A stretch of 64,000 nucleotides of DNA from Nocardiopsis sp. MG754419 (GTDB lineage: Bacteria; Actinomycetota; Actinomycetes; Streptosporangiales; Streptosporangiaceae), in contig NZ_QOCZ01000002.1 in assembly GCF_018207095.1 (NCBI RefSeq), positions 62,001 to 126,000 on the forward strand. Direction: 5' to 3'. This document shows, piece after piece, positions 1-64,000 of the stretch. Numbering within the stretch: the first letter of the stretch is position 1; every line of letters begins with the position of its first letter. The notes below the pieces were generated by a model. That model was given only the letters and a program-made list of their open reading frames with translations. It searched no databases and had not been told where the DNA came from. The translations under genes and the position numbers were made by a program.

Positions 1-312
1 GCCGCCAAACACGCCGTTCTGGGGCTGGCCCGATCCGTGGCCGACGAGGTCGCCGGGACCGGCGTCACCAGCAACGCCGTGTGTCCGGCCTTCGTCCGTA
101 CCCCGATGACCGAACGCTCGGTGGCCCGCGTCGCCGAGCGCACCGGGCGCGACCCGCGCCAGGCCGAACGCGCCCTCGCCGAGTCCACGCCCCTGGGGCG
201 GCTCATCGAACCGGAGGAGGTGGCCGCCGCCGTCGCCTACCTGGCGAGCCCCCTGGCCGGGGCGGTCAACGGCCAGTCCCTCACCCTCGATGGAGGAGAC
301 ACCCAACGATGA
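1..312 (+). CDS. SDR-family dehydrogenase, C-terminal part (cut by window edge)
   Basis: The last 103 codons of a short-chain dehydrogenase/reductase, open from base 1. The Lys of the YxxxK active-site motif lies at the very edge (residue 3 of the visible part). It is followed by the substrate-loop motif CPAFVRTPM, the helix EPEEVAAAVAYLAS and the family C-terminus NGQSLTLDGG. SDRs with this ending oxidise a hydroxyacyl substrate with NAD(P)+, for example 3-hydroxybutyrate or 3-hydroxyacyl-CoA. The stop overlaps the next start by 4 bases (ATGA), so it is translationally coupled to the hydratase-like gene. It probably performs the hydroxyacyl oxidation in the ring-derived beta-oxidation steps. 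The exact substrate cannot be read. Confidence 0.85.
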   Translation, partial: AAKHAVLGLARSVADEVAGTGVTSNAVCPAFVRTPMTERSVARVAERTGRDPRQAERALAESTPLGRLIEPEEVAAAVAYLASPLAGAVNGQSLTLDGGDTQR

Positions 313-1136
313 GCGCCTTCCGCGGTTCCGCGCCGTTCACCGACCGGTGGGACCACTTCGACCTGCAGTGGGCCGACGGGGTCACCACCGTGACCCTCGA
401 CCGCCCGGACCGACTCAACGCCCTCACCTTCGAGACCTACGCCGACCTGCGCGACCTCCTCCTGGAACTGCCGCACCGGGACGACACCCGAGCGCTCGTC
501 CTGCGCGGCGGCGGCCGGGCGTTCTGTTCCGGCGGCGACGTCGACGCGATCATCGGCCGCACCCTGGAGATGGCCCCCGACGAACTCCTCGCCTTCACCC
601 GTATGACGGGTGAGGTCGTTCGGGCGATGCGCGAGTGCCCGATCCCCGTGATCGCCGGGATCCACGGCATGGCCGCGGGGGCGGGCGCCGTCCTGGCGTT
701 GGCCGCGGACTTCCGGGTGGTGGCCCGCTCGGCCCGCTTCGCCTTCCTGTTCACCAAGGTGGGGCTGGCCGGCGCCGACATGGGCGCCGCCTACCTGCTG
801 CCCCGCATGGTGGGTCTGGGCAACGCCACCCGCGTCCTCATGCTCGGTGACACCCTCGACTCCGCCGAGGCGGAACGGATCGGCCTGGTCAGCGAACTGG
901 TCGAGGACGACGGGCTCGACGCCGCGGTGGAGCGGCTCGCCGGACGTCTGGCCCAGGGGCCCGCCTTCGCCCACGCCCAGACCAAGGCCCTGCTGTCCCG
1001 GGAGCTCGACATGAGCCTGTCGGGCGCCATCGAACTGGAGGCCATGACCCAGGCGCTGCTCATGCGCGGTGAGGACTACGCCGAGTTCCACGCCGCCTTC
1101 ACCGGTCGTCGTGCCCCCGAGTGGAAGGGACGCTGA
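309..1136 (+). CDS. enoyl-CoA hydratase/isomerase family protein
   Basis: A 275-residue crotonase-fold protein. The oxyanion-hole segment GGGRAFCSGGD is at about residues 67-77 and a second glycine-rich turn is at 120-127 (GMAAGAGA). Where classical hydratases carry two catalytic glutamates, this protein reads VGLAGADMG (about 151-159). Plain water addition is therefore uncertain and a hydrolase, isomerase or ring-cleaving role is possible. The start is the ATG that overlaps the SDR stop; longer upstream readings run through the SDR gene. The adjacent aryl-CoA genes suggest it acts on alicyclic CoA intermediates. Confidence 0.85.
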   Translation: MSAFRGSAPFTDRWDHFDLQWADGVTTVTLDRPDRLNALTFETYADLRDLLLELPHRDDTRALVLRGGGRAFCSGGDVDAIIGRTLEMAPDELLAFTRMTGEVVRAMRECPIPVIAGIHGMAAGAGAVLALAADFRVVARSARFAFLFTKVGLAGADMGAAYLLPRMVGLGNATRVLMLGDTLDSAEAERIGLVSELVEDDGLDAAVERLAGRLAQGPAFAHAQTKALLSRELDMSLSGAIELEAMTQALLMRGEDYAEFHAAFTGRRAPEWKGR

Positions 1137-1571
1137 GTGGAACCCGCATACCCGTCGCCCACACCGCACACCCTGGTCAACCCGCCCGAACTCGGTCCCC
1201 ACCCGGGGTTCTCGCACGCGGTGGTGCCCGCACCCGGGCGCCTCGTGCACCTGGCCGGGCAGATCGCGTCCGGGCCCGACGGCGGACTGGTCGCCGGGCC
1301 CCTGGTCGACCAGTTCGAGCGGGCCCTGACCAACGTCGTCGTCGCCCTGGGCGCCTGCGGGGGTGCCCCCGAACACCTGGTGCGTCTGTGCGTCTACACC
1401 ACCGATGTCGCCGGGTACCGGGCCTTCGGCCGTGAGCTCGGGCGCGCCTACCGCGCCCACATGGGCCGTCACTACCCGGCCATGGCCCTGTTCGGCGTGG
1501 TCGAGCTGTTCGAACCGGGTGCCCTGGTGGAACTCGTCGGCGAGGCCGTCATCCCCGCTCCGGTGGGGTGA
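1137..1571 (+). CDS. RidA/YjgF-family protein
   Basis: A 144-residue Rid-family protein whose GTG start directly abuts the preceding stop. The family fold is recognisable (HLAGQIASGPDG near 39-49, then the CVYTTDVAGYRAF strand-helix). RidA hydrolyses reactive enamine/imine intermediates with an Arg in a PxR motif near the C-terminus. Here that position reads PAM (Met116), so this belongs to a Rid branch lacking the diagnostic Arg. In an anthranilate pathway an amino group must be lost as an enamine or imine, which fits the location. Deaminase activity is only inference. Its 3' end overlaps the convergent regulator by 23 bases. Confidence 0.85.
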   Translation: MEPAYPSPTPHTLVNPPELGPHPGFSHAVVPAPGRLVHLAGQIASGPDGGLVAGPLVDQFERALTNVVVALGACGGAPEHLVRLCVYTTDVAGYRAFGRELGRAYRAHMGRHYPAMALFGVVELFEPGALVELVGEAVIPAPVG

Positions 1572-2457
1572 TCGCACCCGGGGCGAGGGTCGCCCGCACG
1601 TGCTCCAGCGCGGGTGCGCGCAGCAGGGCGTGCAGATCGAAGAAGACCCGCGCCGCCCGGCTGCCCGCCCAACGGTCGGGCAGCAGTTCCGGCGGAAGCC
1701 CGGGGTCGAGGAAGGGCAGCCGCCGCCAGGAGTCCACGGCCCGCAGGTGATCGGCGAAGGCGTCCGCCCGCTGTCGCGGGTCCCCGCCCGGCCGGGTGCC
1801 CCGGCGACGCCAGGCGGTCAGCACCGGCTCGTGCTCGTCGAGGAAGCCCCGGTACATGGCCTGGAGCGCGGGCAGGTCCCACCAACGCGCCACGGACGCG
1901 GCGGGGTCGCGAAAGTCCAGGTGGGTGGCGTGGAACAGTTCCGCGTGCCGTTCCAGGTCCAGTTCGCGCAGGGTGGCGCGGGCCTGGTCGGTGAGGTGGG
2001 CGGGGGCGATCCAGACCCCGGCGGCGGTCGTTCCGAACCCCAGCCGGGTGAGTTGGGCGCGCAGCGCGTGTCGGCGGCGGCGTTCGCTCTCGGGGACGGA
2101 GAACACGACCAGGACCCACCCGTCCTCGGCGCGGGCCACGCGGTGACCGAAGATGCGCTGGTCGCCCTCGCCGAGGATGCGGCGTCCCTCGTCGGAGAGC
2201 CGGTATCCGGCGGCGCCGCCCAGACGTTCGGACACCAGGAGTCCGCGTCGCTTGAGCCGCGAGACGGCCGAGCGCACGGAGGGGCCGTCGACGTCGAGTC
2301 CGGCCATCAGGGCGATCAGGTCGGCCACACCGATCCACCCGCCCACGTCGCGGGCGTAGGTGCCGAAGAACGACACGATCAGGGCCCGGGGGCGGCGCAG
2401 GACGCGATCGGCGTCGGCGTGCGGTTCCGGGGCTGCCCGTTCGCTGTGGGGAATCAT
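1549..2457 (-). CDS. PaaX-family transcriptional regulator
   Basis: A 302-residue PaaX-type repressor: N-terminal winged helix (about 25-90, LIALMAGLDVDGPSVRSAVSRLKRRGLL), the central PaaX domain, and the C-terminal region with the FRDPAASVARWWDLPALQAMY segment. PaaX proteins bind an aryl-CoA thioester and release their operators. It separates the SDR/hydratase/RidA genes from the acyl-CoA dehydrogenase to MFS genes and probably controls both. I chose the ATG at 2457 because a -10-like TATCGT ends exactly six bases upstream (leaderless arrangement). The GTG at 2463 is the alternative. Confidence 0.88.
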   Translation of the reverse strand: MIPHSERAAPEPHADADRVLRRPRALIVSFFGTYARDVGGWIGVADLIALMAGLDVDGPSVRSAVSRLKRRGLLVSERLGGAAGYRLSDEGRRILGEGDQRIFGHRVARAEDGWVLVVFSVPESERRRRHALRAQLTRLGFGTTAAGVWIAPAHLTDQARATLRELDLERHAELFHATHLDFRDPAASVARWWDLPALQAMYRGFLDEHEPVLTAWRRRGTRPGGDPRQRADAFADHLRAVDSWRRLPFLDPGLPPELLPDRWAGSRAARVFFDLHALLRAPALEHVRATLAPGAITPPERG

Positions 2458-2540
2458 GGGCACACGATAGCGGCCGTGGACCCGAACCCCCTGTGGAGCT
2501 CGGCTTTCGTGTCCACGAACAGGGGGTGTCGCCGATACTT

Positions 2541-2572
2541 CATAACACTCTCTTGACGACCGTCACGTTATG
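2541..2572. promoter_or_regulatory. candidate PaaX operator: CATAAC-N20-GTTATG
   Basis: A perfect 6-base inverted repeat lies in the divergent gap between the PaaX gene and the acyl-CoA dehydrogenase. A TTGACG hexamer that could serve as a -35 lies inside it (2553-2558). It is the only obvious dyad in the gap. Assignment to PaaX rests on position alone. Confidence 0.35.
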
Positions 2573-2625
2573 GGTGCATCGTCGGAGTGAGGCGGATCAC
2601 GTATCCGAGAGAGTCGAGGTCGCCC

Positions 2626-3750
2626 ATGGGGCTCCCGCCGAACGCCAACGACCACGAGTTCGCCCGCTGGGTCACCGACCGGGCCACCGCACTCGACACC
2701 GCCGCTCCCGTCGAACCGGGACGCGTCGACCGGGGACTGCTCCGCGGCCTCGGTGACACGGGGCTGCTCCCCGCGCTCTTCCCCGGCACCACCGACGGCG
2801 GACTCGCGTGTGAGGCGCCCGCGACCCGACTGTGCCTGCTCCGCGAGCACCTGGCCCGTCTCGACACCCACGCCGAGACCGCCCTGGCGCTCCAGGGACT
2901 GGGCACCTACCCCCTCCTGCAGTCCGGGACCGACCGCCAGCGCGCACGGTGGGTCCCCGAGGCCGCCGCCGGTCGGGCGGTGGCCGCCTTCGCCCTCACC
3001 GAACCCGACGCCGGGTCCGACGCCGCCGCCCTGGAGCTGCGCGCCGAACCGTTCGGGCGGGGGTGGCGTCTGCACGGCGAGAAGACGTGGATCTCCAACG
3101 CGCCCGACGCCGATTTCTACACCGTCTTCGCCCGGACCACCCCCGGCACGCGCTCCCGGGGTGTCACCGCCTTCTGCGTGCCCGCCGACCGCCCCGGCCT
3201 GTCCGGAGATCCCCTGGAGATGTTGTCCCCGCACGCCCTGGGGCACCTGGTCTTCGACGGGGTCGAGGTCGGCCCCGACGACCTGGTCGGTGTGCCCGAC
3301 CACGGGTTCGCCGTGGCCATGCGCACACTGGACCTGTTCCGGCCCAGTGTCGGCGCGTTCGCCGTGGGCATGGCCGGAGCGGCCCTCGAAGCAGCCAAGG
3401 AGCACACCGGCCGCCGGCGGGCGTTCGGCGGTCCGCTCAACGGTCTCCAGACCGTCGCCCACACCCTGGCGGAGATGGCCACCCGCACCGAGGCCGCCCG
3501 CCTGCTCGTCTACGCGGCCGCGGCCGAGTACGACGACGGCGGACCCGCCGTCACGCTCAAGGCCGCCATGGCCAAACTCTTCGCCACCGAGACCGCCCAG
3601 TACGTGGTCGACACCGCCGTCCAACTGCACGGCGCCCGGGCCCTACGCCGGGGACACCTGCTCGAACACCTCTACCGGGAGGTCCGGGCCCCGCGTATCT
3701 ACGAGGGCGCCTCGGAGGTCCAGCGCCAGATCATCGCCCGGCACCTGTAG
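2626..3750 (+). CDS. acyl-CoA dehydrogenase family protein
   Basis: A 374-residue FAD-dependent acyl-CoA dehydrogenase. Visible signatures are ALTEPDAGSDAA (flavin/substrate loop, about 125-136), GEKTWISNAPDADFY, the C-terminal FAD-binding helices (GRRRAFGGPLNGLQ) and the catalytic-base motif IYEGASE near 357-363. It introduces a double bond into an acyl-CoA or cyclic acyl-CoA and passes electrons to ETF. The ATG at 2626 has GAGG about six bases upstream; the longer frame lacks a Shine-Dalgarno. It heads the run ligase, monooxygenase/reductase, hydrolase, transporter, so it probably handles alicyclic CoA intermediates. Confidence 0.9.
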   Translation: MGLPPNANDHEFARWVTDRATALDTAAPVEPGRVDRGLLRGLGDTGLLPALFPGTTDGGLACEAPATRLCLLREHLARLDTHAETALALQGLGTYPLLQSGTDRQRARWVPEAAAGRAVAAFALTEPDAGSDAAALELRAEPFGRGWRLHGEKTWISNAPDADFYTVFARTTPGTRSRGVTAFCVPADRPGLSGDPLEMLSPHALGHLVFDGVEVGPDDLVGVPDHGFAVAMRTLDLFRPSVGAFAVGMAGAALEAAKEHTGRRRAFGGPLNGLQTVAHTLAEMATRTEAARLLVYAAAAEYDDGGPAVTLKAAMAKLFATETAQYVVDTAVQLHGARALRRGHLLEHLYREVRAPRIYEGASEVQRQIIARHL

Positions 3751-3799
3751 CCGCGCGGCCCGTCGTCCGCTGTCGCACCCCGCATCCGGAGGTCCAGCC

Positions 3800-5449
3800 A
3801 TGTCGCACACCCCGTCGCCCGACCGCCCCCTCGCGCGGCCGCTCACCCCGAGCGCACACGAGGACACCTTCACCCGCGACCACCTGCCTCCCCCCGAACA
3901 GTGGCCGCTCATCGCACCCCTGGCCTCACCGGAGCGGATCAACTGCGCCGAGGAACTCCTGGACGGCACCATCACCCGACACGGCGCCGACCGTCGCTGC
4001 GTCGTGGGGGAGGTCGAGACCCTCACCTACGGGCGCCTCCGCGAACGGGTGGACGGCATCGCCCACGTCCTGGTGGAGGAACAGGGACTGCGCCCGGGCG
4101 AACGGGTGCTGCTGCGCGGACCCAACTCCCCCTGGCTGGCCGCCTGCTGGCTGGCGGTGATCAAGGCCGGCGGCGTGGTCGTCACCGTCCTGCCGGTGCT
4201 GCGCGCCGGTGAGCTCGCCACCATCGTGCGGTCCGCCCGTGTGGCCCACGCGGTGTGCGAGGCCCGCTTCCTGGACGACCTCGACGAGGCGTCCGGGACG
4301 CTGGGGGAGGCGGCCCCCGCGACCCTCGTCTACGGGGGAGCGGGGCCCGACGACCTCACGGCCCGCGTGGACGCCCGCACCACGCCCTTCAGCGCGGTGC
4401 CCACCGCCGCCGACGACGCGTGCCTGATCGCCTACACCTCCGGTACCACCGGCGACCCCAAGGGGTGCGTGCACTTCCACCGCGACGTGCTCGCCATCGC
4501 CGACACCTACTCCGCCCGGGTGCTCGAACCCCGTCCGGACGACCTCTTCGCCGGCAGTCCACCGTTCGCGTTCACCTTCGGTCTCGGTGGCCTGCTCATC
4601 TTTCCGCTGCGCGCCGGCGCCGCTACCGTCCTGCTGGAGCGTCCTCGCCCCGAGGCGCTGCTGGACGCCGTCACACGTCACGGCGTCACGGTCCTGTTCA
4701 CCGCGCCGACCGCCTACCGTGCGATGGCGGCGGGCCGAGGCGACCACGACCTGTCCACCCTGCGCCGCTGCGTGTCCGCCGGGGAACACCTGCCCGCCGC
4801 CACCTGGCGGGACTGGTACGAGGCCACCGGTCTGCCGCTGCTCGACGGGATCGGCGCCACCGAGATGCTGCACATTTTCCTCTCCTCCACCGACGAACAC
4901 ATGCGCCCCGGTTCCACCGGCAGGCCCGTCCCCGGGTTCACCGCCGCGATCCTGGACGATCGGGGCGACCCCGTGCCCGACGGTGAACCGGGACACCTGG
5001 CGGTCCGCGGCCCCGTCGGCTGCCGCTACCTGGACGACCCCCGCCAGGCCGAGTACGTCCGTCACGGCTGGAACCACACCGGTGACACCTACGTGCGCGA
5101 CGAGGACGGGTACTTCTGGTTCCGGGCGCGCAGCGACGACATGATCGTCTCCGCCGGGTACAACATCGCCCCCGCCGAGGTGGAGGAGGCCCTGCTCACC
5201 TCGCCCGACGTCGAGGAGGCCGCCGTGGTGGGGGTGGAGGACCCCGAACGGGGTCTGTCCGTGCGCGCCTTCGTGGTGCCCAGACCCGGCTCGGCCGCCG
5301 ACGCGGACCTGGCCGAGCGTTTACGCGCACATGTGCGCTCCCGGATCTCCCCCTACAAGACGCCGCGCTCGGTGGTCTTCGTGAACGCGTTGCCGCGCAC
5401 CCCCACCGGCAAGCTCCAGCGTTTCCGTCTCCGGGAGGGGGCCGGGTGA
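3800..5449 (+). CDS. aryl-CoA ligase, benzoate/2-aminobenzoate-CoA ligase family
   Basis: A 549-residue ANL-superfamily ligase that activates an aromatic acid to its CoA thioester with ATP. Motifs in order: the P-loop YTSGTTGDPKG, the A5-type LLDGIGATEML, the GDTYVRDEDGYFWFRAR hinge region and the C-terminal catalytic lysine in PRTPTGKLQR. The sequence style (CAEELLD near the N-terminus, CVHFHRDV after the P-loop) is that of benzoate/2-aminobenzoate-CoA ligases rather than fatty-acid ligases. Its position next to the fused monooxygenase/reductase favours anthranilate or salicylate. A Shine-Dalgarno (GGAGG) precedes the ATG. It lies 49 bases after the dehydrogenase. Confidence 0.9.
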   Translation: MSHTPSPDRPLARPLTPSAHEDTFTRDHLPPPEQWPLIAPLASPERINCAEELLDGTITRHGADRRCVVGEVETLTYGRLRERVDGIAHVLVEEQGLRPGERVLLRGPNSPWLAACWLAVIKAGGVVVTVLPVLRAGELATIVRSARVAHAVCEARFLDDLDEASGTLGEAAPATLVYGGAGPDDLTARVDARTTPFSAVPTAADDACLIAYTSGTTGDPKGCVHFHRDVLAIADTYSARVLEPRPDDLFAGSPPFAFTFGLGGLLIFPLRAGAATVLLERPRPEALLDAVTRHGVTVLFTAPTAYRAMAAGRGDHDLSTLRRCVSAGEHLPAATWRDWYEATGLPLLDGIGATEMLHIFLSSTDEHMRPGSTGRPVPGFTAAILDDRGDPVPDGEPGHLAVRGPVGCRYLDDPRQAEYVRHGWNHTGDTYVRDEDGYFWFRARSDDMIVSAGYNIAPAEVEEALLTSPDVEEAAVVGVEDPERGLSVRAFVVPRPGSAADADLAERLRAHVRSRISPYKTPRSVVFVNALPRTPTGKLQRFRLREGAG

Positions 5450-5587
5450 TCCCGGGCGGGCGGTGACGTGCTCCGGGGAACGGAAGAAGCGTCACCTCGC
5501 GGATCCGGCCCCGGAGCGCCACCGCCACGGACGCGCGCGGTGCCCTCGCCGGCCCGGCAGGAGGTCAACGAACAGGAAGGCGGCACG

Positions 5588-8167
5588 ATGCGCATCGCGT
5601 GTATCGGGGCGGGACCCGCGGGACTGTACTTCGCGGCCCTGGTCCGAGGGCTGGACGCCACCCACGACATCACCGTCTACGAACGCAACGCCCCCGACGA
5701 CACCTTCGGGTTCGGGGTGGTGCTCTCCGACGAGACCCTCGGCGGCATCGAACACGCGGACCCGCGCGTCTACGAGCGGCTGGCCGCGGAGTTCGCCCGC
5801 TGGGACGACATCGACGTCCACCACGACGGCACGGTCACCACCTCCGGCGGGCACGGGTTCGCCGCCGTCGGCCGACGGCGGCTCCTGCAGATCCTGCGCG
5901 CCCGCTGCGCCGAACTCGGGGTCCGCGTCCTCACCCGCACCGAGGCGCCGCCCGCCGCCGTGCTCGCCGCCGACCACGACCTCGTGGTGGCCGCCGACGG
6001 CGCCAACAGCCTCACGCGCACCACCCACGCCGACGTGTTCGGCACCACCCTCGACCAACGGCGCAACCGGTTCATGTGGCTCGGCACCGACCTGGTCTTC
6101 GACGCGTTCGACTTCCATGTCCTGCGCACCCCGTACGGGATCATGCAGTCGCACGGCTACCCCTACTCCGCGGACCGCAGCACGTTCATCGTAGAGATGG
6201 CCGAGGAGGTCTGGCGGGCCGCCGGGTTCACCGACCCCGACCTCGCCCCCGGGGAGAGCGACCACGAGGCCATCGCCCGCTGCGAGAAGCTGTTCGCCGA
6301 CGCCTTGGGGCCGCACCGACTGTCGCCCAACAACTCCCGGTGGCAGCGGTTCACCACCGTCCGCAACCGCACCTGGCGGCACGGCAACATCGTCCTGCTC
6401 GGCGACGCCGCCCACACGGCGCACTTCTCCATCGGCTCGGGTACCAAACTCGCCATGGAGGACGCCCTGGCGCTCGCCGCCTGCCTGCACGAACAGCCCG
6501 ACGTCCGGACCGCCCTGGCCACCTACGAGGAAGAACGCCGCCCCGTGGTGTCCAGCACCCAACGCGCGGCCCAGGCCAGCCTGGAGTGGTTCGAGGACAT
6601 CCATCGCCATGTGGACGCCGACCCCCTGCCGTTCGCCTTCGACCTGCTCACCCGCAGCCGCCGCGTCACCTACGACAACCTGCGCCTGCGCGACCCGGAG
6701 TTCGTGGCCGGTGTCGACGCCTGGTTCGCGCGCCGGGTCGCCGACGAACTCGACCGGCAGGGGCGCACGGAGGCGGCGTCCGTGCCGGCCGGGTCGACCT
6801 CCCCCCGCACCCGCGCGGCGGCCGGGACCCCGGGGTCGGTGGGCTCCGGGATCGGGGGAGAAGAGGGCGACCCCACCCGCTCCGGAACCGGAGCCGGCAC
6901 ACGGAACGCCACGGAGAGCAAGGACGGGCCCGTACCCCGCCCGCCCATGTTCCACCCCTTCCGACTGGGCGGGATGGACCTGGACAACCGGGTGGTGGTC
7001 TCGGCCATGGACATGTACTCGTCCACCGACGGCACCATCGGCGACTTCCACCTCGTCCATCTCGGCGGCAAGGCCCTCGGCGGCGCCGGACTCGTCATGA
7101 CCGAGATGGTGTGCGTCTCCGCCGACGCCCGCATCACCCCCGGGTGCGCCGGACTCTACGCCGTCGAACACGAGACCGCCTGGCGCCGTGTCACCGACTT
7201 CGTGCACACGCACAGCCGCGCCCGCGTGGGCGTCCAACTCGGCCACGCCGGACGCAAGGGTTCCACCCGGCTGATGTGGGAGGGCATCGACCTGCCCCTG
7301 CCCGAGGGCGACTGGCCCCTGGTCTCCGCCTCGCCCCTGCCCTACCGGGAGGGTGTCAACCAGGTGCCCCGAGAGTTGGACCGGGCCGGCATGGACGGCG
7401 TCCGCGACGACTTCGTCGCCGCCGCCCACGCCGCCGACCGCGCCGGCTTCGACCTCCTCGAACTCCACTGCGCGCACGGATACCTGCTCTCGTCCTTCCT
7501 CTCCCCGGTGACCAACCACCGCACCGACGGCTACGGCGGTGACCTCGCCCGCCGGCTCCGCTACCCCGTGGAGGTCCTCAGCGCCGTCCGCGCGGCCTGG
7601 CCCGACCACAAACCCCTCACCGTGCGCATCTCCGCCACCGACTGGGTCGCCGACGGCACCACGGCCGAGGACGCCGTGGAGATCGCCCGCGCCCTCGTCG
7701 CGGCCGGGGCCGACGCCGTCGACGTCTCCACGGGTCAGGTCACCCCCGACGAGGAACCCGCGTTCGGTCGCAGCTACCAGGTGCCCTACGCCGAACGCAT
7801 CCGCCGCGAGCTCGGCGTCCCCGTCATCGCCGTGGGCGCCATCTCCTCCCACGACGACGTGAACTCCACCATCCTGGCCGGCCGCGCCGACCTGTGCGCC
7901 CTGGCCCGCCCCCACCTCTACGACCCGCACTGGACCCTGCACGCCGCCGCCGACCAGGGCTACTCCGGCCCCGGGGCCACCTGGCCGGTCCCGTACCAGG
8001 CCGGCGGGCGGCCGCCTCCCACCGGCACCGGCCGTACCGACGGTCCCCGGCCCCGCCTGGACCTGCTACGGTCCAGCGACGACGCCACCGGGCACCAGCG
8101 GTGGCGGCCCCACAGCGCCACCCCGCGCCAGCCCGAGGGAGACCACGGTGTCGACCGCCTACGGTGA
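5588..8167 (+). CDS. bifunctional aryl-CoA monooxygenase/reductase (2-aminobenzoyl-CoA or salicylyl-CoA 5-hydroxylase type)
   Basis: An 859-residue fusion. Residues 1 to about 390 form an FAD monooxygenase: GAGPAG at 7-12, GDAAHTAHFSIGSG near 271-284. After a low-complexity Pro/Gly/Thr/Arg linker (about 395-450), residues about 455-800 form an Old Yellow Enzyme/2,4-dienoyl-CoA-reductase-like FMN barrel with HCAHGYLLSSFLSP and NHRTDGYGG. This architecture is known from Azoarcus 2-aminobenzoyl-CoA monooxygenase/reductase and from salicylyl-CoA 5-hydroxylases: ring hydroxylation with O2 and NAD(P)H, then reduction that dearomatises the ring. The start has AGGAAGG upstream. Its last 20 bases overlap the next gene. 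Which ortho substituent it accepts cannot be decided from sequence. Confidence 0.9.
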   Translation: MRIACIGAGPAGLYFAALVRGLDATHDITVYERNAPDDTFGFGVVLSDETLGGIEHADPRVYERLAAEFARWDDIDVHHDGTVTTSGGHGFAAVGRRRLLQILRARCAELGVRVLTRTEAPPAAVLAADHDLVVAADGANSLTRTTHADVFGTTLDQRRNRFMWLGTDLVFDAFDFHVLRTPYGIMQSHGYPYSADRSTFIVEMAEEVWRAAGFTDPDLAPGESDHEAIARCEKLFADALGPHRLSPNNSRWQRFTTVRNRTWRHGNIVLLGDAAHTAHFSIGSGTKLAMEDALALAACLHEQPDVRTALATYEEERRPVVSSTQRAAQASLEWFEDIHRHVDADPLPFAFDLLTRSRRVTYDNLRLRDPEFVAGVDAWFARRVADELDRQGRTEAASVPAGSTSPRTRAAAGTPGSVGSGIGGEEGDPTRSGTGAGTRNATESKDGPVPRPPMFHPFRLGGMDLDNRVVVSAMDMYSSTDGTIGDFHLVHLGGKALGGAGLVMTEMVCVSADARITPGCAGLYAVEHETAWRRVTDFVHTHSRARVGVQLGHAGRKGSTRLMWEGIDLPLPEGDWPLVSASPLPYREGVNQVPRELDRAGMDGVRDDFVAAAHAADRAGFDLLELHCAHGYLLSSFLSPVTNHRTDGYGGDLARRLRYPVEVLSAVRAAWPDHKPLTVRISATDWVADGTTAEDAVEIARALVAAGADAVDVSTGQVTPDEEPAFGRSYQVPYAERIRRELGVPVIAVGAISSHDDVNSTILAGRADLCALARPHLYDPHWTLHAAADQGYSGPGATWPVPYQAGGRPPPTGTGRTDGPRPRLDLLRSSDDATGHQRWRPHSATPRQPEGDHGVDRLR

Positions 8168-8870
8168 CCACCCCAGCCAGATCGTCCACCGCCACCCACC
8201 ACGGCGGTCGGACGGTCCCGCCCCGGTCGCGGTCCTGCTGCACGGCGGCTGGTGGCGCGACCTCCACGACGCCCACCTCATGGACCCCCTGGCCGAGGAC
8301 CTGACCGCCGCCGGGTGGGCGGTGTGGAACGTCGAGTACCGTCGCACCGGCGTCGACGGCGGGGGCTGGCCGCAGACGGTCGACGACGTCGCCCGCGCCC
8401 TGGACCTGCTCGCCGTCACCGCCGACCGCGAGGACGGGCTCGACGCCTCCCGTGTGGTGGCCATCGGGCACTCCGCGGGGGGTCACCTCGCCCTCATGAC
8501 CGCCGCCGACTCCCTCGTCACCGCGGTGGTCGCCCTCGCCCCCATCACCGACCTGCGCCGCTGCGCCGAGGCCGGTCTGGGGGAGGGGGCCGTGGGGCCC
8601 TTCCTCGGCCCCGACCCGACCGCCGCGCTGTACGCCGAGGCCTCGCCCCTGCACCGGCTGCCGATCGGTGTCCCCCAACTCGTCGTGCACGGTGACGCCG
8701 ACCAGCGCGTCCCGGTGGAGCAGAGCCGCGACTACATCGCGGCGGCGCGCTCGGCGGGCGACGACGTGGACCACCGCGAGATCGCCGGCGCCGACCACTT
8801 CGCCGTCGTCGACCCCGCGCACGCCGCCTGGCGCACCGTGCGCGACGCCCTCGGCACCGGCCGGTTCTGA
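8148..8870 (+). CDS. alpha/beta hydrolase, kynurenine-formamidase-like
   Basis: A 240-residue alpha/beta hydrolase with the oxyanion motif HGGWW, the nucleophile elbow GHSAGG, an Asp in HGDADQRVP and a His in AGADHFAVVD. HGGxW together with GHSAGG is typical of formylkynurenine formamidases, which feed the kynurenine/anthranilate branch of tryptophan breakdown, and of related esterases. The GTG start lies inside the preceding gene (20-base overlap), so translation is coupled. No kynureninase or tryptophan dioxygenase is seen nearby, so the formamidase role is only suggested by the anthranilate context. Confidence 0.8.
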   Translation: MSTAYGDHPSQIVHRHPPRRSDGPAPVAVLLHGGWWRDLHDAHLMDPLAEDLTAAGWAVWNVEYRRTGVDGGGWPQTVDDVARALDLLAVTADREDGLDASRVVAIGHSAGGHLALMTAADSLVTAVVALAPITDLRRCAEAGLGEGAVGPFLGPDPTAALYAEASPLHRLPIGVPQLVVHGDADQRVPVEQSRDYIAAARSAGDDVDHREIAGADHFAVVDPAHAAWRTVRDALGTGRF

Positions 8871-8944
8871 CCCGCCGGACCGACGGTCCACCCGCGGCAC
8901 AAGGGCGTGCCGATCCATCCCACCCCCGGAAGGCGGGCCTGCCC

Positions 8945-10309
8945 ATGAGCTCCCGACCCCCGAGACCGCCCGCACCCGGAACGCCCGGAGCGGACGGACC
9001 GCCGGTGAGCCGGCACAAACGGCTGATCGTCGTGGCCATCTGCGCGTTCGCGATCATCCTCGACGGCTACGACCTCACCGTCTACGGCGCCGTCGTCCCC
9101 AGCCTCCTCGAATACGAGCCGTGGGACCTGAGCGAGACCCAGGCCGGCACCCTCGGCTCCTACGCGCTCGTCGGCATGTTGCTGGGCGCGCTGCTCATCG
9201 GCACCATCACCGACCTCGTCGGGCGGCGCCGCATCATCATCGGATGCGTCGTCTGGTTCTCCGTCGGCATGGCCCTCACCGCGTTCGCGCCGAGCCCGGA
9301 GGTCTTCGGGCTGCTGCGTTTCCTCACCGGCCTGGGCCTGGGCGGGGTCATCCCCACGGCGATCGCCCTGACCATGGAGTACGCCGAACCGCACCGGCGC
9401 AACATGACCAACGCGTTCATGTTCAGCGGATACGCCATCGGCGGTATCTGCGCGGCTCTGGTGGCCATCCCGATCCTGGCCCGCTTCGAGTGGCAGACCA
9501 TGTTCTGGATCGGGTCCCTGCCCGCCCTGATCCTGGTACCGCTGGCCTACTACGCGCTGCCCGAGTCGCCGAACTACCTCCGCGCCCGCGGACGCGAGGA
9601 GGAGGCCCGTTCCCTGGCCGCCCGCTACGGCGTCACCCTGGAGGCACTCGAGACCACCGGGCCCGCGGGGAAGAGGCCCGGGGCCATGAGCAACGTCGGC
9701 GCCCTCGTGGGGCGCCGCCTCCTCGCCGGAACGCTGCTGTTCTGGGTGGCCAACGGCATGGGTCTGCTGCTGGTCTACGGGCTCAACACCTGGCTGGCCG
9801 GGATCATGTTCTCCGCCGGCTTCCCGCTGGGTTCCTCGTTGAGCTTCCTGTTGGTGCTCAACGCCGGGGCGATCCTCGGAGCCCCCACCGGCGGGGCGCT
9901 CGCCGACCGGTTCGGCTCGCGGCCGGTGGTCACCGCCATGTTCCTCATCGCGATGACCTGCATCCTGCTGATGAGTCTGGAACCGCCCACCGCACTGCTG
10001 TACGTGTTGGTGGCCCTGGCGGGCGCCTGCACGATCGGCACCACGATCCTGGTCAACTCCTACACCGGCAACTTCTACCCTGCGTCCCTGCGCGCCACCG
10101 GGCTCGGCTGGGCGCTGGCCGTCGGCCGGATCGGTGCCATCATCGGCCCCATCTACGGCGGCCTGGTGATGGCCTCCGGGCTGGGCCTGGCGGTGAACTT
10201 CTACGCGTTCGCCCTGCCCGCGCTCCTCGGGGCCATCGCCGTGTTGGTGGTGCCCGCCTCCCGGGCCACGCTGCCGCACGGGGAACGGGTGCCCGACCGT
10301 ACCGGGTGA
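8945..10309 (+). CDS. MFS transporter, aromatic acid:H+ symporter type
   Basis: A 454-residue, 12-helix major facilitator protein. The first helix carries DGYDLTVYG, the charged DGxD signature of aromatic acid/H+ symporters (BenK/PcaK group). The loop 2-3 motif is DLVGRRR, repeated as ADRFGSRP between helices 8 and 9. An N-terminal cytosolic tail of about 23 residues is rich in Pro and Arg. It closes the aryl-CoA gene run and most likely imports the pathway substrate. A GGAAGG-like Shine-Dalgarno precedes the ATG. There is no obvious terminator downstream, and its 3' end faces an M48 gene with no stop in the gap. Confidence 0.88.
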   Translation: MSSRPPRPPAPGTPGADGPPVSRHKRLIVVAICAFAIILDGYDLTVYGAVVPSLLEYEPWDLSETQAGTLGSYALVGMLLGALLIGTITDLVGRRRIIIGCVVWFSVGMALTAFAPSPEVFGLLRFLTGLGLGGVIPTAIALTMEYAEPHRRNMTNAFMFSGYAIGGICAALVAIPILARFEWQTMFWIGSLPALILVPLAYYALPESPNYLRARGREEEARSLAARYGVTLEALETTGPAGKRPGAMSNVGALVGRRLLAGTLLFWVANGMGLLLVYGLNTWLAGIMFSAGFPLGSSLSFLLVLNAGAILGAPTGGALADRFGSRPVVTAMFLIAMTCILLMSLEPPTALLYVLVALAGACTIGTTILVNSYTGNFYPASLRATGLGWALAVGRIGAIIGPIYGGLVMASGLGLAVNFYAFALPALLGAIAVLVVPASRATLPHGERVPDRTG

Positions 10310-11407
10310 CCGTCGTCCCCCGCACGACGAACGGCGGGGACGGAGCGGGCCGCGACGCCCCCTCCACCCCCGCCGTGGGAGGCGACCGGCGCCGCCGCGC
10401 CACCGGTCCGCCACCGTGTCGAAGAGGCGTCCGCCGGCGCGTCCGGCACCGTCGGCCACCCCGCGCAGGGTGCTGACCAGCGGGTCGGAGGTGCGGTTCC
10501 ACTCCTGGCGGTAGGACCGGGCGGCGTTGCCCGCCTCCTCGGAGACACTGGCGTCGCGGTCGGAGGTCCGGCGCGGGTACTCACCGTCGACGATCCGCTG
10601 GTACTCGCCGCTCTCCACCCACCGGTGCAGTTCGGCGACCCGGACCACCGCGAACGGGTGCGTCGCCGGGACGGTGGTCATGAGCTTGAGCACGCTGTCC
10701 ACGGCGTCGCCGCCGCCCTCGTACTCCCGGGCCTGCTCCATGAACGCGTCGGGGTTCATCTGGGACAGATTGGAACCGCCGGCCAGCTTCATCAGGGCGC
10801 GCTTGGCGGCGTCGGGGTTCTGGCAGGCGAGCAGCCCGGCCCGGTCACTGGAGAGCTCGGACTTGCGCTGCCACTCCCGCAGGGCCGCCAGGATGGCCTG
10901 GATGGCGATGGCGCCCAACGGGATCCACATGATCTTGGTGGACAGCCACACCAGCAGCAGGAGCAGGGTGCGGTAGACGGCGTGGCCACTGAGGACGTGT
11001 CCGACCTCGTGGCCGATGACGAACCGCTTCTCCTCGGCGTCGAACAGGTCGAACAGCCCGGTCGTCATGACGATGAACGGCTTCTTGCGGCCGATCGCCA
11101 TGGCGTTGGGCTGGGGGTCCATCTTGACGTAGAGCTCGGGCACCTCGTCCAGGTCCAGGACGTAGGCGGCGTCGCGCAGGTAGTCGTGCAGTTCGGGGAA
11201 CTGGGTCGGGCTGACCCGCACGGCGCTCGACAGGAACATCAGGCGCAGGCTCCGCTCGTTGATCCGCCCGAAGACGGACCGGACGAGCGTGTCGAAGCCC
11301 GTCAACGACCGGAGCGCGACCAGGGCGCCACGGTCGGCGGGGTGCTCGTAGGCACGCGCGGAGATATCGGTGAGCCGGACACGGACGCGGTCTGGTGAGT
11401 TGGCCAT
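10310..11407 (-). CDS. M48-family zinc metallopeptidase (HtpX-like); frame lacks a normal stop
   Basis: The first about 340 residues are a membrane M48 peptidase. The zinc motif HEVGH is at 133-137, followed by a hydrophobic segment (TLLLLLVWLSTKIMWIPLGAIAIQ is cytoplasmic-membrane-like) and ELSSDRAG, which supplies the third ligand. These enzymes cleave damaged membrane proteins. The coordinates cover only the family-like part. No stop occurs in any reverse frame between about 10480 and 10260, and this frame stays open to 8732 (891 codons), antisense to the MFS gene and the 3' part of the hydrolase gene. Either the stop was lost or a sequence error lies near 10.3-10.4 kb. TAGCAT ends six bases before the ATG, so it is probably leaderless. 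Confidence 0.75.
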
Positions 11408-11640
11408 ATCGGCATGCTATGCGGCACGATGCGGCTTGGCCACGGTTTGCGGCGAACGAGATATGACGCGTTCGCGTACATCCTTCACGACCTGCGGGGA
11501 AGGAAGCGGACACACGCCTTGTTCGTGCATTCCGAGGCGGATGACACGACACGGCCCTGACTTACGGTGCCCCGGGTCGGCTACCCTCGGTTGGCCGAAA
11601 CCGGCGACATGGCAGCGACCACGGCGAAACGGAGCGCACA

Positions 11641-12297
11641 GTGACGGATCAGGCCACCGGCGCATCCCACGACGGCGGACCCACCCCCGGTCGAAGAAGG
11701 GGGTCGGCCCCGACCAAGGTGGGCATCATGGGCGGTACCTTCGACCCCATCCACCACGGCCACCTCGTGGCCGCCAGTGAGGTCGCCCACCTCTTCGGCC
11801 TCGACGAGGTGGTGTTCGTCCCCACCGGGCAGCCCTGGCAGAAGGACCCCTCCAAGGTCACCCCGCCCGAGGACCGGTACCTCATGACGGTCATCGCCAC
11901 CGCCGAGAACCCCCAGTTCCGGGTCGACCGCGTCGAGATCGACCGATCCGGCCCCACCTACACCATCGACACGCTCCGCCAGATGCGGGCCTCCTACGGC
12001 CCCGACGTGGAGCTCTACTTCATCACCGGCGCCGACGCGCTCGGCGCGATTCTCAGTTGGCAGAACGTCGACGAACTCTTCGACCTCGCACATTTCGTAG
12101 GCTGTAACCGGCCCGGACACCACCTCAGCGATACCGGCCTGCCCGAGGGCAAGGTCTCCCTGGTGGAGGTCCCCGCGCTCGCCATCTCCTCCACCGAGTG
12201 CCGCGAACGCGTCCGCAAGGGCGAACCCATCTGGTACCTGGTGCCCGACGGCATCGTCCGCTACATCCACAAGACCGGGCTCTACCTGGAGCCCTGA
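11641..12297 (+). CDS. nadD: nicotinate-nucleotide adenylyltransferase
   Basis: A 218-residue NadD that joins nicotinate mononucleotide and ATP to deamido-NAD in NAD biosynthesis. Hallmarks are [11 protein letters not shown] at about 31-41 and [13 protein letters not shown] near the C-terminus, the nucleotidyltransferase signatures. The N-terminal about 25 residues (Gly/Arg/Pro-rich) precede the conserved fold. The GTG at 11641 has GGAG ahead of it. It is first in the nadD-rsfS-phosphatase operon. A weak promoter candidate (CTGACT, then TACCCT at 11582-11587) lies in the upstream gap. Confidence 0.96.
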
Positions 12298-12356
12298 AGC
12301 GGTGGCGTGAAGCCGCCGCCGGTCGACACCCGATCTAGTAAGGCAGCAAGCACAAC

Positions 12357-12755
12357 GTGACAGCCACCGACAGGGCTCTGGAACTCGTCCGGGTCGCCGC
12401 AGAGGCCGCCTCCGACAAGCTCGCCCAGGAGATCATCGCCTACGACGTCAGCGAACAGCTCGTCATCACCGAGGCCTTCGTGCTGTGCTCGGCGCCCAAC
12501 GACCGCCAGGTCCGCGCCATCGTCGACGAGGTCGAGGACCAGCTGCGCCTCCAGTCCGGCGTCAAGCCGGTCCGCCGTGAGGGCGAACGCGACGGCCGTT
12601 GGGTCCTGCTGGACTTCGCCGACATCGTCGTCCACATCCAGCACGAGGAGGAGCGCGGCTTCTACGGCCTCGAACGCCTGTGGAAGGACTGCCCCGAGAT
12701 CGAGCTCCCCGAGAGCTCCCGCGGCGCCGAGCGCACCCCGCTGGACGAGCAGTAA
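12357..12755 (+). CDS. rsfS: ribosome silencing factor RsfS (Iojap/DUF143)
   Basis: A 132-residue RsfS, which binds ribosomal protein L14 and blocks subunit joining in starvation. The family core is clear: AYDVSEQLVITEAFVLCSAPNDRQV, then EGERDGRWVLLDFADIVVHIQ and the RLWKDCPEIELP end. A GTG start is used, 59 bases after nadD; this nadD-rsfS order is common in actinobacteria. A short acidic/Arg tail follows the conserved domain. Confidence 0.95.
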   Translation: MTATDRALELVRVAAEAASDKLAQEIIAYDVSEQLVITEAFVLCSAPNDRQVRAIVDEVEDQLRLQSGVKPVRREGERDGRWVLLDFADIVVHIQHEEERGFYGLERLWKDCPEIELPESSRGAERTPLDEQ

Positions 12756-12799
12756 GCCCATGCGGCCGTTCCGGTCGCCGGACAAGAGAGACACACCAC

Positions 12800-13423
12800 G
12801 TGAGTGAGACCCCTCGTGTGCTGTTCTGGCGGCACGGACGCACCGCCTGGAACGTCGAGAAGCGCTTCCAGGGACAGACCGACATCGACCTCGACCCGGT
12901 CGGCCACGCCCAGGCCGAACGGGCCGGTCGGCTACTCGCCACCCTCGACCCCGACGTGATCGTGGCGTCCGACCTCAAACGCGCCGTGGACACGGCCGGG
13001 TACCTGGGTCGCGCGTCCGGGGTGCCGGTGGAACTCGACAAGGGGCTGCGCGAACGTCACGGTGGGTCCTGGGAGGGGTACACCGCCTCCGAACTGGCCG
13101 AGCGCTGGCCCGCCGAGCACCCCACCATGAACATCCCCGACGGTGAACCCATCGCCGAGGTCGGCGACCGCATGTGCGCCTCCGTCGAGCGTGGGCTCGC
13201 TCGAACGCCCCCGGGTGGGCTGCTCGTCGTCGTGAGTCATGGGGCCGCGCTGCGCGTGGGCATCGCCCGCCTGCTGGAGGTGCCCGACGAACGTCGGGAG
13301 ATCCTCGGTCCGCTCAGCAACTGTTGCTGGTCCGTCCTCCAGGCCCGCGGCCGTCACTGGCGGCTCATGGAGCACAACGCCGCCAGCCTGCCCGAACCGG
13401 TGGTCCTCAGCGACGACGCCTGA
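12800..13423 (+). CDS. histidine phosphatase family protein (phosphoglycerate-mutase-like)
   Basis: A 207-residue histidine-phosphatase superfamily enzyme. The phospho-acceptor motif is FWRHGRTAWN near the N-terminus, the second catalytic part is LRERHGGSWEG, and the C-terminal histidine is in VVVSHGAALRV. It probably dephosphorylates a small metabolite. GpgP-like and CobC-like activities exist in the family, and the substrate is not readable. The GTG at 12800 follows rsfS by 44 bases and keeps the RHG motif at the usual distance. It completes the nadD operon and is followed at once by a tRNA-Ala. Confidence 0.88.
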   Translation: MSETPRVLFWRHGRTAWNVEKRFQGQTDIDLDPVGHAQAERAGRLLATLDPDVIVASDLKRAVDTAGYLGRASGVPVELDKGLRERHGGSWEGYTASELAERWPAEHPTMNIPDGEPIAEVGDRMCASVERGLARTPPGGLLVVVSHGAALRVGIARLLEVPDERREILGPLSNCCWSVLQARGRHWRLMEHNAASLPEPVVLSDDA

Positions 13424-13429
13424 TTCCGT

Positions 13430-13459
13430 TTCGACGAACAGCCGATCATCCGCTAGGGT
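13430..13459 (+). promoter_or_regulatory. promoter of tRNA-Ala copy 1
   Basis: TTCGAC (13430-13435), 18-base spacer, TAGGGT (13454-13459). The tRNA starts about 42 bases further on. The same -35-like TTCGAC with a TAxxxT -10 precedes the second copy. Confidence 0.5.
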
Positions 13460-13501
13460 TCAGGGAGTCGACGGGGTCCTGATCCCGCACGACTCCCACA
13501 C

Positions 13502-13574
13502 GGGGCTATGGCGCAGTTGGTAGCGCGCCTCCATGGCATGGAGGAGGTCTGGGGTTCGAATCCCCATAGCTCCA
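13502..13574 (+). tRNA. tRNA-Ala (anticodon GGC), copy 1
   Basis: A complete 73-base cloverleaf: acceptor GGGGCTA pairing with TAGCTCC, including the G3-U70 pair that specifies alanine; D arm GCGC/GCGC; anticodon stem CCTCC/GGAGG with loop ATGGCAT (anticodon GGC); T loop TTCGAAT. CCA is not encoded. Identical copies occur at 26964 and 29467. Confidence 0.97.
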
Positions 13575-13583
13575 CAACACTCC

Positions 13584-13627
13584 GGAACGGTCCGATGGGC
13601 GCTGTCAGGCGCTCGCCGGGCCGTTCC
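13584..13627 (+). terminator. hairpin after tRNA-Ala copy 1
   Basis: GGAACGGTCC (13584-13593) pairs with GGGCCGTTCC (13618-13627), one G-U pair, followed by GTCGTTTGCGG. The short T run and the tail resemble the hairpins after the other two copies. Confidence 0.65.
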
Positions 13628-13788
13628 GTCGTTTGCGGCCTCGGCCCCCCGGTGCGGGGCTCGTTCCCCTCGCCCGGGACCCGGCGACCCCGTGAGGCCC
13701 CCGCTCCCACGAGCGGGGGCCCACCTCGGTTCCCGGGTTCCTCACGGACCCTCCCCGGAGCCGTGCCCCGTGGTGGGTCGGGGTCGGG

Positions 13789-14994
13789 TCACCTCAGGTC
13801 GCGGAAGAAGGCGCGAACGTCTCCCACCAGCAGGTCCGGCCTTTCCATGGACAGGAAGTGCCCTCCCTCGCCCGCGTCGGTCCACCGGACGATGTCGTGG
13901 TCCCGCTCGGCCCAGCGCCGCACGGTCACGTCGTGGGCGGACAGGAGGACACCGGTCGGTACGCCCCGCCCCCCGGAGGGCCACGCGCCGTCGGGCCCCT
14001 CCCAGGACCCGGTCGCCGGGTCCTGGTCGGTCGGGTCGTCGCCCCAGGTGCTCGCCGACATCTCCTCGTAGTAGATCTGCGCCGCCGAGGCGGCGGTCCC
14101 GGTCAGCCAGTACAGCGACACACAGGTCAGCATCCGGTCGCGGTCCAGGGCCTCCTCCGGCAACCCCTCCTCGGGCATGCTGTACTCCTGGAACTTCTCC
14201 ACCATCCACGCCAACTGGCCCACGGGCGAGTCGGTGAGCCCGTACGCCACGGTCTGCGGTCGTTTGCCGTTGCACTGGAGGTAGCCGTCGTTGAAGGACT
14301 GCATCCGGTCCCACCGGCGCTGGTCCGCCTCGGACAGGTCCAGGGTGTCCTCGTCCCCGTAGGGGAAGGTGATCATGGCGTTGAGGTGCACGCCCAGGAC
14401 CCGATCGGGGGACAGTGCGCCGATCGCCGGCCCGACCCAGCCGCCGGTGTCGTAGCCCTGCACCGCGAAGCGCGCGTACCCCAGGCGGGTCATCAGTTCC
14501 AGGAAGACCGCGCCCATCCGAGAGGCGTTCATCCCCGGTCCGGCCAACGGGGTGGAGAAGCCGAAACCCGGCAGCGACGGGATCACCAGGTGGAAGGCGT
14601 CCCTGGGATCGCCGCCATGGGCACCGGGGCCGGTGAGCGGACCGATGACGTCCAGGAAGTCGGTCACACCGCCGGGCCAGCCGTGCAACAGCAGCAGCGG
14701 GACGGCCTCCGGTTCGGCCGAGCGCACGTGCAGGAAGTGGACGTTCTGTCCGTCGATCTCGGTGGTGAACTGCGGGTGCGCGTTGAGCTCCGCCTCGGCG
14801 GCCCGCCAGTCGTGGGTGGTGCGCCAGTACTCGGCGAGTTCCCGGAGATAGCCGACCGGGACCCCGCGGTCCCAGCCCACCCCGGGCAGCTCCGAGGGCC
14901 AACGGGTGTCGGCCAGTCGGGCCTTCAGGTCGGTCAGCCGTTCCTCCGGGACCTCGATGCGAAAGGGGATGATCTGCTCTGGTGACGTCGTCAT
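13789..14994 (-). CDS. epoxide hydrolase (N-terminal EHN domain, alpha/beta fold)
   Basis: A 401-residue epoxide hydrolase of the microsomal/juvenile-hormone type. The EHN region covers about 8-115 ([34 protein letters not shown]). HGWPG at 104-108 carries the oxyanion hole and YDTGG has the nucleophile Asp182. A late [15 protein letters not shown] segment supplies the catalytic His. It opens epoxides with water through a covalent ester. Upstream frame extension was rejected: TACCGT ends six bases before the ATG at 14994, so the message is probably leaderless. It is divergent from the WYL regulator with a dyad between them. Confidence 0.92.
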
Positions 14995-15000
14995 GGGGCC

Positions 15001-15039
15001 ACGGTAGGAACCACTTAGGTCAGGATCGTTCCTAAGTGG
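15001..15039. promoter_or_regulatory. divergent operator/promoter: CCACTTAGG-N11-CCTAAGTGG
   Basis: A perfect 9-base inverted repeat (15011-15019 and 15031-15039) lies in the 61-base gap between the epoxide hydrolase and the WYL regulator. A second nested dyad (AGGAAC/GTTCCT) overlaps it. The epoxide hydrolase -10 (TACCGT, reverse strand, 15001-15006) is next to the left arm. It is a strong candidate for the WYL regulator's own site. Confidence 0.6.
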
Positions 15040-15055
15040 AGGGGACGATCGAGGT

Positions 15056-16012
15056 ATGACGCACATGAACTCTCCGCGACTGCTCGCGCTCCTGGCCCAC
15101 TTGCAGAGCCACCCGGAACGGTCCGGTGCCGAACTGGCCGACCGTCTCGGCGTCACGGTCCGGACGGTGCGTCGCGACGTGGACCGACTCCGCGAGCTCG
15201 GCTACCCCGTTCTCGCGGAACGCGGCACCGCCGGGTACCGGTTGGGTTCCGGTGCGGCGATGCCGCCCCTACTGCTCGACGACGAGGAGGCCGTCGCCAT
15301 GGTGGTGGGCCTGCGCACGGCCGCCTCGGTGAGCGGGATCGAGGAGGCGTCGCAGCGGGCGTTGGCCAAGGTGAAACAGGTGCTGCCCGCACGACTACGG
15401 CATCGGGTGCGGACCCTGCACGGGGCCACCGTGCGCGCCGGTGTCGAACCGGGCCCGACGGTGTCCGCGGACACGCTCATGATCATCGCCGAGGCCTGCC
15501 GTCGCCGGGAGGTGCTGCGCATGGACCACACCGGAGCGCTCGGCGGGACGACGGAGCGGCGGGTGGAGCCGCACAGCCTGGTCAGCTTCGGGAACCGTTG
15601 GTACCTGGTCGCCTTCGACCCGGACCGGGACGACTGGCGCGCCTTCCGGGTGGACCGTCTCACCCCGCGCACCTCGGGCGGGCCCCGGTTCACCCCACGC
15701 GAGCCGCCGCACGGCGACCCGGCCCGGTTCCTCTCCCACCGACTGTCCGCCCAGACCTGGCCCCACCGTGCGGTGGTCCGCCTCCACGAGCCCGCGGACA
15801 GTGTGTCCGGGCGGTTGTGGCCGGGCATGGGTGTTCTGGAGGCCGTCGACCCCCGCTCCTGCCTGCTGCATTTGGGCGCCGAGACCGTCCAGGACCTGGT
15901 CTGGATGATCACCTCGGTGCACACCGACTTCACCCTGGTCGAGGGGCCGGACGGGCTGGCCGACGCCTTCCGGGCGCAGGCCGCCCGCTGTGCCGCCGCC
16001 GTGGAACCGTAG
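15056..16012 (+). CDS. HTH/WYL-domain transcriptional regulator
   Basis: A 318-residue regulator: N-terminal winged helix ([38 protein letters not shown]), then a WYL ligand-sensing domain with [29 protein letters not shown] and a C-terminal WCX part. WYL proteins sense nucleic acids or small ligands. Its gap with the epoxide hydrolase carries a single strong dyad, so it most likely controls that gene and itself. The ATG at 15065 (MNSP) is an alternative start with GAGG at a better distance. Confidence 0.9.
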
Positions 16013-16024
16013 GTCGCCTCCGCC

Positions 16025-16060
16025 GGGGGTCCGGGCGCGTACCACCCCGCCCGAACCCCC
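16025..16060. terminator. hairpin between convergent WYL regulator and GH13 gene
   Basis: GGGGGTCCGGGCG (16025-16037) pairs with CGCCCGAACCCCC (16048-16060) with one mismatch and a 10-base loop. It sits between two converging genes and can serve both. Confidence 0.55.
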
Positions 16061-16068
16061 GCGCGGTC

Positions 16069-17679
16069 TCAGGCCCGCATCCACACGGCGGCGTCACCGG
16101 GCAGGAGCTCCGTGACGTCGGTACTGGCCGCCAGCACCTCGCCCTGGGGCAGCCGCACCGGCTCCGGGCCGGTGTTCACCAACACCAGCACGTCACCCCG
16201 ACGGAAGGCCACCACCGGCCCCTGGTTCAGGGCGTCGTCCCAGACCAGGGACTCATCGTCGGAGAAGGACCGGCGCAGCCGGAGCGCGTTCCGGTACAGC
16301 CACAGCGTCGAGGTCGGATCCGCCTCCTGGGCCTGGGCCGAGTACTCGCCCCACCACGCGGGCTGGGGGAGCCAGGAGCCCCCCGGCCCGAACCCGTGGG
16401 AGGAGCCCTCGCGGGTCCAGGGCAACGGCACCCGACAACCGTCGCGGCCCTTGTCGGTGTGGCCGCTGCCCCGCCACCGGGGATCCTCCAGGGCGTCGGC
16501 CGGGAGGTCGGCGACCTCCGGCAACCCCAACTCCTCGCCCTGGTAGACGTACGCCGACCCCGGCAGGGCCAGGGTGAGCAGCGTCAACGCGCGGGCACGG
16601 GCCCGCCCCAGTGCGTGGTCGGGTGCGGGATCGTGGCCGTTCGACAACAACCACCGGCGCGGGTCGGTCCCCGGCGGCAACCCCAGCAGGGAGGGTTTGC
16701 GCACCACGTCGTGGTTGCCGGTCACCCAGGTGGGGACGGTGCCGACCCGGGTGGCGTCCTCGATCGAGGAGGTGATCACCTTCCGGTACGCGTCCGCGTC
16801 CCACGGCGTCAGCAGGTACTCGAAGTTGAACGCCTGGTCCAGCTCGTCGGGCCTGGTGTAGCGCACCCTGCGTTCGCCGGGGAGCCACACCTCGGCGACG
16901 CTGGCACGGGGCGGGTCGTAGGACGCCAGCACCCGGTTCCAGTCCCGGTACACCTCGTGCACCTCGGGCCGGTCCAGGAAGGGGTGGTCGGGGTTGGCGG
17001 CGATGTCCTCGAACCGCCCACCGTCCACCAGCACCAGGTCACGCAGGGGGTCCAGGTCCTTGACCAGCGCGTAGGCCACGTCGATCCGGAACCCGTCCAC
17101 GCCCCGGTCGCTCCAGAACCGCAGGATGTCGCGGAACTCCGCTCGGACCCGCTCGTCGTCCCAGTTCAGGTCCGGTTGTTCGGGCGCGAACATGTGCAGG
17201 TACCACTGTCCGTCCGGCACCCGGGTCCACGCCGGACCACCGAAGGTGGAGCGCCAGTTGGTGGGCGGCGCGGAACCGTCGGGTCCGCGCCCGTCCCGGA
17301 ACACGTACAGGTCCCGTTCCGGGGCGTTCGGCGAGGCGAGCGCGGCCCGGAACCACGGGTGCTCCTCGGAGGTGTGGTTGGGCACGATGTCGATCATCAC
17401 GCGCAGACCACGACCGTGCGCCGCCGCCACCATGGCGTCGAAGTCGTCGAGTGTGCCCAGCAGGGGATCGACCCCTCGGAAGTCGGACACGTCGTAACCG
17501 CCGTCGGCCCACGGAGAGGGGTAGAAGGGCGACAGCCAGATCCCGTCGGCGCCCAGCCCCGCCACGTGGTCGAGTCGGTCGGTGATCCCTCGCAGGTCGC
17601 CCACGCCGTCACCATCGGAGTCGGCGAGGCTGCGCGGGTAGACCTGGTAGAGGACGGCGTCGCGCCACCACGGTCGCAT
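16069..17679 (-). CDS. glycoside hydrolase family 13 alpha-glucosidase
   Basis: A 536-residue GH13 enzyme of the oligo-1,6-glucosidase/alpha-glucosidase group. Family regions are visible: VMIDIVPNHTS (about 94-104), GFRIDVAYAL with nucleophile Asp200, VAEVWLPGE with acid/base Glu263, and VTGNHD with Asp324. There is no signal peptide, so it acts in the cytoplasm on imported alpha-glucosides such as maltose, isomaltose or trehalose-like sugars. It lies 32 bases downstream of the LacI regulator on the same strand and is divergent from a sugar ABC transporter. This is the usual alpha-glucoside utilisation layout. Confidence 0.93.
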   Translation of the reverse strand: MRPWWRDAVLYQVYPRSLADSDGDGVGDLRGITDRLDHVAGLGADGIWLSPFYPSPWADGGYDVSDFRGVDPLLGTLDDFDAMVAAAHGRGLRVMIDIVPNHTSEEHPWFRAALASPNAPERDLYVFRDGRGPDGSAPPTNWRSTFGGPAWTRVPDGQWYLHMFAPEQPDLNWDDERVRAEFRDILRFWSDRGVDGFRIDVAYALVKDLDPLRDLVLVDGGRFEDIAANPDHPFLDRPEVHEVYRDWNRVLASYDPPRASVAEVWLPGERRVRYTRPDELDQAFNFEYLLTPWDADAYRKVITSSIEDATRVGTVPTWVTGNHDVVRKPSLLGLPPGTDPRRWLLSNGHDPAPDHALGRARARALTLLTLALPGSAYVYQGEELGLPEVADLPADALEDPRWRGSGHTDKGRDGCRVPLPWTREGSSHGFGPGGSWLPQPAWWGEYSAQAQEADPTSTLWLYRNALRLRRSFSDDESLVWDDALNQGPVVAFRRGDVLVLVNTGPEPVRLPQGEVLAASTDVTELLPGDAAVWMRA

Positions 17680-17711
17680 GTGCTCTCCTTCTGGGGATGC
17701 GGGACGGTCGG

Positions 17712-18731
17712 TCAGGACAGCCCCTCGGTCCTGCGCGGAGCCGAGGTCGATTGCCGGAGAATCAGCTGGGTGGGCATCTCCACGTACCGGTCCGGTGGGG
17801 CGGCGCCGTGGAGGATCTCCACCGTGAGTGCGGCCGCCGCCGCCCCGATCGCGCGGGGCGACTGGTCGACCGTCGTCAGGTCGAGTGCCGCGGCGGTCTC
17901 GTGGTTGTCGAAGCCCATGAGCGAGATGGCGCCCGGGACCGGGATGCCGGAGCGACGCAGTGTGCGGTGGGCGCTCACGGCGATGGCGTCGAACTCGGCG
18001 AGGACGGCGGTGGGCGGGTGATGGCCGGAGAGGAGTTCTCCCATGGCGAGTTCACCGCCCTCGTCCCCGGGTGAGCACAGCACGCTCCACTCCGGGAGGC
18101 CCGCCTCGGCCATCGCGGCGCGGTAGCCCGCCAGACGGCTCCGGGAGCTCAGACTGAGCCACGCGCCGCCCCGGGAACCGATGTAGGCCACACGGGTGTG
18201 GCCCAGGTTGAGCAGGTGTCGGGTGGCCTTGGCCGCCCCCTCGACGTCGTCGATGGACACGCCGGCCCGTCCCGGGACGTGCTGTCCGGTGAGCACCAGG
18301 GGCACGTCGACGTCGTCCAGGCGGTCGCACTCCTGGGCCGACAGGTCCATGGAGACCGTGATGACCGCGTCACTGTTGCGGCGCAGGGGCAGGGTGCGGG
18401 ACCAACCGCGCTGCCCGCGCAGGTCGCCCACCTGGTAGAGCAGCATGTCCAGGTCGGCCTCGCGCAGGCCGTCGCTGATTCCGGCGAGAACCGATCCGAA
18501 GAACCAGGGCTGGAGGAACGGCACGACCACCGCGACCCTGCAGGTGCGTCCTGTGACCAGGCCGGAGGCGTTGCGCGAGACCACGTAGGACAGCGCGTCG
18601 GCCGCGTTCTGCACGCGTTCCCGCACGGCGGGGGAGACCCCCGGCACCCCGCGCATCACACGCGACACGGTGGACAGTGAGACCCCGGCGCGACGGGCGA
18701 CGTCCCGCATGCTCGAGGGACGAGTTGTCAT
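17712..18731 (-). CDS. LacI-family transcriptional regulator (alpha-glucoside regulon)
   Basis: A 339-residue LacI-type repressor. The HTH and hinge are at 8-60 (MRDVARRAGVSLSTVSRVM, then VSPAVRERV), followed by a periplasmic-binding-like sensor with SIDDVEGA, HLLNLGHTRVAYIG and LMGFDNHETA. Sugar binding should release it from the two TGGCANCG-TTTTCA sites in the divergent gap. I take the ATG at 18731 rather than the GTG at 18740 because conserved residues begin just after it. It probably controls its own operon with the GH13 gene and the divergent ABC genes. Confidence 0.92.
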   Translation of the reverse strand: MTTRPSSMRDVARRAGVSLSTVSRVMRGVPGVSPAVRERVQNAADALSYVVSRNASGLVTGRTCRVAVVVPFLQPWFFGSVLAGISDGLREADLDMLLYQVGDLRGQRGWSRTLPLRRNSDAVITVSMDLSAQECDRLDDVDVPLVLTGQHVPGRAGVSIDDVEGAAKATRHLLNLGHTRVAYIGSRGGAWLSLSSRSRLAGYRAAMAEAGLPEWSVLCSPGDEGGELAMGELLSGHHPPTAVLAEFDAIAVSAHRTLRRSGIPVPGAISLMGFDNHETAAALDLTTVDQSPRAIGAAAAALTVEILHGAAPPDRYVEMPTQLILRQSTSAPRRTEGLS

Positions 18732-18762
18732 GTTCCTCACGGTAAGAGCGATGACCCGAATC

Positions 18763-18776
18763 TGGCAACGTTTTCA
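18763..18776. promoter_or_regulatory. LacI-type operator 1 (TGGCAACGTTTTCA)
   Basis: An imperfect palindrome around the central CG, typical of LacI-family sites. A near-identical copy lies 99 bases downstream. It is located just upstream of the lacI start. Confidence 0.6.
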
Positions 18777-18861
18777 TCCCATGTGCGGGCGATGTCACCC
18801 CGATTCCACTGTGTTATGCAGACGTGTCAGGGATGTGTGTTGACTACGTCACATAGACGAT

Positions 18862-18875
18862 GGCATCGTTTTCAC
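18862..18875. promoter_or_regulatory. LacI-type operator 2 (TGGCATCGTTTTCA)
   Basis: Differs from operator 1 at one base. A TTGACT hexamer (18841-18846) lies just upstream and could be the -35 of the ABC operon, which would place this site over the -10 region. Confidence 0.6.
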
Positions 18876-18949
18876 ACCATCCGACCGGGCGTTGCCCCGC
18901 TATCTCGACGCCGTGCCTCCCACTCTCCCGGGGGCTCGAAAGGAGAGTC

Positions 18950-20257
18950 ATGTCCGCACTTCCCTGGCACCGGAGGCACTCATGGAGGGCCGGTGGCGCC
19001 ACCCTCGCGGCCCTGGTCCTCACCCTGGCCACGGCCTGTGGCGAACCCCCCGGCGACGAGCCGGACGCCGAGGGTGAGAGCGCCGGACTCGCGGACGACC
19101 CCCAGTTCGTCTGGGCGGTCACCGGCGCCGACCGGCAGATCCACGAGGACGTCGCCCGGCTGTGGAACGAGAACAACCCGGACCAGCAGGTCGACGTGTT
19201 CTTCCTGGCGCCCACCGCCGATGAGCAGCGCCAGGCCATGTTCCAGGACCTGCAGAGCCAGGCCGGTGAGTTCGACGTGCTCGGCCTCGACGTCATCTGG
19301 ACCGGCGAGTTCGCCGAGTTCGGTTACATCGAGAGCCTGGAGGACATGCGCGGCGACATCGACGGCGTCAGCCTGCCCGGCGCGATCGACAGCTCCCAGT
19401 GGCAGCAGGAGCTCTTCGCCCTGCCCTACTCCTCCAACGGTGCCTTCCTCTACTACCGCACCGACCTCGTCGACGAGCCGCCCACGACCTGGGAGGAGCT
19501 CTACGAGACCGGGATGGAGGCCGCCGAGGAGGAGGGGATCGCCCCGTTCGTCGGTCAGGGCGACCAGTACGAGGGCTTCGTGGTCAGCTTCCTCGAAATG
19601 TTCTGGTCGGCCGACGGCGAGCTGTTCGACGAGGCGCAGGAGAACTCCACGTTCCTGGAGGGCGACGCCGCCGAGACCGCGATGGACTTCCTGATCGAGG
19701 GCCAGGAGAACGGCTTCTTCGCCGAGGGCTACGACTCCATGGTCGAGGACGACGCCCGCGCCCTGTTCCAGGCGGGCGAGGCCGTCTACATGCGCAACTG
19801 GCCCTACGCGGTTCCGCTCCTGGAGGGTGAGGACGGCGAGGAGAGCGCGGTCGCCGGCGACTTCGCCGTGGCACCGTTGCCGACCTTCACCGGGGAGGGC
19901 TCCACCAGCGCCCTGGGCGGCCTCAACAACGCCGTCAGCAGCCTGAGCGAGAACAAGGACCTGGCGCGCGAGTTCGTGCTGTGGGCCGCCACCGACGCCG
20001 AGGCCCAGAACATCCTGGCCGGGCACAGCCTCCCGCCGACCATGCTCAGCACCTACGACGAGGCCGACGACCCCAACTTCGAGCTGCTCGGCGAGATCCT
20101 CGCCGAGGCCGACGCCCGTCCCCCGGTGCCCGGTTACAACTCGCTGTCCCTGGTGATGCAGGACAACCTGCACCCGGCCTTCCTCGGCCAGCAGGACGCC
20201 GACAGTGCGCTCGAGGCCGTGAACAACGCGGCGAACGATGCCCTCGAAGGGGAGTAG
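18950..20257 (+). CDS. sugar ABC transporter substrate-binding lipoprotein
   Basis: A 435-residue extracellular solute-binding protein. An Arg/His-rich n-region and hydrophobic core (LAALVLTLATAC) give a lipobox-like cysteine. The mature part begins with acidic Gly/Glu linkers and has the family-1 solute-binding layout (FVWAVTGADRQIHEDVARLWNE, LPYSSNGAFLYYRTDL, TTWEELY). The ATG at 18950 has AGGAGAG eight bases ahead. Neighbouring GH13 and LacI genes suggest maltose, trehalose or a related alpha-glucoside as ligand. It is first in a three-gene operon with two permeases. Confidence 0.93.
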   Translation: MSALPWHRRHSWRAGGATLAALVLTLATACGEPPGDEPDAEGESAGLADDPQFVWAVTGADRQIHEDVARLWNENNPDQQVDVFFLAPTADEQRQAMFQDLQSQAGEFDVLGLDVIWTGEFAEFGYIESLEDMRGDIDGVSLPGAIDSSQWQQELFALPYSSNGAFLYYRTDLVDEPPTTWEELYETGMEAAEEEGIAPFVGQGDQYEGFVVSFLEMFWSADGELFDEAQENSTFLEGDAAETAMDFLIEGQENGFFAEGYDSMVEDDARALFQAGEAVYMRNWPYAVPLLEGEDGEESAVAGDFAVAPLPTFTGEGSTSALGGLNNAVSSLSENKDLAREFVLWAATDAEAQNILAGHSLPPTMLSTYDEADDPNFELLGEILAEADARPPVPGYNSLSLVMQDNLHPAFLGQQDADSALEAVNNAANDALEGE

Positions 20258-20264
20258 GGGCGCG

Positions 20265-21191
20265 ATGTCCGATTCCACGGATGTCGCCTCCGACGTCGTC
20301 GTAGCCGCGCGCAAGCGGGCCCGAAGCCTGGGGGAGAAGGCGATGGGGCGGATCTTCCTCGCCCCGTCGCTCGGCTTCATGGCACTGATCGCGCTCTTCC
20401 CGGTGATCTACGCGGTCGGGATGAGCCTCTACAACATCCGGGGGTTCAACCAGGACTTCGTGGGCGTGGAGAACTACGTCCGCGCCCTGACCGACCCCAG
20501 CTTCTGGAACGCCGTCAAGAACACGCTGATCTTCACCGTGGCGTCGGTGTCCCTGGAGTTCGTCGTCGGGATGGCGTTCGCGCTGATCATGCACCAGGCC
20601 TTCGTCGGCCGTGGGCTGACCCGCGCGGTCATCCTGGTGCCGTGGGTGATCCCGACCGCCGTGGCCGCCCAGGTGTGGCGGTACATGTTCGACCACAACC
20701 CCGGGTTCGTGAACGCGGTCCTCGGGACCGACATCAACTGGCTCCGGGATCCGGCCTGGTCCATGGTCGGCATCATCAGCGCCGACGTGTGGAAGACCGC
20801 ACCGTTCGTGGCGCTGCTGCTGCTGGCCGGGCTCCAGACCATTCCCAAGGACTACTACGAGGCCGCCAAGGTGGACGGCGCCAACGTGTTCCAGCGGTTC
20901 TGGCTGATCACGTTGCCGCTGTTGCGTCCGGCGATCGTCGTGGCGCTGCTGTTCCGCACGGTGGACGCGTTGCGGATGTTCGACTTCGCCTACGTGTTCT
21001 CCGGGTACTCGAACTCGCTGGCGACCCTGTCGGTCTACGCGCAGCGTTACCTGGTCGCCGAACCCCAGCTGGGCTACGCCAACGCGCTGTCCACGGTCAC
21101 GTTCGTCATCGTCATGATCGTCGGCCTGGGATTCATCAGTCGGATGGGCCGCCACATGGTCGGTGACGTGGGGCGGAAGGAGAAGCGATGA
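20265..21191 (+). CDS. sugar ABC transporter permease (MalF/UgpA type)
   Basis: A 308-residue inner-membrane permease with six predicted helices. The EAA loop that docks the ATPase reads YYEAAKVDGANVFQRFWLITLP. It starts 7 bases after the binding-protein stop; an upstream in-frame ATG at 20238 would lie within that gene and is rejected. It overlaps the second permease by 4 bases. No ATP-binding subunit is encoded in the operon, so a shared MsiK-type ATPase elsewhere is expected. Confidence 0.93.
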   Translation: MSDSTDVASDVVVAARKRARSLGEKAMGRIFLAPSLGFMALIALFPVIYAVGMSLYNIRGFNQDFVGVENYVRALTDPSFWNAVKNTLIFTVASVSLEFVVGMAFALIMHQAFVGRGLTRAVILVPWVIPTAVAAQVWRYMFDHNPGFVNAVLGTDINWLRDPAWSMVGIISADVWKTAPFVALLLLAGLQTIPKDYYEAAKVDGANVFQRFWLITLPLLRPAIVVALLFRTVDALRMFDFAYVFSGYSNSLATLSVYAQRYLVAEPQLGYANALSTVTFVIVMIVGLGFISRMGRHMVGDVGRKEKR

Positions 21192-22099
21192 GCGTCCGGA
21201 GCACCGAGGGGGGACGGGACGCCGTCCGCAGGGCCCAACGGTCGCGGGGCGGTGTCCCGCCGGCCGTGGCCAACGCCCTCAAACTGCTGGGTCTGCTGGT
21301 GGTCGTGGTCTGGTGCCTGTTCCCGTTCCTGTGGATGGGGATGACCAGCCTGCGGACGGGTTCGGTGGCGCTGACCAACCCGAACATCCTCCAGGGGCCG
21401 TTCAGTCTCGGTAACTATCAGGAGGTCGTGGACCAGGGGTTCCTGTTCCCGCTGCGCAACTCGCTGATCGTGGCGTCGGTGACGACGTTGATCTGCATCC
21501 CGGTCGCGGCGTTGGCCGGCTACGCGTTGGCGCGGCTTCCGCTGGCGGGCAAGTTCGCGCTGCTGGCCGCCACGCTGGTGGCGACGCTGTTCCCGCCGGT
21601 GGCGTTGGTCAACCCGCTCTACCAGATGTACCTGAAGCTCAACGAGTGGACCGGGATCAACCTGCTCAACAGCTACGCGGGAATGATCATCCCCTACGTG
21701 GCGCTGACCCTGCCGCTCGCCATCTTCATCCTGGCGACGTTCTTCGCGGGCATCCCCAAGGAGATCGAGGAGTCCGCCAAGGTCGACGGGGCCACCCCGT
21801 TCCAGGCGTTCCTGAGGGTGGTGGCGCCGCTGGCCGCGCCGGGCGTGGGCGCGGCCGCCATCCTGACGTTCGTGTACGCCACCAACGAGTTCCTGCTCGC
21901 CTTCTCGTTCGCCCCGCGCGACCTCGACGTGCAGACCGTCCCGGTCTTCGTGGGCACGTTCGAGAGGGTCGGTTACGAGAACCCGATCGGCCAGATCATG
22001 GCCGCCTCGGTGCTGGTGTCCATCCCGCTCATCATCTTCGCGCTCGTCCTGCAGCGCAGGATCGTGGCGGGGTTGACCTCGGGGGCCGTGAAGGGCTGA
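21188..22099 (+). CDS. sugar ABC transporter permease (MalG type)
   Basis: A 303-residue partner permease with six predicted helices and the EAA loop EIEESAKVDGATPFQAFLRVVAP. Its ATG overlaps the stop of the first permease (ATGA), so the two are made in coupled amounts. It ends the alpha-glucoside transport operon and is followed by a strong hairpin. The C-terminal LTSGAVKG is the usual MalG-type ending. Confidence 0.93.
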   Translation: MSVRSTEGGRDAVRRAQRSRGGVPPAVANALKLLGLLVVVVWCLFPFLWMGMTSLRTGSVALTNPNILQGPFSLGNYQEVVDQGFLFPLRNSLIVASVTTLICIPVAALAGYALARLPLAGKFALLAATLVATLFPPVALVNPLYQMYLKLNEWTGINLLNSYAGMIIPYVALTLPLAIFILATFFAGIPKEIEESAKVDGATPFQAFLRVVAPLAAPGVGAAAILTFVYATNEFLLAFSFAPRDLDVQTVPVFVGTFERVGYENPIGQIMAASVLVSIPLIIFALVLQRRIVAGLTSGAVKG

Positions 22100-22109
22100 C
22101 CGTCGTACC

Positions 22110-22143
22110 GTGCCCCGGCGACCCGCACGGGTCGCCGGGGCAC
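22110..22143. terminator. bidirectional terminator, 15-bp perfect stem
   Basis: GTGCCCCGGCGACCC (22110-22124) pairs fully with GGGTCGCCGGGGCAC (22129-22143) around the loop GCAC. It lies between the ABC operon and the converging tetR gene. There is no T run. Confidence 0.75.
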
Positions 22144-22195
22144 CGGCGTGTCCGGGGCCGGTGCGGGTCGATCGCCGAGCGTCCGTGAGCCCGAC

Positions 22196-22747
22196 TCAGG
22201 GGGTGAGGCAGGCGCGGGCCACCCGAAGGAGCTGCCCGCGCGGCTCCACCACCTCGGGCCGGACCAGCGCGTGCATGATGAGCCCGTCGGCGTAGGCGAG
22301 CAGGGTCCGTGCGGCGGCGTGCGGGTCGGCCGCGCCCAGGTCGGTGAGGATCTCGGTGACCCAGCCCCGGATGAGGTCGTGGCCGCGGTTGAGCGAGGCG
22401 CGCACCTCCAGGCTGTGGGCGGCCTCCATCGTCAAGGTGTAGCGCGCCACCGTCCGTACCCGGTGGGTCGTGGTCGTCTCCGAGACGAACAGCGCCACCG
22501 TGTCCACCAGGCCGTCCAGCGAGGTCGCCTCGGAGCCCTCGAGTCCGGCCCAGTCACGGTGATCGAGCTCCTCCAGACGTTCCACGACCCCGCGCACGAG
22601 AGCGGCCCGGGTACGGAAGTGGTTAGAGGTCGACCCGCGGGGCAGGCCGGCCGCGGTGTCCACCTTGCCGTGGGTCAGCGCGTGCAGGCCACGGGTCCCC
22701 ACCAGGTCGATGGCGGCGTCGAGGGCGCGGGCTCTGGTCTGGGACAT
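22196..22747 (-). CDS. TetR-family transcriptional regulator
   Basis: A 183-residue TetR-type repressor with an N-terminal HTH (ALDAAIDLVGTRGLHALTH, GLPRGSTSNHFRTRAALV) and a divergent ligand domain. It faces the FAD monooxygenase gene across 77 bases that hold two inverted repeats. TAGTAT ends six bases before its ATG, so it is probably leaderless, and the -10 lies within the first operator, implying autorepression. The monooxygenase substrate or a related aromatic may be the inducer (inference). Confidence 0.9.
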   Translation of the reverse strand: MSQTRARALDAAIDLVGTRGLHALTHGKVDTAAGLPRGSTSNHFRTRAALVRGVVERLEELDHRDWAGLEGSEATSLDGLVDTVALFVSETTTTHRVRTVARYTLTMEAAHSLEVRASLNRGHDLIRGWVTEILTDLGAADPHAAARTLLAYADGLIMHALVRPEVVEPRGQLLRVARACLTP

Positions 22748-22753
22748 AGACGC

Positions 22754-22771
22754 ATACTACATTCGTAGTAT
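22754..22771. promoter_or_regulatory. TetR operator 1 (ATACTAC-ATTC-GTAGTAT)
   Basis: A perfect 7-base inverted repeat with a 4-base spacer. It overlaps the tetR -10 (reverse TAGTAT). Its centre is 22 bases from that of the second repeat, about two helical turns. Confidence 0.65.
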
Positions 22772-22776
22772 CGGGG

Positions 22777-22792
22777 TACTACGATCATAGTA
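22777..22792. promoter_or_regulatory. TetR operator 2 (TACTA-CGATCA-TAGTA)
   Basis: A 5-base inverted repeat sharing the TACTA/TAGTA half-site of operator 1. CATAGT within it (22786-22791) could be the -10 of the monooxygenase gene. Confidence 0.55.
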
Positions 22793-22824
22793 ACCACGCG
22801 GCGCGAGAGAACGAGGAGACACCG

Positions 22825-23862
22825 ATGCGAGGAACGGCTCTGGTGGTGGGCGGAGGGATCGCCGGACTCGCGGTGGCCCGCGGGTTGCTCGACGTGGGAT
22901 GGGAGGTGGAGGTGCGCGAACGCCTGTCCGGGCCTCCCGACATCGGCGGCGCTCTCGGCGTATGGCCGGTCGGCATGGCCTCGCTCGACCGTCTCGGTCT
23001 CGGAGCGGGGGTCCGGGACCGCGCCGAGTACCGTTCCGGGGCGTGCCTGCGCCGCCCCGACGGGCGTGTACTCTTCGGCGCGCACAGCCGGGGCGGAGCG
23101 CACCTGGTGTCCCGGTCGGCGCTGCTCGACCTTCTGGTGGCGGCCCTGCCCGACGACGTCGTGCGTTGGAACACCCCCGTCACCGTCGCCGACCTGGCCC
23201 CCCGTCGCGCCCACGACGTGGTGATCGGAGCCGACGGCATCCACAGCCTGGTCCGCCGCACCGCCTTCGCGCACGCCGCTCCGGCCCGACCGCTCGGCGC
23301 GGTCGCCTACCGCGGAGCCCTGCCCGGCAGGGTGGAACGGGTGACCGAGATCTGGGGCGGGCACCGTATCTTCGGCCTCACTCCGCTCGACGCGCACACC
23401 ACCAACTGGTACGCGGCCCTGGACCTGCGCCTGCTCTCGGAGGAGGAACGCGCCTCCCGCGACCCCGCGGTGCACACCTCCGTCCTGCGCCGTGAATACG
23501 GCGGGTGGTACCCCGACGTGGCCCGGGTCCTGGCCGGGGCGCCGACCCACGGTGTGGACCGCCGGGCCCTGTACGACCTGCCGGCCTTCGGTTCCTACGT
23601 GCGCGGACGCCACGCGCTCATCGGCGACGCCGCGCACGCCATGGCGCCCAACCTCGGTCGCGGGGCCTGCGAGTCCCTGATCGACGCCGTCGTCCTCACC
23701 GAGGCCCTGGCGGAGGAGTCCACCGTGCGGCGGGCGCTGCACCGCTACGATCGCGCCCGCCGTGGACCCACCCGCAGGATCGTGGCCGCCTCACGCGCCC
23801 TCAACCGCCTCAGCGTCACCGCAGGGCCCCTCCGTGCCCGGCGGCCCGTCTCCGCCCCCTGA
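22825..23862 (+). CDS. FAD-dependent monooxygenase
   Basis: A 345-residue group A flavoprotein monooxygenase (UbiH/PhzS/6-hydroxynicotinate-hydroxylase-like). The Rossmann motif is VVGGGIAGLAVARGL near the N-terminus, the DG motif is VIGADGIHSLVRR, and the GD motif is LIGDAAHAMAPNLGRGAC. It hydroxylates an aromatic or similar substrate using NAD(P)H and O2. A strong GAGGAG precedes the ATG. Its only apparent partner is the divergent TetR. The C-terminal about 25 residues are Arg-rich and not conserved-looking. Confidence 0.9.
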   Translation: MRGTALVVGGGIAGLAVARGLLDVGWEVEVRERLSGPPDIGGALGVWPVGMASLDRLGLGAGVRDRAEYRSGACLRRPDGRVLFGAHSRGGAHLVSRSALLDLLVAALPDDVVRWNTPVTVADLAPRRAHDVVIGADGIHSLVRRTAFAHAAPARPLGAVAYRGALPGRVERVTEIWGGHRIFGLTPLDAHTTNWYAALDLRLLSEEERASRDPAVHTSVLRREYGGWYPDVARVLAGAPTHGVDRRALYDLPAFGSYVRGRHALIGDAAHAMAPNLGRGACESLIDAVVLTEALAEESTVRRALHRYDRARRGPTRRIVAASRALNRLSVTAGPLRARRPVSAP

Positions 23863-23922
23863 CCCCAGGGCCCGGCGGCGCGGTGGGTGCGCCACCGGGG
23901 CGGAGCGCCCGCGCCGACGGAC

Positions 23923-25797
23923 TCAGTGCGTCGGCGCCGTGGAGACCGCCTCCGCGTCCTCCTCACGATCCGCGCGCCCGCGCTCCTCGGTCTCGGCGAT
24001 GTGCAGGGCCGCGACCAGCTCCTGGTACAGGGTGTCCTGCTCCAACAGCTCATGGTGCGTGCCCTGGGCCCGGATCCGGCCCTCCTCCATGAGCAGGATG
24101 CGGTCGGCGTGGATGACCGTGGACAGGCGGTGCGCGATGGTCACCACGGCGCCCCGGTCGGCCTGGCGACGGACGCTCTCGGTGATGGCGGCCTCGGTGA
24201 TCGCGTCCACCTGGGAGGTGGCCTCGTCCAACAGCAGCACCTCCGGGGAGCCCAGCAGCGCCCGGGCCAGGGCGATCCGTTGGCGCTGCCCGCCCGAGAG
24301 CGAGTTCGAGTCCAACGGGGTGTCCAGCCCCTGCTCCAGCGAGGCGACCTTCTCGGTCAGTCGCACCTCCTCCAAGACCCGCCGCAGGGCCTCCTCTCCG
24401 GCCTCCGGGCGTGTGAACAGGAGGTTGTCCCGAATGGTGCCCGGCACCACCGGGGTGTCCTGCTCCACGTAGGCGAAGCGTCCCCGTACCTGTTGCGGGG
24501 ACAGTTCCCGGTAGGGCGTGCCGTCCAGAAGCAGGTCCCCGTGTTCCGGTTCGAGGAAGCGCAGCAGCAGGGACAGCACCGTCGTCTTGCCCGCCCCCGA
24601 CGGACCGACGATGGCGGTGTGACCGTGACGGGGGACGGCGATGTCGACACCGTCGAGAGCGGCCTCGGCCCCCGGGGCGTACCGCGCGGTGACCCCGCGC
24701 AGCTCCACCAAAGGCCCCCCGTGGCCGTTGCCGGAGGCCGCGGAGGGGTGCGAGCCCGGGTCGGTGGGGCGCGCGACGGCCTCCTCGGCGGTGGGTTCGA
24801 GCGGAATGGCCTCCACCTCGCGGATGCGCTTGGCCGCGGCGATACCCGACTGCAGGGTGGTCACGCTCTGGGAGAGCTCCATGACCGGGTTCATCAGGGT
24901 GAACGCGTAGAGCAGGAACGCCACCAGCGTGGACACGGCGATCTCGCCGGAGGCCACCCGCAGTGCGCCCAGGCCCAGAATGGCGATGATCGCCAGCTGG
25001 ACACCGCCGAAGGCGATCGTCCAGGCCACGGCCTCCCGGCGCACCGAGCGGATGCCGTGCGTGGCGGCGTCCCGGGCGTGGTCGAGGATCTGGTCGCCCA
25101 GGCGTTCCTCGGCGCGGCTCACCTTGACGGTCCGGATCGCCCGGAGGGAACCGTCGAGGACCCCGCCCATCAGACCGAGCGAGTTCTGCGCCCGTTCCTG
25201 GGCCTTGGCGATGGCGGGCATCAGGGTCAGGAACAGGATCGTCACGATGACGACCGCCGTCGCGGTGACCCCGAGCAGCACCAGGTCCAGGACGCCCATC
25301 ATGATCAGCGTGCCGACCATCAGGACACTGCCGTTGACCAGGCTGATCACGCTGCTGGACGCGGCCTCGCGCAGCAGCACGGTGTCGGAGGTCGCGCGGG
25401 TGACGAGCTCGCCGGAGGGGCGCTGGGACAGCGGCTGCATGGCGGCCCGGAAATAACGGCGCACCAGGGAGACACGGGCGTCCAGGACGACCTTCTCGGC
25501 GACGGTGCCGAGCACGATCCAGTGCCACAGGCCGAAGAACATGCCGCTGACGAACAGGCACAACAGGATCGCCACCGGCATCGCCAGGCTGCCGGCGTCG
25601 GACACGGTGTCCAGGACGAGCTTGATCACCATGGGGTTGGCCAGCTCCAGGGCGGAACCGAGGAGGGCCAGGACCAGGCCGAGCAGAAGCTTGCGCCGGT
25701 GCGGTCGGACGAAGGACCACAGCACCCGTAACTGCGCGAAACGGGGCTCCTGCGGTGCGGTGGGTCCGGAGTCGGATCTGGAGGAAGAAGCGGTCAT
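23923..25797 (-). CDS. ABC exporter, fused membrane and ATPase domains
   Basis: A 624-residue half-transporter. Residues about 20-330 hold six membrane helices (type I exporter fold). After a linker rich in Pro, Ser and Gly comes an ATPase with Walker A GPSGAGKTT near 396, Q-loop YVEQDTPVV, signature LSGGQRQR, Walker B VLLLDEATS and H-loop IAHRLS. It is expected to act as a homodimer or heterodimer exporting lipids, peptides or drugs. The divergent TetR suggests inducible efflux. TAATCT (reverse strand, 25803-25808) ends five bases before the ATG, so it is probably leaderless. Confidence 0.93.
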   Translation of the reverse strand: MTASSSRSDSGPTAPQEPRFAQLRVLWSFVRPHRRKLLLGLVLALLGSALELANPMVIKLVLDTVSDAGSLAMPVAILLCLFVSGMFFGLWHWIVLGTVAEKVVLDARVSLVRRYFRAAMQPLSQRPSGELVTRATSDTVLLREAASSSVISLVNGSVLMVGTLIMMGVLDLVLLGVTATAVVIVTILFLTLMPAIAKAQERAQNSLGLMGGVLDGSLRAIRTVKVSRAEERLGDQILDHARDAATHGIRSVRREAVAWTIAFGGVQLAIIAILGLGALRVASGEIAVSTLVAFLLYAFTLMNPVMELSQSVTTLQSGIAAAKRIREVEAIPLEPTAEEAVARPTDPGSHPSAASGNGHGGPLVELRGVTARYAPGAEAALDGVDIAVPRHGHTAIVGPSGAGKTTVLSLLLRFLEPEHGDLLLDGTPYRELSPQQVRGRFAYVEQDTPVVPGTIRDNLLFTRPEAGEEALRRVLEEVRLTEKVASLEQGLDTPLDSNSLSGGQRQRIALARALLGSPEVLLLDEATSQVDAITEAAITESVRRQADRGAVVTIAHRLSTVIHADRILLMEEGRIRAQGTHHELLEQDTLYQELVAALHIAETEERGRADREEDAEAVSTAPTH

Positions 25798-25802
25798 GCC
25801 CT

Positions 25803-25857
25803 AGATTAGGTCATGAGTGACCGATTATTGTCAACCAATTACCGATCCACCTAGGAT
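25803..25857. promoter_or_regulatory. divergent leaderless promoters with TetR operator
   Basis: Reverse: TAATCT (25803-25808), -10 of the exporter. Forward: TTGTCA (25828-25833), 18-base spacer, TAGGAT (25852-25857), then six bases to the tetR ATG. Between them lies GGTCA-TGAG-TGACC (25809-25822), a clean dyad placed to block both promoters. A second dyad ATTG-N5-CAAT (25827-25839) overlaps the forward -35. Confidence 0.65.
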
Positions 25858-25863
25858 GAAGGC

Positions 25864-26451
25864 ATGGTGAAGAGCGTTCCCTCAGAGGAAGAGACCAGGA
25901 CCCGCGCGCGCACCCGCCGCACGATCCTGGCCGCCGCGGTCGAGGTGCTGGTGGAGAACAGGTCCGCGCCCCTGTCACAGGTGGCGGCCAAGGCCGGTGT
26001 CGCCCGCAGCACGCTGCAGCGCTACTTCCCCGAACGCGCCGACCTCGTCGCCGCCCTGGAGGTCTACGGCAACGAACTCGCCGACGAGGCCACCGAGCGT
26101 GCCCGCACGACCGAGGGGCCCGCCATCGAGGCCTTCTCCCGTCTGGTCTCGGAGTACTTCGGGCTGAGCGAGGTCATCATGCTCACCCTGGGCGGTGAGG
26201 ACTCCAGGACCGAGTACGACGAGGACGCGTGCGGGCCCAGCGACCTGGCCCTCTTCGAACTCATCGAACGGGGCCACGAGGACGGCACCATCGACCCCCG
26301 CATCACGCCCCTGTGGGCCCAGCAACTCCTGTGGTCCACGCTCTACTCGGGCTGGAGCTACAGCGGTGTCGCCAGGGTCCCCGTCTTCGAGGCGCACAAC
26401 ATGTGCCTGTTGTCCCTCGTCAAGGCGATCGGTCGCCAGGCGCGCCCATGA
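25864..26451 (+). CDS. TetR-family transcriptional regulator
   Basis: A 195-residue TetR regulator. The HTH spans about 15-62 (RRTILAAAVEVLVENR, AAKAGVARSTLQRYFPERADLV) and the ligand-binding domain follows. It is divergent from the ABC exporter and most likely represses it until the exported compound binds. The promoter reads TTGTCA-18-TAGGAT with the ATG six bases after the -10, so the transcript should start at or next to the A of the start codon. Confidence 0.92.
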   Translation: MVKSVPSEEETRTRARTRRTILAAAVEVLVENRSAPLSQVAAKAGVARSTLQRYFPERADLVAALEVYGNELADEATERARTTEGPAIEAFSRLVSEYFGLSEVIMLTLGGEDSRTEYDEDACGPSDLALFELIERGHEDGTIDPRITPLWAQQLLWSTLYSGWSYSGVARVPVFEAHNMCLLSLVKAIGRQARP

Positions 26452-26497
26452 CGGAGGGGGCCGGCGGCCCGCGGCGGCACCGGTCCCGCGAGGGCGC

Positions 26498-26818
26498 TCA
26501 GAGGTACAGGCCGGTGCCCCGCTCGGGGGCCTCGTTCGCGATCGCGTGCACGTCCCGCTCGCGCAGGATCACGTACCGCTCGCCGTTCAGCTCGACCTCG
26601 CCCTGCTCCTCGGGGTCGAAGAGCACGCGGTCACCGGTCTTCACGTGGCGCGCGCCGGTTCCCGCGCCGCGGACCTCGCCCCAGGCCAGGCGGGTCGCCA
26701 GCTTCACCGTGTCCGGGATGACCAGACCTCCGCTGCTGCGCCGCTCACTCTTGTCCGGGACCGTCTTCACCAGGAGGCGGTCGTGGAGCATCTGGATCTC
26801 AAGCTTGGATTCGGGCAC
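26498..26818 (-). CDS. GroES-family co-chaperonin-like protein
   Basis: A 106-residue protein of the GroES (Cpn10) fold: LEIQMLHDRLLVKTVPDK, SSGGLVIPDT, the mobile-loop region, VKTGDRVLFDPEEQGEVELNGERYVILRERDVHAIAN. It lacks the usual GroES N-terminus and no groEL is adjacent, so it is a second, stand-alone paralogue. Whether it caps a chaperonin is not known. Its frame is open far upstream through the tRNA but the GTG at 26818 is preferred: TATCCT ends six bases before it, indicating a leaderless message. Confidence 0.85.
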   Translation of the reverse strand: MPESKLEIQMLHDRLLVKTVPDKSERRSSGGLVIPDTVKLATRLAWGEVRGAGTGARHVKTGDRVLFDPEEQGEVELNGERYVILRERDVHAIANEAPERGTGLYL

Positions 26819-26897
26819 ACCCCCAGGATATTCACCCCCGCACCGGGTCATCCCCACCCATCGCGTCACCGGGGCGACCACCCGCGTTCGGCCCGGG

Positions 26898-26926
26898 TTC
26901 GACCGGCCCTCGGAATCCGGTACAGT
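26898..26926 (+). promoter_or_regulatory. promoter of tRNA-Ala copy 2
   Basis: TTCGAC (26898-26903), 17-base spacer, TACAGT (26921-26926); the tRNA begins 37 bases later. Confidence 0.55.
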
Positions 26927-26963
26927 ATTCACATGCCGAGCGGGGGAACCGTCCGGCAGACCA

Positions 26964-27036
26964 GGGGCTATGGCGCAGTTGGTAGCGCGCCTCCATGGCA
27001 TGGAGGAGGTCTGGGGTTCGAATCCCCATAGCTCCA
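26964..27036 (+). tRNA. tRNA-Ala (anticodon GGC), copy 2
   Basis: Base-for-base identical to the copy at 13502 across all 73 positions, including the G3-U70 pair and loop ATGGCAT. CCA is not encoded. It stands alone between the GroES-like gene and the SRPBCC/ArsR unit. Confidence 0.97.
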
Positions 27037-27047
27037 CAGTACGCGAG

Positions 27048-27090
27048 AACGGCCCGGTTCGGGGGACGAGATCCCTCGAACCGGGCCGTT
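27048..27090 (+). terminator. hairpin after tRNA-Ala copy 2
   Basis: AACGGCCCGGTTCG (27048-27061) pairs perfectly with CGAACCGGGCCGTT (27077-27090), followed by TCGTCGTTTCCGGG, a tail almost identical to that after copy 3. Confidence 0.75.
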
Positions 27091-27496
27091 TCGTCGTTTC
27101 CGGGGTGCGACCCCCCGGGTCCCTGGTGTGGGGCTCCGTCCCGCGGGTCGTCGTCGGTTCGTCCGGGGTCCGCCGCACCCGGGAACGGCCCGGCTCGCGC
27201 GTGACCACGTTCGCCGGAGCGTCGCGTGGTCTCCGCCCGCCGACGGCCCCGGTGCGCCGAGGGTCTCGTGTCTGGCCGGCGCGGGGCGGTCCCGTCGTCC
27301 GGTGCCCCTCGACCCCGCCACGCCCCCGCCCGTCCGGGCGGGGGCGTCGCGTCGTTTCCGGGATCGTCCCGGACCCGTGCTCGCCGGTCGGCCTCCGCGC
27401 CCGTCGGGGCGCCGATCCTCTCGCTCGTGCGCGCGCCCGGGTCGGGGCGCATGGGTGTGACCGAACGCGTCGGTCGTCCGCCGGGCGGATCGTGAA
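27091..27496. other. gene-free GC-rich stretch
   Basis: About 400 bases with no convincing gene. It contains CGCCCCCGCCCGTCCGGGCG-like inverted GC blocks near 27320-27350 but nothing I can assign. The last bases lead into the ArsR operators. Confidence 0.5.
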
Positions 27497-27514
27497 GTGC
27501 AACCGTGGGGTTGC
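27497..27514. promoter_or_regulatory. ArsR operator A (GTGCAACCGTGGGGTTGC)
   Basis: GCAACC-N4-GGTTGC dyad. It is repeated 33 bases downstream with one changed base. It shares the CAACC-N4-GGTTG core with the site at 31736. Confidence 0.65.
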
Positions 27515-27529
27515 GGCGGGCGAGGCGAG

Positions 27530-27547
27530 GTGCAACCATGGGGTTGC
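27530..27547. promoter_or_regulatory. ArsR operator B (GTGCAACCATGGGGTTGC)
   Basis: Second copy of the dyad, three helical turns after operator A and 21 bases before the chosen SRPBCC start. An in-frame ATG lies inside it but has no Shine-Dalgarno. Confidence 0.65.
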
Positions 27548-27568
27548 ATGCCGAGCGAGGAGGACGAC

Positions 27569-28435
27569 ATGGACCGGATCGAACGGCGTATCGACATCGC
27601 GGCCACGGCTGAGCGGGTCTGGGCGTTGGTGTCCGAACCCGGATGGTTCCTCAACGAGGGCACCTTGGTCGACCACCGGATCGAGGACCTCGGAGACGGG
27701 CTCCACCTGGTGCACGACCCCACCCACGGGGAGTTCCGTATCCGCACGGAGAAACTCGACGCCCCGCACTACGCGGCGTTCCGTTGGATCAGTAGGGAGA
27801 CGGGCGGGCACGCCGAGGAGACGTCCACCCTGGTCGAGTTCCGCATCGAGGAGGCGCCCGGCGGGGTGACGCTCACGGTCGTGGAGAGCGGGTTCTCCCG
27901 GTTGGGGCTCACCGAGGAGCGGCGGCGCGAGCGGGTGGCCGAGAACACCGAGGGCTGGGGGATCGAGCTCGCCGCGGCCCGGAGAACCCTGGACCCGGAA
28001 AGCGTCGAGCGTTCGGTCCACGTGGCCGTCACCCCCGAACGGCTCTGGTCCGTACTGACCGAGCCGCGCCACTTCGCGGCCTGGTACGCCTTCGACGGGG
28101 CGGATTTCGAGCCGCGTGAGGGCGCTTCCCTGCGGCTGCGCTGGGACGAGCACGGTGACTTCCACGGCAGGATCGTCACGGTCGACGCACCACGGGTCTT
28201 CGCCTATCGGATCGCCCTGGAGCCGGGCACCGAACCGGGGGAGGGGAACAGCACCCTGGTGACCTTCCGGGTCCGCCCCTCGGGGAACGGCTCCCTGCTC
28301 ACCGTCGCCCAGGTCGGCTTCGTTACCGTGGACAGCCGGTTCGGGGAGCCCACGGCTCTCGCCGCCATTGAGCGAGAGGGCTGGGACGGCGGCCTGACCG
28401 CGCTGCTCGCGTACCTGGGAGAGGAGCCACGGTGA
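27569..28435 (+). CDS. SRPBCC/AHSA1-domain protein, tandem duplicate domains
   Basis: A 288-residue protein made of two START-like SRPBCC domains: about 1-145 (IERRIDIAATAERVWALVSEPGWFLN) and about 146-285 (VERSVHVAVTPERLWSVLTEPRHFAAWY). Each has the hydrophobic-cavity fold that binds small lipophilic ligands. Such proteins are often paired with ArsR regulators, and the ligand is unknown. I chose the ATG at 27569 because AGGAGG lies about six bases upstream; earlier starts fall in the operator repeats. It overlaps the ArsR gene by 4 bases. Confidence 0.9.
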   Translation: MDRIERRIDIAATAERVWALVSEPGWFLNEGTLVDHRIEDLGDGLHLVHDPTHGEFRIRTEKLDAPHYAAFRWISRETGGHAEETSTLVEFRIEEAPGGVTLTVVESGFSRLGLTEERRRERVAENTEGWGIELAAARRTLDPESVERSVHVAVTPERLWSVLTEPRHFAAWYAFDGADFEPREGASLRLRWDEHGDFHGRIVTVDAPRVFAYRIALEPGTEPGEGNSTLVTFRVRPSGNGSLLTVAQVGFVTVDSRFGEPTALAAIEREGWDGGLTALLAYLGEEPR

Positions 28436-28785
28436 CCACCACCGAACTGCCACGGCTGTTCGCGGTGCTGGGGGACGACACCCGGTGGGAGGTGCTGGTC
28501 CGGCTCGGTCGTGAGCCGGCGTCGGCGTCGGACCTGGCGCGGGAATTGCCGGTTTCCCGACAGGCCATCGTCAAACACCTGGACGTCCTGCGCGGAGTGG
28601 CGCTGGTGCGGGCCCAAAGACGCGGCCGCGCGGTGGTCTACGAGGCCGACGGCGCCCGTCTGGAGGAGGTCGGGCGCGACCTGAGCGTCCTGGCCGCCGC
28701 CTGGGACCGCAGGCTGGCCCGCATCAAGCGGATCGCGGAGTCCTCGGACCCGCTCCCGCCGGCGGACGCCCGGTCGGATCCCTGA
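28432..28785 (+). CDS. ArsR-family transcriptional regulator
   Basis: A 117-residue winged-helix regulator (LFAVLGDDTRWEVLVRLGREPASASDLARELPVSRQAIVKHLDVL). It lacks an ArsR CxC metal motif, so it belongs to the metal-independent group that pairs with SRPBCC proteins. The GTG overlaps the upstream stop (GTGA). It probably represses its own operon through the two GCAACC-N4-GGTTGC repeats upstream. The C-terminal tail is acidic and Pro-rich. Confidence 0.9.
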   Translation: MTTTELPRLFAVLGDDTRWEVLVRLGREPASASDLARELPVSRQAIVKHLDVLRGVALVRAQRRGRAVVYEADGARLEEVGRDLSVLAAAWDRRLARIKRIAESSDPLPPADARSDP

Positions 28786-28885
28786 GTCAGGCCGCGGCGT
28801 CCGGGGCGCGTGTGGGTGGTCCAACGGGGGCCGCCGGTGCGGGTCGATCACGGGCGGGGCAGGAGGGCGGTGCCTCCGCGTGGCC

Positions 28886-29077
28886 TCAGGCCGGACCCGG
28901 CCCGGGTGCCTCCGTGCGGCGCGTGACGAGGTCGAGGAAGGCGGGGTCATCGGAGACCAGGCGGTCCACCTCGGTGCCGTCGTCACAGGTCACCAGGGAC
29001 ACGACCGCGCGGGTGGGGGTCCGCTCCACCAGGCGCCACGGCGCCCCGTGCTCCTCCCACCGCAGGAGCGCGCTCAC
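28886..29077 (-). CDS. small protein of unknown function
   Basis: A 63-residue ORF with strong G/C bias at third positions and a well-mixed composition (ALLRWEEHGAPWRLVERT, VSLVTCDDGTEVDRLV, DDPAFLDLVTRRTEAPG). This looks coding rather than antisense, and no gene lies opposite. I recognise no family. The GTG start overlaps the stop of a six-codon mini-ORF (MPENPR) on the same strand, which has GAGAGG upstream. Translational coupling to a leader peptide is possible. Confidence 0.5.
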   Translation of the reverse strand: MSALLRWEEHGAPWRLVERTPTRAVVSLVTCDDGTEVDRLVSDDPAFLDLVTRRTEAPGPGPA

Positions 29078-29466
29078 CTGGGGTTCTCGGGCATCACACC
29101 ACCTCTCGTCCAGGAGAGGCGTCGCTCCTCCCGGGCCCGGTCACTGTGGGCGGTACACGGCGTGGGGGTTCCGACCGGGCCGGGGCGGACCCGAGGCCCG
29201 GGCCGAGTCCGCGCACCCTCGCACCCACGGAAGCCGGAGCCACCGCCGGCCCCGGACGGCTGAGGGGTGCGGGACGGTGGTTCGGGGTGCGGCGGTGGCG
29301 CTGACCGTCGGGCCCACGGTGTCCCGCTCCCGGTAGCGCTCTGGGGCCGCGCTCGCCATCGACGAGCGGGCGACGGGCCTTCCCGGTGGTCCGGCACGCC
29401 CGGCGTGCGCGGGAACACGTCCGATCCACCCTCCCACGTCGGTTAGGATGGTGAACACGGCTGCAC
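29078..29466. other. gene-free stretch upstream of tRNA-Ala copy 3
   Basis: No convincing gene on either strand. TAGGAT at 29444-29449 is a likely -10 for the tRNA, with no clear -35. The rest is GC-rich without long repeats. Confidence 0.5.
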
Positions 29467-29539
29467 GGGGCTATGGCGCAGTTGGTAGCGCGCCTCCATG
29501 GCATGGAGGAGGTCTGGGGTTCGAATCCCCATAGCTCCA
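29467..29539 (+). tRNA. tRNA-Ala (anticodon GGC), copy 3
   Basis: Identical to the copies at 13502 and 26964 over all 73 bases. It is located between the small ORF and a reverse-strand SRPBCC gene. CCA is not encoded. Confidence 0.97.
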
Positions 29540-29551
29540 CGCGAACACGAG

Positions 29552-29579
29552 ACGACTCCGCTCACACGAGCGGGGTCGT
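29552..29579 (+). terminator. hairpin after tRNA-Ala copy 3
   Basis: ACGACTCCGCTC (29552-29563) pairs with GAGCGGGGTCGT (29568-29579), one G-U pair, loop ACAC, followed by TTCGTCGTTTCCGGG. Confidence 0.75.
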
Positions 29580-29659
29580 TTCGTCGTTTCCGGGACGATT
29601 CCGATGTGGGCCCGTACCCCCGCCGGAGGCGCCCGCCGAGACACGGATCTCCGGGGCGG

Positions 29660-30121
29660 TCAGGGGGCTGTCGGCCGTCCCAGGTGGGTCGCCAGGTTGG
29701 CCAGGGAGGACGTCAGGCCGGTCCGGTGGTCGTCGGGGGAGATGCCCGGTGGGACGTCCCTGGCCTCGATGGTGACCAGGGTGCCCTCGGCGACGTCCGA
29801 GAGCGACCAGCGCATCGTCATCACACCGGCGAACGCGGGATCCTCCGCGGCGAAGACGATCCGCTGCACCACGCGCTCATCGGGGACCAACTTCACGAAC
29901 TCCGTCTCGACGACGTCGGTGTCCTCCGACGACTTGCCGTGCCCGGATTCCCCGTAGGTCAGCACCATCCGATATCCGGAGGCGTCGAACCGCTCGAAAC
30001 GGGCGGTCATGCCTTCGGGCGGCAACCACGCCAGAAGACTCTCCGGGGTCACCAGGGCCCGGTAGACCTCGGGGCGAGGGGCCGCGATCCGACGTTCTGC
30101 TCGATCCACGCGTTCGCTCAT
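29660..30121 (-). CDS. SRPBCC/AHSA1-domain protein
   Basis: A 153-residue single SRPBCC domain: RAERRIAAPRPEVYRALVTPESLLAWLPPEGMTARFERFD, ending TSSLANLATHLGRP. Lipophilic ligand binding is expected, with no catalytic residues evident. It has no ArsR partner next to it and none of the CAACC-N4-GGTTG sites seen at the other two modules. A CGACGG-ATC-CCGTCG dyad (30161-30175) lies in the divergent gap with the glutaminase. TACTCT ends six bases before the ATG at 30121, so it is probably leaderless. Confidence 0.88.
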   Translation of the reverse strand: MSERVDRAERRIAAPRPEVYRALVTPESLLAWLPPEGMTARFERFDASGYRMVLTYGESGHGKSSEDTDVVETEFVKLVPDERVVQRIVFAAEDPAFAGVMTMRWSLSDVAEGTLVTIEARDVPPGISPDDHRTGLTSSLANLATHLGRPTAP

Positions 30122-30285
30122 GCGCTCAGAGTAGACCGCGGCGCGCACGTCCGCACGGCGCGACGGATCCCGTCGCCCGGGACGTGTCGGTGCCCGGCCG
30201 CGACCCGGGATCTTCGCCGAGAACCGCCCGTCCGCGGGGCGTGGTCGGCCACGGCCGAGCGTCCCTCCCTTCCTAGACTGGCCGG

Positions 30286-31548
30286 ATGGATCACCTCGCG
30301 CACGGACACCCCCGGACGACCCCCGCCGACGGCCACCCGGCCACCGAGGAGGGGCACCCGGTCATCCGGGTCCTGGAGGGGATCCGGGAGGAGGTCGCCG
30401 ACCTGGCCGGCGGGGTGGTCGCCGACTACATCCCCGAGTTGGCCCACGCGGACCCCGAGGCCTTCGGGATCGCGGTGGTCAGCCCGCACGGGCGGGCCTA
30501 CGCGGTGGGCGAGACGGACCGGCCCTTCACGATCCAGTCGATCTCCAAGCCGTTCGTCTACGCGCTGGCGGTGGAGGAACGCGGGTTGGACGACGTCCAC
30601 GCGCACGTGGGCGCCGAACCCAGCGGGGAGCCGTTCAACGCGATCAGCCTCGACGAGCGGGGCCGGCCGGAGAACCCCATGATCAACGCCGGTGCGATCG
30701 TGACGACGTCCCTGGTGGGTCCCGGGGAACGCGGTGTGCGGTTCGAGCACCTCCGCTCGGTGCTGTCGGCGTTCGCCGGCCGCGAGCTGGTGGTGGACGA
30801 GGCGGTGTACCGCTCCGAGGCCGAGACGGGGCACCGCAACCGGGCCCTCGGCTATCTCAGCCTCGCCGGAGGTGTGCTGGTCGGGCCGGTGGAGGCGGCC
30901 GTCCAGGACTACTTCCGTCAGTGCGCCCTGAGCGTGACCGTGGTGGACCTGGCCGTCATGGCCGCCACCCTGGCCGTGGGCGGGGTCAACCCGCTCACGG
31001 GGGAGCGGGTGGTCTCCCAGCGCACGGCACGCCACACCCTGTCGATCATGTCGAGTTGCGGTATGTACGACCGTGCCGGGGAGTGGGGGTTGCGCGTGGG
31101 CATCCCGGCCAAGAGCGGGGTGAGCGGAGGCATCCTGGCATCGGCCCCCGGTGCGTTCGGCGTGGGGGTGTTCAGCCCGCCGTTGGACGAGGCCGGGAAC
31201 AGTGTGCGTGGGGTGGCCGCTCTGGGACGGCTCTCCGACGACTACGACCTGCACATGTTGCGGACCCCCGCGGAACCCCCGTCGCCCGTCCACAGCGTGA
31301 CCCGTTCGGGCGACACGCTCGACGTGCGCCTGCGCGGGGAGATCGACTTCCTGGCCGCGGAACAGGTGGTGTCGCGGTTGGCGGAGACGATCGACGACAC
31401 CCGGGTGCGGACGGTGACGGTGGAGTTGGAGCGGGTCTCCGGTTTCAGTGACGCCGCGCGTGCGCTGCTCGCCGCCGAACTGCACGAACTGGCCGAGGCC
31501 GGGGTGGACGCCACCGTGCGGGACCCGCGGGGCGTGCGCGGGGCCTGA
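30286..31548 (+). CDS. glsA: glutaminase A with C-terminal STAS domain
   Basis: A 420-residue fusion. Residues about 25-310 form a serine-dependent glutaminase (beta-lactamase-like fold) with the catalytic Ser-x-x-Lys in QSISKPF (Ser85-Lys88), NPMINAGAI, and AKSGVSGGI. It hydrolyses glutamine to glutamate and ammonia. Residues about 322-420 form a STAS domain (LDVRLRGEIDFLAAEQV, VSGFSDAARALL), which usually binds nucleotides or anti-sigma partners and may regulate activity. TAGACT ends six bases before the ATG, suggesting a leaderless transcript. Confidence 0.92.
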   Translation: MDHLAHGHPRTTPADGHPATEEGHPVIRVLEGIREEVADLAGGVVADYIPELAHADPEAFGIAVVSPHGRAYAVGETDRPFTIQSISKPFVYALAVEERGLDDVHAHVGAEPSGEPFNAISLDERGRPENPMINAGAIVTTSLVGPGERGVRFEHLRSVLSAFAGRELVVDEAVYRSEAETGHRNRALGYLSLAGGVLVGPVEAAVQDYFRQCALSVTVVDLAVMAATLAVGGVNPLTGERVVSQRTARHTLSIMSSCGMYDRAGEWGLRVGIPAKSGVSGGILASAPGAFGVGVFSPPLDEAGNSVRGVAALGRLSDDYDLHMLRTPAEPPSPVHSVTRSGDTLDVRLRGEIDFLAAEQVVSRLAETIDDTRVRTVTVELERVSGFSDAARALLAAELHELAEAGVDATVRDPRGVRGA

Positions 31549-31558
31549 CCCCGGTCGT

Positions 31559-31590
31559 CCGTGGTCGCCGGTCGACGCCGGTGGCCACGG
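31559..31590 (+). terminator. hairpin downstream of glsA
   Basis: CCGTGGTCGCCGG (31559-31571) pairs with CCGGTGGCCACGG (31578-31590), with two G-U pairs and a 6-base loop. Confidence 0.55.
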
Positions 31591-31707
31591 GGAACGCGGC
31601 GCGGTCGCAGGTGGTGGGCGCCCAGACGAGGCCGCCCGACGCGGGCACGTCGGGGCACGCGGTGCGCACAAGAGGCGGCCCGTCCGCCGTCGGGCCCGGA
31701 CACACCG

Positions 31708-31768
31708 TTGACACCGCGTGCCCCCGAAGCGCATAATCAACCTATTGGTTGATCAACTGAAAGGTTGA
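31708..31768 (+). promoter_or_regulatory. ArsR/SRPBCC promoter with overlapping operators
   Basis: Consensus -35 TTGACA (31708-31713), 18-base spacer, CATAAT (31732-31737). The dyad ATCAACC-TATT-GGTTGAT (31736-31753) starts inside the -10, and a second, TCAAC-N6-GTTGA, lies at 31753-31768. Binding would block RNA polymerase directly. This is the strongest promoter in the window. Confidence 0.75.
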
Positions 31769-31776
31769 ATAGGCAG

Positions 31777-32127
31777 ATGGCGGATGACCCGCTCAGCCTC
31801 ACGTTCGCCGCACTGGCGGATCCGACCCGACGGGAGATTCTCGCCCGGCTGGCCGAGGGCGAAGCGACCGTCAACGATCTGGCGCGACCGTTCGACATGA
31901 GCCTCCAGGCGGTCTCCAAACACCTGAAGGTCCTGGAACACGCCGGCCTCATCACCCGGGGCAGGGACGCGCAGTGGCGCCCCTGCCGTCTGGAGCCCGC
32001 TCCTCTGGAGGAGATCGACCGCTGGGTGGCCCGCTACCGGGACCGGTGGGAGGGCCGATTCACCCGTCTGGACGAGGAACTACGCAGAATGCAGACCAGT
32101 ACAGAGGGAGAGAACCACCATGAGTGA
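31777..32127 (+). CDS. ArsR-family transcriptional regulator
   Basis: A 116-residue winged-helix repressor: LTFAALADPTRREILARLAEGEATVNDLARPFDMSLQAVSKHLKVLEHAGLI. It has no metal-binding CxC. The first in-frame start (TTG at 31765) is inside the second operator, so the ATG at 31777 is preferred. It overlaps the downstream SRPBCC gene by 8 bases, forming a two-gene unit. Its promoter has ATCAACC-N4-GGTTGAT over the -10, indicating autorepression. Confidence 0.93.
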   Translation: MADDPLSLTFAALADPTRREILARLAEGEATVNDLARPFDMSLQAVSKHLKVLEHAGLITRGRDAQWRPCRLEPAPLEEIDRWVARYRDRWEGRFTRLDEELRRMQTSTEGENHHE

Positions 32128-32593
32128 CCTCAAGGTCGTCGCAGAGCCCGGACGCCAGGACATCCTCATCACCCGCACCTTCGACGCCCCGCGGGACCTG
32201 GTCTGGCGGGCCCTCACCGAACCCGAACTCATCGGCCGCTGGTTCGGCCTGGACTCCACCAGCACCGACGTCGGTGACACCGAGGTGCGCACCGGTACCC
32301 CGTGGCGGTTGGTGGAGAAGGCGGAGAACGGCGAGAGCTACGCGTTCCACGGCGTCCACCACGACGTGCTGGAGCCCGAACGGATCGTGCGCACCTTCGA
32401 GTTCGAGGGCGTGCCCGGACACGTGTCCCTGGAGACCCTCACCCTGACCGAGGAGGACGGCCGGACCGGGTACCGGGTCGTGACCCTGTTCCCGTCGGTG
32501 GAGGACCGCGACGGCATGATCGCCTCCGGCATGGAGTCCGGCATGGCCCAGTCCCTGGACAGCCTGGAGAGGGTGGCGCGCTCCCTGCGTTGA
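32120..32593 (+). CDS. SRPBCC/AHSA1-domain protein
   Basis: A 157-residue single SRPBCC domain: ILITRTFDAPRDLVWRALTEPELIGRWFG, TPWRLVEKAENGESYAFHG, ending SGMAQSLDSLERV. This layout is the classic AHSA1 partner of ArsR repressors. It is co-transcribed with the ArsR gene (8-base overlap) and followed by a strong terminator. The ligand is unknown. Confidence 0.92.
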   Translation: MSDLKVVAEPGRQDILITRTFDAPRDLVWRALTEPELIGRWFGLDSTSTDVGDTEVRTGTPWRLVEKAENGESYAFHGVHHDVLEPERIVRTFEFEGVPGHVSLETLTLTEEDGRTGYRVVTLFPSVEDRDGMIASGMESGMAQSLDSLERVARSLR

Positions 32594-32603
32594 GCCGCCC
32601 CGG

Positions 32604-32639
32604 CCGGCCCCGCACCGATCCCCATCGGTGCGGGGCCGG
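32604..32639 (+). terminator. terminator of ArsR/SRPBCC operon, 16-bp stem
   Basis: CCGGCCCCGCACCGAT (32604-32619) pairs fully with ATCGGTGCGGGGCCGG (32624-32639), loop CCCC. Confidence 0.78.
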
Positions 32640-32688
32640 GCCTGTGGACGACGCCGAAGCTGTCGTCCCGGACGGGTACTGTCGACGG

Positions 32689-34845
32689 GTGGCAGATCTC
32701 CCCGACGTCCCCACCCTGCTCGACGCCGCCGTCAAGGCCTTGGGCGGCAGTCGCCGCGAGGGACAACAGACCATGGCCGAGGCCGTAGCGACGGCCGTCG
32801 AGCAACGCGAACACCTGGTGGTCCAGGCCGGCACGGGCACCGGCAAGTCCCTGGCGTACCTGGTGCCCGCGATCCGGCGTGCCATGGAGAGCAAGAAGCC
32901 CGTGATGATCTCCACGGCCACCATCGCTCTCCAGAACCAGCTCATCGACCGGGACCTGCCGCGCCTGGCCAACGCCCTCGCTCCGCTCCTGCCTCGTGAG
33001 CCCACGTTCGCCGTGCTCAAGGGGCGTCGCAACTACCTGTGCCGGCATCGGCTCCACGCGGGGACGGACGAGGAGGCCGAGGGCGCCGAGCTCTTCGACC
33101 CCCGACAACTGTCCTCCGTGGGCCGTCAGGTGGCGCGTCTGCACGAGTGGGCGGAGGAGACCGTCTCCGGTGACCGTGACGAACTGGTGCCCGGGGTCGG
33201 CGACCTGGCCTGGCGCCAGGTGTCCGTGGGCGGCAACGAGTGCATGGGCGCGCGTGTGTGCGCCTTCGGTCAGGAGTGCTTCGCCGAGTTCGCCCGCGAG
33301 GCCACCACCGGCGTCGACGTCGTGGTCACCAACCACGCCATGCTGTCGATCGACATGTCGCAGGGCTACCACATCATGCCCGAACACGACACGATCATGA
33401 TCGACGAGGCGCACGAGCTCGTCGATCGCGCCACCTCGGTGGCCACCGGCGCGCTGAGCGAGCGGACCGTGTCCGTGGCCGCCAAGCGCGCCGCGCGCCT
33501 GGTCGAGCCGGGCATCAGCGAACGGCTCGGCGAGTGCGCCGACGGACTGGCCCTGATGTTCACCGAGGTCGGAGAGGGGCGCCTGGACCACATCGACGAG
33601 GGACTGGCCGGTGCGGTCGCCGCCCTCCGCGACGCCGCGGCCGCCTGTGTCACCGCCATCGGCCCCAACCCGGGCGAAATCGAACCCGACGCCGCCTCCG
33701 ACCGCCGGTTGGCCCTGGCCGCGCTGGAGGAGGTGCGCGAGACGGCGGTGCGGATCCTGGAGTCCTACGAGCCTCCGTTGCGCGACCGCACCGAGGTGGT
33801 CTGGCTGACCAAGGCCCCCTCCAAGCCGCCGTCGCTCAGCGTCGCCCCCCTCGGGGTGGGCGGCCTGCTGCGCGAGAAGCTCTTCGGTGACCGCACCGTC
33901 GTTCTCACCTCCGCCACCCTCACCCTGGGCGGCGACTTCACCGCGCTGGCCCGTCAGTGGGGGTTGGGGCGCGAGGTGGTCCAGGAGGCCGCCGACCTCG
34001 CCGCGGGGCGGACCCCCGCTCCGGTTCCGCCGGTCGAGGCCGCTCCGCGCACCGCCGCGGACGTCGCCGCCGAGGACACCGCGACCGAGGGGCCCGACAG
34101 CGCGGGCGACGCCGGTGAGGACGGTCCGCACCGGGCCGCGGGGGAGCCCCGCTGGCGGGCGTTGGACGTGGGGTCACCCTTCGAGCACGCCCGCACCGGC
34201 ATCCTCTACGTCGCCCGCCACCTGCCCAAACCCGGTCGGGACGGGCTCTCCCAGGAGTACCTGGACGAGATCGCCGCGCTCATCGAGGCCTCCGACGGAC
34301 GTGCCCTCGGCCTGTTCTCGTCCATGCGCGCCGCCCAGCAGGCCACCGACGAACTCCGTGAACGCCTGGATCAGCCCATCCTGTGCCAGGGTGAGGACTC
34401 CACCGGCCAGCTGGTGCGCCGCTTCTCCGAGGACGAGCGTTCCTGCCTGTTCGGCACCCTGTCGCTCTGGCAGGGCGTCGACGTTCCCGGGCCGTCGTTG
34501 CAGCTGGTGATCGTGGACCGGATCCCCTTCCCCCGGCCCGACGACCCGCTCGCCTCGGCCCGCCAACGGGCGATCTCGGCGCACGGCGGCAACGGGTTCC
34601 TGGCGGTGTCGGCCACCCACGCGGCGCTGTTGCTGGCCCAGGGCACCGGCCGGCTCCTGCGTTCCACCGACGACCGGGGGGTGATCGCCGTCCTGGACCC
34701 GCGCCTGGCCACGGCGGGCTACGGCGGTTTCCTGCGTTCCTCCCTGCCTCCGTACTGGGGGACCGCCGACCCCGAGGTGGCCCGGGCGGCGCTGCGCCGA
34801 CTGGCGGAGAAGGCCGGGGCGGCCGAGCCCGAACCCGCGGCCTGA
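32689..34845 (+). CDS. dinG: ATP-dependent DNA helicase, DinG/XPD-like (Fe-S)
   Basis: A 718-residue superfamily 2 helicase: Walker A GTGTGKS (48-54), four cysteines spaced as an XPD-type iron-sulphur cluster (Cys118, 185, 191, 197), DEAH at 239-242, and helicase motifs LTSATLTLGG, GTLSLWQGVDVPG and QGTGRLLRS. It unwinds DNA-RNA hybrids or damaged DNA. An acidic Ala/Glu-rich insert (about 440-485) separates the two helicase halves. TACTGT ends six bases before the GTG at 32689, suggesting a leaderless start; no Shine-Dalgarno is seen. No SOS box is visible. Confidence 0.92.
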   Translation: MADLPDVPTLLDAAVKALGGSRREGQQTMAEAVATAVEQREHLVVQAGTGTGKSLAYLVPAIRRAMESKKPVMISTATIALQNQLIDRDLPRLANALAPLLPREPTFAVLKGRRNYLCRHRLHAGTDEEAEGAELFDPRQLSSVGRQVARLHEWAEETVSGDRDELVPGVGDLAWRQVSVGGNECMGARVCAFGQECFAEFAREATTGVDVVVTNHAMLSIDMSQGYHIMPEHDTIMIDEAHELVDRATSVATGALSERTVSVAAKRAARLVEPGISERLGECADGLALMFTEVGEGRLDHIDEGLAGAVAALRDAAAACVTAIGPNPGEIEPDAASDRRLALAALEEVRETAVRILESYEPPLRDRTEVVWLTKAPSKPPSLSVAPLGVGGLLREKLFGDRTVVLTSATLTLGGDFTALARQWGLGREVVQEAADLAAGRTPAPVPPVEAAPRTAADVAAEDTATEGPDSAGDAGEDGPHRAAGEPRWRALDVGSPFEHARTGILYVARHLPKPGRDGLSQEYLDEIAALIEASDGRALGLFSSMRAAQQATDELRERLDQPILCQGEDSTGQLVRRFSEDERSCLFGTLSLWQGVDVPGPSLQLVIVDRIPFPRPDDPLASARQRAISAHGGNGFLAVSATHAALLLAQGTGRLLRSTDDRGVIAVLDPRLATAGYGGFLRSSLPPYWGTADPEVARAALRRLAEKAGAAEPEPAA

Positions 34846-34982
34846 ACCCTCACGTCCCCAGCGGTCCCGTCAGGGCGCGTCCCGCGCCCCCGTCGGTCCG
34901 ACACGGACCCTCGGCCGCGCCGGGGTGCGGTGCGGTGGATCGGTCCACCGCACCGGTCCCACCCGACCACGGACATGAAGGA

Positions 34983-35008
34983 GGCCGGGCACCCACGGGT
35001 GCCCGGCC
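34983..35008. terminator. bidirectional hairpin between dinG and convergent gene
   Basis: GGCCGGGCACCC (34983-34994) pairs with GGGTGCCCGGCC (34997-35008); the tight loop probably opens to CACG. Confidence 0.65.
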
Positions 35009-35026
35009 ATCGCCTTCACGGCCCGT

Positions 35027-35551
35027 TCAGCCGCGCGTACGGTAACCGAACAACCGGACCGCGTAACCGGGGGAATCGTCCTCGGGCTCCTGGATGTGCC
35101 AGCGGTCGTCGTGTTCGCCGACCAGGAGCTCGTTCCACATCATGTCGATGAGCTTGAGTCTGGAGACCACGGAGGCCTCCGGGTCGAGGACGATCGAGTA
35201 GGCCTGGTCGGTGAGGCGCTGGGTCACCATGCCCACCGACTGGCCGTCCCAGATGGCCGGGACCGGAGCGTGTCCGACCTCCACCCCGCACAGACGGAGC
35301 TGCTCCACCTCTTCGTCGAGCGCCTCGGCCGCCAGCGCGCCGTCCAGGCGCAGGGCGTCCTCCAACTCGTCGCGTTCCTCGTCCGAACGCAGGTAGGCGT
35401 GGTAGGTGCGGTAGCCGCACGAACGGCACTTGCGCCAGACCACGCAGCGGGCCAGCCCGTAGGCGGACTGGGCCTCGCCGACACTCTGGTAGTCGCTCAC
35501 CTCGCGAACCATGCCGCATTCGCAACACAAGGCAGTGAGATCCTGCTTCAT
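35027..35551 (-). CDS. uncharacterised protein with Cys pairs (possible zinc ribbon)
   Basis: A 174-residue protein. Its N-terminal half has Cys9-Cys10-x-Cys12 and Cys43-x-x-Cys46 (WRKCRSCGYRTYH), a spacing that could form a zinc ribbon. The rest is mixed acidic helix and strand (DEERDELEDALRLD, SVGMVTQRLTDQAYSIVLDPE, WNELLVGEHDDRWHI). There is no signal peptide or membrane segment. A GGGAGGGGGGA Shine-Dalgarno precedes the ATG and CATACT 18 bases further up may be its -10. I do not recognise a functional family. Confidence 0.85.
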   Translation of the reverse strand: MKQDLTALCCECGMVREVSDYQSVGEAQSAYGLARCVVWRKCRSCGYRTYHAYLRSDEERDELEDALRLDGALAAEALDEEVEQLRLCGVEVGHAPVPAIWDGQSVGMVTQRLTDQAYSIVLDPEASVVSRLKLIDMMWNELLVGEHDDRWHIQEPEDDSPGYAVRLFGYRTRG

Positions 35552-35733
35552 CAGAGTCCCCCCTCCCAGGTGAGTATGCGACGGATGGAGCCCGTTAGGG
35601 AACCCGTTCGGCGAGGAAGTCGCGGCAAGGAGTCGTCATCAATGCCCAAAATGACGGGGGAACGGGTTTCGGGTGTGCCGTGGCGGACTCCGGGGGTGTC
35701 CGGACTCACGTCCGGACGGCCCGTCGGGGGAGG

Positions 35734-36090
35734 TCAATCGTCCATGGAGAGCCCGCGCTTGTTGCGCGCGGTCCAGTCCCGCATCCGCTGGGGGTAGCCG
35801 ACGATCTGCACGTCGTAGGCGGGTGCGGCCAGATCCTTGGCCACCTTGCGGATGACGTCGGGGGAACCGCAGCGGCGACGGATCCACTCACCGTCGGTGG
35901 CGACCGCGACCGCCGTGGTCTGTGTCGCGAAGGTCTCGGGTTCGACGAAGAACTCGACACCCACCCTGTTCTTGGCGAACTCGATGAGCGCCTTGATGTC
36001 CGAATCCTCGGCGGCCCGGTCGAAGCGGGCCTTGCCTTTACGGTTGGCCTTGCGGAGTCCGAATCGGTCTCGCCATCCCATCGGCGCCAT
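35734..36090 (-). CDS. conserved small protein of unknown function
   Basis: A 118-residue basic protein (MGWRDRFGLRKANRKGKARFDRAAEDSDIKALIEFA), followed by a strand-rich part (VGVEFFVEPETFATQTTAVAVATDGEWIRRR) and VIRKVAKDLAAPAYDVQIVGYPQRM. It has no Cys cluster and no membrane segment. AAGGGGAC is directly upstream of the ATG. It lies in tandem with the Cys-pair gene, 182 bases apart with no shared operon signal. Function is not recognisable. Confidence 0.82.
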   Translation of the reverse strand: MAPMGWRDRFGLRKANRKGKARFDRAAEDSDIKALIEFAKNRVGVEFFVEPETFATQTTAVAVATDGEWIRRRCGSPDVIRKVAKDLAAPAYDVQIVGYPQRMRDWTARNKRGLSMDD

Positions 36091-36275
36091 GTCCCCTTAG
36101 TGCATGTCTGCGTTCCCGCTTCTCGCCGGCTTGGCAGCGAGTCTATCCACCAGGACAACGAGTGGGCCGGCCACGGAGTGCCCAAGCTGCACCGGTTTCA
36201 CGCGTTTTCCGGACAGCTCTGTCACCACGCTGCTACGTTCTGTTGACGCACGGCTAGGTCAGGGGGAGTGGAGAC

Positions 36276-38018
36276 ATGCCGATGTGGACATGGGCGGGGG
36301 AGACGGCGCGCCGACTGCGGGCCGCCGGGCAGGACGATCTGGCCGAGGCGGTGACCCTGTTGCCGCAGCTCAGCGAGGCCGGGGACGCCGTCAAGGTCGA
36401 GGCGTTGGCCCGGTCGGCGATGCGCACGGCGAGGCGACTGGTCGCCGAGGCGGGTAACCACGAGGCCGCGGTGCCGGGGGTGTTCGGACCGCCCACACTG
36501 TTCTTCCTGGCGCACTGGCCCTTGGCGGTGCGGGTGACGGCCCTCGGTGAGGGGCGCCGCGCACTGGAACAGGCACGGGCCGCGGTCGGGGACGAACCCG
36601 GTCCGCACGAGCACGGCCCACTGCCGGTCTCCGCGCTCACCTCTCTGGTGCGCTGCCACGCCAACATCGATTCCCGCGGCACCGTCGAGGCCCGCCGTGA
36701 ACTGCTCTCCGCCCGCACGCTGGCCGGATGGGAGGACACCCCGGTCTGGCCGGCGTTCACCCTGGCCCGCGTGCACCTGCTCATCGACGAGGAGCGCCCC
36801 GACCGCGCCGAGGCGGAACTGCGCCGCTACGAGCACACGGCCACCGGACCCGCCCTGCTCGGCTCCGAAGGGGTGTTCGCCCTGGTGCGGGCGTTGCGCC
36901 ACCAGGACAAGCACGCCGACGCCCTGGACACCCTGGACCGTATGGAGGCCGAACTCGAACTGGGGGAGGAGCGCGGTACCCCGAACCCGCGCCGCGCAGC
37001 CCTCCAGCGGGCCATCCGTTTCGAACGCGCGCGCCTGCTGTCGTGGCTGGCCCGCCTGGGACTGTGCGACCCCCGCAAGGCCATCGCCCTGCTGCCCACG
37101 GTCGACGAGGCGGAGGGCTGCCCGAGCCTGCGTCCGGCCTGGGCCGAGGCCGTGGAGAACCTGGTCTGTCAGGGCAGCGTGCGCAACGACTGGCGCCTCG
37201 GGGTGCGCGTGACCACCTGGTCCCGTTACTTCGAGCGGGTGGGCGCACCGCGTCGTGGCGCCGAGATGGCCCTCACCGCCACCCGGCTGGCCGGCGGGCG
37301 GGGGGCCCGGTGGGTCGCAGAGTGCTCCGCCCAGCGGGCCGAACGCCTCATCTCCGAACTCGGCGCCGCCGAGGAGATCACCGGAGACCTGGCCGAGGCG
37401 CGCACGATGGTGCACGGCATGGACCCCGTCCGGTCGCTGGCCCCGGCCCAGAGCATCCTGGAGTTCCTGCGGGCCCAGCCCGCGGAGGAGGTCAACCCCG
37501 AGGAGCAGGCCGAACAGGTCAACGTCGCGTTGGCCGACCTGCCGCACGACTCGGCCCTGCTCAGCGCGCTCGGCCAGGTGGGACGCACACTCATGCTGTC
37601 GGACGCCGCCACCGAACCGCAGTGGCGCCACGTCCGGGGTCGCCCCGGTGACCAGCGGGCCGCCCTGTCTCTGCTGGAGACCCTCTTGCACGACAACGAC
37701 ACCGCCGGGGTGCGCGACCTCGTACGGACCCTGGCCGCCGGCGCCCTGCCGCACCAGGCCGAGCGGGTGGCGACCGCGACGGTACGACAGGCCCCGGCAC
37801 AGCAGGAGCCGGAGCATCGTGCCCCGACACAAGGGGAACCGGTGCCCTCGCACCCCGGAGGCGCGCCGTCCGGTCCCGCGCCGACCACCCCGCCGCGCGG
37901 TACTCCGGTACCGGCAGCCGGGGGCGGCTCCGTGCAGGCTCCGCCCAGGGGTGCGCACCGTGCGCCCGAGGCCGAGTACCCGATGGTCCAGGCCGCCGGC
38001 GGTCACGAGCCCCGCTGA
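36276..38018 (+). CDS. large helical-repeat protein of unknown function (TPR-like)
   Basis: A 580-residue, mostly alpha-helical protein. Helical hairpins rich in Ala, Leu and Arg run from about 1 to 470 (LAEAVTLLPQLSEAGDAVKVEALARSA; RALRHQDKHADALDTLDRMEAELELGEE), resembling degenerate tetratricopeptide repeats. The last about 100 residues are disordered, Pro/Gly/Ala-rich (PAQQEPEHRAP, PPRGTPVPAAGGG). No catalytic motif, signal or membrane segment is seen. A GGAGTGGAGA Shine-Dalgarno precedes the ATG. It could be a scaffold or signalling adaptor. Confidence 0.8.
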   Translation: MPMWTWAGETARRLRAAGQDDLAEAVTLLPQLSEAGDAVKVEALARSAMRTARRLVAEAGNHEAAVPGVFGPPTLFFLAHWPLAVRVTALGEGRRALEQARAAVGDEPGPHEHGPLPVSALTSLVRCHANIDSRGTVEARRELLSARTLAGWEDTPVWPAFTLARVHLLIDEERPDRAEAELRRYEHTATGPALLGSEGVFALVRALRHQDKHADALDTLDRMEAELELGEERGTPNPRRAALQRAIRFERARLLSWLARLGLCDPRKAIALLPTVDEAEGCPSLRPAWAEAVENLVCQGSVRNDWRLGVRVTTWSRYFERVGAPRRGAEMALTATRLAGGRGARWVAECSAQRAERLISELGAAEEITGDLAEARTMVHGMDPVRSLAPAQSILEFLRAQPAEEVNPEEQAEQVNVALADLPHDSALLSALGQVGRTLMLSDAATEPQWRHVRGRPGDQRAALSLLETLLHDNDTAGVRDLVRTLAAGALPHQAERVATATVRQAPAQQEPEHRAPTQGEPVPSHPGGAPSGPAPTTPPRGTPVPAAGGGSVQAPPRGAHRAPEAEYPMVQAAGGHEPR

Positions 38019-38055
38019 GCGTGGGCCGGGATCGCCCGGCGCCACGCGGAGAGGG

Positions 38056-38090
38056 TCGGGGCCGTGGTTCCGCGGCGGTACCGGCCCCGA
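38056..38090. terminator. hairpin between convergent TPR-like and racemase genes
   Basis: TCGGGGCCG (38056-38064) pairs with CGGCCCCGA (38082-38090), loop 17 bases. Confidence 0.5.
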
Positions 38091-38138
38091 GACACGAGCG
38101 GTGCGCAGGGCGGTCGGCCCCTGCCGCGACGGCCGAGG

Positions 38139-38930
38139 TCAGAGGTCGGCGGGGGCCCCGGCCAGCAGGGCCCGTCCCGCCGGGTAAGTGAGCGCCGTCG
38201 CGGGCAACCGCGCGGGGCGCCCGCTGGCCAGCACCCGCACACGACCCGCACGCCCGGTCGGCGATTCGGTGGGTCCGATCCGGCGCAGGGCCTGGGCGGC
38301 CACCGCGTCCGCCGCGGTGTACAGGACCGCACGTCCGTCCAACGCCTCGGAGATCCGCCGACCCACCAGGTCGTAGTGCGTGCAGCCCAGGACCACCCCG
38401 CGTACCTCCGGCGGGGTCAGTGACGCCGCGTAGCCCACGGCGTCGGCGATCCGCCCGGAATCGGCCGACTCCACGGCCTCGGCCAGGCCCACGCAGGCGA
38501 CCGGGGTCACGGCCACGCCCTTGGCGAAGCTCTCCACCAGGCCACGTTGGTAGGTGCTGCGGGTCGTCGCCTCGGTGGACCACACCGCGATGGGCGTGCC
38601 GGCCGCCGCCGCCGGCTTGATCGCGGGCACCGTGCCGATCACCGGGATCCGAGGTTCGTACTCCGCGCGCAACGCCCCCAGCCCGTGCACGGACGCGGTG
38701 TTGCACGGCACGACCACGGCGTCCAGGCCGGCGCCGTCCTCCGCGGCGGCGCGGGCGGCGGCGTCGGCCCCGGCCAGGGCGCGCCGGATCACCTGGTCCG
38801 TGGTCCGTGGTCCCCACGGCATGTGGTCCGGGTCCATGGACAGGTACAGATCGGCGTCGGGACGGGCGGCGTGCAGGGCGGCCGCGGTCGACAGCATGCC
38901 GATGCCGGAGTCAACGAGAGCGATGCGCAC
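38139..38930 (-). CDS. aspartate/glutamate racemase family protein (MurI-like)
   Basis: A 263-residue MurI homologue. The two catalytic cysteines are in VPCNTAS (Cys76) and LGCTHYDL (Cys183), with DSGIGM near the N-terminus in place of the usual DSGxGG. Glutamate racemase supplies D-glutamate for peptidoglycan. The altered first motif leaves room for a different amino-acid substrate, and the canonical murI may lie elsewhere. The GTG at 38930 follows a TAGGAT by eight bases, so it may be near-leaderless. It is monocistronic as far as visible. Confidence 0.82.
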   Translation of the reverse strand: MRIALVDSGIGMLSTAAALHAARPDADLYLSMDPDHMPWGPRTTDQVIRRALAGADAAARAAAEDGAGLDAVVVPCNTASVHGLGALRAEYEPRIPVIGTVPAIKPAAAAGTPIAVWSTEATTRSTYQRGLVESFAKGVAVTPVACVGLAEAVESADSGRIADAVGYAASLTPPEVRGVVLGCTHYDLVGRRISEALDGRAVLYTAADAVAAQALRRIGPTESPTGRAGRVRVLASGRPARLPATALTYPAGRALLAGAPADL

Positions 38931-39174
38931 GGAACGGAATCCTATGCGGCCTCCCCGGTGACCACGACATCACGGCAGGTGACCTCGGGTGTCCTGTGCG
39001 TCGCCTTCGGCCCTGACCGGATGTGGCCGAGCATGGGGGAGACACGTACCGAAATGGGGTGGCACAGAACCGTTACCGCTAGGTAGAACAGAGTGATCGG
39101 CCTGCCCCGGCACGCCACACGCACCGGTCCTGGCCGACCCACGCTGCGCCTCGCGAACCGTCAGGGGACCCGGT

Positions 39175-40629
39175 ATGACCCGTGAACAGCCCGGCACGAC
39201 TCCGCAGTACAAGGCCACCGGCTCCGGTCCGGGGCTCGCCGAGCACATCGCCGCGGTCCAGCGTCTGCGCCGGGACTTCCGGGCCCTGCCCGACGGCGCC
39301 CCGGTGCGCCTGGCCAAACCCACCTCCAACCTCTTCCGGTTCCGCGCCCCCTCCTCCGCTCCGGCGCTGGACGTGTCCGCGTTCGACGGCGTCATCTCCA
39401 TCGACCCGGTCGAACGGTTGGCCGACGTCGGTGGCATGACCACCTACGAGGAGCTGGTCGCCGCCACCCTGCCGCACGGCCTCATGCCCCTCGTGGTGCC
39501 ACAGTTGCGCACGATCACCCTGGGCGGTGCCGTCACCGGCCTGGGCATCGAGTCCTCCTCGTTCCGCAACGGGCTCCCGCACGAGTCGGTCCAGGAGATG
39601 GAGATCCTCACCGGGGCGGGGGAGGTGGTGACAGCGACCCGCGACAACGCCCACAGCGACCTCTTCTTCGGTTTCCCCAACTCCTACGGCACACTCGGCT
39701 ACGCCCTGCGGCTGCGCATCGAACTGGAACCGGTGTCCCCCTACGTGCACCTGCGCCACCTGCGCTTCTCCGACGCCCGAGAGGCGATGGACGCCCTGGC
39801 GCGGATCTGCGCGGACGCCGAACACGCGGGGGAGCGGGTCGACTTCGTGGACGGGGTGGCCTTCGCCCCCGACGAGCAGTACCTGACCCTGGCCCGGCTC
39901 ACCGACGAGGCCCCCTGGACCAGCGACTACACCGGCGTCGACGTCTACTACAGGTCGATCCCGCGCTACGCCGGGAGTGGCCCCGGCGACTACCTGACCA
40001 TCCACGACTACCTGTGGCGTTGGGACACCGACTGGTTCTGGTGCTCCCGTGCGTTCGGTACCCAGAACCCGTGGGTGCGCCCGTGGTGGCCACGTGCGCT
40101 CAAGCGCTCCGACGTCTATCGGAGGCTGGTCGCCTGGGACCGGCGCACCGGTTTCTCCCGGCTGCTCGCCCACTATCGGGGTCGTCGCCCCCAGGAGCCG
40201 CTCATCCAGGACATCGAGGTGGAGGTGGGCCGCGGCGCGGAGTTCCTCGACTTCTTCCACACCGAGATCGGTATGAGCCCGGTGTGGATGTGCCCGCTGC
40301 GCCTGCGCGAACCGCGCCGCCCGGGCACGCCCGAGGACGGGCACGTGTGGCCGTTGTATCCGCTGGAGAACGACGACCTCTACGTGAACTTCGGTTTCTG
40401 GGGGCTGGTCGACATGCTGCCGGGGCAACGGCGCGCCCACCACAACCGGCGGGTCGAGGAGGAGGTCACGCGCCTGGGCGGGCACAAGTCCCTGTACTCG
40501 GACGCGTTCTACACCGAGGACGAGTTCTGGGCGCTGTACAACGGCGACGCCTACCGCGACCTCAAGGAGATCTACGACCCGCGGGGGCGGCTTCTGGATC
40601 TGTACGCCAAGTGCGTACGCAATCGCTGA
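39175..40629 (+). CDS. tmsA: FAD-binding oxidoreductase, 10-methyl fatty acid synthesis (TmsA/BfaA type)
   Basis: A 484-residue FAD_binding_4-type oxidoreductase (PCMH fold) with VGGMTTYEELV, LGGAVTGLGIESSSFRNGLPHESV and HSDLFFGFPNSYGTLGYALRL in the FAD-binding half. Its neighbour is a cyclopropane-synthase-like methyltransferase. This pair is known to convert oleate to 10-methylstearate (tuberculostearic acid): the methyltransferase makes the 10-methylene acid and this enzyme reduces it with NADPH. AGGGGA precedes the ATG. A TACC-N4-GGTA dyad (39074-39085) lies upstream. Confidence 0.88.
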   Translation: MTREQPGTTPQYKATGSGPGLAEHIAAVQRLRRDFRALPDGAPVRLAKPTSNLFRFRAPSSAPALDVSAFDGVISIDPVERLADVGGMTTYEELVAATLPHGLMPLVVPQLRTITLGGAVTGLGIESSSFRNGLPHESVQEMEILTGAGEVVTATRDNAHSDLFFGFPNSYGTLGYALRLRIELEPVSPYVHLRHLRFSDAREAMDALARICADAEHAGERVDFVDGVAFAPDEQYLTLARLTDEAPWTSDYTGVDVYYRSIPRYAGSGPGDYLTIHDYLWRWDTDWFWCSRAFGTQNPWVRPWWPRALKRSDVYRRLVAWDRRTGFSRLLAHYRGRRPQEPLIQDIEVEVGRGAEFLDFFHTEIGMSPVWMCPLRLREPRRPGTPEDGHVWPLYPLENDDLYVNFGFWGLVDMLPGQRRAHHNRRVEEEVTRLGGHKSLYSDAFYTEDEFWALYNGDAYRDLKEIYDPRGRLLDLYAKCVRNR

Positions 40630-40700
40630 GACCACCGCAGACCACCCGCTGGAACGCGACCCGAGGGTCGGGCCGCATCCGTGAGGAGGAAGGACGCAGC

Positions 40701-41987
40701 ATGCGGCTTGCAGAGATCTTCGAGCGTGTCGTGGGACCCGACGCGCCGATCCGGTTCACCGCCTACGACGGCAGTTCCGCGGGCGACCCGAACAGCGACG
40801 TCACCCTGCACGTGCGCACACCGGTCGCGATCAACCACCTGGCCGGATCGCCCAACGCGCTCGGCCTCACCCGCGCCTACGTGAGCGGACACCTGGAACT
40901 GGAGGGCGACATGTACGACGTCCTCAGACGCATGGCGGACTTCACCTTCGCCGAGGGCGTCAACGTGTCCGTCCGGGACATCGTGGACATCGTCCGCTCC
41001 GTCGGCTGGGTCAAGTTCGTCAACCGGGTCGCGCCGCCGCCCCAGGAGATGCAGCGCACGACCCTGCTGGGACGGGGACCGCGCCACTCCAAACAGCGCG
41101 ACGCCGAGGTCATCCACCACCACTACGACGTCTCCAACGACTTCTACGCGCTGGTCCTGGGCCCGTCCATGACCTACACCTGCGCGGTGTTCGACGACGC
41201 GGACGGTGGGCTGGACCGGGTGGGTGCGTTCGACGGGGCACTGGAGTCCGCGCAGTCCCGCAAGTACGACCTGGTGTCCCGCAAGCTCGGGCTGGAGACC
41301 GGCATGACCCTGCTCGACGTGGGCTGCGGGTGGGGCGGCATGGTCCGGCACGCCGCCCGCGAACACGGTGTGCGCGCCATCGGGGTGACCCTCTCCAAGG
41401 AACAGGCGGAGTGGGGGGCCAAGCGGATCGCCCAGGAGGGGTTGTCCGAGCTGGCCGAGATCCGCCACATGGACTACCGGGACGTGCCCGACGGCAGTTT
41501 CGACCGGATCAGCTCCATCGGTCTGACCGAGCACATCGGTTCGAGGAACCTCGACGCCTACTTCGCCTCCCTCCACGACAAGCTGGTGCCGGGCGGCCGG
41601 TTGCTCAACCACTGCATCACCCGGCCCCGCAACGACCTCAAACCCATGAAGACCAAGGGCGTCATCAATCGCTACGTGTTCCCCGACGGTGAGCTGGAGG
41701 GCCCGGCCCGGATCCAGACCGCCATGAACGACAACGGGTTCGAGATCCGCCACCAGGAGAACCTGCGCGAGCACTACGCCCTGACGCTGCGCCACTGGGG
41801 GGCCAACCTCGAACGCCACTGGGACGAGGCGGTCGCCGAGGTCGGTGCGGGCACCGCGCGTGTGTGGCGTCTGTACATGGCCGGATGCGTCCTGGGGTTC
41901 GAGCGCGACGTCGTGCAGCTCCACCAGATCCTGGGGGTGAAACAGGACGGCACCGCGTCGCGCATGCCGTTGCGCCCCGACTTCTGA
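40701..41987 (+). CDS. tmsB: SAM-dependent fatty-acyl methyltransferase, cyclopropane-synthase family (TmsB/BfaB type)
   Basis: A 428-residue enzyme with the SAM site LLDVGCGWGGMVRHAA near 206-221, HHHYDVSNDFYALVLGPSMTYTCAVF before it, and the C-terminal HYALTLRHWGANLERH typical of cyclopropane fatty acyl phospholipid synthases. In the tms/bfa pathway it adds the methyl carbon to C10 of oleoyl phospholipids. A strong AGGAGGAAGGA is upstream. It sits 71 bases after tmsA and ends at a hairpin. Confidence 0.9.
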   Translation: MRLAEIFERVVGPDAPIRFTAYDGSSAGDPNSDVTLHVRTPVAINHLAGSPNALGLTRAYVSGHLELEGDMYDVLRRMADFTFAEGVNVSVRDIVDIVRSVGWVKFVNRVAPPPQEMQRTTLLGRGPRHSKQRDAEVIHHHYDVSNDFYALVLGPSMTYTCAVFDDADGGLDRVGAFDGALESAQSRKYDLVSRKLGLETGMTLLDVGCGWGGMVRHAAREHGVRAIGVTLSKEQAEWGAKRIAQEGLSELAEIRHMDYRDVPDGSFDRISSIGLTEHIGSRNLDAYFASLHDKLVPGGRLLNHCITRPRNDLKPMKTKGVINRYVFPDGELEGPARIQTAMNDNGFEIRHQENLREHYALTLRHWGANLERHWDEAVAEVGAGTARVWRLYMAGCVLGFERDVVQLHQILGVKQDGTASRMPLRPDF

Positions 41988-42005
41988 GACCGGGGACGTC
42001 GACCA

Positions 42006-42036
42006 CGGGGGTGTTCGCCGCACGCGGACACCCCCG
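42006..42036 (+). terminator. hairpin after tmsB
   Basis: CGGGGGTGT (42006-42014) pairs with ACACCCCCG (42028-42036), with further GC pairing inside the loop. Confidence 0.6.
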
Positions 42037-42071
42037 CCGCCTGCCCCGTCGGGGAGCGCCCAGGGGGCATC

Positions 42072-42590
42072 ATGGTGGCGTCCGTACCAGCAGCCGTGAA
42101 GGGACCCGCAGTGTCCTCCGACGACCACGCCCCCGAACCCGTTCCCGCCCCCGAGCCGCCCGAGCACGTCAAGGAGACCGCGATCGCGCTGGTGGGCGCG
42201 TACGTGGACCACAACCGTGACGAACTGGACCGGGTCATCCCGCGTGCCACCGACGACTCCGACGAGGTCCTGTCCGAGCTCAAGGTGATCGCGGCCTTCC
42301 TCAGCCGCCGGGTGCAGGCCACCGGTGTGGCGTGGAAACCCGCCGACTCCCGTGAGGCCGTGGCCCGCACCGTCGCCGAGATGCTCCCACCGGAGTTGGA
42401 GTTCGCGGTCTCCACCGCCTGGGAGGCGCATTCGGTGGGCGAGGAGGAGACCGCCGAGCGGTTCACCAGGGGCGACCCCATGGTCTACGTCCACATGCTC
42501 GCCGCGTTCTGCGCCGCGATCGGGCTGGCCGTGTACAAGCGCGCCGAACTGGTCGCCACCCTGCGCCAGGTCACCGGTCTGAGCGACTGA
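42072..42590 (+). CDS. uncharacterised protein downstream of tmsAB
   Basis: A 172-residue soluble, largely helical protein (AIALVGAYVDHNRDELDRVIPRA; SREAVARTVAEMLPPELEFAVSTAWEAHSVGEEETAERF; FCAAIGLAVYKRAELVATLRQVTG). The first about 30 residues are Pro/Glu-rich, and the GTG at 42111, with GAAGGGA upstream, may be the true start. It follows tmsB on the same strand but a hairpin lies between. Third genes of unknown function occur in some tms operons, and equivalence is not established here. Confidence 0.75.
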   Translation: MVASVPAAVKGPAVSSDDHAPEPVPAPEPPEHVKETAIALVGAYVDHNRDELDRVIPRATDDSDEVLSELKVIAAFLSRRVQATGVAWKPADSREAVARTVAEMLPPELEFAVSTAWEAHSVGEEETAERFTRGDPMVYVHMLAAFCAAIGLAVYKRAELVATLRQVTGLSD

Positions 42591-42635
42591 CGGTGGGCGC
42601 GGCCGGCCTCCCCTAACAGGTCAGACACAAGTGGC

Positions 42636-42651
42636 AGTGGTTTACTTCACA
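42636..42651. promoter_or_regulatory. dre-like site (DasR-type), AGTGGTTTACTTCACA
   Basis: Matches the known DasR operator consensus AGTGGTCTAGACCACT at 11 of 16 positions by hand alignment. It lies 74 bases before a DasA-like binding-protein gene. A second dyad GTAGG-TTT-CCTAC follows at 42668-42680. Confidence 0.45.
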
Positions 42652-42724
42652 AGTCGTCGTTCATTACGTAGGTTTCCTACCAACCCTGCGGGGACCCTCG
42701 AACGAAAATGCGGGAGGCGAGCCG

Positions 42725-44008
42725 ATGGCACGCAGACGAGTACACGAGTACGTCCCTCTCCCCGCTGCCACTCTGGCTCTGGCGCTCGCGGCCACGGCCT
42801 GCGGCGGTGGTGGAGAGGGCGGGGACACCGACACCCTCCAGGTGTGGATCATGGAGGGCACCAACCCCGACGCCTCGGCCTTCTTCGACGAGGTCAACGA
42901 GACCTTCACCGGAGACACCGGCATCGAGGTCGACGTGGAGTTCGTGCCCTGGCAGGACGCGCAGGACAAGATCTCCACCGCCATCGCGGGCGGCACCACC
43001 CCCGACGTCATCGAGCTGGGCACCACCTTCACCCCGGAGTACGCCGACGCCGGCGCCCTGCACGACCTCTCCGGCTACATCGACGACCCCTCCCGCTTCC
43101 AGCAGGAGATGTACGAGATGGGCACCATCGACGACGCCGCCTACGGCGTGCCCTGGTACGCGTCGATCCGCTCGATCATCTACCGCGCGGACCTCTTCGA
43201 GGAGCACGGTCACGAGGCCCCCACGACCTGGGACGAGTTGCGTGAGACCGCGATCGACCTCGCCGAGGCCGAGGAGGAGATGATCGCCTTCCCCGTGCCC
43301 GGCAACGCCCAGTACTCCGTCATGCCGTGGGTCTGGGGCGGTGGCGGCGAGGTCGCCGTCGAGGAGGCCGACGGCACGTGGAGTTCCACGCTCGACGAAC
43401 CCGAGGGTCGCGCCGGGGTCGAGTTCTTCACCGACCTGGCCCTGGAGGACGGCCTGTCCACCACGGGCGCGGTCAATTGGAACGAGATCGACGTCATGGA
43501 GGCGCTCTCCGACGAGCAGGCCATCATGGCGATCTCCAACAGCTCCAACCCCAAGGCCATCATCGAGAACAACCCGGACCTGGAGGACAAGCTCGGCGTC
43601 TTCGTGCTGCCCGGCCAGGAGGACGGCTACACCGAGTCCTTCGCCGGCGGTTCGCTGCTGTCGGTGTTCGAGGGCACCGGCAACGAGGAGGCCGGGTGGC
43701 AGTACGTCGACCTGCTGACCGACGGGGAGTACTTCCAGCGCTGGGGTGAGGAGAGCGGCTTCTTCCCCGCCGGTGTGGCGGAGATCGAGGAGTACGCCGA
43801 CTCCGAGGACCCGCTGGTGCAGCCGTTCGCGATCCAGCTGCTGGAGGCGGGCAAGAGCACCCCGGCCGTCCCGGCGTGGTCGCAGGTGGAGGCCGAGGGC
43901 ATCATCGTCGGGATGCAGCAGGACATCCTCAACGGCAACGCCACGGTCGAGGAGGCCACCGCCGCCGCGGCCGAGGCCATCGAGAACATCCTCAACGAGG
44001 GCAGTTGA
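42725..44008 (+). CDS. sugar ABC transporter substrate-binding lipoprotein (DasA/NgcE-like)
   Basis: A 427-residue solute-binding lipoprotein. The signal peptide ends at AATAC|GGGG. The mature start TLQVWIMEGTNPDASAFFDEVNETF and PDVIELGTTFTPEYADAGALHDLSGYI resemble the N-acetylglucosamine/chitobiose binders DasA and NgcE of streptomycetes. GGAGGCGA precedes the ATG. It heads the three-gene transport operon. The ligand is inferred from resemblance and the dre-like site, not proven. Confidence 0.92.
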   Translation: MARRRVHEYVPLPAATLALALAATACGGGGEGGDTDTLQVWIMEGTNPDASAFFDEVNETFTGDTGIEVDVEFVPWQDAQDKISTAIAGGTTPDVIELGTTFTPEYADAGALHDLSGYIDDPSRFQQEMYEMGTIDDAAYGVPWYASIRSIIYRADLFEEHGHEAPTTWDELRETAIDLAEAEEEMIAFPVPGNAQYSVMPWVWGGGGEVAVEEADGTWSSTLDEPEGRAGVEFFTDLALEDGLSTTGAVNWNEIDVMEALSDEQAIMAISNSSNPKAIIENNPDLEDKLGVFVLPGQEDGYTESFAGGSLLSVFEGTGNEEAGWQYVDLLTDGEYFQRWGEESGFFPAGVAEIEEYADSEDPLVQPFAIQLLEAGKSTPAVPAWSQVEAEGIIVGMQQDILNGNATVEEATAAAAEAIENILNEGS

Positions 44009-44955
44009 TGCCCGCACCGACATACCGACGGTCGGTCCGCGCGCCGCTTCTGGGAATGCGGAGGCGGCGCGCCCTCCTGCCGTGGGTGCTCCTGGCACCG
44101 CCGCTCGGGGTCATCGGGATCCTGTTGCTGTTCCCGATCGGGCGGATCGTGTGGTTGTCCTTCCGGGACTTCAAACTGCGCAACCTGGTCTCGGGGGAGT
44201 CCGACTTCGTCGGGCTGTCCAACTACGTCACCCTGCTGACCGACCCGTACCTGCTCCAGGTCGTGCTGGTCAACACGGTGACGTTCGCCCTGGTCGCGGT
44301 GGTGACCACGGTCGTGCTCGGCACGCTGGTCGCCCTGTTGCTGTCCACGCTCAGACCCGTCACCCGGATCATCGTCGTCTCCTGCATCATGGTGGCCTGG
44401 GCGATGCCCGCGGTCAGCGGCACCTACGTGTGGATCTGGATCTTCGACGTCGACCAGGGTGTGGTCGCCCAGACGCTCATGAGCCTGGGGGTGATCGACC
44501 CCGGCGGGTACAACTGGTTCGCCGACCGGTTCTGGTTCTACGCCATCGTCACCCTCAACATCGTGCACAGCGGCTTCCCGTTCGTGGCGGTGACCGTCCT
44601 GGCCGGCCTGCTCACCGTGCCCAAGGAGCTGTACGAGGCGGCCCGTATCGACGGTGCAGGCGCGTGGAAGCGCTTCTGGAACGTCACGTTCCCCACCCTG
44701 CGCCCGGTGTTCGCCGTGGTGACGGTGTTGTCCACCATCTGGGACTTCAAGGTGTTCGCGCAGATCTACCTGATGCCCGGTGGCGACGTCGGCGGCTCCC
44801 AGATGCTCAACCTGGGCGTGTGGTCCTACGTGCGTTCCTTCGGTCAGAACGACTTCGGCATGGGCTCGGCCATCGCGGTCATGCTCACGCTGCTGCTCCT
44901 GGCCGTGACCATCGTCTACCTGCGCGCGTTGTTCCGGGAGGAGGAACTCCGATGA
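44008..44955 (+). CDS. sugar ABC transporter permease (MalF/DasB type)
   Basis: A 315-residue six-helix permease with EAA loop LYEAARIDGAGAWKRFWNVTFP. The ATG shares one base with the stop of the binding-protein gene. A typical ATGA overlap (ATG at 44952) at its end opens a 150-codon frame that does not look like a permease. This is the position where the second permease would normally start, but an antisense gene now intervenes. Confidence 0.93.
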   Translation: MPAPTYRRSVRAPLLGMRRRRALLPWVLLAPPLGVIGILLLFPIGRIVWLSFRDFKLRNLVSGESDFVGLSNYVTLLTDPYLLQVVLVNTVTFALVAVVTTVVLGTLVALLLSTLRPVTRIIVVSCIMVAWAMPAVSGTYVWIWIFDVDQGVVAQTLMSLGVIDPGGYNWFADRFWFYAIVTLNIVHSGFPFVAVTVLAGLLTVPKELYEAARIDGAGAWKRFWNVTFPTLRPVFAVVTVLSTIWDFKVFAQIYLMPGGDVGGSQMLNLGVWSYVRSFGQNDFGMGSAIAVMLTLLLLAVTIVYLRALFREEELR

Positions 44956-44984
44956 CGTCGACACCGCACCGGGCGGGCGCCCGG

Positions 44985-45281
44985 TCAGCCCAGACCGTCG
45001 ATCAGCCGGTCCCGTACGGTCCGCCAGTCCACCGACGCCAGGGGGCGTCGCTCCAGGTCCTCGCGGAGCGCGGTCATGGTCCGCAGCTCGTCCCGGTCCA
45101 GGGGACGACCGTCGTCCTCGCCCCGGTTCACCAGGCCGTCGACGTACACGTGCAAGCGGCGACCGGTGGCGTCGTCGTGCGCGTGCCGGACGGCGCTCGC
45201 ACGGAACCGGGCGTCGTGCGGGATCCACGCGGAGATCAACTCGGTGGGGGAGAGACCGGCGGAGTCGCCCACACGCCTCAC
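44985..45281 (-). CDS. small antisense gene inside the sugar ABC operon, unknown function
   Basis: A 98-residue ORF on the opposite strand between the two permease genes, with strong third-position GC bias and sensible composition (SAGLSPTELISAWIPHDARFRASAVRHAHDD; GRRLHVYVDGLVNRGEDDGRPLDRDELRTMTALREDLERRPL; DWRTVRDRLIDGLG). A -10-like TAGAAT (reverse strand, 45313-45318) and GGTGAGG lie upstream of the GTG; the GTG at 45272 is an alternative. I do not recognise the family. It has no transposase features. Confidence 0.6.
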   Translation of the reverse strand: MRRVGDSAGLSPTELISAWIPHDARFRASAVRHAHDDATGRRLHVYVDGLVNRGEDDGRPLDRDELRTMTALREDLERRPLASVDWRTVRDRLIDGLG

Positions 45282-45387
45282 CTCACCGTCCGCGATCTCG
45301 GTAACGACAGGGATTCTAGGGCATCGCACGCGAGTGCGGACGAGTGTGAGCGCCGCGATCGAGGCCTCCGTCGACAGAGGAGGGTCG

Positions 45388-46296
45388 TTGGTCACGTCTG
45401 ACTCCGAGGCCATCGTCGAACGGGACGAGGCCGACTGGGAGGCACGGGTGCGGGCCGCCCGCCGACACGGCGGAACACTGCGGGTCGGGCGCGTGCTGGC
45501 CAAGGCGGCGGGGGTCTCCCTGCTTCTGCTCTTCACGCTGTTCCCCGTCTACTTCATGTTGGTCAGCGCCTTCTCCGAACAGGCCACCTCCGGTACGGGG
45601 GCGCTGCTGCCGACCTCCTTCACCTTCGAGAACTTCAGGTACGTCCTGGTGGAGGCCAACTTCCTCCTGTACCTGCGCAACTCGCTGACGGTCGCCGCCG
45701 TCACGGTGGCCATCGCCTGCGTGCTCGCCATGTTGGCGGCGGTGGCGGTGGGCCGGTTCCGCTTCCGGTTCCGCACGGCGGTGCTGGTCATGGTGCTCAT
45801 CGTGCAGATGGTGCCGTTGGAGGCGCTGGTCATCCCGCTCTTCCTCCAGGTGCGCGACCTGCAGATGCTCAACACCGTGCTGGGTTTGGCCGTCGCCTAC
45901 GTGGCGCTCTCCCTGCCCCTGGCGATCTGGATGATGCGCGGCTTCGTGGCGGCGGTGCCCAAGGAGGTGGAGGAGGCCGCCTACATCGATGGCGCCTCCT
46001 GGCCGCAGATGTTCTGGAAGGTGCTGTTCCCCCTGGTGGCGCCGGGTCTGGTGGCCACGGCCATCTTCTCCTTCATCGTGGCCTGGAACGAGTTCGTGTT
46101 GGCCATGACCTTCATGACCCAGAGCGAGAACTTCACGGTCGCGGTCGGGCTGCGTCAGTTCTTCGGGCAGTACGCCAACGACTGGGGACACGTCATGGCG
46201 GCGTCCACGATCATCACCATTCCGGTGATGGTGTTCTTCATCCTCGTCCAGCGTTGGCTGGTGGCGGGGCTCGTGCAGGGGGCGGTCAAGGGCTGA
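45388..46296 (+). CDS. sugar ABC transporter permease (MalG/DasC type), TTG start
   Basis: A 302-residue six-helix permease with EAA loop EVEEAAYIDGASWPQMFWKVLFP and the MalG ending GLVQGAVKG. The longer frame upstream overlaps the antisense gene and is Ser/Arg-rich noise. The TTG at 45388 has AGAGGAGGG four to five bases ahead and gives a normal cytosolic N-terminus before the first helix. It is separated from the first permease by about 430 bases holding the antisense gene, which is abnormal for this operon type. No ATPase gene is present, so an MsiK-type partner is expected. Confidence 0.9.
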   Translation: MVTSDSEAIVERDEADWEARVRAARRHGGTLRVGRVLAKAAGVSLLLLFTLFPVYFMLVSAFSEQATSGTGALLPTSFTFENFRYVLVEANFLLYLRNSLTVAAVTVAIACVLAMLAAVAVGRFRFRFRTAVLVMVLIVQMVPLEALVIPLFLQVRDLQMLNTVLGLAVAYVALSLPLAIWMMRGFVAAVPKEVEEAAYIDGASWPQMFWKVLFPLVAPGLVATAIFSFIVAWNEFVLAMTFMTQSENFTVAVGLRQFFGQYANDWGHVMAASTIITIPVMVFFILVQRWLVAGLVQGAVKG

Positions 46297-46326
46297 TCCG
46301 GTCCGGCGCGCACACGTCCGCACGCA

Positions 46327-46356
46327 GGGGGCGGCATCCGAACGGGTGCCGCCCCC
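46327..46356. terminator. bidirectional hairpin between ABC operon and acyl-CoA ligase
   Basis: GGGGGCGGCA (46327-46336) pairs with TGCCGCCCCC (46347-46356), and pairing continues inward (CCG/CGG) to a very small loop. Confidence 0.7.
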
Positions 46357-46369
46357 TCGACGCGTCGGG

Positions 46370-47950
46370 TCAGCCGTCGCGCAGTTCGCGCTTGAGGATC
46401 TTGCCGGTGGAGGTCATCGGCAGTTCGACGCGGAACTCGATCAGGCGCGGGTACTTGTAGGCGGCCAGCCGTTCCCGGGCGAAGGCGGTGAGCTCCTCGT
46501 GCGTGGTCTCCACACCGTCCTTGAGGATCACGAACGCCTTGACCTCCTCACCCTGGGTGTCGTGGGGGACCCCCACCACGGCGGCCAGACTCACCGCCTC
46601 GTGGGTCATCAGGATCTCCTCGACCTCACGCGGGTACACGTTGTAGCCCCCGCGGATGATCATGTCCTTGGAGCGGTCGATGATGAAGTAGAAACCGTCG
46701 CCGTCGCGCCGCGCGATGTCGCCGGTGCGGAACCAGCCGTCCCGGATCACCTCGGCGTTGACCTCGGGACGCTCGTGGTACCCCTTCATGACCAGGTGGC
46801 CGCGGACCGCGATCTCACCGACCGGGTCCTCCCCGTCCGCCGCCACGACCTCGTTCCACTCGGGGTCGATCAGTTTCATCTCCACACCCCAGACCGGGCG
46901 GCCGATGGAGCCGGGCTTGGCACCGGTGGCGGGGTTGTTGAAGGAGGCGACCGGAGAGGTCTCGGAGAGGCCGTACCCCTCCTTGATGGCCACACCGAAG
47001 AGTTTGGTGAAGTCCTCCGACAGCTGGGCGGGCAGGGCCGAACCGCCGGAGACGGCGTCGACGACGTTGTCCGCGATCCGCGCCAGGTCGTACCGGCCGG
47101 GCTCGGCGGACCGGGCCGCGTTGAGCAGGCCCCAGTACATGGTGGGCACCCCCGCGAAGCCGGTGACGTTCTCCTTCTCCATGAGCGTCAGGGCCTGGTC
47201 TCCGTCGAACCGGGGCAGCAGCACCATCGTGCCGTGGCGGTAGAGCGGGGCGTTGAGCATGACCGTCTGGCCGAAGATGTGGAACAGCGGCAGCACCACC
47301 AGGGAGACGTCACGACCGTCCGGGTGGGGGTTGACCAGGCTGGAGGACGCCACGGCGTTGAGCAGCAGGTTGGTGTGGGTCAACTCGGCGCCCTTGGGCC
47401 GCCCGGTCGTGCCGCTGGTGTAGATGATGACGGCGGTGTCGTCGCCCTGGGCCTGCACCGTCTCGAACGTGCCCGGCATGCCGTTCAGGGCGGCCCAGAG
47501 GGTCTCGGCGCCCTCGATGGTGGACTCCGTGGCACCCGCCGAGGGCGGCATGTCCACGAACACCTCGCACGTCGACACCTGCGCGAAGGCCTCGTGACAC
47601 CGCTCGCCCAGCGGGAGTTCGGGCGAGCCGGTGAAGGCGAACAGGGCCTTGGCCCCGGAGTCCTCCAGGTGATAGACGATCTCGCGCGGGGTCAGCAGGA
47701 CGTTGAGCGGGACCACCACGGCGCCCGCCTTGAGGGCGCCGAAGTACACGAACGGGAAGTAGGGCAGGTTGGGGCTGGCCAGGGCCACCCTGTCGCCCGG
47801 CCGGATCCCCCGGGCCACGAGCAGGTTCGCGACCTGGTTGGCGATCATGTCGGTGATCGCGTAGTCGAGACGGGTGTCGCCGAAGACCAGACACTCCTTC
47901 TCGGGCGTGGATCGCGCACCGTCCTCCAGGAGCGTGGACAGGTTGAACAT
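46370..47950 (-). CDS. long-chain fatty acyl-CoA ligase (FadD-like, AMP-forming)
   Basis: A 526-residue ANL ligase. P-loop YTSGTTGRPKG, A5-type IKEGYGLSETSP, hinge DGFYFIIDRSKDMIIRGGYNVYP and C-terminal LPMTSTGKILKREL with the catalytic lysine. The FIIDRSKDMI hinge and VYPREVE favour medium/long-chain fatty acids over aromatics. The ATG at 47950 has GGGAGG just upstream; the longer frame is unsupported. Its promoter region holds a palindromic element between -35 and -10 candidates, so repression by a lipid-sensing regulator is plausible. Confidence 0.9.
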   Translation of the reverse strand: MFNLSTLLEDGARSTPEKECLVFGDTRLDYAITDMIANQVANLLVARGIRPGDRVALASPNLPYFPFVYFGALKAGAVVVPLNVLLTPREIVYHLEDSGAKALFAFTGSPELPLGERCHEAFAQVSTCEVFVDMPPSAGATESTIEGAETLWAALNGMPGTFETVQAQGDDTAVIIYTSGTTGRPKGAELTHTNLLLNAVASSSLVNPHPDGRDVSLVVLPLFHIFGQTVMLNAPLYRHGTMVLLPRFDGDQALTLMEKENVTGFAGVPTMYWGLLNAARSAEPGRYDLARIADNVVDAVSGGSALPAQLSEDFTKLFGVAIKEGYGLSETSPVASFNNPATGAKPGSIGRPVWGVEMKLIDPEWNEVVAADGEDPVGEIAVRGHLVMKGYHERPEVNAEVIRDGWFRTGDIARRDGDGFYFIIDRSKDMIIRGGYNVYPREVEEILMTHEAVSLAAVVGVPHDTQGEEVKAFVILKDGVETTHEELTAFARERLAAYKYPRLIEFRVELPMTSTGKILKRELRDG

Positions 47951-48035
47951 GGGGCCTCCCGCGGCCGGTCGTTGAGGACAGGTGCCACGAACGCAGATGT
48001 GACCTGGATCGCGAGTCCTGCGCCACTTTGACGGC

Positions 48036-48064
48036 AGAGTAACAAACCGGACGGTCGGTGTGGA
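48036..48064 (-). promoter_or_regulatory. acyl-CoA ligase promoter with palindrome in the spacer
   Basis: Reverse-strand -10 candidate TACTCT (48036-48041) and a weak -35 (48059-48064). Between them lies ACCGGACGGTCGGT (48046-48059), a 14-base imperfect palindrome of the ACCG-N6-CGGT type used by TetR-family lipid regulators. Confidence 0.4.
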
Positions 48065-48214
48065 GGGGGTCGGGGTCCGTGAAACCACCGATCCCCGGTG
48101 CGCGCTCCGCGACCGGGAGGGCGTCGGGCGACCCGGAAACGGGTCCTCGATCGGGTGCGTCAAGCGCTAACCTGAAGGCGACACACCAGGACACGGCCAA
48201 GGGAACACTGAGCG

Positions 48215-50710
48215 ATGACAGCGGTAGACGGCGACCAGACGACGGGCGACACCTACGACGCCCGCGCCCTCCAGGACAAGTGGCAGGCGCGCTGGGCCGC
48301 GGAACTCCCGTTCAAGGCGAGCGAGGACGCCGCCGACGACCGGCCCCGCTCCTTCATCGTGGACATGTTCGCCTACCCCTCCGGCGACCTGCACATGGGT
48401 CACGCCGAGGCCTACGCCATCGGTGACGTCATCGGTCGGTACCGCCTCCAGCGCGGCGACAACGTCCTGCACCCGGTCGGCTGGGACTCCTTCGGGCTGC
48501 CCGCCGAGAACGCGGCGATCAAGAACAACTCCCACCCGGAGAAGTGGACCTACGCCAACATCGAGACGCAGGCGTCCTCGATGGCGCACTACGGCGTGGC
48601 CGTGGACTGGTCCCGTCGCATCCACACCAGCGACCCCGAGTACTTCAAGTGGAACCAGTGGCTGTTCACCCGGTTCTTCGACCGGGGGCTGGCCTACCGC
48701 AAGGACGGCCTGGTCAACTGGTGCCCGCAGGACCAGACCGTGCTCGCCAACGAGCAGGTCGTCCAGGGCAAGTGCGAGCGCTGCGGCTCCGACGTCGAGC
48801 GCCGCGCCCTCAACCAGTGGTACTTCAAGATCACCGAGTACGCCCAGCGCCTGCTGGACGACATGGACCAGCTGGACCACGGCCGCTGGCCGGACGAGAT
48901 CCTGGCCATGCAGCGCAACTGGATCGGTCGCTCCACCGGTGCCGACGTGCACTTCCGGATCGAGGACCGCGACGCGCCGGTCACCGTCTACACCACCCGG
49001 CCCGACACCCTGTACGGCGCCACCTTCTTCGTGGTGGCCGCCGACGCCGACCTGGCCGAGGAGCTGTGCGCGCCCGAGCAGCGCGAGGCCTTCGAGGCCT
49101 ACCGCTCCGACGTCGCCAAGCTGTCGGACATCGAACGCCAGACCACCGAGCGTCCCAAGACCGGTGTGTTCCTGGGGCGTCACGCCATCAACCCCGTCAA
49201 CGGCGAGCGCATGCCCGTCTGGGCGGCCGACTACGTCTTGGCCGGTTACGGTCACGGCGCCATCATGGCGGTGCCGGCCCACGACCAGCGCGACCTGGAC
49301 TTCGCCCTGGCCTTCGACCTGCCGGTGCGGGTCGTCGTCGAGACCGGCGAGCCCGACCCGGCCGAGACCGGCGTGGCCACCGCGGGGGAGGGCACCCTGC
49401 GCGACTCCGGCCCGCTGGACGGTCTGTCCAAGACCGAGGCCATCGCGCGCATCATCGAGGTGCTGGGCGAGCGCGACACCGGCGAGGCCACCGTCAACTT
49501 CCGCCTACGCGACTGGCTGCTGTCCCGCCAGCGCTACTGGGGCACCCCGATCCCGATCATCCACTGCCCCTCGTGCGGCGAGGTCCCCGTCCCCGACGAG
49601 CAGCTGCCGGTGACCCTGCCCGAACTCAAGGGCGCCGAGCTGGCCCCCAAGGGCATCTCCCCGCTGGCCGCCGTCACCGACTGGGTGAACGTGGACTGCC
49701 CCACCTGCGCCGGTCCCGCCCAGCGTGACACCGACACCATGGACACCTTCGTGGACTCGTCCTGGTACTACCTGCGCTACTGCTCCCCGCGCCTCGACAC
49801 CGCCCCCTTCGACAGCGAGGCGGTCAACAAGTGGGGGCCCGTCGACCACTACATCGGCGGTAAGGAACACGCCACCCTGCACCTGATGTACGCGCGGTTC
49901 TTCACCAAGGTCCTGCACGACATGGGCATGGTGGACTTCACCGAGCCGTTCGCCCGCCTGACCAACCAGGGCCAGGTCATCAACCAGGGCCGGGCGATGT
50001 CCAAGTCGCTGGGCAACGGCGTCGACCTGGGCAAGGAGATCGACGCCTACGGTGTGGACGCGGTCCGTCTCACCATGCTGTTCGCCTCCCCGCCCGAGGA
50101 GGACGTCGACTGGGCCGACGTCTCGCCCACCGCCGCGATGAAGTTCCTCAACCGCGCCTACCGCGTCATGCACGAGGCCGGAGCGGCGAGCGTCCCGGGT
50201 GCGGACTTCTCCGCCGGTGACACCGAGGTGCGCCGCGCCACCCACCACGCCATCGACCAGGTCACCGCCCTGATCGAGGACAAGCGGTTCAACGTGGCCA
50301 TCGCGCGGTGCATGGAACTGGTCTCGGCCGCCCGCAAGGCCATCGACTCCGGCCCCGGCGCGGCGGACCCGGCCGTACGCGAGGCCGCCGAGTTCATCGC
50401 CATCGCCCTGTCCCTGTTCGCGCCCTACGTGGCCGAGGAGGGCTGGGAGAAGCTGGGTCACACCGGCAGCGTCGCCGTCGGCAACTGGCGTACGGCCGAC
50501 CCCGCGCTGCTCGTCCAGGAGACGGTCACCTGCGTCGTCCAGGTGCAGAGCAAGGTCCGCGACAAGCTCGCGGTGTCCCCCGACATCGACCCGGCCGAGC
50601 TCGAGCGGCTGGCCCTGGCCTCGGAGAAGGCCCAGGGCTTCATCGGTGACAAGACGGTCCGCAAGGTGGTCGTCCGCGCACCCAAGCTCGTCAACATCGT
50701 CGTCGGCTGA
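48215..50710 (+). CDS. leuS: leucyl-tRNA synthetase
   Basis: An 831-residue class I synthetase that charges tRNA-Leu. HMGH at 60-63 (HIGH motif), a zinc-like Cys set (NWCPQDQ, CERCGSD), the CP1 editing domain with [13 protein letters not shown] and [26 protein letters not shown], and MSKSLGN near 594-600 (KMSKS motif with Ala in first place). Length and order are those of bacterial LeuRS. GGGAA lies ahead of the ATG. It is followed by a strong terminator. Confidence 0.98.
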
Positions 50711-50720
50711 CACACCGGAC

Positions 50721-50754
50721 GGGGGCGGTGGTCGCGACCGCGACCACCGCCCCC
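50721..50754 (+). terminator. leuS terminator, 15-16-bp stem
   Basis: GGGGGCGGTGGTCGCG (50721-50736) pairs with CGCGACCACCGCCCCC (50739-50754); the innermost pairs must open to form a loop. Confidence 0.72.
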
Positions 50755-50793
50755 TACCGTGAGGTCCACACACATACGGGAGGCGAGGGCCGG

Positions 50794-51417
50794 GTGGGCG
50801 CTTCGAGGGACGGGCGGGCCGTGCACCGGCCCTGGGTGTGTGCGTCGATCATCGCGGCCGGCGCGGTGATGGTCTCCGCCGCGGCCGTCGGCGGCGGTCT
50901 CTGGTGGGCCGGGGGCGACCCCGAACCACCGGGCGGTCAGGACGACCACTCCGCCGCGCCCACGTGCGCGTCGGTCCCCGAGGACACGCTCGCCGAGATC
51001 CTGCCCGGCGCGGTCCTGGAGACCGACGACCGAGGCCCCGTGGCCGGGGGTGAGCACACCGCGTGCGTGTGGACCACCCTGGGGGAGACCGAAGGCGACC
51101 GCGCGGTGCTGCGGGTGGACCTGTCCGCCCGGTTCACCGACGCCACCGTCGATCCCGTCGTCACCGGTGACCAGGCCGCCACGGCGGCCCACGAGGCCGT
51201 GGTGCCGGTCCGGGGAGAACCCGTCGACCTGCCCGGTTCCGTGGGCGCCGAGGTCTGGCGCGGCCAACTCCCCGGCACCGCCGAACTCGCCTTCCACACC
51301 GCCAACCTGCTGGTGCGGGTCTCCTACACCGCAGAGTCCGAGGGCGACCCGGTCACCTTCACCGACGCCCGCGACACCGCCGTGGAGATCGCCTCCCGGA
51401 TCGGTGCGGACCTGTGA
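50794..51417 (+). CDS. membrane-anchored extracytoplasmic protein A, unknown function
   Basis: A 207-residue protein: short cytosolic N-terminus, one helix (VCASIIAAGAVMVSAAAVGGGLWWA, about 16-38), then an extracytoplasmic domain with two cysteines (APTCASV and TACVWTTL) spaced as in DUF3558-type actinobacterial envelope proteins. The GTG at 50794 has GGAGGCGAGGG upstream; earlier starts fall in the leuS terminator. The stop overlaps the next gene by 4 bases. The next gene has the same layout, so this is a tandem duplicate pair. Confidence 0.75.
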   Translation: MGASRDGRAVHRPWVCASIIAAGAVMVSAAAVGGGLWWAGGDPEPPGGQDDHSAAPTCASVPEDTLAEILPGAVLETDDRGPVAGGEHTACVWTTLGETEGDRAVLRVDLSARFTDATVDPVVTGDQAATAAHEAVVPVRGEPVDLPGSVGAEVWRGQLPGTAELAFHTANLLVRVSYTAESEGDPVTFTDARDTAVEIASRIGADL

Positions 51418-52070
51418 ACGAGGCGCGCGAGACCGACCCCGGGGCGCCCCCGCCGCAGAGCCGTGTCTTCGCCGTCGTGCTCCTGGTGACCGTGGTCGTG
51501 CTGGCGCTCGTCGTCCTCGGCTGGTCGGTCCGCTACCTGTTCCACAGCGGGGCCGAACGCGGCGACTACGAGGCGGCGCCCGACTGCCCCGTCGGTGAGA
51601 CCGACGTCCTCGACGAACTCGTGCCCGGTCACGAGGCCGAGATCGAGGAGGACATCGGCTCCGTCGACGACACGTTCGGCGCCGGACGTCAGTGCCGTTG
51701 GGCCACCCCGGAGGGCGGCGGGGCGGCGGTGCCCGCGGCCGCCACGCTCGTCGTCGTCGCCGCGCCGGTCGAGGGCGGGGAGGAGATCGCCGCGGACAAC
51801 CTGGAGTCGACCGCCGCAGGCCACGACCCGCAGCCGGTCGACGACCTCGGGGAGGAGGCGCTGTCCTGGGTCGAGGCGGGCGCCTTCGAGGTCGGATGCG
51901 TCGGTGCCCGGGTCTCCAACCTCTACCTGGAATCCTGCTACACCGCCGCCACCGACTACGACGCGCTGGAGTCCATCGACGGGGAGGCGGCCGCCGCCGA
52001 CGCCGAGCGGCTCATCCGCGCGGTCCTGACGGACCTTCCCGACTCCATCGAGGCCGACGAGACCGACTGA
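51414..52070 (+). CDS. membrane-anchored extracytoplasmic protein B, unknown function
   Basis: A 218-residue paralogue of the preceding protein: one helix (VFAVVLLVTVVVLALVVLGWSV, about 18-39) and an acidic outside domain with APDCPVGE, RQCRWATP and two further cysteines (VGCVGA, ESCYTA) that could form a second disulphide. The GTG overlaps the upstream stop (GTGA), so the two are made together and may form a complex at the cell surface. No enzyme motif is visible. Confidence 0.78.
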   Translation: MNEARETDPGAPPPQSRVFAVVLLVTVVVLALVVLGWSVRYLFHSGAERGDYEAAPDCPVGETDVLDELVPGHEAEIEEDIGSVDDTFGAGRQCRWATPEGGGAAVPAAATLVVVAAPVEGGEEIAADNLESTAAGHDPQPVDDLGEEALSWVEAGAFEVGCVGARVSNLYLESCYTAATDYDALESIDGEAAAADAERLIRAVLTDLPDSIEADETD

Positions 52071-52096
52071 ACCGGCTCATCGGGACAGGCCCGGCC

Positions 52097-53188
52097 TCAC
52101 CACAAGCCGTCGACGAACTCCGTCACGGCGGGGGCCACCTCGGGGGAGAAGGCGCGGTCGGCGTCCAGAGCGGCGGCCCCGGGAGAGTCGTCGTACTCGC
52201 GCAGGACGTGGTCGACCCCGGCCAGGTCCACGCGCTCGGCCTGCTCCAGGCCGCCCATCAGGCGATCGACCTCCTCGCGTTCGATCTGCGCGTCCTCGTC
52301 ACCCCAGAGCACCAGGACCGGGGTGTCGGGGTCCAGGTCGCCGGCCAGCTCGGGTGGGTCGAAGGCGTCGATCCAGGCGAGGTAGTCCTGGTCCTGCGGG
52401 GTGAACGGCCCGGTGGCGTCGTCCTCGGTCAGTTCCCGTCCGGCCCTGATCCAGGCCCGCGCCGCCCGGGTGTCGGAGAGCATCCGTACGGCGTCGGCCT
52501 CTTCGAAGGCGTCCTGCGCCTCGGCCGTGCGCACCTGTTCGGAGAGTTGGCGGTCGATGACGTCGAGCATGCGCGTTCCGGGCGGGGCGGCCAACACCAA
52601 CGCGGGGTCGGCGCCGTCCAGGACCTCGTGCGCGCGCAGGGCGAACAGGGCGCCCTCGCTGTGTCCCACGACGATCGTCCGTTCCGGGTCCACCTCGGGC
52701 TGTTCGATCAGCGCGGCGTAGGCGGCGGCCATCTGGGCGTCGAAGACGTGGGGATCGACCGTCTCCTCCAGGGCGTCCTCCACCCTGTCGTCCCAGGACT
52801 CGGGGTCGCCGCTGCCGAGTTTGTCGTACCGCAGCGTCGCCACGCCTGCGGCGCCGAGTACCCGGGACAGGTTGAGGTTGGTGTCGGCCTCTGGTCGCGG
52901 GGGGCTGTTGCCGTCCCGGTCGGTGGGTCCGCTGCCCGAGATGATGAGCGCACCCGGTACACCCTCCGGTGCACCGTCGGGGGGAGTGGTGAAGGTGGCG
53001 CCGACGGTGAACCCGCCGCCCTCGAAACTGAGCTCGCGTTCGGTGCCGCTCACTCCGGGCCGCTCGGGTCCCTGGTCGGTGGGACCGCAGGCCGTGGCGA
53101 GCAGGGTGACGGCGGCGACCACCGAGAGCAGGTGGCCGCGGTGGAGCGGGAGGCCGGTGAGCGCGGGGGTGCGGGCAGGTGTGGACAC
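52097..53188 (-). CDS. alpha/beta hydrolase lipoprotein
   Basis: A 363-residue secreted or anchored serine hydrolase. The signal peptide ends with the lipobox-like LLATAC|G. Catalytic elements: ALIISGSGPTDRDGN (oxyanion region), VVGHSEGALFALRAHE with the nucleophile Ser, an Asp in VLVLWGDEDAQI and a His in AGVDHVLRE. The fold resembles the YqiK/dienelactone-type hydrolases sometimes labelled alpha/beta hydrolase or peptidase S9-like. The GTG at 53188 has GAGGAG upstream. The substrate is unknown. Confidence 0.87.
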   Translation of the reverse strand: MSTPARTPALTGLPLHRGHLLSVVAAVTLLATACGPTDQGPERPGVSGTERELSFEGGGFTVGATFTTPPDGAPEGVPGALIISGSGPTDRDGNSPPRPEADTNLNLSRVLGAAGVATLRYDKLGSGDPESWDDRVEDALEETVDPHVFDAQMAAAYAALIEQPEVDPERTIVVGHSEGALFALRAHEVLDGADPALVLAAPPGTRMLDVIDRQLSEQVRTAEAQDAFEEADAVRMLSDTRAARAWIRAGRELTEDDATGPFTPQDQDYLAWIDAFDPPELAGDLDPDTPVLVLWGDEDAQIEREEVDRLMGGLEQAERVDLAGVDHVLREYDDSPGAAALDADRAFSPEVAPAVTEFVDGLW

Positions 53189-53256
53189 GCTCCTCAGCGT
53201 ATCGGCCGAACCCGCCCGCACCACCCCGACCGTGCCCGCGTGCCCGCGGGCCGTGG

Positions 53257-53988
53257 TCAGACGCGGCGCATCACGGCGACGACCTTGCCGAGGATGGTGG
53301 CGTCGTCACCGTTGATGGGATCGTAGGCGTCGTTGCGGGGCATGAGCCGCACGTGCCCGTCGTTCTCGCGACGCAGCACCTTGACGGTGGCCTCGTCGTC
53401 GAGCATGGCCGCGACGATGTCGCCGTTCTCGGCAGTGGGCTGCTGACGCACCACCACGAGGTCGCCGTCGGTGATGGCGGCGTCGGTCATGGAGTCGCCG
53501 ACCACGGTGAGCATGAACAGGCGGCCCTCGCCCACCAGCTGACGGGGGAGCGCCAGTACGTCCTCGACCGCCTCCTCCGCCAGGATCGGACCACCGGCGG
53601 CGATCCGCCCGATCAGCGGCACCGACGTGGCCCGTGTGGCGTCGGCGTCGAGCTCCTCGGGGGTGAGGCTCCGGCCGTGGTCGCGGCCGGGGGCGCGCAG
53701 TTCCACGGCGCGCGGCCGGTTCTGGTCCCGGTGCAGGTAGCCCTTGCGCTGGAGCACCTTGAGCTGGTGCGCGACGCTGGAGGGGCTGGACAGGCCGACG
53801 GCGTCGCCGATCTCCCGGATGGAGGGCGGGAACCCGCGCTCGCGCACGTACCGCTGGATGCAGTTGAGAACGCTCTGCTGACGTGCGGTCAGCTTGGCGG
53901 CTTCGGGCGCGGCACCGCCCGTGTCACCCACGGGGGAAAGAACGGTGGTGTTTCCTGGGTCGACGACCCCGGGGTTGTCCTCCGGCAC
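53257..53988 (-). CDS. lexA: LexA repressor
   Basis: A 243-residue LexA: winged helix about 33-95 ([47 protein letters not shown]), the Ala131-Gly132 cleavage site, nucleophile Ser166 (VVGDSMTDA) and Lys203 (ATVKVLRR). RecA-ssDNA triggers self-cleavage and derepression of DNA repair genes. The GTG at 53988 has GGAGG upstream. The promoter (TTGATA-17-TAATCT, reverse strand) overlaps an SOS box, giving autorepression. The 5' leader is about 100 bases. It is divergent from nrdR-nrdJ. Confidence 0.96.
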
Positions 53989-54098
53989 GGCCGGGCCTCC
54001 TCGGCGTTCGGTTCGGTCAGGGCCTGTTCGGGTGGCCGGTGCCGGCCACGTCGACCGGTCGGCGGTCGGGTCGCGGAACCGACATGAAATCAAGGTCA

Positions 54099-54139
54099 AG
54101 ATTAGTCGTTGCAGACGGTGATATCAAACAAGCGTTCGA
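54099..54139 (-). promoter_or_regulatory. lexA promoter with SOS box
   Basis: Reverse strand: -35 TTGATA (54122-54127), 17-base spacer, -10 TAATCT (54099-54104). The SOS box TCGAAC-GCTT-GTTTGA (54124-54139) overlaps the -35 and differs from the actinobacterial consensus TCGAAC-N4-GTTCGA at one base. Confidence 0.82.
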
Positions 54140-54504
54140 CGGTGCGCGGCGACGACTTCGCTTTCCCGGCGGGCCTTTCCGGTGCCCCCGGCTCATGCGC
54201 GAACCCGTGTTCTCCCGTCGACGGCGCCGGAACGCCGGAACGGTCCGCGCCGTGGCGCGGACCGGAGGGGTATGGGTCACGTCTCGCGCGGGTCCCCGGC
54301 GGGCGGGAAAGCCGGTCCATCAAGGGATTCGTCACGTGCCGAGGGCGCGGCGGGCGGGGGTCCGCGAGCCTGGTGCCCCCTATCCTGGGAGACGACGCCC
54401 CTCCGGGCGGAGTCCTCCTCCCCTTCCCGCTCCGCGCCTTGTGACCCCACCTGGCGGACACGCCTGCGCGAAGGTTGCAGGCCGCGCCGTCGAGGTCTAG
54501 GTTC
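54140..54504. other. intergenic stretch between lexA and nrdR
   Basis: No gene is seen. A perfect 11-base dyad CGGTCCGCGCC-GT-GGCGCGGACCG lies at 54241-54264 and may form a hairpin. Otherwise it is GC-rich without repeats. Confidence 0.5.
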
Positions 54505-54571
54505 AACCACAACATCTGGTGTTGCCAGTGAGTCCTGTCGCTAGAAGTTGTGGTTTAGTAGACTCTAGAGT
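54505..54571. promoter_or_regulatory. nrdR-nrdJ control region, candidate NrdR boxes
   Basis: AACCACAAC (54505-54513) and GTTGTGGTT (54547-54555) form a perfect 9-base inverted repeat. The first overlaps CACAACATCTGGTGTT, which resembles the NrdR box. ACTCTAGAGT (54562-54571) is a perfect palindrome, flanked by CCACTAC on the reverse strand. TAGACT (54559-54564) could be the -10. This fits NrdR autoregulation. Confidence 0.55.
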
Positions 54572-54605
54572 AGTGGTTCGGGTCGAGGGAAGCAGGTGAA
54601 CCGGG

Positions 54606-55118
54606 ATGCATTGTCCGTTCTGTCGTCATCCGGATACCAGGGTGATCGACAGCAGGTCCACGGATGACGGTTCCGCGATCAGGCGCCGCCGATCCTGCCC
54701 TGTCTGTGAGCGTCGCTTCACCACGCAGGAGACCGTCCTGCTCATGGTCGCCAAGCGCTCCGGGGTCACCGAACCCTTCAGCCGGACCAAGATCATCGCC
54801 GGGGTGCGACGTGCCTGCCAGGGGCGGCCCGTCTCCGAGGACGCGCTCGCCAAACTCGGTCAGAGGGTCGAGGAGGAGATCCGAGGCCGGGGGGTGGCGG
54901 AGGTGCCCGCCCACGAGATCGGGCTGGCCATCCTCGGTCCGATGCGCGAACTCGACGAGGTCGCCTACCTCCACTTCGCCAGCGTCTACCGGGGCTTCGA
55001 GAGCCTGGCCGACTTCGAGGCCGAGATCGCGGGCCTGCGCCGGGACCGCGGTGAACCCGACGGCGGTCCCGACGAGGACCCCGACCCGACCAGACCCACC
55101 GCCGACACCGTCTCGTAG
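54606..55118 (+). CDS. nrdR: transcriptional repressor NrdR
   Basis: A 170-residue NrdR: zinc ribbon with Cys3, Cys6, Cys31 and Cys34, then an ATP-cone (about 46-136) that reads ATP/dATP. With dATP bound it represses ribonucleotide reductase genes by binding paired NrdR boxes. AGGTGA precedes the ATG. The C-terminus is an acidic Pro/Asp-rich tail. It lies 97 bases before nrdJ, a classic actinobacterial operon. Confidence 0.97.
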
Positions 55119-55215
55119 CGGTCCGGGCGCGCGCGGCACGCGCCCGGGCCGCGGCGACAGTCAGAATCCGCGCGGACGCGACCGGCCCGCGCACCAGCTA
55201 TTTCAGGGGAACGTC

Positions 55216-58002
55216 ATGACGGAGACCACCAGTGGTTCAGCGGGGCGCAAGGGCAGGAAGGCGCCCAAGGGACTGAAGATCGAACGGGTCTTCACGACCC
55301 CGGGCACGCACCCCTATGACACCCTCGGGTGGGAACGTCGCGACGTCGTCATGACCAACTGGCGTGACGGCAGCGTCAACTTCGAGCAGCGCGGCGTGGA
55401 GTTCCCGGCCTCCTGGACGATGAACGCCACCCAGATCGTGGCCAGCAAGTACTTCCGGGGGGCCCTCGGCACCCCGGAGCGCGAGTGGAGCCTCAAGCAG
55501 CTCATCGACCGCGTCGTCGGCGTCTACACCGAGTCCGGCCGTGCGAACGGATACTTCGCCTCGGACGAGGACGCCGAGATCTTCGACCACGAGCTCAAAT
55601 ACGCCCTCGCCCACCAGTACTTCAGCTTCAACTCGCCGGTCTGGTTCAACGTCGGCACCACCTCCTCCCAGCAGGTCAGCGCGTGCTTCATCCTGTCCGT
55701 CGACGACACGATGGAGTCGATCCTCGACTGGTACAAGGAGGAGGGGATCATCTTCAAGGGCGGATCCGGCGCGGGTGTGAACCTGTCCCGCATCCGCTCC
55801 AGCAAGGAGCTGCTGTCCTCCGGCGGCACCGCCTCGGGTCCGGTCTCGTTCATGCGCGGCGCCGACGCCTCGGCGGGGACCATCAAGTCCGGCGGCGCCA
55901 CCCGTCGTGCCGCGAAGATGGTCGTGCTGGACGTCGACCACCCCGACATCGAGGAGTTCGTCGACACCAAGGCCCGTGAGGAGCACAAGATCCGGGCCCT
56001 GCGCGACGCCGGCTTCGACGTGGACCTGGGCGGCGACGACATGTTCAGCGTCCAGTACCAGAACGCCAACAACTCCGTGCGGGTCTCCGACGCCTTCATG
56101 CGTGCCGTGGAGGCCGACGCCGAGTTCGGCCTGACCTCCCGCACCTCGGGCGAGGTCGTGGCCACCGTGGACGCCAAGGACCTGTTCCACCGCATGGCCA
56201 AGGCCGCCTGGGAGTGCGCCGACCCGGGCATCCAGTACGACGGCACCATCCAGGACTGGCACACCAACCCCGAGACCGGCCGCATCAGCGCGTCCAACCC
56301 CTGCTCCGAGTACCTCTCCCTCGACGACTCCTCGTGCAACCTCGCCTCGATCAACCTGCTGAAGCTGCTGCGCGAGGACGACACCTTCGACGTGGAGCAC
56401 TTCACCCGGCTCACCGAGCTGATCATCACGGCGATGGACATCTCCATCTGCTTCGCCGACTTCCCCACCGACAAGATCGGTGAGACGACCCGCGCCTACC
56501 GGCAGCTGGGGATCGGTTACGCCAACCTGGGCGCGTTGCTCATGGCCACCGGCCACGCCTACGACTCCGACGGCGGGCGCGCCGTGGCGGCGGCGATCAC
56601 CTCGTTGATGACCGGTACCGCCTACCGCCGCAGCGCCGAGCTGGCCGGGGTGGTCGGTCCCTACGACGGCTACAAGCGCAACGAGCGGGCGCACAAGCGG
56701 GTCATGCGCAAGCACGCCGCCGCCAACGACGACCTGCGCACCGTCGGCTCCCTGGAGGAGCCCGTGCACGTCGCGGCGACCGCGCAGTGGGCCGAGTGCC
56801 TCAAGCTCGGTGAGCGGCACGGCTGGCGCAACGCGCAGGCCTCGCTCCTGGCCCCCACCGGCACCATCGGCTTCATGATGGACTGCGACACCACCGGGAT
56901 CGAGCCCGACTTCTCGCTGGTCAAGTACAAGAAGCTGGTCGGCGGCGGTTCCATGCGGATCGTCAACCAGGCCATCCCGCGGGCTCTGAACAACCTGGGC
57001 TACCAGGAGGAGCAGAGCGAGGCGATCGTCGAGTTCGTCGCCGAGAACGGCCACGTCGTGGACGCCCCGTCGCTGCGCACCGAGCACTACGAGGTGTTCG
57101 ACTGCGCCATGGGTCGCCGCTACATCGAGCCCATGGGCCACGTGCGCATGATGGGGGCGGTGCAGCCGTTCCTGTCCGGAGCGATCTCCAAGACGGTGAA
57201 CGTGCCCGAGGAGGCCACGGTCGCCGACTTCGAGCACATCTACTACGAGGGCTGGCGCCAGGGGCTCAAGGCCCTGGCCGTGTACCGCGACAACTGCAAG
57301 GTCGGACAGCCCCTGTCCACCGGCAAGAGCGAGGAGAAGGCGGCCCCGGAGGTCGTCGAGGTGGCCCGTCCCGTGCGTCGGCGACTGCCCAAGAAGCGCC
57401 CGAGCGAGACCACCTCGTTCTCGGTCGGCGGTGCCGAGGGTTACATCACGGCCGGCTCGTACCCGGACGACGGCCTCGGTGAGGTCTTCATGAAGCTCGG
57501 CAAGCAGGGTTCCACCCTCGCCGGGGTCATGGACGCGTTCTCCATCGCGATCTCCATCGCCCTGCAGTACGGGGTGCCGCTGGAGACCTACGTGGACAAG
57601 TTCACCAACATGCGCTTCGACCCGGCCGGTATGACCGATGACCCGGACATCCGCATGGCGCAGTCGGTGGTGGACTACATCTTCCGCCGCCTGGCCCTTG
57701 ACCACCTGCCCTACGAGGAGCGCGCCGCCCTGGGCGTGCTGTCCGCCTCCGAGCGCGAGGCACAGGTCCACGGCGAGGACCCGGCCCAGGTCGCCGCCCA
57801 GGTGGAGTCCTACGCCCAGTCGGCCGCCTCGGCCGAGACCCCCGTCACGCCCGCCGAGGGGCGGACCGGGACGCCGTCGGCGCCGGTCTCGGAGGGGTTC
57901 GTGGCGGACGCGCCTCTGTGCATCACCTGCGGGACGAAGATGCGGCCCTCGGGCAGCTGCTACGTCTGTGAGGGATGCGGCTCCACCAGCGGCTGCAGCT
58001 GA
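55216..58002 (+). CDS. nrdJ: adenosylcobalamin-dependent (class II) ribonucleotide reductase
   Basis: A 928-residue NrdJ that reduces ribonucleotides to deoxyribonucleotides using a B12-derived thiyl radical. Family features: NSPVWFNVG, the substrate/radical region KGGSGAGVNLSRIRSS, NPCSEYLSLDDSSCNLASINL, LAPTGTIGFMMDCDTTGIEPDFSL, and a C-terminal redox/zinc tail CITCGTK-CYVCEGCG. AGGGGAACGTC is upstream of the ATG at 55216. It is under NrdR control through the shared upstream region and is followed by a strong terminator. Confidence 0.97.
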   Translation: MTETTSGSAGRKGRKAPKGLKIERVFTTPGTHPYDTLGWERRDVVMTNWRDGSVNFEQRGVEFPASWTMNATQIVASKYFRGALGTPEREWSLKQLIDRVVGVYTESGRANGYFASDEDAEIFDHELKYALAHQYFSFNSPVWFNVGTTSSQQVSACFILSVDDTMESILDWYKEEGIIFKGGSGAGVNLSRIRSSKELLSSGGTASGPVSFMRGADASAGTIKSGGATRRAAKMVVLDVDHPDIEEFVDTKAREEHKIRALRDAGFDVDLGGDDMFSVQYQNANNSVRVSDAFMRAVEADAEFGLTSRTSGEVVATVDAKDLFHRMAKAAWECADPGIQYDGTIQDWHTNPETGRISASNPCSEYLSLDDSSCNLASINLLKLLREDDTFDVEHFTRLTELIITAMDISICFADFPTDKIGETTRAYRQLGIGYANLGALLMATGHAYDSDGGRAVAAAITSLMTGTAYRRSAELAGVVGPYDGYKRNERAHKRVMRKHAAANDDLRTVGSLEEPVHVAATAQWAECLKLGERHGWRNAQASLLAPTGTIGFMMDCDTTGIEPDFSLVKYKKLVGGGSMRIVNQAIPRALNNLGYQEEQSEAIVEFVAENGHVVDAPSLRTEHYEVFDCAMGRRYIEPMGHVRMMGAVQPFLSGAISKTVNVPEEATVADFEHIYYEGWRQGLKALAVYRDNCKVGQPLSTGKSEEKAAPEVVEVARPVRRRLPKKRPSETTSFSVGGAEGYITAGSYPDDGLGEVFMKLGKQGSTLAGVMDAFSIAISIALQYGVPLETYVDKFTNMRFDPAGMTDDPDIRMAQSVVDYIFRRLALDHLPYEERAALGVLSASEREAQVHGEDPAQVAAQVESYAQSAASAETPVTPAEGRTGTPSAPVSEGFVADAPLCITCGTKMRPSGSCYVCEGCGSTSGCS

Positions 58003-58008
58003 CGCGGT

Positions 58009-58036
58009 GGGGGAGACGGGCCGCTCCGTCTCCCCC
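58009..58036 (+). terminator. nrdJ terminator
   Basis: GGGGGAGACGG (58009-58019) pairs fully with CCGTCTCCCCC (58026-58036), loop GCCGCT. Confidence 0.75.
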
Positions 58037-58451
58037 CGACCGTGCTCGGATGTGCGGGCGGCCCCGTCCCGGGCCGTGCGCACATCCGCCGCGGCAGGGG
58101 CGTCCTGAACGACGCGCCGTTCCGCCTTCCCTCAGGGCCCGCTTCTGGATCATGGGGCGGTGGATGAGTTCCGGTGGTGGGCCTCGCACACGTGGCCGGG
58201 GCCTGGTCCAGTGGCCCGGGACGAAGGATCCTGAGCTGCGGCGTGACGTGCCTTGTCGGCCGCGCCCGGGTCCGGGCCGGGCGGCCGGTGGGTGTATCCC
58301 GGTCCGGGGCCGACCGTGTCCGTGGCCGGTGGACCGGGCCGGACCCACCCGGGTGAGGCGCCCGCTTCCGCCGAACCCGACCCCCATCGGGGTTGCGGGG
58401 ACGCGAGCCTGGGTAATCCTTCGGCACGCACATCAGCGGAAGGTGGTCCCC
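58037..58451. other. gene-free stretch between nrdJ and CBS gene
   Basis: No convincing gene on either strand. TAATCC at 58414-58419 may be the -10 of the CBS gene, with a weak TTGCGG upstream. Otherwise there are only scattered GC-rich dyads. Confidence 0.5.
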
Positions 58452-58880
58452 ATGCTGATAGCCGCCATCCTTCGAACCAAGGGCGCGGACGTGGTGAGCG
58501 TCGCCCCCGACGCGACCGTCGCGTCACTGCTCACCGAACTCGCCCGCCACAACATCGGTGCCGTCGTCGTCGCCCGGCAGGAAACCCTCATCGGCATCGT
58601 CTCCGAACGCGACATCGTCCGCCACCTTCAACGGCGCGGACCCGAACTCCTCGAAGCCCCGGTCTCGGACATCATGACCGCGGACGTGGTCACCTGTACC
58701 CCCGAGGACACGGTGGAGGGGATCAGCGAACACATGACCCGACGCCGTTTCCGGCACGTGCCGGTCACCTCGGAGGGCCGTCTCGCCGGGATCGTCAGTA
58801 TCGGCGACCTCGTCAAGAGCCGCCTCCGTGACCTGGAGGACAACCGCGCCCTGCTGGAGGGCTACATCCACGGGCGGTGA
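58452..58880 (+). CDS. CBS-domain pair protein
   Basis: A 142-residue protein consisting of two CBS repeats: about 8-60 (GADVVSVAPDATVASLLTELARHNIGAVVV, IGIVSERDIVRHL) and about 73-130 (MTADVVTCTPEDTVEGISEHMTRRRFRHVPV, AGIVSIGDLVKSRL). It forms a Bateman module that binds adenosine nucleotides or SAM and reports energy state. There is no attached effector domain. GGTGG is close to the ATG. It resembles stress-linked stand-alone CBS proteins of actinobacteria; the partner is unknown. Confidence 0.9.
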   Translation: MLIAAILRTKGADVVSVAPDATVASLLTELARHNIGAVVVARQETLIGIVSERDIVRHLQRRGPELLEAPVSDIMTADVVTCTPEDTVEGISEHMTRRRFRHVPVTSEGRLAGIVSIGDLVKSRLRDLEDNRALLEGYIHGR

Positions 58881-58893
58881 CGGCCGGTGGACG

Positions 58894-59199
58894 TCACTCC
58901 TCGGTGCGGTCGCCCGCCGCGACCGCGAGCGCCGCGGTCGCGGCGGTCACCCCCAGGACCGCCGGCCAGGAACCGATCTTCTCGGCCAGCGGGTGCGCCA
59001 GCCCGAACGCCCCCACGTACGCGCCGGTGAGCGCCACGGCGGTGCCCAGGCCGGAACGGCGACGCCAGGTCTCGAAGGCCGCCGCGCCGAACACGGCCAG
59101 GACGGCTCCGCCCAGGGGACGGTTGCCGGTGGCGCGGGCCACCGAGTAGCCACCGATGAGGCCCGCGGTGGTGAGGGCGGCGCTGGGTACTGCGGTCAT
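58894..59199 (-). CDS. small integral membrane protein, unknown function
   Basis: A 101-residue protein with about three hydrophobic helices (ALTTAGLIGGYSVA; PLGGAVLAVFGAAAFETW; GTAVALTGAYVGAFGLAHPLAEKI; AVLGVTAATAALAVAAG). Gly/Ala-rich segments are like those of small actinobacterial membrane proteins. A GGGGAGAACCG Shine-Dalgarno precedes the ATG. It converges with the CBS gene, 13 bases between stops. No motif suggests a function. Confidence 0.8.
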   Translation of the reverse strand: MTAVPSAALTTAGLIGGYSVARATGNRPLGGAVLAVFGAAAFETWRRRSGLGTAVALTGAYVGAFGLAHPLAEKIGSWPAVLGVTAATAALAVAAGDRTEE

Positions 59200-59331
59200 C
59201 GCGGTTCTCCCCGTCGGATGTGGTGCGTCCCTCCGACGTTAGTCCCCCCTCGGCGAGGGCCCATCGGCGGCGCGCCCGTCATCAGGTGGTGGAGGAGTGA
59301 TCACGCTCTGGCCACAGGCCCTGTGTTCCGG

Positions 59332-59360
59332 TTGTGCAGCGTGGCACCCTTGTGTACTGA
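59332..59360 (+). promoter_or_regulatory. candidate promoter of the SPFH operon
   Basis: TTGTGC (59332-59337), 17-base spacer, TACTGA (59355-59360). It leaves a leader of about 100 bases before the first SPFH gene. Confidence 0.45.
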
Positions 59361-59467
59361 CCGCTACCCCTTCTCCACGTGCGAAACCTGCCCTCAGCTG
59401 GAACCAAGGCGGCGTACGTCGCGTCGAAGGCGTGAGTTCCCGATGTTCCAGAATGGAGTATTTGCCT

Positions 59468-61273
59468 ATGTCGTTCGCGCAGACGGTGCGCGGGGCGGCC
59501 GGCGCGGTGGCCCAAGGGTCCGATCCGCGACAGGCCGTCACCGACGCGGCCCAACAGGCGATGGGTCAGGTGTCAGGACAGGGTGACCGGGGTTCCGGTC
59601 AGAGTTCGGAGGGCGGCCTCGACCCCCGCGACTTCGTGGCCGCCCGTGAACAGGGCGCCTCCGTCGACACCCGCATCGAGCAGAAGACCACCTCCCTCAA
59701 TACCGCCGGCGAGGCGCTCAACCGCAGCTACTACGAGCGCGGCCAGAGCGGTCCGGTCCACGTCATCTGCCCCATGGTGATCCCGCGCGGGCGCACCTTC
59801 CTCACGATGCTGCCCGCCATCGCGCTGGTCGTCCTCGGTGTGGTCGGCACGATCGCGTTCGTGGTGCCGAGCGCGGTGATGACCGGAGCCAACCCGCTCC
59901 TGCACCCGTTCTTCGGTTTCCACTACTGGCTCGTCACCCTCGGCATCGCCGGGTTCATGTGGTGGCGCCAGGGCATGGTGATGGTGCCCGAGGGGTGCCA
60001 GGCCATCGTCACCCGCTTCGGCAAGATGGAGAACCTCTTCAAGCCGGGTCGGGTCACCCTGTTCAACCCGTGGAAGCGCGTCTCCTACATCGTCAACACC
60101 ACGCGCGAGTACCCGTTCAACGCGCCGATCCGCTCCGCCCCCACCAAGAGCGGCGTGCAGGCCTCGGTCGACCTGTTCGTGCAGTTCAAGATCGAGAACG
60201 CGGTCGACTTCGTCTACACCCTCGGCGGTGTGCCGGGCTTCCAGGAGAAGCTCAACAACGCCATCTCCGAGACCACCCGAAGCCTCATCTACGAGCAGGA
60301 GGCCTCGGCGATCTACGACATGGTCGGGGAGAGCACCCAGGGGCTCTTGGACTCCCTCAACCGTCAGTTCGGCGGCATCGTCGTCCTCACCAGCGCCAAC
60401 ATCACCCACGCCGAACCCTCCAGCCAGGAGTACCGGATGGACCTGGCGGCTCCGGAGATGGTGCGGGTGGCCAAGGACGCCTACACCTTCGAGTACGAGC
60501 TGCAGCTGCGCAAGGAGCAGAACGAGGGTGACCTGAACAAGGAGCTGGCCACCCTCAACGAGACGTTGTCGGCGATCCAGGCCGACATCGCCCAGTACCA
60601 GGCGCAGATGGACACCGCGCTGGAGCGCGAGACCAACCGTGCCCGCTCCCTGGCCCGCCAGCGGTTCGTGGAGGCCGAGTCCGAGGCCAACGCCAACGCC
60701 GCGCTCCTGCAGGCCCAGGCCCTGGACATTCGCGCCGTGTCGGCGTCCGAGGCTCCGGAGATCCTCAACTACCGCTTCCGCGAGAACCTCCTGGACAAGC
60801 TGGAGTCCGTCGCCGACAGCCTGCCGCAGGTGCTGCGGATCGGCTCCGGTGACGCGGCGAGCGTCGACTACCTGCGCATCGCCCAGGAGATCATCGGCCA
60901 GGCCGACACCGCCCTGTTCTCCGAGGACGACATGGCGGCGATCCGCGAGCGTCTGGGCGAGATCCGTGAGCGGATCGCCCAGCGTGAGCAGGAGATCAAC
61001 GAGATCGTCGAGGACGAGACCGAGGATCGTCGTGCCGGCGACACCGAGGACCCGGGCGAGGACCGCGTCGAGGAGATCCGCCAGTCGGTGAGCGACGACT
61101 CCATCGACGGGCGTCTGTCCGAGGCGGCCGGTGAGGGTGACGGCCAGGAGACCGCGCGGGAGTCGGCGGCCCCGCACCACCCGATCGACGCCCCGCCGCC
61201 CTCCGGCGCCCCCTACCAGCAGTCCCCGCCACCGCCGTGGTCGCAGGGCGGTCAGAACCCGGGAGGTCAGTAG
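59468..61273 (+). CDS. SPFH/band 7 domain membrane protein 1
   Basis: A 601-residue protein: Gln/Gly-rich cytosolic N-terminus (about 1-105), two membrane helices (about 112-135 and 151-165), an SPFH domain (about 168-350, MVPEGCQAIVTRFGKMENLFKPGRVTL), a long coiled coil (about 355-520) and an acidic, then Pro-rich C-terminus. SPFH proteins (flotillin, HflK/C, stomatin) oligomerise into membrane rings or rafts. The ATG at 59468 has GGAG nine bases ahead. It directly abuts the second SPFH gene, so a heteromeric complex is likely. Confidence 0.9.
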   Translation: MSFAQTVRGAAGAVAQGSDPRQAVTDAAQQAMGQVSGQGDRGSGQSSEGGLDPRDFVAAREQGASVDTRIEQKTTSLNTAGEALNRSYYERGQSGPVHVICPMVIPRGRTFLTMLPAIALVVLGVVGTIAFVVPSAVMTGANPLLHPFFGFHYWLVTLGIAGFMWWRQGMVMVPEGCQAIVTRFGKMENLFKPGRVTLFNPWKRVSYIVNTTREYPFNAPIRSAPTKSGVQASVDLFVQFKIENAVDFVYTLGGVPGFQEKLNNAISETTRSLIYEQEASAIYDMVGESTQGLLDSLNRQFGGIVVLTSANITHAEPSSQEYRMDLAAPEMVRVAKDAYTFEYELQLRKEQNEGDLNKELATLNETLSAIQADIAQYQAQMDTALERETNRARSLARQRFVEAESEANANAALLQAQALDIRAVSASEAPEILNYRFRENLLDKLESVADSLPQVLRIGSGDAASVDYLRIAQEIIGQADTALFSEDDMAAIRERLGEIRERIAQREQEINEIVEDETEDRRAGDTEDPGEDRVEEIRQSVSDDSIDGRLSEAAGEGDGQETARESAAPHHPIDAPPPSGAPYQQSPPPPWSQGGQNPGGQ

Positions 61274-62731
61274 ATGAGTGAGTCCTTCAACCCCGGTGGC
61301 GGCTCCAACATCAAGGAGTCCCTCGCCTCGTGGAGCGACCTCGCCGGTCTGCTGCGCGGTGGTGACCAGGGGGCCATCGTCCCCGTGGTCATCCCCCGCG
61401 ACAACCGCGGTCTGCGCTGGATGATCCTGGTGTGGTTCGGTCTGTTCGCGCTCCTGTCGGCGCTGGTCATGACCATCCACGCTTTGGCGGGCGGTGTCAG
61501 TGGAACCCTCTACGGGGCGTTGGCGGTGCCCACGCTCCTCGTGGGCGTGCTCAGCGTCGCCGCCGCGGTCCTGTGGTGGTGGCGCGGCTCGATCATCGAG
61601 ATCGAGGAGGGCACCACCGGCATCCTCACCAAGTACGGCGCCTTCGTGAAGAGCATCGGCCCGGGCCGCCACTACCTGTGGCACCCGTGGTCGCGCGTGG
61701 ACTTCGTGGTGGACACCCGCACCGAGATCCCCTACACCGCTCCGGTGCTGGCCTGCCCCACCCGTGAGAACGTGCCGCTGAAGTCCATCGAGTTCTTCCT
61801 GAAGTTCCGCATCGACGAGCCGTACGCGTTCGTCACCACCATCGGCGCGAGCAACTTCGACCTGGTGCTGTCCAGCGCCGTGCAGGACGCCATCCGCCAG
61901 CGCAGCCGCATGGTGAACACCGAGTCCGCCTACGACCTGCGCGGTTCCAACGTGGAGGACATGCGGCGTCTGCTCAACGAGCAGCTGCGCAAGTACGGCG
62001 TGGTCATCACCGGCTGCAACATCCCCGACGTGCAGCTGCCGAGCCAGTACCAGCAGCACCTGGCCACCCGTGAGCGGGTGGCCAAGGAGCTGGTCGCCTA
62101 CGAGCAGGAGTGGGAGCTCACCCGCAAGCGTCGGATCGACACCCTGCTCATGGACATCGAGCGCTCCAAGAAGACCCGCGACGCCAAGATCGTCGAGGTC
62201 AACGCCTCCCTCAACAAGGCGCGCAAGGACGTGGCGCAGATGCTGGAGGAGCAGGAGACCGAGGCCCAGCGGGTGCGGTACGAGATCGAGACGCGTGGCC
62301 GGGCCGACCTGGTCGCGGCCGAGAACGAGGCCAAGGCGCAGGAGCGTCTGGCCACGGCCTACCGGGACAACCGGGCGGTGCTGGAGTACGAGCTCGCCCG
62401 ACGCCGGTTGGACGTGGGCGCGGCCCTGGCCGAGCGGGCCCCGCGCCCGGTGGTGGTCCAGACCGAGGCCGGGTCGGGGGACTCCTCGGCGCTGTCGACG
62501 CTGCTCACCGCCCAGTTGTTGCCGCAGGTCATGAACGGCGCCTCGGGGGCGGGCCGCTCCGTGTCGAGCAACGGTGCGCAGGACGCGCTGGACTCGGCGC
62601 AGGGTGCGGTGGCAGCGGCCGCCGGTCGCCAGCAGCAGATGGCGGAGGAGTACCGGCAGCAGCAGGACACCGCGATGCGACGGCAGTTCGAGAGCGGTGA
62701 GGGATACGGCGATCAGGGGCGCCGCCGCTGA
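61274..62731 (+). CDS. SPFH/band 7 domain membrane protein 2
   Basis: A 485-residue partner: N-terminal cytosolic part about 1-46, two helices (about 47-70 and 78-100, ending LWWWRG), the SPFH domain (about 103-290, IEIEEGTTGILTKYGAFVKSIGPGRHYLWHPW) and a coiled coil (about 295-400), then a Gly/Ser/Gln-rich tail. Its ATG is immediately after the stop of SPFH 1. The same architecture but distinct sequence suggests an HflK/HflC-like heteromer. No protease gene is adjacent. A long perfect hairpin follows. Confidence 0.9.
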   Translation: MSESFNPGGGSNIKESLASWSDLAGLLRGGDQGAIVPVVIPRDNRGLRWMILVWFGLFALLSALVMTIHALAGGVSGTLYGALAVPTLLVGVLSVAAAVLWWWRGSIIEIEEGTTGILTKYGAFVKSIGPGRHYLWHPWSRVDFVVDTRTEIPYTAPVLACPTRENVPLKSIEFFLKFRIDEPYAFVTTIGASNFDLVLSSAVQDAIRQRSRMVNTESAYDLRGSNVEDMRRLLNEQLRKYGVVITGCNIPDVQLPSQYQQHLATRERVAKELVAYEQEWELTRKRRIDTLLMDIERSKKTRDAKIVEVNASLNKARKDVAQMLEEQETEAQRVRYEIETRGRADLVAAENEAKAQERLATAYRDNRAVLEYELARRRLDVGAALAERAPRPVVVQTEAGSGDSSALSTLLTAQLLPQVMNGASGAGRSVSSNGAQDALDSAQGAVAAAAGRQQQMAEEYRQQQDTAMRRQFESGEGYGDQGRRR

Positions 62732-62758
62732 TCCTCCCGAGCGCGTCCCCGGACGTGG

Positions 62759-62803
62759 AAGGGCCCCGCGGTCATGGTCGAGTGCCATGACCGCGGGGCC
62801 CTT
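62759..62803 (+). terminator. terminator after SPFH operon, 19-bp perfect stem
   Basis: AAGGGCCCCGCGGTCATGG (62759-62777) pairs fully with CCATGACCGCGGGGCCCTT (62785-62803), 7-base loop. It is the strongest hairpin in the window. Confidence 0.82.
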
Positions 62804-62859
62804 CGTGGTTCCTCGTGCCGGTGCGTTCCGTCCCGGCACACCCCCGGGGGGCGTCCGGT

Positions 62860-63048
62860 TCAGCCGCTGGGGGACAGGGCCGCGTATCCGGCGATGTCGA
62901 TACCGTGCCGGGCGGCGATCTCCACCAGGTCCTCGATCTCGCCGGCCTGCGACGTCGCCAGGTCGTCGTCGCCGACGGCGTGGGCGCGTCGCGACGCGGT
63001 GATGGAGTCGTGGAGCCGCAGGTGCAGCGTGAGGACGAACTCGCGCAT
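62860..63048 (-). CDS. small protein of unknown function
   Basis: A 62-residue ORF (REFVLTLHLRLHDSITASRRA; DDDLATSQAGEIEDLVEIAARHGIDIAGYAAL) with coding-like third-position bias and no competing gene opposite. I chose the second ATG (63048) because GAGGAG is six bases ahead of it; the first ATG (63054) abuts that sequence. It is probably a short amphipathic helical protein. I recognise no family. Confidence 0.6.
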   Translation of the reverse strand: MREFVLTLHLRLHDSITASRRAHAVGDDDLATSQAGEIEDLVEIAARHGIDIAGYAALSPSG

Positions 63049-63218
63049 GGACATCTCCTCGGGTGAGCGGAGCGAGGGAGAAGGGTTCTCCCGGGGGCCC
63101 CACCATCCCTACAGGTCCAGGGTGAGAGTTCGGTTGGAGGCGGGCAGGGGCAGGCAAAGAGGAGGGTAAGAGATCCGACCGGGGGACGGCGGCCGGACTC
63201 GGGGGCCCGGCCGCGGGG

Positions 63219-63875
63219 TCAGTGGTCGACCCACACGTACCAGTCGCCGGACACGTGCTCGTAGATCCGCGAGCCCTGGCCCGGGACGAACACCCCGACG
63301 GGGATCTCCTCGACGCTGTGGGCCAGACCGGCGGGCTGGAACAGGCCGGCGCCCTCGATGGCGTAGTGGGTGACGTCCTCGTTCTGGGACACGCTGTGCA
63401 GGCGGTACAGGCCGGTCCACTCACCGTTGCGGGGGACCGAGGTGGCGGCCCCGGTGTCGTCGCGCAACTCCAGGAGTTGGTCGGCGGAGGCGTTCACCCG
63501 GCTCTGCAACGGCACGTCCGCCACGGACAGGCCCAGCGCCACGAACGCGATGAGCGGTGCGCTGATCCAGCGCACCCAGTAGTGGCGGATCATCGGCCGT
63601 GCGACGGCCAGGGCGATCCCCAGGCGCAGGGCGCCCATACCCGCCAGCAGCAGGCCGCCGCCGAGGCCGACGACGAACGTGGGCAGATGCCCCGCGGGCA
63701 CACTGTCCTCGAACAACAGGACGAGACCGACCGCGGCGCAGGCCGGGATGTACAGGCGACCGGGTGGACGTGAGGCCCAGGAGATCAGGCGCTGCCCCAG
63801 CGTCGGTTGTTCCGCGATCTCGATCAGCTTGGCCACGGACCCATCAGGGTTCGGGCCGGAAGCTGAGGCGGACAT
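63219..63875 (-). CDS. membrane protein with C-terminal extracytoplasmic domain, unknown function
   Basis: A 218-residue protein: a cytosolic N-terminus, about three helices (LYIPACAAVGLVLLFEDSVPAG, FVVGLGGGLLLAGMGALRLGIALAVARP, ISAPLIAFVALGLSVADVPL), then an about 100-residue soluble part (VPRNGEWTGLYRLHSVSQNEDVTHYAIEGAG; VPGQGSRIYEHVSGDWYVWVDH). GGTGGGGGGAAC precedes the ATG. No enzyme motif is evident. The upstream bases reach the window edge. Confidence 0.8.
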   Translation of the reverse strand: MSASASGPNPDGSVAKLIEIAEQPTLGQRLISWASRPPGRLYIPACAAVGLVLLFEDSVPAGHLPTFVVGLGGGLLLAGMGALRLGIALAVARPMIRHYWVRWISAPLIAFVALGLSVADVPLQSRVNASADQLLELRDDTGAATSVPRNGEWTGLYRLHSVSQNEDVTHYAIEGAGLFQPAGLAHSVEEIPVGVFVPGQGSRIYEHVSGDWYVWVDH

Positions 63876-64000
63876 GGCGTTCCCCCCACCGAATCCGGGT
63901 CATGGCGACGCGGCGAGCGTAACGGCACAGGGTCGGGGACGGGCCGCGTCACAGTCGATACGGCCGACGTAGCGCGGCCTGTCCCACAGGATAGAGCAGT

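Follow-up and report, generated by a model that had tools for sequence, protein, structure and literature searches.

The window, a 64,000-nt stretch of genomic DNA from a strain whose genome is assigned to one GTDB genus (Nocardiopsis), carries an ABC transporter operon in which a small gene on the opposite strand separates the two permeases (Table 1). The gene order at the locus is cfa-type methyltransferase, 172-aa gene, ABC binding protein, permease 1, antisense gene (minus strand), permease 2, acyl-CoA ligase (minus strand) and leuS. The original prediction for this locus had described an opposite-strand gene between two permeases, a permease 1 that ends in ATGA, and a permease 2 that restarts at a TTG with a strong Shine-Dalgarno, and we found each of these features in place, with the strong Shine-Dalgarno directly upstream of the TTG. 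The hairpin 3′ of permease 2 probably marks the operon end and acts as a bidirectional terminator in common with the convergent ligase gene. The permeases and binding protein are of the same kind as the MalF/MalG, UgpA/UgpE and GlcT/GlcU sugar ABC transporters, but they reach no equivalog cut-off, so no substrate is assigned. At one sister-genus locus (L128), a GH3 (NagZ-like) gene lies 3′ of permease 2 (L128:6326-7387) and a gene that by eye is cytochrome P450-like lies 5′ of the operon (L128:1725-2984), both absent from those places in the window; the GH3-like gene hints at an amino-sugar as the substrate.

Table 1. Features of the interrupted ABC transporter operon, in window coordinates
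Feature	Position	Strand	Evidence
Sugar-type ABC substrate-binding protein (SBP_bac_1)	42725..44008	+	Pfam PF01547, E 1e-40
Permease 1 (BPD_transp_1)	44008..44955	+	Pfam PF00528, E 2e-16; orthologues in 38/40 genus genomes
ATGA: permease 1 stop and ancestral, now unused permease 2 start	44952..44955	+	Sequence; 24 sister-genus loci
Antisense gene, 95 aa, GTG start, branch A of an unnamed family	44985..45272	-	Orthologues in 33/40 genus genomes; alignment A2; AF2 model, pLDDT 85
TAGAAT, predicted -10 element of the antisense gene	45318-45313	-	Genus-conserved TANANTC motif
Shine-Dalgarno AGAGGAGGG preceding the new start of permease 2	45376..45384	+	Sequence; SD-preceded start also in the inserted relatives listed
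Permease 2 (BPD_transp_1), TTG restart at 45388	45388..46296	+	Pfam, E 5e-21 (computed on the longer open frame 45076-46296); start conserved
Strong hairpin 3′ of permease 2	46310..46375	+	Fold z-score -4.75 for 46290-46375

The antisense gene is a real coding gene, an observation far above chance. Its ORF is uninterrupted in all 33 orthologues, with start and stop conserved across them, and identity with the window copy ranges from 57 to 81% among the 31 aligned with it; alignment A2 of the protein contains 36 invariant columns. GC content by codon position in the minus frame is 0.77/0.51/0.91, with GC-rich third positions, and dN/dS is mostly low (0.02-0.54 by YN00 for the 12 computable of 16 species pairs), pointing to purifying selection at the amino-acid level, although very close pairs give weak estimates (up to 0.9 by NG86). 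The 98-codon gene of the original prediction was thus rightly judged to be coding but is too long, as every orthologue has either GTG or ATG at the start used here (ATG in two relatives), giving 95 aa in the window. We also considered whether the minus-strand ORF might be a by-product of high-GC composition, in which case the gap would really hold non-coding DNA or sequence that extends permease 2 at its N-terminus. In the window itself, the plus-strand permease 2 frame is indeed open back to 45076; that frame, however, contains stops across the insert in 24 of 30 relatives, ruling out an extension coded on the plus strand of the gap. Together with the intact minus-strand ORFs, the invariant columns and the presence of relatives at unrelated loci, these comparative data already refute the compositional reading, to which we assign next to no probability.

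Comparison with other genomes allowed us to place the gene in the history of the operon. In sister genera of the family we examined 24 loci, and at each of them this operon lies in the same neighborhood with no insert and with contiguous permeases. Permease 2 is in frame with an ATGA or GTGA overlap in all 24, as calculated from how far the permease 2 match lies from the permease 1 stop. Within the genus, 38 of 40 genomes contain the operon and 32 of those 38 carry the antisense gene in conserved position and orientation, the gene overlapping or almost reaching the permease 1 end in some species. Because the sister genera are insert-free with permease 2 in frame, and most of the genus carries the gene, we interpret it as an insertion that dates from near the root of the genus and was accompanied by a new downstream start for permease 2. 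An inserted gene with subsequent repair of the downstream start was one of two explanations originally offered, the other being an antisense regulator of the operon, and a gap in all relatives was named as one finding that would speak against it; the gap is present in most of the genus but not in the sister genera, which makes the insertion old rather than refuted. The sequence observation and the insertion itself were therefore correct, whereas the start codon and the age needed revision, a recent species-specific event being ruled out by the genus-wide distribution of the gene. A search for insertion-sequence target duplications or border repeats yielded weak, chance-like repeats at most.

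The exceptions within the genus are of several kinds. One of the 33 carriers (G024) no longer has the operon and retains the antisense gene, which now directly adjoins the ligase gene and is codirectional with it, and one genome (G012) has neither operon nor antisense gene. Six genomes have the operon and lack the antisense gene. Two of these (G013 and G019) branch within the carriers and retain the downstream GAGGAGG restart of permease 2, so they lost the gene secondarily. In the other four (G016, G021, G044 and G047), the permeases are joined by a TTGA overlap, which could be either the ancestral state or a reversion; their nesting in the tree is weak, and for the clade G012/16/21/44/47 an AU test did not separate never having had the gene from losing it (p 0.38). 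In G023 (L079), and apparently in G009 (L083), the spacer that separates permease 2 from the antisense gene is about 200 bases longer than in close relatives.

The gene family, described as unknown in the original prediction, is still without a named relative. No named family matched the protein over the curated cut-off in Pfam or NCBIfam, or with clear significance in PHROGs or PADLOC, where, as in the first two, the only matches were weak, inconsistent and sub-threshold; the best PDB match by sequence had an E value of 0.75. AlphaFold2 gave a confident model (pLDDT 85) of five helices and a small hairpin, for which Foldseek found no PDB match below E 1. Against viral models the best matches were two uncharacterised phage proteins (E 0.4, TM 0.52-0.54), too weak to be used. 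A second branch of the family, paralogue B, occurs away from the operon in 21 of the 40 genus genomes, such that every genome has A or B (19 A only, 7 B only, 14 both), with too few independent changes on the tree for this complementarity to reach significance. B copies occupy at least four unrelated neighborhoods (L235-L252, around position 4001), which by eye include VTC/FTCD-like, UvrA-like, rhodanese-like and GlmS-like genes. By eye, B copies also have a -10-like hexamer six to ten bases before the ATG, a distance short enough to suggest that they are transcribed as leaderless messages. In other genera we found no family members in the family, order, class and phylum samples, save near-chance matches. 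Matches in named species genomes were nearly all from Nocardiopsis; the exceptions were two records labelled Streptomonospora nanhaiensis (NZ_CP113264.1, L222) and Glycomyces fuscus (NYMS01000062.1, L223), both of which fall within Nocardiopsis, so that their names or assemblies look misassigned.

The family is also carried by a phage. Plasmids and annotated phages gave no match, and among the phage sequences searched a single IMG/VR contig of 40 kb from a tailed phage (IMGVR_UViG_3300027711_000006) encodes a B-type protein (L263:4977-5279) with 50-66% identity to B members. Its neighbors are endolysin-like, glycosyltransferase and phage-regulator genes, and a portal protein is encoded elsewhere on the contig (E 2e-87). 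This B-type gene on a phage contig makes the family a mobile one. The phage member, a lone small gene that has a promoter-like element of its own and lies next to glycosyltransferase genes and a repressor-like gene, resembles phage moron genes, from which family A differs in being a fixed chromosomal gene within one operon. This one contig places a family member on a phage genome; we do not claim moron status for the copy in the window, whose locus is an ordinary chromosomal one.

Next, we looked at the signals from which the two strands could be transcribed. On the minus strand, 28 of 30 spacers between the antisense gene start and permease 2 contain a TANANTC motif, in full TA(A/G/C)A(A/C/T)TC and mostly TAGAATCC or TAGACTCC, compared with a mean of 0.4 and a maximum of 3 in shuffled spacers, although the shuffles preserved no more than the composition in single bases, and genomes of this type may be poor in TA. 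The motif is found in none of the 30 spacers on the plus strand. It lies about 35-110 nt upstream of the antisense start and stays constant while the bases around it diverge, matching the expectation for a promoter -10, so that the TAGAAT-like -10 originally proposed for the window gene appears to be a genus-conserved promoter element of its own. On the plus strand, a TANNNT hexamer is absent from 28 of 30 spacers and from 29 of 30 gene bodies, leaving permease 2 with no recognisable promoter, an absence that is also compatible with a promoter of another sigma class. Given the missing hexamer, permease 2 probably depends on read-through from the operon. In the window there is no terminator-like site between permease 1 and permease 2, which likewise agrees with read-through. 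The region gave no credible Rfam match.

An arrangement of this kind is known from S. aureus, where the operon menE-menC-MW1733-ytkD-MW1731 is broken by an opposite-strand protein gene with its own promoter and is described as a noncontiguous operon (PMC7154746). By its sequence, the locus in the window is a candidate case of the same arrangement with a new protein family: an opposite-strand gene lies between three ABC genes that in sister genera are adjacent, with overlapping permeases, and this gene has a conserved -10 that suggests a promoter of its own. As in S. aureus, the whole antisense message would be able to pair with a part of the operon message that lies inside it and is not translated (PMC7154746). 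The present case differs in phylum, in the type of operon (sugar ABC) and in the inserted gene family, in that co-transcription and reciprocal regulation are inferred here, and in that sister genera without the insert make it possible to place the insertion. It also resembles an excludon, in which opposite overlapping transcripts couple unrelated functions, except that the overlap here would span a whole nested gene rather than a long untranslated region (PMC7154746).

We propose a model in which a gene for a 95-aa protein, from a family that is restricted to Nocardiopsis and possibly phage-borne, entered the ancestral sbp-permease1-permease2 operon in reverse early in the genus. Permease 2 lost its overlapping start and gained a ribosome-binding site of its own further downstream. 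The antisense gene would be driven by the conserved -10 promoter upstream of it, and the sugar operon would probably still be made as one transcript that runs through the antisense gene. From the anatomy of the locus the sense and antisense messages likely overlap, and they would be fully complementary over the whole inserted gene, which could lead to mutual interference or RNase III cleavage. The protein itself may have a role in the cell separate from sugar uptake and common to A and paralogue B. The sequences themselves show the insertion, the coding status and purifying selection, the -10, the new start and the secondary loss, whereas read-through, the interference or cleavage and the role of the protein are inferred. 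We consider this model as a whole, from reverse insertion to read-through transcription, to be fairly probable.

The principal alternative would treat the antisense gene as cargo only: an unrecognised promoter in the spacer would serve permease 2, and the operon would be split into two units with no mutual regulation. Permease 2 has a strong Shine-Dalgarno of its own in the listed relatives, and the untranslated stretch measures 430-690 nt, a length that would expose read-through RNA to Rho and so favor a new promoter; moreover, Actinobacteria use many sigma factors. The lack of plus-strand TANNNT hexamers in nearly all spacers and gene bodies counts against it, and we regard this alternative as possible but doubtful. 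The gene could instead serve the sugar operon as a dedicated regulator, whether as a cis antisense RNA or via its protein, as its conserved position and orientation in 32 of 38 operon-bearing genomes and its closeness to the permease 1 end in some species might suggest. Such a role fits poorly with G024, which keeps the gene without the operon, with the six genomes that keep the operon without the gene, with the unrelated genes that adjoin paralogue B, and with a protein that is constrained at the amino-acid level and matches no DNA-binding family or fold. We find a dedicated regulator quite improbable, and since the gene survives without the operon and has paralogues elsewhere, control of this operon is probably not its chief function; antisense regulation of the operon as a by-product is possible. 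More speculatively, the family could be phage-derived, now indispensable in Nocardiopsis and yet moving between sites, one of which would be a genus-wide noncontiguous operon where its own expression and sugar uptake are mutually exclusive, so that import of an amino-sugar would be tied to a stress or phage-related function; we see this as a long shot. The best reading of the locus is that a nomadic, possibly phage-borne small gene with a function separate from sugar uptake made what is probably a noncontiguous operon.

These results define a previously unannotated protein family that is present in every Nocardiopsis genome examined, and provide an unusually clean evolutionary record of an antisense gene entering a conserved operon and persisting there. 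This record comprises insert-free sister genera, copies in most of the genus, loss with a start-site scar, and one species with the gene but without the operon. It thereby offers a natural strain series for asking whether noncontiguous operons serve regulation or are accidents that cells tolerate.
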